This document shows, one piece after another, positions 1 to 28,577 of a stretch of DNA of 28,577 nt. The notes under the pieces are model-generated. The model saw only the letters and a program-made list of their open reading frames with translations. It was not told the origin of the DNA and made no database searches. The position numbers and the translations under genes were made by a program. Each line of letters opens with the position of its first letter. The stretch's first letter is position 1. This DNA is from a virus, in the IMG/VR virus record IMGVR_UViG_3300025483_000053, positions 1-28,577 of that record; one strand, written 5' to 3'.

Positions 1-4
1 AATA

Positions 5-112
5 ATGACTAAAGTAAAAGAAGCAAACGAAGAGGTTGAAAATGGCATATATGACCCAATGCTTGAGGTTGCAAAACACATACTAAATAACTATAAGATT
101 GAACGTAGGTAG
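5..112 (+). CDS. Small hypothetical protein (possibly C-terminal part of a larger gene)
   Basis: An open frame from ATG at 5 to TAG encodes 35 residues, ending in YDPMLEVAKHILNNYKIERR. It stays open to the left edge, so it may be the tail of a longer gene. The A/T-rich start context would also fit a genuine small gene. No family was recognised. It precedes a leader repeat and the 79-residue gene at 177. Confidence 0.4.
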   Translation: MTKVKEANEEVENGIYDPMLEVAKHILNNYKIERR

Positions 113-115
113 CTT

Positions 116-151
116 ATTGTTGCTAACGGAAATGGTTAAGGTTAGTTGCGT
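116..151 (+). repeat. Leader repeat, copy Y
   Basis: A 36-nt segment beginning ATTGTTGCTAACG and ending TAGTTGCGT lies in the leader of the next gene. It matches 4335-4370 at about 26 of 36 positions without gaps. A looser third copy is at 4047-4083. Its function is unknown; it may be an RNA leader element or a binding site. Confidence 0.5.
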
Positions 152-176
152 GAATAAATTAATAAATAATATAAAA

Positions 177-416
177 ATGACAGGACAAGAATATATAGAT
201 TTAAGTAAAGTGAAAATTAGAGGTTTACACGAAGAAGATGGAATACACATACCTATTGAAGATGTAATAAGGTTATTAGATGACTATAAAAAGCAATTAA
301 CTTTAACCGATGTTAGCAGTATGTTTTCTGCTAAACAAATGGAACAAGCTTACAATGATGGTGTAGAAGCTGTAGAACAAAGATGTGGCGAATTTGACAT
401 AGAAAATTACTACTAA
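177..416 (+). CDS. Hypothetical phage protein (79 aa)
   Basis: The ATG at 177 was chosen over an in-frame upstream ATG at 99. It follows an A/T-rich stretch like that before the other genes here, and an earlier start would overlap the preceding gene and run through the leader repeat. The protein begins MTGQEYIDLSKVKIRGL, is acidic and probably helical, and ends EFDIENYY. No family was recognised. It is followed by a pair of constant-loop hairpins and then the RepA-like ATPase gene, so it probably belongs to the early rightward transcript. Confidence 0.6.
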   Translation: MTGQEYIDLSKVKIRGLHEEDGIHIPIEDVIRLLDDYKKQLTLTDVSSMFSAKQMEQAYNDGVEAVEQRCGEFDIENYY

Positions 417-423
417 CACCAAG

Positions 424-480
424 ATAAAAACACGTTTTAATGTGTTTTATCGACTGTTGACCAACGTTTTAATGTTGGTG
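424..480 (+). repeat. Tandem constant-loop hairpin pair, copy 1
   Basis: Two hairpins sit between the 79-aa gene and the ATPase gene. The first pairs AAAACAC with GTGTTTT. The second pairs ACCAAC with GTTGGT. Both have the loop GTTTTAAT. The arrangement recurs at 4646-4700 with a different first stem that still pairs. No U-run follows the second hairpin, so it does not look like a simple terminator. It is more likely a leader RNA structure or processing site. Confidence 0.65.
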
Positions 481-504
481 TTAAATTAATAAAACTAAAA
501 ATAA

Positions 505-1362
505 ATGAGCGAAAAACAAAAAGAAGAACAACACGAGCATATCTTATCTATGCAAATGATACAAGAAGAATGTGCTATTAACATTAATGAAAAGATAGAG
601 CATCCTCCAGTAGCAATTAGCTATAAGACGAAAGAAGTAGTAACGAGAGATGGAGAGATTAAAGAGTTTCCTATACCAATAGGTACTTATGGTAACTTTA
701 GCTTTATACAAGCACCTCCAAAGTCTATGAAAACGTTTTTCGTTAGTTTGTTAGGCTCTGCTTATTGTAACCCAAATGGAACTCATACATCAGGATTAAG
801 TTCTTTTAGAGAAGACAGAGAGTATATTCATTTCGATACAGAGCAGGGAGACTGGCATTCACAGCGTGTATTTAAACGTATTCAGTGGATGAATAAAGAA
901 TCTAACTTAGACTTCTATCATACATTTGCATTAAGAAAAATAGGGTTTAGAGATAGAATAAACTTTATAGAATATTATTTACAATCATTAACAGATGCTG
1001 GTAAGAAGATAGGTGTTGTAGTTATTGATGGTGTGGCAGATTTAGTTTCTGATGCAAACAATCTTGAGGAATCAAACCTCGTAGTACAGAAGATTATGGC
1101 TTGGACAACTATTTACGATTGTCATATCATTACAGTAATACACAGTAACTTTGGCTCAGATAAGCCTACTGGTCATTTAGGTAGTTTCTTAGAGAAGAAA
1201 GCAGAGACTCAGATACAATTAGAGAGAGACCCTAACAAGCTAGGTGCTATAACAGTATCTTGTAAGAGAAGTAGAAATACACCATTTGAGCAGTTTGATT
1301 TTAGATTAGACGAGAATGGTTTACCTAAAGTAGATAACCCAGATGATGTTTATAGTTTCTAA
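505..1362 (+). CDS. RepA-like AAA/RecA-fold ATPase (putative replicative helicase)
   Basis: This 285-residue protein has a RecA-type ATPase core. A degenerate Walker A, APPKSMKT, is at residues 70-77. EYIHFDTEQ near 107-115 fits the catalytic acidic strand of RepA/DnaB-like ATPases. Walker B, VVVID, is at 171-175, followed by a sensor-like strand ending ITVIHSN. Phage and plasmid relatives are hexameric ATPases thought to act as replicative helicases or helicase loaders, and the neighbouring phosphoesterase, nuclease and resolvase genes fit a replication role. Walker A has Met where Gly is usual before Lys-Thr. The fold is well supported; the exact activity is inferred. Confidence 0.8.
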   Translation: MSEKQKEEQHEHILSMQMIQEECAININEKIEHPPVAISYKTKEVVTRDGEIKEFPIPIGTYGNFSFIQAPPKSMKTFFVSLLGSAYCNPNGTHTSGLSSFREDREYIHFDTEQGDWHSQRVFKRIQWMNKESNLDFYHTFALRKIGFRDRINFIEYYLQSLTDAGKKIGVVVIDGVADLVSDANNLEESNLVVQKIMAWTTIYDCHIITVIHSNFGSDKPTGHLGSFLEKKAETQIQLERDPNKLGAITVSCKRSRNTPFEQFDFRLDENGLPKVDNPDDVYSF

Positions 1363-1406
1363 TAACTATAGTTGCAAAATAAGTAATAATTGATTAAATT
1401 TATATA

Positions 1407-2120
1407 ATGAAAGATTTTAGACCAAGATTAAAAGGAAATATATTAAAGGCTTACAATTACTTAGTAGGTAAAGAGGATAGGATATTAGTAATTGGTGACT
1501 TACACGAACCATTTTGTTTAGATGGTTACCTAGAGCATTGTAAAGAGATTTACGCAAAGCATAACTGTAATAAGGTTATCTTTATTGGAGATGTTATTGA
1601 TAACCACTATAGCTCTTATCACGACCCAGACCCTGATGGATTAGGTGGAGGAGATGAATTAGACCAAGCTATCAAGAAATTAGCAGAATGGTATAAAGCA
1701 TTCCCTAATGCAGATGTATGTATCGGTAACCACGATAGAATTATATCTCGTAAAGCATTTAGTTCTGGAGTACCTAAGAGATGGGTTAAGTCATTTGGAG
1801 AGGTATTAGAAACTCCTAACTGGAATTACGATACTAGATTTGTATATGACGGTGTTCAATATATTCACGGAGAGTCAGGTAGAGCTACTAAGAAAGCTAA
1901 AGATGATATGATGAGTACAGTACAAGGTCATAGACATACAGAAATGTTTACAGAGTTTGTTGTAGGTGCTAATTACAAAGTGTTTGGTTGTGCAGTAGGA
2001 TGTGGTATAGATAGTAAATCTTATGCTATGGCTTACGGTAAGAACTTTAAGAAACCTGCTATTGGTTGTGCAGTTGTATTTGGTGGTAAACACGCTATTA
2101 ACGAACCTATGCACTTATAA
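1407..2120 (+). CDS. Calcineurin-like metallophosphoesterase
   Basis: The 237-residue protein carries the metal-binding motifs of the calcineurin-like phosphoesterase superfamily in order: GDLHE (D31, H33), GDVIDNH (D62), GNHD (N108, H109), a YIHGE His, and the late GHRHT motif. Relatives use a two-metal centre to cleave phosphomono- or phosphodiesters, including nucleic acids and nucleotides. Its place between the RepA-like ATPase and a nuclease suggests DNA processing during replication or recombination, but the substrate cannot be read from sequence. Its stop overlaps the next start as TAATG, indicating translational coupling. Confidence 0.88.
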   Translation: MKDFRPRLKGNILKAYNYLVGKEDRILVIGDLHEPFCLDGYLEHCKEIYAKHNCNKVIFIGDVIDNHYSSYHDPDPDGLGGGDELDQAIKKLAEWYKAFPNADVCIGNHDRIISRKAFSSGVPKRWVKSFGEVLETPNWNYDTRFVYDGVQYIHGESGRATKKAKDDMMSTVQGHRHTEMFTEFVVGANYKVFGCAVGCGIDSKSYAMAYGKNFKKPAIGCAVVFGGKHAINEPMHL

Positions 2121-2515
2121 TGACAGAGCAGTCAACTATAGACTTCTTAAATAAAAAAGTAGGAACTAAGTTATCGTTAGTATCTGACAAGTATAGTAGT
2201 TACGATGCTAGTGATGACAACTACATAGTTGAAATAAAGAATAGAAGAGCTTATTACAGAGATAAATTGATAGAGGCTATGAAGTTATACAAAAACTACC
2301 AAGCCTCACAATTATCTAATAAACAATTCCTTTATGTAGTTACTGATGAGAAAGGAGTATGGGTATTTAATATATCTAAGAATATAAAAGCTGTTGTTAA
2401 AATGCCTGTTAAAGGTATAGAATGTCCTAAGACTACAGACTTTAAATCTAATGATAAGATAATTAAATATTCTTATGTGTTACCAGAGCTTATGTCTAAA
2501 AAATTGGAAATATGA
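2120..2515 (+). CDS. Putative PD-(D/E)XK-type endonuclease
   Basis: The 131-residue protein has an N-terminal arrangement compatible with a PD-(D/E)XK core: D29, then about nine residues later an E38-x-K40 pair in IVEIKNRRAYY. A helix (IEAMKLYKNYQAS) and a strand (FLYVVTDEKGVWVF) follow, as in small Holliday-junction resolvase or VRR-type nucleases. It is coupled to the phosphoesterase gene upstream and overlaps the RusA-like gene downstream by 4 nt (ATGA), consistent with a recombination cassette. The assignment comes from motif pattern and context. It could instead be a catalytically inactive phage protein. Confidence 0.55.
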   Translation: MTEQSTIDFLNKKVGTKLSLVSDKYSSYDASDDNYIVEIKNRRAYYRDKLIEAMKLYKNYQASQLSNKQFLYVVTDEKGVWVFNISKNIKAVVKMPVKGIECPKTTDFKSNDKIIKYSYVLPELMSKKLEI

Positions 2516-2907
2516 TACATAAGATAGAATCGCCATTATTTGTAACGTTGCCTAGAAAGACAACTAAAGACAAAAGGATTTCTTTAAATATGAATACATA
2601 TCGTAATTTACATCACAGAACTAATAACGATGCTAAGAAAATGTATCACGAATTAATGAGATACAACTTAGAGGGTTTAAAGATAAATACACCAGTAGAG
2701 ATTACTTATAAAGTATTTAAAGGCTCTAAGAGACGCTTAGACAAGATGAATGTTATATCAGTAGTTAGTAAATACTTACTTGACTCTATTACAGAGTATG
2801 GTTGCTGGGAAGATGATAATGATGACTTTGTAAAAAAAGAAACAGTATTACCAACAGAACTAGATAGAGAAAGACCAAGAGTAGAAATAATAATCAAAGA
2901 GATATAA
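2512..2907 (+). CDS. rusA: RusA-family Holliday junction resolvase
   Basis: The 131-residue protein matches the RusA layout. A basic N-terminal half precedes the RRLDKMNVISVVSKYLLDSI segment, equivalent to the RusA D-x-x-N region. The acidic CWEDDNDDFVKKE segment supplies the metal-binding aspartates, and the C-terminal strand is RPRVEIIIKEI. RusA enzymes are small dimeric, Mg-dependent nucleases that cut four-way junctions. In phages they resolve branched replication intermediates before packaging. The start overlaps the previous gene by ATGA, and the next gene begins immediately after the stop. The length is typical for the family. Confidence 0.8.
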   Translation: MIHKIESPLFVTLPRKTTKDKRISLNMNTYRNLHHRTNNDAKKMYHELMRYNLEGLKINTPVEITYKVFKGSKRRLDKMNVISVVSKYLLDSITEYGCWEDDNDDFVKKETVLPTELDRERPRVEIIIKEI

Positions 2908-3444
2908 ATGTTAGAATTATTAGCAACAAAACACGATGATTGGGTTAGAATAGCTTTTAGTATGACTGGAAATATGGATGACGCACAAGATTTGGTGCAG
3001 GATATGTATCTAAGGTTAGATAGATTGGGTAAAACAAAAGAGCAAATATCATACAAAGATACAGTAAATAGGTATTTTATTTGGACTGTTTTATTTAATA
3101 TGTTTAAAGTATCTAAGAGAACTAAAGTTTACAAAAAGTTAGATACTTGTGAGTTAGTTGGAAATGAAGAGTTGAAAGACTCTAATTACGATGTTGATGA
3201 GGATTATTCTTTTGATGCTTTAAGCGCTAGAGTAAAGGATATAGTTAAAGAATGGAAAGTTTACGACAGACAATTATTTGACTTATATTTTATGCAGGGT
3301 CAGTCTTTAAGGCAGATAGCAAACGGAGCAGGTATTGGACTAAACTCTATACATAACTCAATTAAGAGCTATAGGGATATACTTAGGCAAGAGTTATCAG
3401 AAGATTTAATGGATTACTTTAACGGAGATTATGATAAAATATAA
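2908..3444 (+). CDS. Phage-encoded sigma-70-like RNA polymerase factor
   Basis: The 178-residue protein has the two-domain form of a small sigma factor. A region 2 core lies near residues 10-65, with the typical DDAQDLVQDMYLRL helix. A region 4 helix-turn-helix spans about 120-160 (YFMQGQSLRQIANGAGIGLNSIH). It resembles sigma-like factors often annotated in Bacteroidetes phages. Such a protein would direct the host core polymerase to particular promoters. It is the best candidate reader of the motif repeated before the packaging and structural blocks (5878, 14130, 22305, 24929 and 27204). That link is inference; the fold is not in much doubt. Confidence 0.8.
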   Translation: MLELLATKHDDWVRIAFSMTGNMDDAQDLVQDMYLRLDRLGKTKEQISYKDTVNRYFIWTVLFNMFKVSKRTKVYKKLDTCELVGNEELKDSNYDVDEDYSFDALSARVKDIVKEWKVYDRQLFDLYFMQGQSLRQIANGAGIGLNSIHNSIKSYRDILRQELSEDLMDYFNGDYDKI

Positions 3445-3447
3445 ATT

Positions 3448-3945
3448 ATGAAACAAGATAAATATTATTTAGATTTAGAAGAAAGAGGTTACTATAACAC
3501 CATAGACAAAAGGTCAAAAGATTATAGAGAGTATAAGCAATGGAAAGCTACTAAGGTAGAAGAAGGTTACAAGTCACATAAGAAAAGTGTAGAGAAGCAA
3601 TCTAAAGGACTAGGAGACACTATTGCGAAGATAACTAAAGCAACTGGTATAGATAGGGTTGTTAAGTTTATAGCAGGAGAAGATTGTGGGTGTGACGAAA
3701 GACAAGAGAGGTTTAACAAAGACTTTAAGTATAAGAATGTTAAGTGTCTTAAAGAAGATGACTATAAGTATCTATCTAACTTTCTAGCTAATAAGAAAAC
3801 TACAATTAGTTATGACGACAGGGTTAGGGTAATAGGAATATACAACTATGTATTTATTACCAACGAGAAAAGAACTACAAGTTGCTCGTCCTGTATAAGT
3901 AAAATAGTTAAAAACCTAGAAAGGTATATGAAGAATTACCAGTAA
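3448..3945 (+). CDS. Conserved phage protein with CGC and CSSC cysteine motifs
   Basis: The 165-residue protein has a Lys-rich N-terminus, then a segment GLGDTIAKITKATGIDRVV followed by EDCGCDERQERFN, near residues 54-90. This amphipathic helix plus Cys-Gly-Cys pattern recurs in proteins of Bacteroidetes phages as I recall the family, but I know of no established function. A second Cys pair, TTSCSSCISKIV, is near the C-terminus. The paired cysteines could bind metal or form disulfides. It is the last gene before a strong terminator and probably shares a transcript with the sigma factor gene 3 nt upstream. Confidence 0.6.
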   Translation: MKQDKYYLDLEERGYYNTIDKRSKDYREYKQWKATKVEEGYKSHKKSVEKQSKGLGDTIAKITKATGIDRVVKFIAGEDCGCDERQERFNKDFKYKNVKCLKEDDYKYLSNFLANKKTTISYDDRVRVIGIYNYVFITNEKRTTSCSSCISKIVKNLERYMKNYQ

Positions 3946-3950
3946 TAATT

Positions 3951-3978
3951 AGCCTAGCAGTAAAATGTTAGGCTTTTT
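3951..3978 (+). terminator. Rho-independent terminator of the first rightward operon
   Basis: AGCCTA (3951-3956) pairs with TAGGCT (3969-3974), with one extra G-U pair possible at the loop end, and a run of T residues follows. It lies a few bases after the 165-residue gene. Confidence 0.8.
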
Positions 3979-3990
3979 AGTTAAATAAAG

Positions 3991-4021
3991 TTGTGTATGT
4001 CAAATATATTTCGTATGTTTG
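3991..4021 (+). promoter_or_regulatory. Bacteroidetes-type promoter (TTG-N20-TATGTTTG)
   Basis: TTG at 3991-3993 and TATGTTTG at 4014-4021 are separated by 20 nt. This matches the Bacteroidetes -33/-7 consensus (TTG ... TAnnTTTG). It lies directly after the terminator and about 100 bp before the gene at 4123. The -7 box is part of CGTATGTTTG, which recurs on the minus strand at 7881-7890 and 9960-9969. Confidence 0.7.
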
Positions 4022-4046
4022 CTACTCAATATAAAACTATATAGTT

Positions 4047-4083
4047 ATGTTGCCTACAACTTAGTTGTGTATGACACTTTGCG
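4047..4083 (+). repeat. Leader repeat, copy Z
   Basis: The right half, TAGTTGTGTATG followed by GCG, aligns with the leader repeat at 4335-4370. The left half, ATGTTGCCTACAAC, is looser. ACAAC and GTTGT can form a small hairpin within it. It lies in the 5' leader of the gene at 4123. Confidence 0.4.
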
Positions 4084-4122
4084 CTCACAGAAATTAATTA
4101 ATAACAAATAAATATATATATA

Positions 4123-4332
4123 ATGGAAGAAGAAAGTAAGAATACAGAAAAGCAATGTGATATACACGTTGTTAACTACTGTACCGATGACGAAAAAGAC
4201 GAGCCTTGGTATGAAAGCGAGGACTGTGAAGATTGTGTTGCTGAAGCTGAAGAAAGTGGATTTGAATACGAACATAACTTTACTTGGGAAAACGGTACTT
4301 GGGTGTGTGACCAATGTGGACAACCACAATAG
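4123..4332 (+). CDS. Small acidic protein with zinc-ribbon-like CxxC pairs
   Basis: The 69-residue, very acidic protein contains CEDC near the middle and CDQC near the C-terminus, spaced like the two knuckles of a small zinc ribbon. Two further Cys lie near the N-terminus. A DNA, RNA or protein adaptor role is possible, but no family was recognised. It is the first gene after the 3991-4021 promoter and has a leader of about 100 nt. A second frame over the same bases is a shadow. The start follows the usual A/T-rich leader. Confidence 0.65.
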   Translation: MEEESKNTEKQCDIHVVNYCTDDEKDEPWYESEDCEDCVAEAEESGFEYEHNFTWENGTWVCDQCGQPQ

Positions 4333-4334
4333 GT

Positions 4335-4370
4335 ATTGTAGTTAACGTAATTGTGTATGCCTAGTAGCGT
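4335..4370 (+). repeat. Leader repeat, copy X
   Basis: This 36-nt segment begins ATTGTAGTTAACG and ends CTAGTAGCGT. It matches 116-151 at about 26 of 36 positions and contains TTGTGTATG, shared with 3991 and 4065. It forms most of the leader of the gene at 4414. Confidence 0.5.
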
Positions 4371-4413
4371 AAAAATAGAAACAAATATTAATTAACAAAT
4401 AAAACTTATAAAA

Positions 4414-4626
4414 ATGACTAAAGAAACGATAAAAGAACAACCTGAGCTATTAGGTATAAACGTTGTTAGCAACTGTGCTACTTACTCAATTACACCACAA
4501 ATTAGGTATAAAAAAACTACAATTGACTTAGGTAATGGGTTGGCAAAAGAAGAATATAGACTACAACAAAGATGGCAAGGAAGCGATGGCTCTGAAGATT
4601 GGCAATGGATTGAATATGTAGAGTAG
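4414..4626 (+). CDS. Hypothetical phage protein (70 aa)
   Basis: The 70-residue protein begins MTKETIKEQPELLGINVV and ends in an aromatic segment, RWQGSDGSEDWQWIEYVE, suggesting a small beta-rich fold. No family was recognised. An A/T-rich leader carrying repeat copy X precedes it, and the second copy of the paired constant-loop hairpins follows. Its neighbours are small early-type genes of unknown role. Confidence 0.6.
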   Translation: MTKETIKEQPELLGINVVSNCATYSITPQIRYKKTTIDLGNGLAKEEYRLQQRWQGSDGSEDWQWIEYVE

Positions 4627-4645
4627 CATTGTTGCTAACACTAAG

Positions 4646-4700
4646 ATAAAGAACGTTTTAATGTTCTTTATTAACTGTTGACCAACGTTTTAATGTTGGT
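4646..4700 (+). repeat. Tandem constant-loop hairpin pair, copy 2
   Basis: The first hairpin pairs ATAAAGAAC with GTTCTTTAT, and the second pairs ACCAAC with GTTGGT. Both loops are GTTTTAAT. The first stem differs from the copy at 424-450 yet remains fully paired, indicating selection for structure. The element again lies in an intergenic leader, here before the gene at 4726. Confidence 0.65.
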
Positions 4701-4725
4701 ATTAAATTAACTAAAAAATAAATAA

Positions 4726-4932
4726 ATGAAGACAGATTACAGATTTTGGGAACAGAACTTAAACCCAATTACAATGCTACCAGATGATAAAAAGAACTAT
4801 AGCTCATCTTGGGATTTAGACGAGATGGATAAGTCTCAAAAGAAAAGGGAGGCTATACAAGAAAGACAAGCTATTAGAGAAGAAACTGAAAGAATTAATG
4901 CTAAAATTAAAAAAGTAGGTAAGTTTTGGTAA
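4726..4932 (+). CDS. Hypothetical phage protein (68 aa)
   Basis: The 68-residue protein has a Trp/Asn-containing N-terminus and a highly charged helical C-terminal half (KKREAIQERQAIREETE), likely coiled-coil. No family was recognised. Its last codons overlap the start of the 5'-3' exonuclease gene, so the two are probably translationally coupled and this protein may act with the exonuclease. That is inference from position only. Confidence 0.6.
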   Translation: MKTDYRFWEQNLNPITMLPDDKKNYSSSWDLDEMDKSQKKREAIQERQAIREETERINAKIKKVGKFW

Positions 4933-5660
4933 TATTATTTGACGCAGACAGCCTTATTTACGCATCTTGCTTTGATTCTAACAAAGAGTCTAGTGAGGAG
5001 TGGTTAACAATAGATAAGGCTTACGAAAAGTTTCAAGAAGGACTTGATAAGATATTTGCTGAATTAGAAGAGCAAGTAGAAGTAGAGAAGTTTATAGTAT
5101 GTAATGGCTCTAAAGGTAATTTTAGACACGACATATCTAAAAAGTATAAAGCTAATAGAACAGGAGAGAAGCCTCCAATACTAGGTAAGCTACATAGTTT
5201 AGTTAAGAAGAAATATCGCTCTCATTATGGATTAGGAGTAGAAACAGATGATGTTGTAGCTACACTATGGAAAAGAGTTACTAATGAAAGAGGTATAGAC
5301 TCTGTTATAATAGTTTCTATAGATAAAGACTATAAGCAATTTCCTTGTTGGTTTTATGATTATCATTGGAAAAAGAAAACACTATCTAAGATATCAGAAG
5401 AAGAAGCTACTATTAACTTTTATACACAAATGATTGTAGGTGATTCAGCAGACAATATTAAGTATTGTAAGGGTTATGGAAAGGTTTACGCTAGAAAGCT
5501 CTTAGAAGACGTTAAAACACCATTCTCAGCTACAAGAAGAGTTTATACATTGTTTAAAGAAGTGTATGGAGATGAAGCTAAAGAGAAATACAATGAATGT
5601 AAAGCATTATTAACATTAAAAACGGATTGCGATGATAGAATCAGGATACAAGGGAAGTGA
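4926..5660 (+). CDS. FEN/T7 gp6-type 5'-3' exonuclease
   Basis: The 244-residue protein is a structure-specific 5' nuclease. It has the N-terminal FDAD (D6, D8), a helical-arch type segment FRHDISKKYKANR, GVETDDVVA (E106, D108, D109), SIDKDYKQF (D133, D135), VGDSADNI (D173, D176) and a helix-hairpin-helix-like GYGKVYARKLL. Such enzymes remove RNA primers and flaps or degrade host DNA. The start must be TTG at 4926: the frame meets a stop at 4920, no ATG is available, and VILFDAD is the normal N-terminus of the family. It overlaps both neighbouring genes. Confidence 0.85.
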   Translation: MVILFDADSLIYASCFDSNKESSEEWLTIDKAYEKFQEGLDKIFAELEEQVEVEKFIVCNGSKGNFRHDISKKYKANRTGEKPPILGKLHSLVKKKYRSHYGLGVETDDVVATLWKRVTNERGIDSVIIVSIDKDYKQFPCWFYDYHWKKKTLSKISEEEATINFYTQMIVGDSADNIKYCKGYGKVYARKLLEDVKTPFSATRRVYTLFKEVYGDEAKEKYNECKALLTLKTDCDDRIRIQGK

Positions 5661-5877
5661 TGATGAGATAACTAAGGCTTACTATGAGATTTATATGTAT
5701 AACTTACAGCAAGGTTTATTGACTTTAGATGAGTGTAATTGGGATTTAGAGATGTTAGAAGAGGAAGAAGAATATCTTGCTTGTGCTGGAGTGTTTAGAG
5801 CTATGAATAACTATGAAGCTGTTAAGGATGAAAGGTTTAGTGAGTTGTGGATAGAGCTTAACGGTAATACAGAATAA
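5632..5877 (+). CDS. Small acidic hypothetical protein (81 aa)
   Basis: The 81-residue acidic protein, with a run of glutamates (LEMLEEEEEY) mid-way, overlaps the exonuclease gene by 29 nt in another frame. The overlap is longer than usual here. However, the frame stays open to just before the terminase block, its composition looks protein-like, and without it a 217-bp gap would be left. No family was recognised. A late-type motif begins immediately after its stop. Confidence 0.55.
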   Translation: MIESGYKGSDDEITKAYYEIYMYNLQQGLLTLDECNWDLEMLEEEEEYLACAGVFRAMNNYEAVKDERFSELWIELNGNTE

Positions 5878-5899
5878 TTAAAAGTAGTTATCTTAATAT
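5878..5899 (+). promoter_or_regulatory. Candidate phage late promoter motif, copy A
   Basis: TTAAAAGTAGTTATCTTA is followed by ATAT. It is one of five near-identical copies on the + strand, each before a packaging or structural block. Here it abuts the ATG at 5898, so a transcript from it would be leaderless or nearly so. Confidence 0.6.
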
Positions 5900-6281
5900 G
5901 AATAGTAAAGAGATAAAGCCAACTGATGGCAGAAAAGGTAATTCTAGGAAGAAATCTATACCTAAGTTACCCATACCTCAAGGAGAGAGGTCTAACAAAC
6001 CAGCACTTAACCAAGCAAAGAAGAGTCGTAAGAAACAATATGCAAAGAAAGCTATCAAGAATGTATTTGGTAGTGAAGTTGCTATGTTTGAGTCTATGGC
6101 TAAGAAAGCTAAAGAGGGTAGCTACAACCATATGAAACTACTTACTGATATGATGTATGAAGAAGATAAGGATAATACAGGAACAACTGTTAAAGCTCCT
6201 GTCATTAACTTTATAGGTGATAGCGAGATAAGTAAGAAGGTTAAGGAAAAGATTATAGACGTAACACCTAAAGATGAGTAA
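5898..6281 (+). CDS. Putative terminase small subunit
   Basis: The 127-residue protein has a Lys/Arg-rich N-terminal half that could bind DNA, then a helical segment (NVFGSEVAMFESMAKKAK) and an acidic C-terminal part ending IDVTPKDE. It lies directly upstream of the large terminase gene and overlaps it by 8 nt, the standard position of the DNA-recognition subunit of the packaging motor. Sequence similarity to known small terminases is not evident by eye, so the call rests on context, size and charge. It starts right at late motif copy A. Confidence 0.6.
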   Translation: MNSKEIKPTDGRKGNSRKKSIPKLPIPQGERSNKPALNQAKKSRKKQYAKKAIKNVFGSEVAMFESMAKKAKEGSYNHMKLLTDMMYEEDKDNTGTTVKAPVINFIGDSEISKKVKEKIIDVTPKDE

Positions 6282-7485
6282 ATTAAACATACACACAAAA
6301 TACATACCACTATTTAAAGAACCTTCAAGATACTTCGTTGTAACTGGAGGTCGTGGTTCTGGTAAGTCATTTAGTATTAACGTATTCCTTCTTAACTTAA
6401 CCTATGAGAAAGGTCATAAGGTTTTGTTTTCTCGTTATACAATGATATCAGCACACACTTCTATTATCCCTGAATTTATAGAAAAGATTAACCTAATGGG
6501 AGTTCACGAAGACTTTAGGATAACTAAAGATGAGATAATGAATCTAAAGACAGGTAGCTCTATAATATTTAAAGGTATTAGAACCTCATCTGGTAACCAA
6601 ACAGCAGCACTTAAATCATTGAATGGTATTACAACGTTTGTAGTAGATGAAGCAGAAGAATTAGTTGATGAAGAAACATTTGATAAGATAGATTTCTCTA
6701 TACGTTCGCAGTTAAAGCAGAACAGAGTTATTTTAGTGATGAATCCGACAACTAAAGAGCATTGGATATATAAACGTTGGTTTCAATCAGAAAATGTCTT
6801 AGGAGGCTCTAATATGAGCTTAAATGATGTGACTTACATACATACTGATTATAGAGATAACAAAGAGAACTTATCAGAGTCATTCTTACAACAGATTATG
6901 ACAATGAAGAAGAAGAGACCAGATAAGTACGAGCATCAAATACTTGGAGGTTGGTTGAATAAAGCTGAAGGTACTATAATAAGAAAATGGAGAGTAGGAG
7001 ATTACATACCTACAGAGCTTACTTGCTATGGACAGGATTTTGGTTTCTCTGAAGATTTAACGACCCTAATTAAGATATCTGTAGATAAAAATGCTAGAAA
7101 GGTATGGGTAAAAGAGATATTTGGTCAGAAAGGATTAAATACTTCACAGATATACGGTAAAAATAAAGCTGAATGTGGTTTAGACTTGATAGTCTGTGAT
7201 AATTCAGAACCCAGACTAATAAATGAGCTTAAAGTATTGGGCCTTAACATAAAACCTACTATAAAGAAGAAAGGGAGTATATTATCTGGTATAGCACTTA
7301 TGCAAGATTACGAGATAATAGTAGATAGAAACTCTCACGGTATCATAAGAGAGATTAACAACTACGTTTGGAAAGATAAAGGAGAAGTTCCAGTAGATAA
7401 ATTTAATCACTATATGGATGCGATACGATACGCTATGATGTATCTAATACAAGGAGTTAATAGTGGTGTCTATACAATTAGATAA
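6274..7485 (+). CDS. terL: Terminase large subunit (packaging ATPase/nuclease)
   Basis: The 403-residue protein is a PBSX-type large terminase. Walker A, GGRGSGKS, is at 25-32. Walker B, FVVDEAEEL, places D125 and E126. The coupling motif is RVILVMNPTT. The RNase H-like nuclease domain shows GQDFGFSED (D255), VCDNSEPR (D309) and HYMDAIRYAM (D382) as metal-binding acids. It pumps DNA into the procapsid and cuts it at the start and end of packaging. It overlaps the putative small subunit. Unusually, portal and capsid genes lie about 18-20 kb away in this window, not next to it. Confidence 0.95.
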   Translation: MSKLNIHTKYIPLFKEPSRYFVVTGGRGSGKSFSINVFLLNLTYEKGHKVLFSRYTMISAHTSIIPEFIEKINLMGVHEDFRITKDEIMNLKTGSSIIFKGIRTSSGNQTAALKSLNGITTFVVDEAEELVDEETFDKIDFSIRSQLKQNRVILVMNPTTKEHWIYKRWFQSENVLGGSNMSLNDVTYIHTDYRDNKENLSESFLQQIMTMKKKRPDKYEHQILGGWLNKAEGTIIRKWRVGDYIPTELTCYGQDFGFSEDLTTLIKISVDKNARKVWVKEIFGQKGLNTSQIYGKNKAECGLDLIVCDNSEPRLINELKVLGLNIKPTIKKKGSILSGIALMQDYEIIVDRNSHGIIREINNYVWKDKGEVPVDKFNHYMDAIRYAMMYLIQGVNSGVYTIR

Positions 7486-7488
7486 GAC

Positions 7489-7790
7489 GTTTAATATGAA
7501 GAGGTATGTTTAATATGATGGGGTCTACTTCCAACCTTCCTCAATCCACCAATCACAGTTAGGATATAAATCCAGTAAATCATTTACAACCTTGTCAATT
7601 AATTTTGGCGAGGCTTCTGTGTTTAATATGAAGGGTTTAAGTTCTTTTTTAGTTTGAATAAATAGTGTTTCCATTTTTGTTTTATGTTTAATATGATGGG
7701 TAAAATATTTCTGTTTAATATGGAGGGTAAGACGTTTAATATGAACCCCTCTATGTTTAATATGATGGGGTGCGTTTAATATGATGGGGG
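7489..7790. repeat. Array of eight GTTTAATATG-AWGGG repeats (iteron-like)
   Basis: The 10-mer GTTTAATATG starts at 7489, 7508, 7621, 7686, 7713, 7734, 7755 and 7774, always preceded by C or T and usually followed by ATGGGG or a close variant. The three exceptions are AAGAGG at 7489, GAGGG at 7713 and AACCCC at 7734. Start-to-start distances are 19, 113, 65, 27, 21, 21 and 19 nt, so the right-hand cluster recurs about every two helical turns. One copy (7621) lies inside a small leftward gene; the others are non-coding or in its leader. Frames differ between copies, so this is not a peptide repeat. A replication origin, packaging site or regulator-binding array are the candidates. Confidence 0.8.
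7525..7674 (-). CDS. Small leftward hypothetical protein (49 aa)
   Basis: The 49-residue protein begins METLFIQTKKELKPF, contains a plausible helix (KLIDKVVNDLLDLYPN) and ends WWIEEGWK. The ATG at 7674 follows an A-rich leader typical of this phage. An in-frame start at 7821 would add 49 residues, but these are encoded mostly by the GTTTAATATG repeats read in shifting frames, so the shorter form is preferred. A leftward promoter at 7912-7881 would give a leader carrying five repeat copies (7686-7774). Copy 7621 is translated within the gene as KPFILN. No family was recognised. Confidence 0.5.
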   Translation of the reverse strand: METLFIQTKKELKPFILNTEASPKLIDKVVNDLLDLYPNCDWWIEEGWK

Positions 7791-7880
7791 TGTGCCTGAT
7801 TTTCTGCCTTGCTTGTTGCATTATTTAAAATGAATATAAACAGTAAATTTACTTGTATATGTAATATTTTTTTCATATAG

Positions 7881-7912
7881 CAAACATACGTCCATAAAAT
7901 TGTTATTTTCAA
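7881..7912 (-). promoter_or_regulatory. Leftward Bacteroidetes-type promoter
   Basis: Read on the minus strand, TTG (7912-7910), a 21-nt spacer and TATGTTTG (7888-7881) match the TTG ... TAnnTTTG consensus. It would transcribe leftward through the repeat array into the 49-aa gene. Confidence 0.6.
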
Positions 7913-7954
7913 CAAAAAAAGTCTTGAAAAAGTTTGTGTATTAAAAAAGATTAT

Positions 7955-7968
7955 TGTACGCGCGTACA
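7955..7968. promoter_or_regulatory. Perfect 14-bp palindrome TGTACGCGCGTACA
   Basis: TGTACGC and GCGTACA are exact reverse complements. The GC core stands out in an A/T-rich region. The site lies about 40 bp from the -33 boxes of both divergent promoters, a likely position for a shared dimeric regulator or initiator. No known operator was recognised. Confidence 0.55.
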
Positions 7969-8006
7969 TTATATATACAAAATGAATAAAAAATAATTTA
8001 AATATA

Positions 8007-8039
8007 TTTGTTTGGTATTATAAAAAAGTTATATATTTG
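8007..8039 (+). promoter_or_regulatory. Rightward Bacteroidetes-type promoter
   Basis: TATATTTG at 8032-8039 fits TAnnTTTG. TTTG at 8007-8010 (21-nt spacer) or 8011-8014 (17-nt spacer) serves as the -33 box. It lies 35 bp before the first gene of the small-protein cluster. Confidence 0.65.
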
Positions 8040-8073
8040 TAGAGTAAAACAATAACTATTAAAAATAAACAAA

Positions 8074-8160
8074 ATGGAAACAATTAAACAAGTATTAAAA
8101 AAAGCAAATGAAATATTAAAAGAATGTGCAGCTGGTGCATCTTACGCTATAAAACATTAA
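8074..8160 (+). CDS. Micro-protein (28 aa)
   Basis: The first frame after the 8032 promoter encodes METIKQVLKKANEILKECAA plus eight residues, an amphipathic helix with a single Cys. The AAACAAA-ATG start context matches its neighbours, and the next gene begins 4 nt after the stop. Its role is unknown. It could be a small effector or the leader peptide of the cluster. Confidence 0.5.
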   Translation: METIKQVLKKANEILKECAAGASYAIKH

Positions 8161-8164
8161 CAAG

Positions 8165-8320
8165 ATGAAAGAAACAATACAAAAATTAAGAGACTACGCA
8201 AATTTAAAAGACGACTGGTATATTAACAGTAAATTAGATTTGCTTGAGGTAGAAATCAGAATAGCTTGCAATAATGCTAAAATTGAAGTGTATAACGAAA
8301 TTAACAAACAAAAAAAATAA
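8165..8320 (+). CDS. Small helical hypothetical protein (51 aa)
   Basis: The 51-residue protein begins MKETIQKLRDYANLKDDWYI and is predominantly charged and helical, ending in a Lys-rich tail. It follows the 28-aa gene by 4 nt with the start context AACAAG-ATG, also seen before the genes at 8826 and 9113. The next start is 4 nt after its stop. No family was recognised. Confidence 0.55.
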   Translation: MKETIQKLRDYANLKDDWYINSKLDLLEVEIRIACNNAKIEVYNEINKQKK

Positions 8321-8324
8321 TACT

Positions 8325-8606
8325 ATGAATTACATTGAAACAACAAACACAAGAAGTATTTTTGTTAAATTTTTAGCACCTACAAATAGTAAATGTTCTA
8401 GAATTAAGCTAATAGACAAATACAGATATAACGAAAGTAAAACATTTTCGTATTGTTATAAAACCAATAATGTATTGCAGCAAGCTATTAATATATTGAA
8501 AAGTAATGGCGCTAACATTGTATGCCGTTCTAGTATTACAGACTACTATATAATTAATATAGAAAACTGGGGTGATGAATTTTTAAACATCAAAGACTTA
8601 AAATGA
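8325..8606 (+). CDS. Hypothetical protein (93 aa)
   Basis: The start at ATG 8325 (MNYIETTNTRSIFVKF) is preferred to an in-frame ATG at 8274, which would overlap the previous gene. The protein has three Cys and an alternating strand/helix pattern (FVKFLAP, ALQQAINILKSNG-type helix, DYYIINIENWG) suggesting a small alpha/beta fold. No family was recognised. It sits in a tight rightward cluster of small genes, with one base separating it from the next. Confidence 0.6.
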   Translation: MNYIETTNTRSIFVKFLAPTNSKCSRIKLIDKYRYNESKTFSYCYKTNNVLQQAINILKSNGANIVCRSSITDYYIINIENWGDEFLNIKDLK

Positions 8607-8607
8607 T

Positions 8608-8814
8608 ATGATTACTAAAATAAGCATAACAACCGCAGTAAAAATATTGAATAGCAACAAAGATTTCATATTTTACAAAGTAGAAGATAATAAAGTAATT
8701 GATTTTACATTAACAAATGATATTAGCCGCTTTAGAGCTAGATACAACAATAAGTTTAAAATATTAGACGATATTAAAAAACAAATAAAAACCAATCTTA
8801 AAATAGAATTATAA
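8608..8814 (+). CDS. Hypothetical protein (68 aa)
   Basis: The 68-residue basic protein begins MITKISITTAVKILNSNKDF and ends KQIKTNLKIEL. The upstream stop TGA and its ATG are separated by one base, indicating coupling. The mix of short strands and a basic C-terminal helix could bind nucleic acid, but no family was recognised. Confidence 0.55.
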   Translation: MITKISITTAVKILNSNKDFIFYKVEDNKVIDFTLTNDISRFRARYNNKFKILDDIKKQIKTNLKIEL

Positions 8815-8825
8815 AACTAAACAAG

Positions 8826-9107
8826 ATGAAAAAAGAGAAACTGACAAAGAAGGACTTAAAAAAAGCCTACAATAGCTTGGTAAGTAAAACTAAGATAAAA
8901 AGCACTTTTGCCCTAGACAAAGAAAAAATAATGGTAAAAACTGTTCAAAAAATATCAGATAGTAAATACATTTACCCTCTAGCGTATTTCAATATATTGT
9001 CTGTCTATTATAATGAAACAAAAGGTATATTGGAGTCAACTCAATACACAAAAAATCCAGACGCTGTATTAAATTATGTAAATTATATATTGAATAAATA
9101 TAACTAA
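8826..9107 (+). CDS. Basic hypothetical protein (93 aa)
   Basis: The 93-residue protein has a very Lys-rich N-terminus (MKKEKLTKKDLKKAYNSL) and a Tyr/Asn-rich C-terminal half (YVNYILNKYN). The start context CTAAACAAG-ATG is repeated exactly before the gene at 9113. No family was recognised. A nucleic-acid or host-factor binding role is possible but unsupported. Confidence 0.55.
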   Translation: MKKEKLTKKDLKKAYNSLVSKTKIKSTFALDKEKIMVKTVQKISDSKYIYPLAYFNILSVYYNETKGILESTQYTKNPDAVLNYVNYILNKYN

Positions 9108-9112
9108 ACAAG

Positions 9113-9211
9113 ATGAAAAACATTTATAACATCATAGAAGACACTTATAACGAATTAGAAATAAACGATTTTGATTTCTACAATGATCTTAATAATAACT
9201 TTAATAAATAA
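9113..9211 (+). CDS. Micro-protein (32 aa)
   Basis: A 32-residue acidic frame begins MKNIYNIIEDTYNELEINDF. It is preceded by the same CTAAACAAG leader as the gene at 8826 and followed 7 nt later by the gene at 9218. The repeated start context is the main evidence that it is translated. Its role is unknown. Confidence 0.45.
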   Translation: MKNIYNIIEDTYNELEINDFDFYNDLNNNFNK

Positions 9212-9217
9212 ATAGAT

Positions 9218-9457
9218 ATGAATATACAAGATAGAATAAACGATGTTAACAAACTAGGTATTTTTAACAGCGAAGAAGTAAAAGAAAGTGAGTACAACGA
9301 ATGTGTGTACTCGGTATTAAAAAGTATTGAATATTACCAGATATTCCATTTAACAAATAGCGAATTATACTATTTAGGAGAAGAAACGGAAAATATTTTA
9401 AATGATGCTGATTTGATAGAGGATACTGAGAAAGGTAGGATATACTGTTACAATTAA
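9218..9457 (+). CDS. Acidic hypothetical protein (79 aa)
   Basis: The 79-residue acidic protein begins MNIQDRINDVNKLGIFNSEE and is the last sizable gene of the small-protein cluster. Two Cys, several Tyr and a C-terminal GRIYCYN are visible. No family was recognised. A terminator follows after about 120 bp without a further convincing gene. Confidence 0.55.
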   Translation: MNIQDRINDVNKLGIFNSEEVKESEYNECVYSVLKSIEYYQIFHLTNSELYYLGEETENILNDADLIEDTEKGRIYCYN

Positions 9458-9574
9458 ATAAATAAGATATGCACGAAGATATAATAAAAGTGATGCACAT
9501 ACGATAGACGGATTCACGATAATAAAAACACATATATCTATATAAAATGATTTGAACAAATAACACTATTAAAT

Positions 9575-9611
9575 AAGCCTATATTAATTAATTTTAGTAT
9601 AGGTTTTTTTT
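9575..9611 (+). terminator. Rho-independent terminator of the small-protein cluster
   Basis: AAGCCTATA (9575-9583) pairs with TATAGGTT and one following T, using one G-U pair, and a run of T residues follows to 9611. It closes the rightward unit beginning at the 8032 promoter. Confidence 0.75.
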
Positions 9612-9766
9612 ATACAAATATTTGAAGAGATGTAATAGAGAATAGATAGATATATGATTGAGGGTTAAACACCATAAATAAACTCATACAAAGCCTATAA
9701 TCTAACATCAATACAAACATACTAGATAATAATTATAATAGCTTAGAAAGGCTTAGAATAGATATT

Positions 9767-9866
9767 AACGTAATATGAATAGTGTAAATGTGTAGTAAGT
9801 CAATTAAGTGAATTCAACGTAAAATGAATGTTGGGGATGTGTAGTAGCTCAATTCAATGAATTCAA
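9767..9866. repeat. Imperfect 49-bp tandem direct repeat, two copies
   Basis: The copies begin at 9767 and 9816. Each starts AACGTAA-ATGAAT, contains ATGTGTAGTA, and ends with TGAATTCAA; about four fifths of positions match. The repeat is non-coding. GTAATATGAAT in the first copy faintly recalls the GTTTAATATGA repeat at 7.5-7.8 kb. Confidence 0.65.
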
Positions 9867-9943
9867 ACAAATACTAAAAAGGTTCTATAGGGGTTTTTTT
9901 ATAATTTGTAACTTACTGATTATTAGTATATAGTAAATAATTA

Positions 9944-9979
9944 TCTTCGCACATTTTTTCAAACATACGAAGACTTTTT
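9944..9979 (+). terminator. Possible terminator (inverted repeat plus T-run)
   Basis: TCTTCG (9944-9949) and CGAAGA (9968-9973) flank an 18-nt loop, followed by TTTTT at 9975-9979. It could stop rightward read-through into the convergent operon. The loop is large and also contains a minus-strand TATGTTTG box, so the role is uncertain. Confidence 0.35.
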
Positions 9980-9982
9980 ATT

Positions 9983-10390
9983 TTAAACATCAACTCTGTG
10001 ATATTCTACTGCTCTGGTTGTTATCTCTAGTATGTCTGCTATATCTTTACTACTTATAGTTGGCTTTAGATTCACTATCTCTCTAACCTTCTCTTTAGTC
10101 TTTACTTTAGCTTCTCTACTTATCTCTCTTATCTTAACATCTATATCTAAGCTTCTTCTCATATCTGCTAAATACTTCTCTTGTCTTTGTTTATATTCTT
10201 TACCCCAATTATATGTATGGTGGTGTATCCAAGACATAGGTTTGTTATAGTCTTCAAAGTTGCTTATGTAATGCCTAGACCAAATATTATCTGGTTTAGA
10301 CATCCACACAAACTCATAACCATCATAGACTACTTTATGGTTAGTTACTTCTTTTAGGTTCTTTAATTGTTCTGTAGTCCAGTTAGTCAT
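9983..10390 (-). CDS. Helix-turn-helix DNA-binding protein
   Basis: The ATG at 10390 (MTNWTTEQLKNLKEV) is used because it follows the stop of the upstream 37-aa gene by one base; an in-frame GTG 33 nt earlier is less likely. The 135-residue protein has an aromatic/His-rich middle (MSWIHHHTYNWGKEYK), a basic helical linker, and a C-terminal winged-helix-like HTH (TISSKDIADILEITTRAVEYH). It is the last gene of the long leftward operon and is probably a regulator. Its target is unknown. The palindrome at 7955 and the GTTTAATATG array are candidate sites, which is speculation. Confidence 0.65.
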   Translation of the reverse strand: MTNWTTEQLKNLKEVTNHKVVYDGYEFVWMSKPDNIWSRHYISNFEDYNKPMSWIHHHTYNWGKEYKQRQEKYLADMRRSLDIDVKIREISREAKVKTKEKVREIVNLKPTISSKDIADILEITTRAVEYHRVDV

Positions 10391-10391
10391 A

Positions 10392-10505
10392 TTAATAATA
10401 TAAGCAGTTAAACAATTCTTCACCTATAAACTCTATTGTTTTATACGTTGTATAGACTATAGCTATAGCTGTGTACAGTAATATAAATGTTGCTTTATAT
10501 CTCAT
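10392..10505 (-). CDS. Small membrane protein (37 aa)
   Basis: The frame from ATG 10505 begins MRYKATFILLYTAIAIVYTT, a single hydrophobic segment after a basic N-terminus, followed by a short polar tail ending LFNCLYY. Stop and next start are separated by one base. The start region (20 nt from AGAT through ATGAGATATAAAGCAA) is identical to that of the gene at 10934. A small inner-membrane peptide is likely; function is unknown. Confidence 0.55.
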   Translation of the reverse strand: MRYKATFILLYTAIAIVYTTYKTIEFIGEELFNCLYY

Positions 10506-10511
10506 ATCTTG

Positions 10512-10718
10512 TTATGTTAATGCTATTACTGTTAATATTATTCCTAGTACTACTACATAAGATATAATAAAGAATGTTATTACTCCTTGTAGTGTTGTTG
10601 ATTTATTTGCTTTACCTACCTTCTCTAAGTGCGGCAATGTCTTTCTTTTATATCCTTCATTTAACTGAACTCTTTGTTGTTTAGTTGTCTTTGGAATTAC
10701 TAATTTTGGTTTTCCCAT
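10512..10718 (-). CDS. Small C-tail-anchored membrane protein (68 aa)
   Basis: The 68-residue protein has a basic soluble N-terminal part (MGKPKLVIPKTTKQQRVQL) and one C-terminal transmembrane helix (FFIISYVVVLGIILTVIALT). Topology would be N-in with a C-terminal anchor. The 15-nt start region ATAAGATATGGGAAA is identical to that of the gene at 11143. No family was recognised. Its neighbour at 10505 is also membrane-bound, so the two may act together at the inner membrane. Confidence 0.6.
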   Translation of the reverse strand: MGKPKLVIPKTTKQQRVQLNEGYKRKTLPHLEKVGKANKSTTLQGVITFFIISYVVVLGIILTVIALT

Positions 10719-10721
10719 ATC

Positions 10722-10934
10722 TTATTCTTTATAATGTAAATTAATTATCCTAGGTTCAGCTCTTAAATCTTCCAAAGCACGTTCAGCATCTTCTAATGTC
10801 TTTAGTTGACCATTGTTAATCTCTGGATTCATAATTAATTTATATTTACCAAACCAATTTCTTTTGTATAGACAAAAAAATGATTCATCTCTATACGAAA
10901 ATTCTTTTATTAAATACTTTGCTTTATATCTCAT
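10722..10934 (-). CDS. Hypothetical protein (70 aa)
   Basis: The 70-residue protein begins MRYKAKYLIKEFSYRDESFF, probably a beta-hairpin containing CLYKRNWFGKYKLI, and has a helix LEDAERALEDLRAE. This small strand-strand-helix layout is frequent among phage accessory proteins. No named family was recognised. It shares its first five residues and start-region DNA with the membrane peptide gene at 10505 but not the rest. Confidence 0.6.
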   Translation of the reverse strand: MRYKAKYLIKEFSYRDESFFCLYKRNWFGKYKLIMNPEINNGQLKTLEDAERALEDLRAEPRIINLHYKE

Positions 10935-10936
10935 AT

Positions 10937-11143
10937 CTATTTGTTTTCAAGATTAGTGTACCATCCACTATTCAACTCTTCATTTAATCTATGTTCTCCT
11001 TTCTTTGTAAAAAAGTCTCTCTCAAACTCTCCAAAGGTATGAAAGTCTTTTAATTTGTCAACACATTCTTTGACTGTTTCTCCATTTGTCCAAGTCTCTC
11101 TTGAACCACATTCACTTGTAATGTAAAGTTTGTAATTTCCCAT
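10937..11143 (-). CDS. Hypothetical protein (68 aa)
   Basis: The 68-residue protein begins MGNYKLYITSECGSRETWTN and continues with a probable helix (GETVKECVDKLKDFH) and a charged C-terminal part. No family was recognised. It is separated by two bases from the next gene and by three from the previous one, as expected for a compact operon. Its start-region DNA is shared with the gene at 10718. Confidence 0.6.
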   Translation of the reverse strand: MGNYKLYITSECGSRETWTNGETVKECVDKLKDFHTFGEFERDFFTKKGEHRLNEELNSGWYTNLENK

Positions 11144-11146
11144 ATC

Positions 11147-11572
11147 TTATAATTTATTTGTTAAATATCTTTCTAATCCTGCTAATGCCCTCCAAGCTAC
11201 TTTAGTTAAGTGTAGTACTCCATCATCATCTAAAGGGTTTATAGTATGGTCTATTAAGTGTCTAGTTAAAGCATCATACTCATCTTTAGACTTATCCATA
11301 TCCCAATGTAGAGGTTTGTCTGGATGGTGTTGGTCATTACCAGCTTGGCTACACTTAGCAACCTCTTTTAAGGCATTTGGAAAGTATTTTAATACTCCAC
11401 TAAACACAGGTGTAGCTTTTCTCTCTGCTGCTTTACTTGGAGCTTTATTAAACCCACTAAGCATATCTTGCTCGTAGTGTTCTCCACTATTACCATTCTG
11501 AGCTATAGTTCTTAATCTTTTTTCGTGTTCTGCTGATTCTAACATCTCTAGTTGTTTCTCTCTTGCATTCAT
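11147..11572 (-). CDS. DUF5664 / dGTP_diPhyd_N-like protein
   Basis: The 141-residue protein has, from about residue 54 onward, the pattern of a phage family annotated as DUF5664 or dATP/dGTP diphosphohydrolase N-terminal domain: PVFSGVLKYFPNALKEVAK, AGNDQHHPDKPLHWD, a SKDEYDALTRHLIDH helix, and HLTKVAWRALAGLERYL. Conserved Glu, His and Asp residues are compatible with metal-dependent nucleotide pyrophosphohydrolysis, but activity is not established for most members. A role in nucleotide-pool or modified-base metabolism is inferred. The start shares one base with the stop of the DnaA-like gene. Confidence 0.7.
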   Translation of the reverse strand: MNAREKQLEMLESAEHEKRLRTIAQNGNSGEHYEQDMLSGFNKAPSKAAERKATPVFSGVLKYFPNALKEVAKCSQAGNDQHHPDKPLHWDMDKSKDEYDALTRHLIDHTINPLDDDGVLHLTKVAWRALAGLERYLTNKL

Positions 11573-11988
11573 TATGTTATTATTTTAAGTATTTTATTTA
11601 AATGATTTATATCCTTACCTATAAGTGCATTGTAAACCTCTCGTCTTATATCACTTATTACACTTTTCCTAGCTATACTACTACTCTGGTAAGTATCAGT
11701 ACTTTCTATTATAGCTCTAAGCTCTAGATAATACATTTTGTACTTAGGCATTAACTCTAAGTCATTATCAACTACTTTTATAGCGTGTAGTACGTTTTCG
11801 TGCTTCTGACCAAACAAGTCTGCTATGTCTTGGTATATCATACCTGTAAGCTCTCTTATAATCTTACAAGCGTACATTCTAGGTCTAACTATATTAGTCT
11901 TTCTGCTTTTTACTCTACAATCTGTCTCGAAGTACTTGTTTACTTGGCTTATCACTTCCTTTGCTATCTCGTATTGTTCCTTTGTCAT
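11572..11988 (-). CDS. Phage DnaA domain IV-like DNA-binding protein
   Basis: The 138-residue protein matches the C-terminal DNA-binding domain of DnaA. SRKTNIVRPRMYACKIIREL corresponds to the region containing the basic loop. YQDIADLFGQKHENVLHAIK corresponds to the DnaA signature helix-turn-helix that contacts DnaA boxes (GRDHTTVLHA in bacterial DnaA). The AAA+ ATPase domain is absent. It could bind phage origin sequences or compete for host DnaA boxes. A separate RepA-like ATPase gene at 505 would supply ATPase function. It belongs to the leftward early operon and begins inside a possible 45-aa Cys-rich frame. Confidence 0.8.
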   Translation of the reverse strand: MTKEQYEIAKEVISQVNKYFETDCRVKSRKTNIVRPRMYACKIIRELTGMIYQDIADLFGQKHENVLHAIKVVDNDLELMPKYKMYYLELRAIIESTDTYQSSSIARKSVISDIRREVYNALIGKDINHLNKILKIIT

Positions 11989-12052
11989 CTGTTTCTAGTT
12001 TACAATAGCAACCACCAACTCTAAGTTGGCAGTCGCATATCCTCTGTTGCAT
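11915..12052 (-). CDS. Possible Cys-rich small protein (45 aa) overlapping the DnaA-like gene
   Basis: The frame from ATG 12052 encodes MQQRICDCQLRVGGCYCK followed by a polar tail. Four Cys in CDC and CYC pairs look like a tight metal or disulfide site. Its ATG comes one base after the stop of the upstream gene, exactly the coupling seen elsewhere in this operon. It fills a gap that is otherwise empty. Against it, the 3' half overlaps the DnaA-like gene by 74 nt in another frame. Confidence 0.4.
   Translation of the reverse strand: MQQRICDCQLRVGGCYCKLETDDKGTIRDSKGSDKPSKQVLRDRL
12015..12029. other. Short hairpin CCAACT-CTA-AGTTGG
   Basis: A 6-bp perfect stem with a 3-nt loop lies upstream of the DnaA-like gene and inside the possible 45-aa frame. 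It could modulate translation of the DnaA-like gene or be incidental. Confidence 0.3.
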
Positions 12053-12053
12053 A

Positions 12054-12404
12054 TTATATTTCATCTATTTGAGCTTGAGCATTCTTTAAATACTCTTCCT
12101 TATTAGCCTCGTAATCACTTAAAAGACCTTCTACAATAACTAATTCATCTAAATCTAGCTTAGATATAGTGTTTATTACAGAATCTATCTTATTTAGTAT
12201 ATTGGTAGTCATCTCTGGGTCTGCTTGATATACTGAGTCAAACTCTTCTCTTACTATAGGCTCTAACATACTGTTAACCCTATTTATCTGCTGTTTTAAG
12301 CTACCTTTGTATCTGTTTGTTAATACTAATTCTTCGTTAGCTTCTAAGAGCAACTGAGACGTTAATACTGACTTTAAATAACTAATTGTTTCTTTACTTA
12401 CCAT
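12054..12404 (-). CDS. Hypothetical helical protein (116 aa)
   Basis: The 116-residue protein begins MVSKETISYLKSVLTSQLLL and is almost entirely amphipathic helix with heptad-like spacing of Leu/Ile, suggesting a coiled-coil or helical bundle. No family was recognised. The start overlaps the stop of the upstream 47-aa gene as TAATG, indicating coupled translation. Its neighbours suggest an early replication or takeover role, without direct evidence. Confidence 0.6.
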   Translation of the reverse strand: MVSKETISYLKSVLTSQLLLEANEELVLTNRYKGSLKQQINRVNSMLEPIVREEFDSVYQADPEMTTNILNKIDSVINTISKLDLDELVIVEGLLSDYEANKEEYLKNAQAQIDEI

Positions 12405-12547
12405 TATAATCCTGTTGTTATGTTATTATCTATTACTTGTACAATGTGTCTAAATGTACTTCTTTCTTGTTCTCCAGTTACATCTACTCCGTTTAGTAGT
12501 AATCTGTAATGGTCTTTCTTGGTTTCTTGCATTTCAATACTATTCAT
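12404..12547 (-). CDS. Small hypothetical protein (47 aa)
   Basis: The frame from ATG 12547 encodes 47 residues beginning MNSIEMQETKKDHYRLLLNG and containing VDVTGEQERSTFRH. It overlaps the upstream gene by 8 nt and the downstream gene by TAATG. With both junctions tightly coupled it is very likely a real gene. No family was recognised. A small beta-hairpin plus helix is plausible. Confidence 0.6.
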   Translation of the reverse strand: MNSIEMQETKKDHYRLLLNGVDVTGEQERSTFRHIVQVIDNNITTGL

Positions 12548-12803
12548 CTTTATTGGTTTTAAGTTTAATTACTTGTTTGAAAAAATCTCTATCTTTAACT
12601 AGATTGCTTTTTATAAATTCTAGCGTCTTATAATGCTCTCCTAGAAATGTATCTAGTGAGTATCTTAAAAGCCGCTCGTTATCTGAATCCTTCTCTTGTA
12701 TGTGTTTAAGGAAATGATAGCTACCATCTTGCAAGTCTTTCTCCATAAAAATAGTAATCTTGCTTTTACTATTCTCATAACTTGTAACATCTTCTATTTG
12801 CAT
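12540..12803 (-). CDS. Hypothetical protein (87 aa)
   Basis: The 87-residue protein begins MQIEDVTSYENSKSKITIFM with a possible beta-strand N-terminus, then helices rich in Lys, Glu and Phe (FIKSNLVKDRDFFKQVIK). No family was recognised. It is the first gene of the lower leftward operon, 15 nt downstream of a probable start site from the promoter at 12855-12825. Confidence 0.55.
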   Translation of the reverse strand: MQIEDVTSYENSKSKITIFMEKDLQDGSYHFLKHIQEKDSDNERLLRYSLDTFLGEHYKTLEFIKSNLVKDRDFFKQVIKLKTNKDE

Positions 12804-12824
12804 AATTTAGTTTTAATTAGGTTG

Positions 12825-12855
12825 CAATAATACGAAATATAATTGATATAAGCAA
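12825..12855 (-). promoter_or_regulatory. Leftward promoter of the DnaA-like operon
   Basis: On the minus strand, TTG (12855-12853), a 20-nt spacer and TATTATTG (12832-12825) resemble TTG ... TAnnTTTG with one mismatch. The boxes share AACTTGC and ATTGCA with the promoter at 14112-14082. Confidence 0.5.
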
Positions 12856-12856
12856 G

Positions 12857-13150
12857 TTATCTTTCATAATAATCTAGATAATCTTGTGTTTCTTGTGTTT
12901 CTAGTGAATCTCTCATATAAACTGTATGTAATTCTACTACATAATCAAATAGTTCTGTCATAGCTTTAGATTGTATAGGTAACGGAATACCATCTGCCTT
13001 AGAATACACTTCTATTGTAAATAAACAATCCCAAGAGGTAAACCTTACATCTACATCGTATTCTCCGTCTGAATACACTATATCCACTCCTTCGTGGTCT
13101 ACTTCTGGGTGAATGTCTCTTACTAATTCAATAATTTCTTTTTGTGTCAT
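12857..13150 (-). CDS. Acidic hypothetical protein (97 aa)
   Basis: The 97-residue acidic protein begins MTQKEIIELVRDIHPEVDHE, contains a strand-rich segment (VDVRFTSWDCLFTIEVYS) and ends with Glu/Asp/Tyr-rich helices. The fold looks like a small alpha/beta domain. No family was recognised; DNA-mimic behaviour is conceivable given its acidity but not shown. It is the last gene of the upper leftward operon. Confidence 0.6.
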   Translation of the reverse strand: MTQKEIIELVRDIHPEVDHEGVDIVYSDGEYDVDVRFTSWDCLFTIEVYSKADGIPLPIQSKAMTELFDYVVELHTVYMRDSLETQETQDYLDYYER

Positions 13151-13153
13151 AAT

Positions 13154-13381
13154 TTATAGTTTTAATAGTTCTTGTTTAACTTCTCGCCAATATGATTCAG
13201 TTGATTTACTATCGCTATAACCTTGAGCGTAAGCAGCTTGTATAGAAGGAATGCTTATTATCTCTTCTACACAAATTAATGCACATAACCTTGACTGTTC
13301 AAAAGTAACCTCTTTGTAAGGGTGTTTTGCCTTATCAAGAAGTTTAAATACTAACTCCTCTGCTTTTTCTTTTGGTGTCAT
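13154..13381 (-). CDS. Conserved Flavobacteriia phage protein (75 aa)
   Basis: The 75-residue helical protein begins MTPKEKAEELVFKLLDKAK, has a central EQSRLCALICVEEIISI helix and ends with SYWREVKQELLKL. This pattern (KEKA-ELV, CALI-VEEI, YW-EVKQE-KL) is one I recognise as very common in flavobacterial phage and prophage regions, always without assigned function. The start overlaps the upstream stop by ATGA. Confidence 0.65.
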   Translation of the reverse strand: MTPKEKAEELVFKLLDKAKHPYKEVTFEQSRLCALICVEEIISIPSIQAAYAQGYSDSKSTESYWREVKQELLKL

Positions 13382-13623
13382 TTCTTTTTCTTTTTTTTAA
13401 TTAAATAATCTTTTTCTGGTATGCCTTCTATATTATTAAACCTAGTTTTTAACTCCATCCTAGCAAAAGACTTTCTTAATCCATCACTGCGAACTATTGT
13501 ATCTATAGAGTTAATAATATACCTGCCTGTACATTCTGTTTGTACTATCTCGTATATCTGATTAGTATTCAGACACTTAAACTTCTTGAATTTTATAGTA
13601 TTGTCAAAATCTAGTAATTCCAC
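13378..13623 (-). CDS. Hypothetical protein with poly-Lys C-terminus (81 aa)
   Basis: The 81-residue protein begins MELLDFDNTIKFKKFKCLNT and looks beta-rich (YEIVQTECTGRYIINSI), resembling a small barrel-like domain. It ends in six consecutive lysines encoded by an A-rich stretch running into the overlapping ATGA start of the next gene. No family was recognised. The A-run could permit slippage, changing the tail. Confidence 0.55.
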   Translation of the reverse strand: MELLDFDNTIKFKKFKCLNTNQIYEIVQTECTGRYIINSIDTIVRSDGLRKSFARMELKTRFNNIEGIPEKDYLIKKKKKK

Positions 13624-14051
13624 TAATCGCAGTAGTTTAAATCCGACCTGTTTAATGAGGAAGGAGTCATAAGGGTTTTAACAGAAAGATTATCTTCATA
13701 ATTATAGATAGTTTGATGAAAGTAATAACCATTTACATTGTAAAATCTTAAATTGTATGAGTATCCATCACTGTAAGTAATTAAAAGTTCAAGTTCAGAG
13801 TAAGAATTATTTACAATATCCACAACCTCTAACTCAGAAAGATTTAAGTCTATGTAGCAGTCTAACTGAGAATTGAACGGATATATATCATAAACATTAT
13901 CAGAATAGTCTATAGATATTAATTGCGGAGAATTGAATTCTAGCTGCCATAATTCAACTTCAGCAAGCCTATCTAGCATAGTTTGCTCTTGCTTTTCATT
14001 GTTACAACTAAATAATGTTACGATAATAATTAATGATGCTAATTTTTTCAT
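13623..14051 (-). CDS. Phage-encoded lipoprotein
   Basis: With the start at ATG 14051, the 142-residue protein begins MKKLASLIIIVTLFSCNNEK, a classic signal peptide with lipobox L13-F14-S15-C16. Cleavage before C16 would leave a lipid-anchored protein of about 127 residues. The mature part is acidic and beta-rich with many Tyr. An upstream in-frame ATG at 14084 would bury the signal peptide and overlap the promoter. In other phages such lipoproteins often block superinfection by masking receptors; that role here is inference. It heads the leftward operon driven from 14112. Confidence 0.75.
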   Translation of the reverse strand: MKKLASLIIIVTLFSCNNEKQEQTMLDRLAEVELWQLEFNSPQLISIDYSDNVYDIYPFNSQLDCYIDLNLSELEVVDIVNNSYSELELLITYSDGYSYNLRFYNVNGYYFHQTIYNYEDNLSVKTLMTPSSLNRSDLNYCD

Positions 14052-14081
14052 TTTATATAAATTTAATTTGTTAATATGATG

Positions 14082-14112
14082 CAATATTACAAAAAATAAA
14101 TAACATACGCAA
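14082..14112 (-). promoter_or_regulatory. Leftward promoter of the lipoprotein operon
   Basis: On the minus strand, TTG (14112-14110), a 20-nt spacer and TAATATTG (14089-14082) resemble the Bacteroidetes consensus with one mismatch. AACTTGC and ATATTGCA are shared with the promoter at 12855-12825. Confidence 0.5.
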
Positions 14113-14129
14113 GTTTTAACACACTAATT

Positions 14130-14151
14130 TTAAAAATAGTTATCTTATTAT
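14130..14151 (+). promoter_or_regulatory. Candidate phage late promoter motif, copy B
   Basis: TTAAAAATAGTTATCTTATT followed by AT sits in the divergent region before the tail gene block. It differs from copy A at only two positions. The G of TAGTTA is 26 nt before the ATG at 14165. No TAnnTTTG promoter is present here. Confidence 0.65.
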
Positions 14152-14164
14152 ACAAAAATAATAT

Positions 14165-14881
14165 ATGGATAACGGTTTTAATTTAAGTATTCCTAAGACG
14201 TTGAGAGGTGTAAAATTACATCAATGGGTTAAATTTATGGAGGTTTACGAAAAGAACAAAGATAATGAGTCTTCTGAGTTCTTAGATAAGAAAATGATTG
14301 AAATATTATGTGAAGTTAGTTTAAAAGACTTAGCATTAATACCTATAGCTTCATTTGATACTGTTTTAGCTCATTTATACGAGATTTTAAACACAAGTGT
14401 AGATTTAGTTAATACATTCAAAATGAAAGGCTCTGATGGAGTAGAAGTAGAGTTTGGTATTATACCTAACCTAGATAAAATGACTTATGGAGAATGGGAA
14501 GACTTAGAAAACTATATATTTGACCAAAAGAACCTACATAGAGCAATGGCAGTACTATACAGACCGTTAGTCTATCAAATAGGAGGTAAATACAGGGTTC
14601 ATCCATATCAAGGAACGGAGTTCTATGCAGAATTAATGAAAGAGATGCCAGTAGATATAGCTTTAGGTGCTAGGGTTTTTTTTTATCGTTTAGTGAAAAA
14701 ATTAGGGAACTATACAATGGACTCTATACTCAAACAGTATCAGCAGGAGCAGAAAGAGGGCAGTCATTCATCCAATCTTTCGGAAAAAAATGGGGAGGAT
14801 ATCAAGCGATATTTACTCTTGCAGAAGGAGATGTCAGAAGAATTGACGAAGTTACAAAACTCCCACTTCATCAATGTTTAA
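14165..14881 (+). CDS. Tail assembly chaperone, unshifted product (gpG-like)
   Basis: The 238-residue protein begins MDNGFNLSIPKTLRGVKLHQ, with a conserved-looking DKMTYGEWEDLENYIFDQKN segment and a helical GARVFFYRLVKKLGNYTMDSI segment near 170-195. It lies upstream of tail genes and tape measure, where siphoviruses encode the G/GT chaperone pair that coats the tape measure protein during tail assembly. The slippery heptamer A-AAA-AAT at 14785-14791 allows a -1 extension. The zero-frame tail after that site (GEDIKRYLLLQKEMSEE) continues to 14881. Confidence 0.75.
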   Translation: MDNGFNLSIPKTLRGVKLHQWVKFMEVYEKNKDNESSEFLDKKMIEILCEVSLKDLALIPIASFDTVLAHLYEILNTSVDLVNTFKMKGSDGVEVEFGIIPNLDKMTYGEWEDLENYIFDQKNLHRAMAVLYRPLVYQIGGKYRVHPYQGTEFYAELMKEMPVDIALGARVFFYRLVKKLGNYTMDSILKQYQQEQKEGSHSSNLSEKNGEDIKRYLLLQKEMSEELTKLQNSHFINV

Positions 14882-14949
14882 TGTTCTTAGAGTACGTTAA
14901 AGAGAAGAATGAATTAGAGAATAAGTTAATAAAACAAAGTACAAGATAA
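14165..14949 (+). CDS. Tail assembly chaperone, -1 frameshift fusion (gpGT-like)
   Basis: Slippage by -1 at A-AAA-AAT (14785-14791) joins about 209 zero-frame codons to 52 codons reading WGGYQAIFTLAEGDVRRIDE, then VTKLPLHQCLMFLEYVKEKN, to TAA at 14947-14949. The result is about 261 residues. The -1 extension has the look of the T-domain found in phages of this group. Its stop overlaps the next ATG as TAATG, showing that the -1 frame is the one fitted to the operon. A 5-7-bp stem (ATATC/GATAT, 14799-14812) begins 7 nt after the slip site. A T9 run near 14675-14683 is a less likely alternative. Confidence 0.75.
14785..14812 (+). promoter_or_regulatory. Programmed -1 frameshift signal
   Basis: The heptamer A-AAA-AAT is in the correct phase of the gpG-like gene. 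A 7-nt spacer and a small stem-loop (ATATC-AAGC-GATAT, extendable by two G-U pairs) follow. The slip site and spacing fit canonical -1 signals; the stem is weak. Confidence 0.65.
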
Positions 14950-15407
14950 TGAAGCACGTTTACGACATATTAGATGTATTAAGAGATGAGTTAAGAAGCC
15001 ATCCAGCTGTAAATACGGTCTCCTACGGAGACATCACTGACTTAGATTTAGATAAAACGACAATGTTCCCATTGTCGCATCTACTAATCGATAGTGCATC
15101 TTACGGAGAAAGAACTATTACATTTAGAATAAAGGTGTTATGTGCTGATATAGTAGACTACAATCAACTAGAAAACCAATTTGATGAGTTTTATGGCAAT
15201 GACAACTTGCACGATGTTATGAATACTCAGTTTCAAGTAATAAATTCACTTATAACTAAGTTAATGCGTGGACACTTGTTTAAGTCTAACTACCAAGTAA
15301 CAAGCACTCCTTCAGCAGAGCCATTCAAAGAGAGGCACGGAAATGTATTAGCAGGATGGACTACAGATATAGAAATAGAAGTACCTAACGGAATAAGCAT
15401 CTGTTAA
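14949..15407 (+). CDS. Putative tail completion/terminator protein
   Basis: The 152-residue protein begins MKHVYDILDVLRDELRSHPA and has a mixed alpha/beta pattern. The SYGERTITFRIKVLCADIVD strands and GHLFKSNYQVTSTPSAEPF resemble small siphovirus tail-completion proteins. It is coupled by TAATG to both the -1 chaperone frame upstream and the next gene downstream. The role in capping the tail tube or joining it to the head is inferred from size, fold impression and position. Confidence 0.5.
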   Translation: MKHVYDILDVLRDELRSHPAVNTVSYGDITDLDLDKTTMFPLSHLLIDSASYGERTITFRIKVLCADIVDYNQLENQFDEFYGNDNLHDVMNTQFQVINSLITKLMRGHLFKSNYQVTSTPSAEPFKERHGNVLAGWTTDIEIEVPNGISIC

Positions 15408-15925
15408 TGGAGAACAAGCACTTAAATGAAGCGTTACACGAGGCAGGTAAGCTAATAAAGAGTAAACTAAGAGTTGCTGCTGCTAATGACGGATTCAAAG
15501 CAACTGGAAAGCTGGACAAGTCATTCGATTACAGTGTTGTAGCTAATGAATTGCAGGTAATGTCTGAAAAGTACGCAGGGGCATTATCTGAAGGTATATC
15601 TACAAATGGAAGCGGAAATAAAGCTGAGTTTGAGAAAATGCAGATAAACATAATAAAGTGGGCAAAGATAAAAGGCATTAGACCTCAAGTTAGAGATAAG
15701 AAGGGTAGATTCACAAATGTTACAGATAGAACTTGGAAGTCTTTAGGTTTCGTATTATCAAGAAGTATAAGAAGAAAAGGTATATCTAAGCGTTTTGGAT
15801 ATAAAGGTAGTGGGTTTATACAAACGGTAAAAGAACAGACTCAAAAAGAGATTGTAGAAATACTGTCAGCAGGTTTTAAAAAGGATATATTAGCAGAATT
15901 AGATAAAATTAAAAAAATAAAATAG
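15407..15925 (+). CDS. Putative head-tail joining / HK97 gp10-like protein
   Basis: The 172-residue basic protein begins MENKHLNEALHEAGKLIKSK and contains KYAGALSEGIS, a Lys/Arg-rich KGIRPQVRDKKGRF loop and SRSIRRKGISKRFGYKGSGF. Small basic proteins with an N-terminal helix and YA-LE-G type motif occur as HK97 gp10-family tail-completion proteins. Context among tail genes supports a connector role. The similarity is judged by eye only and could be a different minor structural protein. Confidence 0.5.
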   Translation: MENKHLNEALHEAGKLIKSKLRVAAANDGFKATGKLDKSFDYSVVANELQVMSEKYAGALSEGISTNGSGNKAEFEKMQINIIKWAKIKGIRPQVRDKKGRFTNVTDRTWKSLGFVLSRSIRRKGISKRFGYKGSGFIQTVKEQTQKEIVEILSAGFKKDILAELDKIKKIK

Positions 15926-15926
15926 T

Positions 15927-17126
15927 ATGGGATTAATATTAACACGAAGTCCATTTCACGTAAGTAGGGGAGCTTTAGACGCTAACGCCTTATTAACTGT
16001 TCAAGTAGGTTTAATGGATGATGGAAATGTAGAGATTGCTGAAACTTACGATTTAAACTTTAGAAATAATTTATTTATAGATATATCTAATCTTTGTAGT
16101 GTTGCCTACGAAAAGAATTATTCATACGTAACTAGCGTTGGGGGGTACGTTTCTAGTGATAGCAAGATATACGAGACAGGTTATATTACGGTAACATTGA
16201 GTGGCAGTATTGATGGTGTAGAACAAGATAGCCAAGTGACTAATTACTACTGTACTGACGGTTATGTGTATTCATCTGAGAGATTTGATAAAGATTTTAA
16301 TGATGAATTAAAGAGTAATAGTTTCTACGCTGGTAGTTCTGATACAATATATAAGTTAGATGATTCAAATTTAAGAATACCATTACTTAATATCAACTCA
16401 TACGCTTCCGACTATTACGTAGATGTATCTTTTATGAGTAAAGGAAGCGTTGTTTTCACAGACTCCGTATTGTACAGGGATTATAGTAGTTTTACTCTTA
16501 CTGCGTCTAGGTGGGCAAGAACTTTCGATTATTCATCATTTTTAAATAGAATAAATGAAAATGACGGAAAGATTGAGTTAAGTCAATGTGTCAATGAGTT
16601 CTTTGATGAAAATAGAATAGACGATGTTGATGAGGTTTATATATCTTCAAGTCACGGAGTTAAGATACTGAAAGTAAAAACAGTAGAAGAGTGCAAGTAC
16701 AATCCTTATAGGATAACGTTTAAGAATAGATATGGTGTAATGGAAGACTTATGGTTCTTTAAAAAGTCTGTAGAGTCTATAAGCGTTAAAGCAGATGACT
16801 TTAGAGCTAACCAGTTTAAGCAAAGAAATACAAACAGGTCTAGCCTTAACAACAAGTCATTAATAAGGTCTAGTCAAGAATATAATAAAAACGGTACAAC
16901 ATCTATAACGCTTAACTCTGGATTCGTAGATGAAGCTCTTAACGAGTCTTTTAAGCAACTTATGTTATCTGAAGAGGTGAAATTATATGATTTTAAAAAT
17001 GATGTACTGAGTGCTGTTAAAATTAAGGATTCAGAGCTTAAATTAAAGACATCAACTAACGATAAATTAATAAACTACACAATAGAAGTAGAATTTAGTA
17101 ATAACATAATAGACGATATAGTTTAA
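15927..17126 (+). CDS. Tail structural protein (putative tail tip component)
   Basis: The 399-residue protein begins MGLILTRSPFHVSRGALDAN and is largely beta-strand. A KYNPYRITFKNRYGVMEDLW segment is near residue 255, and the C-terminal part resembles an interface region rich in Asn/Ser. SPFHVS-type openings followed by a DISN segment are typical of tail proteins of Bacteroidetes phages in my recollection. It lies between tail-completion genes and a 951-aa tail protein and is coupled to the latter by TAATG. Precise role is not known. Confidence 0.5.
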   Translation: MGLILTRSPFHVSRGALDANALLTVQVGLMDDGNVEIAETYDLNFRNNLFIDISNLCSVAYEKNYSYVTSVGGYVSSDSKIYETGYITVTLSGSIDGVEQDSQVTNYYCTDGYVYSSERFDKDFNDELKSNSFYAGSSDTIYKLDDSNLRIPLLNINSYASDYYVDVSFMSKGSVVFTDSVLYRDYSSFTLTASRWARTFDYSSFLNRINENDGKIELSQCVNEFFDENRIDDVDEVYISSSHGVKILKVKTVEECKYNPYRITFKNRYGVMEDLWFFKKSVESISVKADDFRANQFKQRNTNRSSLNNKSLIRSSQEYNKNGTTSITLNSGFVDEALNESFKQLMLSEEVKLYDFKNDVLSAVKIKDSELKLKTSTNDKLINYTIEVEFSNNIIDDIV

Positions 17127-19981
17127 TGAAATTACAACCACAATTATATATAGACACGAGTGGTAATCCATTAGGAGAGCCTACATTTGAAAGAGTAGAT
17201 TTTTTTGACTTTGAGTCAATAGAAGTAACGTCTACTATACAAGACTTTAGGGATATAGGTAAGGTTTTTACAGACTATTCTCAAACCTTTAGTCTTCCTG
17301 CGTCTAAAACTAACAATAGAATATTTAGACATTACTACAATTCTAGTATAGAGAACGGTTTTGATGCTAGAATAAAGCAAAGAGCAGAGATACATATAAA
17401 CGGTATATTTTGGAAGACTGGATATATTAGATTAAGCAAGTCTCTAATATCAAGAGGTAAAGCAAAATCTTATAGTGTAACTTTCTTTGGTAGTTTAACT
17501 AATCTTAGTAATGTTTTAGGTAATACAGAGCTTTCAGAATTATTTACATTAGATAAGTATAACCACGTATACGAGATAGGTACTGTTCACGATGGTTTTA
17601 TTGAAGGGTTACAATTATCTGGAGACACTATGAGTAAAGGTGAGAATAGAGATATCGTTTATCCTTCTATATCTGCTACAGATAAGTGGTATTACGACTC
17701 TGATGCAGAAACAGCTCCTGTGGAGTACAATCAAGGATATAGTGTAAACTTATATGATGAGGATGGTCTAGGAGCTTACGGTATAAATTGGCTATCATTA
17801 AAACCTGCTATAAAGGTTAAGCATATAATAACAGCTATACAAGAAAAGTATAGTAGTATAAACTTTTCTGATGATTTCTTTGGAACTCAAGAGTTTGACA
17901 ATCTTTATATGCTTCTGCACAATAACAAAGGTGTTTTAGCTCCTGCTTCCAACTCTACAGATTGGGCATCTGTTACTTATAGAATAGGTACAAGTGATAT
18001 TAATTCAGACTTTAGGTTAGACACATCAGACCCAGCTAATACGACAGATATCAGGGACTCTATAATTACTAAATGGGAAAATAAAGACGGACAAAAGGTG
18101 GTTTTCCAATACCACGTAATTGTAACCATTAGTAACTCAGTTAAATCTGGTGGAGGTAGCGACCCTGTATATGATATAGATGTGTTGGATGGGAATATTG
18201 AAATAGAAAGATTTATAGGTGTGTCTGGAGATGGCTCATATACTGCTGTTTTATGTACGGAGAACGAGAGAAAGTGGGAAGACGTAAGGGTTAGGATAGG
18301 TTCAAGAGAGAATGAGTTATCTAGTTATCAAATGTCATTAGAATTAAAGTCTGTAAGGTTTAAACAACCTTATACTGGACTCGATAGTACTTGTGATGTA
18401 GAAGTTTTTATAGGTAATGGAGGTGTACCTGTAACGGAAAGCTACTTTTACAATACTGCTGTATCTGGAACTCAAACACTAGTTCAAACTATAGAGATAA
18501 CTAAGAATATGCCTAAAATGAAGATATTAGACTTCTTAACAGGTATATTTAAAATGTTTAATCTTACTGCAAAACCTAACGATGAAGGTGTTATTGTTGT
18601 TAAAACATTAAATCAATTCTATGATGATGGTAATACTATAGATATTACAACTAAAGTAGATACAGAAGAAGTTGCTGTAAACAGAATGGACTTATTTAAA
18701 AACATAGAGTTTAAGTTCTCTGAAGCTAAAACATTTGGTTTAGTAAACAACAATGAAATATCAAATACAGATTACGGTAACTTAGAATACCAAGCAACAG
18801 CAGACGGTACTGATTCCAACTTAGTATTTGATGGTAAGGATTATAAAATTAACTTACCTTTTGAGAAAATGTATTACGAGAGGTTGTTTGATGAGAATGA
18901 TTTACTTTCAAGAACAGAGTTTGGTAATGGATGGTTAGTAGATAAAGACCAGAACGAAGTACTTACAAAACCTTTATTATTTTATAATATTGTGCAACCT
19001 ATAGATAGCTCAAGAACTCCTATAGGATTTAAAGACCGACAAGGCTTAATAACTCAGTACAACAGAGCTAGTAATACCAATGCTAGTGAGAAATTTAGCT
19101 CTATTATTGGAGATTGGGTTATAACAGAAGGCACTAAGAGTGTAAACTTTAATACAGAATATGATGAGTTTAGCTTTACACAAGTAAGTAGAGGTTTATT
19201 TAGAAAGTATTACCAAGACTATATTACAAGTATATTTAACAAAGGAACTAGGGTATTTGATTTGGAAATGAAAGCTGATTTAGCCTTCTTGCTAAAATAC
19301 AATATAAACGATACATTAACCATAAAAGGAGAGGAGTTTTTAATAAACAACATAAGAACAAATCTAACTACTGGATTAACTAAGCTAGAACTAGTACTTA
19401 AATTCTTTACTGAACTTGTAGATGATGCTATTGGAGCAACATTGACAGAACCTGAAGGTCTTGGTTTAGTGTTTAGAAATAGAAATTCTATTGTATTTAA
19501 TTGGGATGCAAATCCTTCAGACCAATTAGTTAAAGGCTATAAGATATATGTAGATGGAAGTCTTGTAGATACTATACTGTTGCAAACATCTTATACTCTT
19601 ACAGGATTGGATGCGAATACCACTTATAGCATACAAGTTTCTGCTTATAATTCTCAAGGATTAGAGTCGTCTTTATCAAATGCATTAAGTGTAACCACTT
19701 TAAATACAGATACTCAACCTCCAACATCACCAACTAACCTCCGTCTAGTTAGTATGTCAGACGTAGATGTAAGTATTTCTTGGTCTGCTAGTTCTGATAA
19801 TGTAGGTGTAACAGGATATGAGGTATATGTTGATGGAGTATTAAATCAAACAGTTACAGGAACTACTGCTGATATATACGGATTATCTAGTACTACTAAG
19901 TATGAGGTGTATGTTAGAGCAAAAGATGCAGTACCTAATTATTCAGAAATAAGTAACACTATAGTATTTAAAACATTATGA
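17126..19981 (+). CDS. Large tail protein with two C-terminal fibronectin III domains
   Basis: The 951-residue protein has an N-terminal domain (DFRDIGKVFTDYSQTFSLPA, SKTNNRIFRHYYNSS) resembling tail hub or baseplate-associated proteins, and a long beta-rich middle. The last about 180 residues form two FN3-like modules. Each has the Trp-containing B strand (VFNWDANPSDQLVKGYKIYV; ISWSASSDNVGVTGYEVYVD) and Tyr-rich F strand (TYSIQVSAYN; KYEVYVRAKD). FN3 modules on virions often bind carbohydrate or host surface. It is the largest gene of the tail block and ends by ATGA overlap with a tiny gene. Hub function is inferred. Confidence 0.7.
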   Translation: MKLQPQLYIDTSGNPLGEPTFERVDFFDFESIEVTSTIQDFRDIGKVFTDYSQTFSLPASKTNNRIFRHYYNSSIENGFDARIKQRAEIHINGIFWKTGYIRLSKSLISRGKAKSYSVTFFGSLTNLSNVLGNTELSELFTLDKYNHVYEIGTVHDGFIEGLQLSGDTMSKGENRDIVYPSISATDKWYYDSDAETAPVEYNQGYSVNLYDEDGLGAYGINWLSLKPAIKVKHIITAIQEKYSSINFSDDFFGTQEFDNLYMLLHNNKGVLAPASNSTDWASVTYRIGTSDINSDFRLDTSDPANTTDIRDSIITKWENKDGQKVVFQYHVIVTISNSVKSGGGSDPVYDIDVLDGNIEIERFIGVSGDGSYTAVLCTENERKWEDVRVRIGSRENELSSYQMSLELKSVRFKQPYTGLDSTCDVEVFIGNGGVPVTESYFYNTAVSGTQTLVQTIEITKNMPKMKILDFLTGIFKMFNLTAKPNDEGVIVVKTLNQFYDDGNTIDITTKVDTEEVAVNRMDLFKNIEFKFSEAKTFGLVNNNEISNTDYGNLEYQATADGTDSNLVFDGKDYKINLPFEKMYYERLFDENDLLSRTEFGNGWLVDKDQNEVLTKPLLFYNIVQPIDSSRTPIGFKDRQGLITQYNRASNTNASEKFSSIIGDWVITEGTKSVNFNTEYDEFSFTQVSRGLFRKYYQDYITSIFNKGTRVFDLEMKADLAFLLKYNINDTLTIKGEEFLINNIRTNLTTGLTKLELVLKFFTELVDDAIGATLTEPEGLGLVFRNRNSIVFNWDANPSDQLVKGYKIYVDGSLVDTILLQTSYTLTGLDANTTYSIQVSAYNSQGLESSLSNALSVTTLNTDTQPPTSPTNLRLVSMSDVDVSISWSASSDNVGVTGYEVYVDGVLNQTVTGTTADIYGLSSTTKYEVYVRAKDAVPNYSEISNTIVFKTL

Positions 19982-20127
19982 TAATAAAACAAGCATTAGA
20001 GTTATTAGCATCAGATGAATGGCTAATAAAAGACAAGGATATACAAATAGCAAAAGGGTTGTACGAATTACCTACAACCTTTGCTGAACTAAAAATGAAT
20101 AATAAACGCAAAAAACTAGCGAAATAA
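19978..20127 (+). CDS. Small protein between tail hub and tape measure (49 aa)
   Basis: The frame from ATG 19978 encodes 49 residues beginning MIIKQALELLASDEWLIKDK and ending in a Lys/Arg-rich tail. It overlaps the preceding stop as ATGA, and its TAA overlaps the tape measure ATG as TAATG. Coupling at both ends strongly supports a real gene despite its size. It may be a minor tail component or assembly factor. No family was recognised. Confidence 0.65.
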   Translation: MIIKQALELLASDEWLIKDKDIQIAKGLYELPTTFAELKMNNKRKKLAK

Positions 20128-22289
20128 TGGCAGATAAAACTAACAATATAATATATAGAATTGAGGTAGACTCTAAGTCTGGTAAATTAAATATAGACGG
20201 TGTTACCAAGAGTTTTGAACAAGCTGACAAGGCTTTCTTAAAGCTACAGAAAGATGTCGCTAAAGGAATTCCTAACGCCACAAAGAGTGTTAAAAATCTA
20301 GGAGATGCTACAGGTTCTGCTACTTCTGCAACAATGGAACTTTCTAGAGTTATATCTGATATGCCTTATGGTATTAGAGGTATGGCGAATAACATTACTC
20401 AGTTAGTTTCTCAGCTAGGTACTGCGTCAACTAAGGCTGGAGGACTTACTAACGCATTAAAACTTATGTGGGCACAAATGATGGGACCTTTAGGTATTGT
20501 ATTTGCTATTACCGCCGTTGTATCTGCATTAGACTTCTTTTGGGGTGCTCAAAAAAAAGTAGAAGAATCAACAGAGGACGCAACAAATCAAATAACAAAA
20601 CAAGTTAAAGAAATTCAAAAACTTCAAAGGGTAACTAAAACTTATTATGAATTTATAGGAGAGGCTTTATCATCAATAAAGTCAGACGGAACTGTTTTTA
20701 AAGAAGAGTTGTTTTCAATACAAGATGTAGTAAAAATTTTATCTAAAGATTTTTCAGAATTTAAAAATGGAATTGACTCATTATCTGAACAAGATAAAAA
20801 AGACCCAAAAAAACTAGAGAATCTAATAAAGTCGTTCCAATCATTATTGAAATATAGAGAAGATTTAGATGGTTTAGAAAAGAGATTAGATAAGTTCAGA
20901 GAATTACAGAAAAACAATATAAAGTCATTTCAAGAAGAAGAGGGTGGGGCTTTAATTGATGTAGGTAAAAAAGTTTCGTCTCTAACTTTTGAGTATGTTA
21001 ATCTTCAGAGAGCTATATTAGGCTTAGAGAGTTTGTTTGAAAAGAATGATTCAGAAGATAAAACCAAAAAACTATCTCCATTTAAAACACCTAAAGAGCT
21101 AGAAATAGATATAAAGAATGCAGATAATGCTATTATACAATACGAGAAGAAGATAGAGGACGCTAGGCTGAAAAAAGAACTTAATGACAAGCTAAGTGAA
21201 GCTACATCTGAAGAAGAGAAAGCTAAAATAAGAAGGAATTACGAAAAGGATAGGTTGATAAACCAAATGAATGCTGAGGAAGACATCCTTAATATTAAAA
21301 AATCAGCAGAAGAAGCTGTAGTCAAAACAAAGACTAAAAATCACGTAGACGAACTAAAGAGAAAATATACAGAGTTCATTACAGAACTAGACTACAAAAA
21401 GAAGCTAGAGAAGATATCAGAAGAAGACGCTAAGAGACTGAAAGGAGACGCAACTGGCAAATTGTTTGAAAGTTTAGCACAGGCTGATACAGAAGAAAAA
21501 GTATCTCTTGAAGAAATAACTGAAAAGTATAAACCAATATTCGCATTATTTAACAACCTTAAATCTGCTAGATTGGAAGCGTTATTTAGTTTTCCTACTA
21601 AGGATGACGGTAAAAAATCTAAGCAACAAGAAAATCTTGAGAAGCAGATGTTTTATGCAGAACAGTTTATGATGGTTCAGCAAAGTCTTACAGATTTCTT
21701 AGGAGGGGAGTTTGATAGACAGTTGACTATGGAGCAAAATAAGACTAATGCTATGAATAATGAGCTTAGAGAGAGGTTAAACAATGAGAATCTATCTGCT
21801 GGAGAAAGAAAAAGTATTCAGTTGCAAATAGCTAGAAATGATGAAGCTCTAAGAAAAAAGCAAGAGAAGATAGAGAAGAAAAGATTTAAAATGCAAAAGG
21901 CTGCTAATATTTCTCAAGCACTAATATCTACTTACCTAGCTGCTGCTCAAGTTCAAGCCAATCCTTTATTGATAGACCCTGTAACAAAAAGTATAGCGAT
22001 GGCTGCAACAATAACTAGCGGGTTATTAAACGTAGCAACTATAGCTAGACAAAAGTTTCAATCTAGTGCAGGTGCAACAGTTCCAGCAGGTGCATTAGGT
22101 GGTGGTGGTTCTGGAGGTGCAGATAGAAGTTTTAACTTTAATTTAGCAGGAGCTTCTCAAGAAAACCAATTAGCACAAGCATTGCAAGGGCAATTTGACC
22201 AACCTATACAAGCGTACGTTGTTAGTAGAGATATAACAAACCAACAGCAATTAGACCAAGACATATTAACTAATGCTAGTTTTGGATAA
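20127..22289 (+). CDS. Tape measure protein
   Basis: The 720-residue protein shows the usual tape-measure layout. An N-terminal region has DGVTKSFEQADKAFLKLQKD. A hydrophobic segment (MGPLGIVFAITAVVSALDFF, near 118-137) follows, then a long charged, coiled-coil middle rich in Lys and Glu. A second Ala-rich hydrophobic stretch near 600-650 and a Gly-rich region follow, before a Gln-rich C-terminus. It sets tail length. At about 0.15 nm per residue the upper estimate is a tail near 100 nm, typical of a siphovirus. The gene lies downstream of the chaperone pair that would coat it. Confidence 0.85.
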   Translation: MADKTNNIIYRIEVDSKSGKLNIDGVTKSFEQADKAFLKLQKDVAKGIPNATKSVKNLGDATGSATSATMELSRVISDMPYGIRGMANNITQLVSQLGTASTKAGGLTNALKLMWAQMMGPLGIVFAITAVVSALDFFWGAQKKVEESTEDATNQITKQVKEIQKLQRVTKTYYEFIGEALSSIKSDGTVFKEELFSIQDVVKILSKDFSEFKNGIDSLSEQDKKDPKKLENLIKSFQSLLKYREDLDGLEKRLDKFRELQKNNIKSFQEEEGGALIDVGKKVSSLTFEYVNLQRAILGLESLFEKNDSEDKTKKLSPFKTPKELEIDIKNADNAIIQYEKKIEDARLKKELNDKLSEATSEEEKAKIRRNYEKDRLINQMNAEEDILNIKKSAEEAVVKTKTKNHVDELKRKYTEFITELDYKKKLEKISEEDAKRLKGDATGKLFESLAQADTEEKVSLEEITEKYKPIFALFNNLKSARLEALFSFPTKDDGKKSKQQENLEKQMFYAEQFMMVQQSLTDFLGGEFDRQLTMEQNKTNAMNNELRERLNNENLSAGERKSIQLQIARNDEALRKKQEKIEKKRFKMQKAANISQALISTYLAAAQVQANPLLIDPVTKSIAMAATITSGLLNVATIARQKFQSSAGATVPAGALGGGGSGGADRSFNFNLAGASQENQLAQALQGQFDQPIQAYVVSRDITNQQQLDQDILTNASFG

Positions 22290-22304
22290 AATAAAACGAT
22301 AATA

Positions 22305-22326
22305 ATAAAAATAGTTAACTTATTAA
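22305..22326 (+). promoter_or_regulatory. Candidate phage late promoter motif, copy C
   Basis: ATAAAAATAGTTAACTTATT followed by AA. The conserved G is 23 nt before the ATG of the protease gene at 22337. It occupies the gap after the tape measure gene. Confidence 0.55.
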
Positions 22327-22336
22327 ATAATATATT

Positions 22337-22936
22337 ATGGATACAATAGAATTAATTATAGACGAACAACTAGGAGAAGAAGGCATAAACGCCATCTCTC
22401 TAGTAGAGTTTCCTGCCATAGAAGAAAACTTTGTTGCACTTAGTAAAGACCAGCATAAAGTTGAGTTTAAAACTGTAGATAAAGAGAAAAGAATTATTGT
22501 AGGATTAGCATTAGTTCCAGATAAGCTCATATATCGTCGTAGAGGCGATTACGAGTACAATATAACATTCTCTAAGGAAACTGTTAGAAAAGCGTCCGAG
22601 CTATACTTAAAACGTCTTAAAAACAACAATACAACGTTAGAACATCAAGAGTTTACCTCTGGAGTGTCTGTAATAGAATCTTGGATAGTAGAAGATGCTA
22701 AACAAGATAAAACTGCTTTGTATAACTTAAATGCTAAAGAAGGGGATTGGGCAGTAGTTATGAAGATAGATAATGATGCTGTATGGCAAGATGTAAAGAA
22801 TGGTAAGTATTTAGGTTTAAGTATTGAGGGTATCTTTAGTGATAAGAAAGAAGATATGAGTGCTGTAGAAGATATGACTGAAGAAGAAGCTAAGATATTA
22901 TTACAAGAAATAAAAGACTATTTAGAGAATGAGTAG
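22337..22936 (+). CDS. Prohead maturation protease (XkdF-like, Peptidase_S78_2)
   Basis: The 199-residue protein matches the XkdF-like prohead protease family. Visible elements are ISLVEFPAIEENFVALSK near the N-terminus, IIVGLALVPDKLIYRR, the LEHQ histidine (H103), GVSVIESWIVED carrying candidate catalytic serines (S111 or S115), and KYLGLSIEGIF. It would process the scaffold and capsid precursors during head maturation. The acidic C-terminal tail (MTEEEAKILLQEIKDYLENE) may bind the assembling shell. It starts the protease-fibre block after late motif copy C and overlaps the next gene by 8 nt. Confidence 0.8.
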   Translation: MDTIELIIDEQLGEEGINAISLVEFPAIEENFVALSKDQHKVEFKTVDKEKRIIVGLALVPDKLIYRRRGDYEYNITFSKETVRKASELYLKRLKNNNTTLEHQEFTSGVSVIESWIVEDAKQDKTALYNLNAKEGDWAVVMKIDNDAVWQDVKNGKYLGLSIEGIFSDKKEDMSAVEDMTEEEAKILLQEIKDYLENE

Positions 22937-23420
22937 AGAGATAAGTAATACTAGTTTTCAGATAAGACCAGATTCACACACATCTTTAGAGATACAGAAT
23001 CTAACTGGAGAAGTAGGTTCAATAGTTTGGAATAAAACTACAGAAGCTCTTGTTACTTGGATTGGAAACGATTGGGTTACATTAGTTACTAACCCCCCTA
23101 CTGGAGCTACACCATTCTTAATAACTGCTACTGCTGGAGGAATCTCAACATACTCAAGTCATAACGCAGATATATATTTAACTTGGACTGGAGTTAATGG
23201 AACATACGAACTTACATTGCCAGATGCAGCAGAACATCCTTACAGAGCTATAAGGATAATAAATGACGGAACTGTGAATGCTGCTGACAAGATTCACGTA
23301 TTAGCACCTAATTTACAAACAATAGACGGAGGTGCTTTTTACTCTATAAGCAAACCCTTTAATGGGGTTCAAGCTTGGAGCGATGGCTCTAATTGGATTG
23401 TAATTCAAGCGAAGGGTTAA
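22929..23420 (+). CDS. Virion fibre or decoration protein
   Basis: The 163-residue protein begins MSREISNTSFQIRPDSHTSL and contains NLTGEVGSIVWNKTTEALVT with WIGNDWVTL, a pattern found in small phage fibre proteins. A beta-rich C-terminal domain follows (GTYELTLPDAAEHPYRAIRI and GVQAWSDGSNWIVIQ). Genes at this position between protease and scaffold often encode head fibres or decorations in Bacteroidetes phages, but a tail fibre is equally possible. No catalytic motif was seen. Confidence 0.5.
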   Translation: MSREISNTSFQIRPDSHTSLEIQNLTGEVGSIVWNKTTEALVTWIGNDWVTLVTNPPTGATPFLITATAGGISTYSSHNADIYLTWTGVNGTYELTLPDAAEHPYRAIRIINDGTVNAADKIHVLAPNLQTIDGGAFYSISKPFNGVQAWSDGSNWIVIQAKG

Positions 23421-23438
23421 ACATAGAAAAATAAACAA

Positions 23439-23603
23439 ATGAGAGCAAAGTACTGTAAATGTAAAAACACATACACTATAAAAGGTTGTAGTAAGCGAGG
23501 TTGTAATCAGCCTTATTACTGGTTTCAAGGTATAGGGAGGATATACCAAGAGCCTGTAAAAAACGAAACATTTGATATAACATTTGACGAAACATTTAAA
23601 TAA
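23439..23603 (+). CDS. Cys-rich small protein (54 aa)
   Basis: The frame from ATG 23439 encodes 54 residues beginning MRAKYCKCKNTYTIKGCSKR, with CKC and CSKRGC together giving four Cys in 17 residues. This is compatible with a small zinc-binding knuckle. The C-terminal part is acidic. Its start follows AATAAACAA, and the next gene begins 5 nt after its stop. It lies between virion fibre genes, an unusual place for a zinc-finger-like protein. Role unknown. Confidence 0.55.
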   Translation: MRAKYCKCKNTYTIKGCSKRGCNQPYYWFQGIGRIYQEPVKNETFDITFDETFK

Positions 23604-23608
23604 AAATT

Positions 23609-23992
23609 ATGAGCATAAAAAGTAATTCAATAATAATTAGAGACGAGAACACTACTGGAGCAAATACAGCTTCTAGGGTAGGAGGAGTGTTGGTGGAAAT
23701 AGCAGATACTCTAACATCTTACAAGAGTTTAATAGACTCTAATACTGATAAGACAGGTATAAGTACTCAACAAGCTAACGAGATAGCTAGTAACAGTTTA
23801 AAAAACAGCTATCCAAGTTCAGATGCATCTAAATTATCTGGAATATCAGCAGGAGCGCAAGTTAACACAATAAATAGTACGACTACAGGGGAGTTAACTG
23901 GTAGTGATGTTATTACAAATATAGTTTCCCTTACTCAAGCTGAGTATGACGCAGGTACTCCAATATCTACAACTCTTTATATTATAAAATAA
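23609..23992 (+). CDS. Tail or head fibre-like protein (127 aa)
   Basis: The 127-residue protein begins MSIKSNSIIIRDENTTGANT and has ASRVGGVLVEIADTL, then a Ser/Thr/Ala/Asn-rich low-complexity region with DASKLSGISAGAQVNT and a C-terminal LTQAEYDAGTPISTTLYIIK. The last segment is frequent in phage fibre proteins as a short attachment or trimerisation element. It sits directly before the lectin-like protein and may form its stalk. That pairing is inferred. Confidence 0.55.
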   Translation: MSIKSNSIIIRDENTTGANTASRVGGVLVEIADTLTSYKSLIDSNTDKTGISTQQANEIASNSLKNSYPSSDASKLSGISAGAQVNTINSTTTGELTGSDVITNIVSLTQAEYDAGTPISTTLYIIK

Positions 23993-24001
23993 TATTAAAC
24001 T

Positions 24002-24889
24002 ATGAATCTAGGAAGCGAATCGGTATCAAAAATATACTTGGGAAGTAATGAAATACAGAAAATATATCTAGGAGATTCTTTGATTCTTGACGGTAGTGCT
24101 AGTTATTTATTAGACACCTACACGAACTCATCATTAGCTTATTCATTAAGACAACTTAGTTCGTCTACAACTAGCGTTGTTAGAGTAAGAAGAGACTCTG
24201 ATAATACAGAACAAGACTTTAGTGCAGATGATATAACAGACGGTACACTAACAACCTTTGTAGGCTCTGGAGATGGATTTGTAACTACTATATATGACCA
24301 AAGCGGTAATAGTAATAATGGAGTACAAACTAATACATCTAGTCAACCTAAAATTGTTGACAATGGCTCTTTAATATTAGATAATAATGAGCCTTCAATG
24401 CTATTTAGTGGTTCACAGTCATTTGACTTCAACCCTTTCCAGATAGACAAATCTGATGGTTTCTTTTGTTTTTATGTTACAACATACTTAGGAGTGAATA
24501 ATCATAGAGTTTTATCTATGGGGTTATCAGGACAGAGAGATTATGTGTCTGGTGGAGTTTTAATAGCCACTAGGCAATATGGTTTAAATGGAGAAAACAT
24601 AATAACACTTTCGAGTTCGCTTAATGGTAGTGGTTCTGATGAATTAAACATTTATAAGTCAAACTCAATATCTAATGCTATTGTTAGGAATAATGTTCAG
24701 ATAGGTACTAGCTCAAACTTAAGTGTAGCTGCATTTACTCCAACAGAAGCTAAAATAGGAGGAGATGTGGCATCAAGTTCTGGTTATGCAAATGCAAGGA
24801 TTAAGGAGGTTATTGTATTTAATAATGACCAATCTGCAAATGAATCTTCAATACAGCAAGATATGAATGATTACTACTCAATATACTAA
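24002..24889 (+). CDS. Putative receptor-binding protein with AbfB/lectin-like domain
   Basis: The 295-residue protein begins with a short repeat, SKIYLGSNEIQKIYLGDSLI, of a kind found at phage fibre attachment ends. From about residue 35 it has the YSLRQLSSSTTSVVRVRRDS, FVGSGDGFVTTIYDQSGNSN and SQPKIVDNG pattern of the concanavalin-like domain of alpha-L-arabinofuranosidase B. A LamG-like beta-sandwich continues to the end. In phages such modules usually bind, and occasionally cleave, surface glycans. No clear catalytic acids can be confirmed here. It is the best candidate in this window for host recognition. Confidence 0.6.
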   Translation: MNLGSESVSKIYLGSNEIQKIYLGDSLILDGSASYLLDTYTNSSLAYSLRQLSSSTTSVVRVRRDSDNTEQDFSADDITDGTLTTFVGSGDGFVTTIYDQSGNSNNGVQTNTSSQPKIVDNGSLILDNNEPSMLFSGSQSFDFNPFQIDKSDGFFCFYVTTYLGVNNHRVLSMGLSGQRDYVSGGVLIATRQYGLNGENIITLSSSLNGSGSDELNIYKSNSISNAIVRNNVQIGTSSNLSVAAFTPTEAKIGGDVASSSGYANARIKEVIVFNNDQSANESSIQQDMNDYYSIY

Positions 24890-24928
24890 ATAAATAGGTA
24901 GTTATATTTACAAAATAAAACAGTTAAA

Positions 24929-24950
24929 ATAAAAATAGTTATATTAATAT
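24929..24950 (+). promoter_or_regulatory. Candidate phage late promoter motif, copy D
   Basis: ATAAAAATAGTTATATTAAT followed by AT. The conserved G is 30 nt before the scaffold ATG at 24968. A weaker GTAGTTATATTTA half-copy lies just upstream near 24899-24911. Confidence 0.55.
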
Positions 24951-24967
24951 ATTAAAATCAATCAATT

Positions 24968-25483
24968 ATGAACAGTAAAGAAATTCTTACAAGCATCAAA
25001 GAATTAGTAGGTCTCTCTAAGGAGGAGGTTGCTAATGAAGTTGAGGCTACAGAAGAGGTTATCTTATCTACAGAAGTAGTTGCTGAGGAAGTTATCGAAG
25101 AAAAAGTTGAGGAAGTAGAGCTATCTACAGAAGAGACTAAAGAAGAGGTAGTTGAAGAAGCAGTTGAATTAGCTGAAGAGAAAGAAGAGCCTAAACAAGA
25201 AGCACCAGTTCAAATGAACTTTGCTACTCAAGAAGAACTATCTCAAGTTAAACAAGAATTGTTATCTATGATTAAAGCAATGATGGAAGACAAATCTGAT
25301 TATGCTGAGGCTGATGTACCTGCTAAATTATCTGCTGAAGAAAAAGAAGCTGTAGAGCTTTCTGAAGAGGTGGTGGAAGAAGTAGTGCATTCTCCAGAGA
25401 GTGTAACTGAGACTAGACAGAAAAATTTTAACAATAAAGGAATGACTGCTGCCGAACGAGTGTGGTCAATGATTAATAATTAA
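24968..25483 (+). CDS. Putative capsid scaffolding protein
   Basis: The 171-residue protein is extremely rich in Glu and Val with degenerate repeats (EEVVEEAVELAEEKEEPKQE). A helical segment EELSQVKQELLSMIKAMMED follows, and a more basic C-terminus (TRQKNFNNKGMTAAERVWSM) could contact the capsid protein. It lies immediately upstream of the major capsid gene and downstream of the protease, the standard position and character of a scaffold that is removed during maturation. Sequence similarity to a named family is not claimed. Confidence 0.7.
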   Translation: MNSKEILTSIKELVGLSKEEVANEVEATEEVILSTEVVAEEVIEEKVEEVELSTEETKEEVVEEAVELAEEKEEPKQEAPVQMNFATQEELSQVKQELLSMIKAMMEDKSDYAEADVPAKLSAEEKEAVELSEEVVEEVVHSPESVTETRQKNFNNKGMTAAERVWSMINN

Positions 25484-25503
25484 ATTTAAAATACGCTAAA
25501 ATT

Positions 25504-26454
25504 ATGGCAACAAGTACAAGTATTACTACTACCTATGCTGGAGAAAGTGCTGGGAAATACATCTCGGCAGCTTTATTAGCTGGTAACACAATCGCTAACG
25601 GTGGTTTAACTATTAGACCAAACGTTAAATTTAAAGAAGTTGTAAAAAGATTAGAATTAGACGGTATCGTAAAAGATGGTACTTGTGATTTCGCTGACAC
25701 TTCTACATTAACACTTACTGAAAGAATCCTTCAACCAGAAGAATTTCAAGTAAACTTAGAATTATGTAAGAAAGATTTCCGTTCTGACTGGGATGCTATC
25801 TCAATGGGATATTCTGCATTTGACAATTTACCTTCTTCTTTCCAAGACTATTTAATTGGTCACGTTGCTGCTAAAGTAGCACAGAAACAAGAGCAAAACA
25901 TCTGGGGTGGTACTAACGCTACTGCTGGAGAGTACGATGGTTTTTCTACTTTATTAGCTGCTGATGCTGATTTACCTGCTGCAAACGAGGTAACAGGAAC
26001 AACTGTAGATGCTTCTAACGTTGTAGCTGAATTAGGAAAAGTTGTAGATGCTATTCCTGCTGCTTTATACGGAAGAGATGACTTAATGATTTATGTTGCT
26101 CAAAACGTATTTAGAGCTTACAAGCGTTCTTTAGGTGGTTTCCAATCTGGAGGTCAAGGAGCTGCTGGTTTCCAAGATAGAGGTAACAATCAAGACATAA
26201 ACATCGTTTACTTTGATGGTGTAAAAATCTTTATGGCTAACGGATTAGCTAATGATACTATGATTGCTACTACTAAAGATAACCTACACTTTGGTACTGG
26301 ACTTATGTCTGACCAAAACGAAGTTAAGATTTTAGATATGGCTGACTTAGATGGTTCTCAAAACGTAAGAATCATTATGAGATTTACTGCTGGTGTTCAG
26401 TATGGAATTGTTGAAGATATCGTAACTTACGGAATCGTTAACTCTGCTAACTAA
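25504..26454 (+). CDS. Major capsid protein
   Basis: The 316-residue protein has the composition and position of an HK97-fold capsid protein, with motifs such as GGLTIRPNVKFKEVVKRLEL, ILQPEEFQVNLELCKKDFRS, AKVAQKQEQNIWGGTNAT, DLMIYVAQNVFRAYKRSLGG and GVQYGIVEDIVTYGIVNSAN. Codon use differs from most neighbours, with more C-ending codons (AAC, TTC, ATC) as expected for very high expression. It follows protease and scaffold genes, and a strong terminator comes right after it. Fold assignment is by context and overall pattern. Confidence 0.85.
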   Translation: MATSTSITTTYAGESAGKYISAALLAGNTIANGGLTIRPNVKFKEVVKRLELDGIVKDGTCDFADTSTLTLTERILQPEEFQVNLELCKKDFRSDWDAISMGYSAFDNLPSSFQDYLIGHVAAKVAQKQEQNIWGGTNATAGEYDGFSTLLAADADLPAANEVTGTTVDASNVVAELGKVVDAIPAALYGRDDLMIYVAQNVFRAYKRSLGGFQSGGQGAAGFQDRGNNQDINIVYFDGVKIFMANGLANDTMIATTKDNLHFGTGLMSDQNEVKILDMADLDGSQNVRIIMRFTAGVQYGIVEDIVTYGIVNSAN

Positions 26455-26474
26455 GATTAGTATAACATAAACTA

Positions 26475-26514
26475 GAAAGGGTAGGTAAGCCTAGAGCCTA
26501 CTTACCCTTTTTTA
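26475..26514 (+). terminator. Strong terminator after the major capsid gene
   Basis: AAAGGGTA (from 26476) pairs with TACCCTTT, extended inward by GGTAAGC against GCCTACT with one mismatch and one G-U pair. A T-run follows. Partial termination here would set a high ratio of capsid over downstream products. Confidence 0.85.
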
Positions 26515-26537
26515 TTAACTTTTAAAAATATAATATA

Positions 26538-27065
26538 ATGAGTTGTGATATTTCAAGAGGTCGTTTAGAGCCTTGTAAAGATTCAGTTGGAGGATTAAAC
26601 GCTGTTTACTTCGTTAACAAAGGAGACTTAGGTGCTATTACCTATGATGCTACCGACACAGATGTTATTGATGCTGTTGCAGGAACACCTGACGCATACA
26701 AGTTTGATATTAAAGGTGGTTCTACATATACAGAAAACATTACCTCTTCAAGAGAGAATGGAACTACTACCTTTGAGCAAGTTTTAGAGCTTCAATTAAC
26801 TAAGCTAACTAAAGAAGACCATAAAACTGTTAAGTTATTAGCTTACGGTAGTCCTCACATTTTAGTAGAAGACAATAACGGAAACGTATTTGTTGCAGGT
26901 TTAGAACACGGATTAGATGTATCTGGAGGTACTATAGTTTCTGGAGCTGCTATGGGAGATATGAGTGGATATACTTTAACATTCTCTGGAATGGAGAAAG
27001 CACCTGCTAACTTCTTAGGAGACACTATTACTGCTGTAGGTTTTACAGTTACTGAAGGAGTATAA
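26538..27065 (+). CDS. Putative major tail tube protein
   Basis: The 175-residue protein begins MSCDISRGRLEPCKDSVGGL and shows the beta-rich pattern of a tail-tube type protein: STYTENITSSRENGTTTFEQ, LELQLTKLTKEDHKTVKLLA, HILVEDNNGNVFVAGLEHGL and GDMSGYTLTFSGMEKAPANF. This family is common beside capsid genes in Bacteroidetes phages, variously annotated as structural or tail protein. Its own flanking terminators suggest separate, high expression. A capsid decoration role is the main alternative. It has two N-terminal Cys nine residues apart. Confidence 0.6.
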   Translation: MSCDISRGRLEPCKDSVGGLNAVYFVNKGDLGAITYDATDTDVIDAVAGTPDAYKFDIKGGSTYTENITSSRENGTTTFEQVLELQLTKLTKEDHKTVKLLAYGSPHILVEDNNGNVFVAGLEHGLDVSGGTIVSGAAMGDMSGYTLTFSGMEKAPANFLGDTITAVGFTVTEGV

Positions 27066-27088
27066 TTAGTTATTTATTAAATACTAAA

Positions 27089-27108
27089 TGAAGCATTAAA
27101 ACGCTTCA
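27089..27108. repeat. Constant-loop hairpin (minus-strand loop GTTTTAAT)
   Basis: TGAAGC pairs with GCTTCA around ATTAAAAC, the reverse complement of the GTTTTAAT loop of the hairpins at 424-480 and 4646-4700. It lies between the tail tube gene and its terminator. Confidence 0.5.
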
Positions 27109-27116
27109 CAACAGTC

Positions 27117-27148
27117 AATAACCCGAATTAAAAACTCGGGTTATTTTT
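27117..27148 (+). terminator. Strong terminator after the tail tube gene
   Basis: AATAACCCGA (27117-27126) pairs perfectly with TCGGGTTATT (27136-27145) around a 9-nt loop, and more T residues follow. It separates the tail tube gene from the portal block. Confidence 0.85.
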
Positions 27149-27203
27149 GTGTTAGGCAAACATACAAAAAATAAACGAGACTACCAAATAAAAAACAAAA
27201 TAA

Positions 27204-27225
27204 TTAAAAATAGTTATCTTAGTAT
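27204..27225 (+). promoter_or_regulatory. Candidate phage late promoter motif, copy E
   Basis: TTAAAAATAGTTATCTTAGT runs into the ATG at 27224. The distance from the conserved G to ATG is 11 nt, identical to copy A at the terminase block. It follows directly after a terminator, where a new promoter is needed. Confidence 0.65.
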
Positions 27226-27664
27226 GATAATATTATTACCAATCACATCAGAACAAACTATATCTGTATCACCTAGATATACAGATTATTTCTCTGAAGA
27301 ACATTACGAAAATAGAGTAAAATCTAATGGGGGTACTTTGGAGGCTATATCTTGTTTGACAGATAATGCGTCTGAGTTTAATAATACTTCTATAAGCATA
27401 AGAAGAGATGGAGATGGTAAGTCAGAAACTATTACAGATGTTAAAGGTTTAGTAAATGGTAACTTTATAGACTTTACTTTTGCTAGTACAATACTAGAAG
27501 AGGGTTCTACTTATTATGTAGAGATAACAGATGATAGCAATTTAGTGTACAGAGACAAAATATACTCTACAACACAAACCAACTATACTGTAAAGCACGA
27601 AATATCTAAAAGTAGATATACACAGCCTACAGGAGAGGTAAATGATAATACATACATTATATAA
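27224..27664 (+). CDS. Hypothetical structural protein upstream of portal (146 aa)
   Basis: The ATG at 27224 (MIILLPITSEQTISVSPRYT) was chosen because it follows late motif copy E. An in-frame ATG at 27149 would begin beside the terminator and run through the motif. The 146-residue protein is beta-rich (TSISIRRDGDGKSETITDVK; EGSTYYVEITDDSNLVYRDK), like a small immunoglobulin-like virion domain. It is coupled to the portal gene by TAATG. A minor virion component or decoration is plausible; no named family was recognised. Confidence 0.6.
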   Translation: MIILLPITSEQTISVSPRYTDYFSEEHYENRVKSNGGTLEAISCLTDNASEFNNTSISIRRDGDGKSETITDVKGLVNGNFIDFTFASTILEEGSTYYVEITDDSNLVYRDKIYSTTQTNYTVKHEISKSRYTQPTGEVNDNTYII

Positions 27665-28577
27665 TGGAAGATAAGAAAAAGCAACAAAACGTAAGGATAC
27701 TTAATCTATCATCTTACGAAGCACCAGAGGTAAAAGAAGTTCACAATAGAGATTGGGTTTCTTGGGGTGCTGATAATAATTATTTCGGTAGACTTATAGA
27801 ATTAGACACTTCTAGTCCAACTAACGCTAGATGTAATAATGGTATTGCTGATATGGTATTTGGTAGAGGTATAGAATCTACTAACTCTGAGTTGTTACCA
27901 GAACATTATGTAAGAATGAAGAAACTATTAAGACCTAGAGAAATTAAAAAGGTTGTAATAGATAGAAAGAAATTAGGACAAGCTGCAATTAAACTTACTT
28001 ATAATAGAGGTAAGACTAAGATATTAAAGGTATCTCACTTTCCTATGGAAACATTAAGAGCTGAGAAAGCAGATGCTAAAGGAATTATACAAGCATACTA
28101 CTATCATCCTAATTGGGCAGATGCTAAACCTAGTGATAAGCCTAAAAGAATACCTTGCTTTAAACACGGAAGTAAATCACAAAGAGAAGAGATATATGTG
28201 ATTAAGCCTTATAGAAGTGGTTTTTACTACTACTCTACTCCAGATTACCAAGCGTGTTTACAGTATGCAGATTTAGAATGTGAAGTATCTAACTACCATA
28301 TATCTAATATACAAAACGGATTAGCTCCTAGCTTATTTATTAATTTTAATAATGGTATTCCTAACGAAGAAACACAAGGTGCTATTGAAAGAAAGATTAA
28401 TGATAAGTTCTCTGGTAGCTCTAATGCAGGTAGAACTATTATAGCATTTAACGAGTCTAAAGAAACTCAGGCAGAAATAGAAGCTATACACTTACCAGAT
28501 GCTCACGCACAATATCAGTTCTTATCTGATGAAGCTAGAGAAAAGATTATGTTAGGACACGGTATTGTATCTCCTAT
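27664..28577 (+). CDS. Portal protein (5' part, cut by window edge)
   Basis: The frame from ATG 27664 remains open to the right edge (about 304 residues visible) and begins MEDKKKQQNVRILNLSSYEA. It then shows WVSWGADNNYFGRLIEL and SPTNARCNNGIADMVFGRGI, the typical opening of portal proteins in Bacteroidetes phages, with later VVIDRKKLGQAAIKLTYNRG and GLAPSLFINFNNGIPNEETQ. Portals form the 12-subunit ring at the head vertex through which DNA is packaged by terminase. The large terminase gene is nearly 20 kb to the left, so the packaging genes are split on this map. Confidence 0.8.
   Translation, partial: MEDKKKQQNVRILNLSSYEAPEVKEVHNRDWVSWGADNNYFGRLIELDTSSPTNARCNNGIADMVFGRGIESTNSELLPEHYVRMKKLLRPREIKKVVIDRKKLGQAAIKLTYNRGKTKILKVSHFPMETLRAEKADAKGIIQAYYYHPNWADAKPSDKPKRIPCFKHGSKSQREEIYVIKPYRSGFYYYSTPDYQACLQYADLECEVSNYHISNIQNGLAPSLFINFNNGIPNEETQGAIERKINDKFSGSSNAGRTIIAFNESKETQAEIEAIHLPDAHAQYQFLSDEAREKIMLGHGIVSP

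Follow-up and report, generated by a model that had tools for sequence, protein, structure and literature searches.

The phages described here carry short sites in the gaps after gene ends. All sites have one orientation and bound blocks of genes, and from clade to clade the core word shifts in all copies together; gene-block boundaries are marked most densely at the junction where the late genes, ending in the terminase gene terL, give way to the early genes. The array studied lies in a 28,577-nt stretch of viral DNA (IMG/VR record IMGVR_UViG_3300025483_000053, henceforth termed the window) and is apparently a member of a large, undescribed family in uncultured phages. We propose, tentatively and with somewhat less than even confidence, that it consists of stoperator-like sites for a putative factor that punctuates rightward transcription at the late/early junction, and that it is not a packaging or replication site. 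This reading is proposed because the sites occupy the gap after a gene end, keep one orientation, occur several to a genome, appear independent in their spacing, and use a clade-specific word. There is, in our estimation, close to an even chance that these sites represent an undescribed class of cis-elements, i.e., stop-codon-proximal and orientation-locked, built from a clade-specific AT-rich core and a GGG or CCC run, set at odd distances, and serving as genome-wide punctuation for a putative factor. If transcription is punctuated in this manner, the factor would be a new directional transcription barrier; if the array is an origin or a pac site, it would provide a readable landmark for these phages. 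The array constitutes a conserved regulatory signal of a large clade of uncultured phages whose hosts are probably Flavobacteria.

The array in the window

The window contains eight exact copies of the 10-mer GTTTAATATG, all on the + strand between positions 7489 and 7783 (starts at 7489, 7508, 7621, 7686, 7713, 7734, 7755, and 7774; successive spacings 19, 113, 65, 27, 21, 21, and 19 nt), and no scattered copies elsewhere. Dinucleotide-preserving shuffles of the window yield a mean of 0.185 copies of this word and at most five copies of any 10-mer per 303 nt. The original prediction of a 10-mer repeated eight times within about 300 bp is confirmed by these numbers, and a chance origin is rejected. 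The first part of the array (7489-7523) comprises two copies, the first located 4 nt past the terL stop codon, the same place as in relatives. The second part (7686-7789) holds the last five copies at spacings of 27, 21, 21, and 19 nt, in agreement with the 19-27 nt initially given for the right-hand cluster. The AWGGG tail assigned to the repeat is exact in five of the eight copies and differs at 7489 (AAGAG), 7713 (GAGGG), and 7734 (AACCC). By type, six tails are GGG-like, one is AAGAGG, and one, at the third-from-last copy of the second part, is AACCCC.

Upstream of the array lie terL (6274-7485, + strand; PHROG phrog_2, E=1.5e-42), its usual left neighbor, and a putative small terminase subunit gene (TerS type A, 5898-6281, + strand). 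As the latter has neither a Pfam nor a PHROG match, its name is assigned from position. The array is split by a small leftward gene (7525-7674, − strand, 49 aa, METLFIQTKKELKPFILNTEASPKLIDKVVNDLLDLYPNCDWWIEEGWK), an ORF starting from an internal ATG. The predicted overlap of the repeats with this gene and its leader holds true: the third copy (7621-7635) resides within it and is conserved in orthologues. The suggestion that coding does not cause the repetition also stands, since more than 100 contigs retain the core, many of them without an ORF overlapping it; we rejected a coding explanation on these grounds.

Homologues of the 49-aa gene occur in 16 of 162 motif loci, and the cargo between copies varies among relatives, comprising small leftward genes, rightward mini-operons, and a tRNA-Thr. 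The tRNA-Thr (CGT) is found at 3594-3673 of locus L286, between terL and array. Cargo thus differs between close relatives while the flanking copies persist, as expected if the repeats were recombination sites bounding exchangeable cassettes. We consider this highly improbable: no recombinase was found in a search that covered tyrosine integrases (PF00589), and homologous recombination between repeats would give the same outcome without a purpose-built array.

Distribution among phages and hosts

A 16-mer scan of IMG/VR returned at least 119 stretches; many among the matches listed are arrays of two to eight copies, all direct repeats, with 19 nt as the commonest spacing. The same array, in the same orientation, lies downstream of terL in more than 100 IMG/VR contigs whose terL is 60-98% identical to that of the window. 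In total, about 122 motif loci bear terL, and every array at loci with such a relative is oriented like terL. Most terL-linked arrays begin within a few hundred nucleotides of the terL stop, the first copy in many lying 4-23 nt past it. All array-bearing relatives are metagenomic contigs with gene calls that are simple ORFs, and trees and counts drawn from them are not independent. The repeats are thus conserved in close relatives rather than absent or scrambled, which favors a function.

Among 84,980 GTDB species genomes, we detected no array and only 70 pairs of the word. These are attributed to chance because their flanks and spacings differ and none carries the tail, and a host or prophage origin was rejected accordingly. 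No array occurs in any isolated relative checked, including Nonlabens phage P12024L, whose TerL, 49.6% identical to that of the window, is the best match in the phage collection searched, and DNA searches of isolated phages gave no convincing match. A literature search for the 10-mer retrieved unrelated papers only, and we did not find the signal described in the literature searched. The carrier phages probably infect Flavobacteria, an assignment based solely on their TerL resembling that of Flavobacteriaceae phages. In these comparisons, the TerL hit of GenBank record OQ791282.1 ("Shigella phage Henu10") equals that of Riemerella phage vB_RanS_PT15 in coordinates and identity; the record may be mislabelled.

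Core words change in concert between clades

More distant relatives lacking GTTTAATATG show the same architecture with another core word, altered in all copies together. We sampled 80 TerL relatives irrespective of the motif; ranking 10-mers by copy number within 900 nt downstream of terL and taking the top one recovered these words without prior knowledge. Alternative words are TTAAACATAGTAGG (T2), TTAAACGCAGTAGG (T3), TTAAACATAATA, GTTTATTATGGAGGG, TGTGAATTTAATAGGGG (T5), and AATTCAATAGGG/CCC (T6), and TGTGAATTTAATAGGG and AATTCAATACCC are likewise among the concertedly changed words of distant relatives. Core words cluster strongly on the TerL tree, with 18 changes versus 40 in shuffles. 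Several word classes mix GGG with CCC tails, and an array of class T6 may have C-type tails throughout.

Owing to the concerted change, a cognate partner is searchable by co-variation and the model becomes directly testable. The initial idea of a functional direct-repeat array, probably read by a trans-acting factor, gains support from this turnover and from the very broad conservation. One relative that has lost the array, G031 (L305), carries a different tandem repeat, AGCTAATGGG, in seven copies at about position 27900.

Position and orientation of the sites

Across 18 large contigs and genomes, all 137 GC-tailed copies are on the rightward strand and none is on the other, also beside the few leftward genes; at position 11593 of G009, copies still point rightward between two leftward genes. 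Although 87.5% of this DNA is coding, 113 of the 137 copies are intergenic. Clusters begin a median of 12 nt after the end of the left ORF and 267 nt before the start of the right one, and the left neighbor is a rightward gene for 41 of 47 clusters. Because the location of the copies follows the end of the gene before them and not the start of the next, we rejected a promoter for the phage sigma-like factor, which is also contradicted by the array being the sole site in the window.

Several genomes carry more than one array. In lineage B (G002, G004, G005, G006, G008, and G015), extra copies follow the capsid gene and other structural genes, all rightward, and some of them are terminator hairpins with T-runs. 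T2 and T3 genomes contain several arrays or scattered sites, those of the T2 genome G037 again all being rightward. No array was seen where structural genes directly follow terL (e.g., L346). In G011, where terS-terL has moved, terL extends to 17928 and the array begins only at 28646, ca. 11 kb away. There it comes after the last of the replication genes, flanks a leftward gene, and adjoins the early region. This separation indicates that the array is a feature of the junction that leads into the early operon and not of terL as such, and the preserved end-of-block position counts in favor of punctuation. The rightward orientation between leftward genes in G009 counts against it, being also suited to replication or packaging.

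The terL neighborhood had suggested a packaging function. The array does mostly adjoin terS-terL in a locked orientation, but this association is largely positional, as G011 demonstrates. That the repeats are pac sites, bound by TerS where headful packaging starts, would fit the permuted appearance of the genomes and an enrichment of contig ends just after the array, although this excess has no sharp position and falls in an AT-rich, hypervariable region. Of 145 arrays assessed, TerS type A was detected with 143; at the other two, a gene is inserted at this place, and tblastn finds TerS in both loci. In the single clade whose TerS is short and unrelated, terL has no array nearby, yet this TerS switch is one event on the tree and several TerS-A phages also lack an array there. 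Given, in addition, that genomes can have more than one array and that single copies also follow the capsid gene, we judge a pac function decidedly improbable. A fixed cos end at the array is disfavored because the genomes assemble as circles or break elsewhere.

Candidate binding factors

In 17 large array genomes, the only universal proteins are an AAA_25 protein (505-1362 in the window), the sigma-like protein (2908-3444), the protein at 3448-3945, TerS, TerL, and structural proteins. The two binders proposed at the outset, the HTH protein at 9983 and the DnaA-like protein at 11572, occur in only five and three of these genomes, respectively, and both are missing from G013 (114-nt terminal repeats), which has the same core; they were therefore rejected as general binders. 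The DnaA-like protein (11572-11988) matches the C-terminal DNA-binding domain of DnaA (Pfam PF08299, E=2e-10) and is confined to the subclade of the window. The conserved protein at 3448-3945 is disfavored as well, as it is also present in the array-less P12024L and in TerS-B phages. We found no sign of a lysogenic repressor, since none of 12 genomes encodes a tyrosine integrase (PF00589) and the GTDB hosts hold no prophage copies of the array. A repressor of this type is thus an unlikely binder.

The AT-rich early region and replication

Directly right of the array, the window reaches its highest AT content over 250 bp (7820-8069, 17% GC). The situation is similar in 14 of 15 other genomes, and in all 15 genomes where this was measurable the lowest or near-lowest GC occupies the same place. 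This early control region includes a perfect 14-bp palindrome (TGTACGCGCGTACA, 7955-7968), with degenerate counterparts in relatives, and a match to a Bacteroidetes-type promoter (TTTG-N21-TATATTTG, 8007-8039, + strand) that precedes the small-gene operon, the presumed early operon, whose first ORF encodes 28 aa (8074-8160, + strand).

An initiator that binds the repeats as iterons and melts the neighboring AT-rich stretch on the right would make this region a replication origin. Direct repeats at 17-27 bp, a core that co-changes as with a cognate initiator, and the adjacent GC minimum with early promoters nearby are all consistent with an origin. The AT-rich DNA is, however, simply the early promoter region as well; at least two arrays 1-3 kb apart plus scattered single copies in many genomes fit poorly to a single origin; the DnaA-like protein, like the HTH protein, is missing from the majority of array genomes, where another initiator or one of the host may act; and a GC-skew check, advised at the outset, revealed no switch at the array. 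Plasmid iterons are moreover generally in helical register (PMC5043065), whereas the repeats are not (see below). They resemble the iterons of plasmid and lambda origins in being tandem and about two turns apart beside AT-rich DNA, and differ in phasing and in occurring as several arrays per genome. Overall, we regard an origin as unlikely.

The second part of the array always precedes the early control region with its promoters, palindrome, and Fur-like boxes, as would be expected of operators or enhancers of the early small-gene operon bound upstream of its promoter. The distance to the promoter nevertheless varies from tens to several hundred base pairs, and structural genes as well as convergent junctions are followed or marked by copies too, making this role very unlikely.

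Spacing and RNA folding

Helical register was not found in the three best-sampled classes (resultant at 10.5 bp of 0.12 for T1, 0.19 for T2, and 0.26 for T3), and the sites therefore appear independent. Of 215 unique spacers between neighboring copies, 191 give an odd spacing, and the bias extends to every word class, bearing in mind that related sequences are not independent; counting only distinct spacer lengths in T2 and T3, 18 are odd and two are even. This rule is a regularity that every mechanism must account for. As a speculation, fold-back template switching could cause spacers to change by even lengths and could also convert GGG into CCC.

The G- and C-run tails could pair in rightward transcripts with the core as loop, forming an RNA element that terminates transcription, protects a 3' end, or binds an RNA-binding protein. 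Folding of the transcribed strand is indeed enriched across 54 arrays (mean z -1.67, 41% below -2) relative to the other strand (-0.65, 9%), 51 of 99 arrays have a C-run preceding their penultimate copy, well above other positions, and several lineages contain intrinsic terminator hairpins that present the core as their loop or have it immediately 5' of the stem (e.g., CTTTAATATTAGGGGGCTcttGTTTAACATTAGCCCCTTTTTTT and TAGGGGTATCGTTAAACGCAGTACCCCTTGCGTTTTTTT), some of them followed by T-runs. Such hairpins tie the element to transcription ends and are also in line with punctuation. The window array, by contrast, folds no better than shuffles (z -0.3 to -0.8, and -0.4 in the 54-array comparison), stems around the core show no covariation beyond re-dealt controls, and most T2, T3, and T5 arrays are unstructured, some being all-G or all-C. 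We consider an RNA element quite unlikely. A known RNA family was rejected, as no Rfam family matches the array.

A GC-rich hairpin with a T-run is present for some copies in other lineages and absent for the window array, which we rejected as a simple Rho-independent terminator on its z values. Like such terminators, certain pairings of a G-tail with a C-tail produce a stem with a T-run behind it; unlike them, most arrays have no such stem, and the core word is conserved independently. Directly past the major capsid gene, the window itself contains an intrinsic terminator without the motif (26474-26511, AAAGGGTAGGTAAG...CTTACCCTTTTTT); in lineage B, a terminator at the same post-capsid place carries it.

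Comparison with stoperators and a proposed mechanism

Stoperators are the repressor sites of cluster A mycobacteriophages such as L5 and Bxb1 (PMC6550527, PMC9283540), and they and their repressors undergo concerted, clade-specific turnover (PMC6550527). The sites described here are similar in being short asymmetric words in short intergenic gaps, with an orientation that tracks transcription, several per genome, and a clade-specific consensus. In contrast to the 20-30 dispersed sites of stoperator systems, the window has one array massed in tandem at a single junction, and dispersed sites are few even in lineage B and G037. Further differences are the GC tail of either polarity, the odd spacing, and that no repressor, integrase, or lysogeny was found. 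The array would thus work like a stoperator without being classed as one, with repressor binding and a block to elongation suggested by analogy. Pac sites with TerS-binding repeats are likewise oriented and near terS-terL, whereas these arrays are separable from terS-terL, multiple, and scattered.

In the proposed stoperator-like mechanism, the copies would be asymmetric, direction-specific sites for a putative trans-acting factor from phage or host. The factor presumably binds them as double-stranded DNA and would stop or dislodge RNA polymerase elongating from terL, so that it does not reach the early control region. A strong barrier would result from eight copies, and some G-tail/C-tail pairs have additionally turned into intrinsic terminator stems. 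Swapping of GGG and CCC tails counts against this mechanism, being unusual for a site contacted as double-stranded DNA; so do the missing integrases and prophage copies and the confinement of the window's copies to one array. The barrier may also be redundant, because ordinary intrinsic terminators adjoin the array in G004, G011, L299, L300, and the T3 clade.

Additional elements near the arrays

In four T3 phages (L317, L325, L326, and L328), terL is followed by a promoter-like TATATTTG and a stretch of ca. 100 nt before the array. The stretch ends in a perfect terminator hairpin and is a possible small RNA; a tandem GACA(N) repeat of 7-9 nt follows the array. A long ORF-free leader precedes the first structural gene in G005 (540-860) and, at the same place, in G015; it has no Rfam match and might be a structured RNA. 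Relatives also contain boxes of the form TTATTTAGAATnATTCTAAATAA in the AT-rich early region. Fur/PerR-like boxes (TTATTTGGAATAATTCTAAATAA and variants) lie right of the arrays beside early promoters in L293, L296, L299, L304, G001, and G003, with three in tandem in L299 and a weak trace at about 7828-7850 in the window. A query containing these boxes gave weak matches in Flavobacterium and in Prevotella Lak phages, and the phages may use them to read iron or peroxide regulators of the host.
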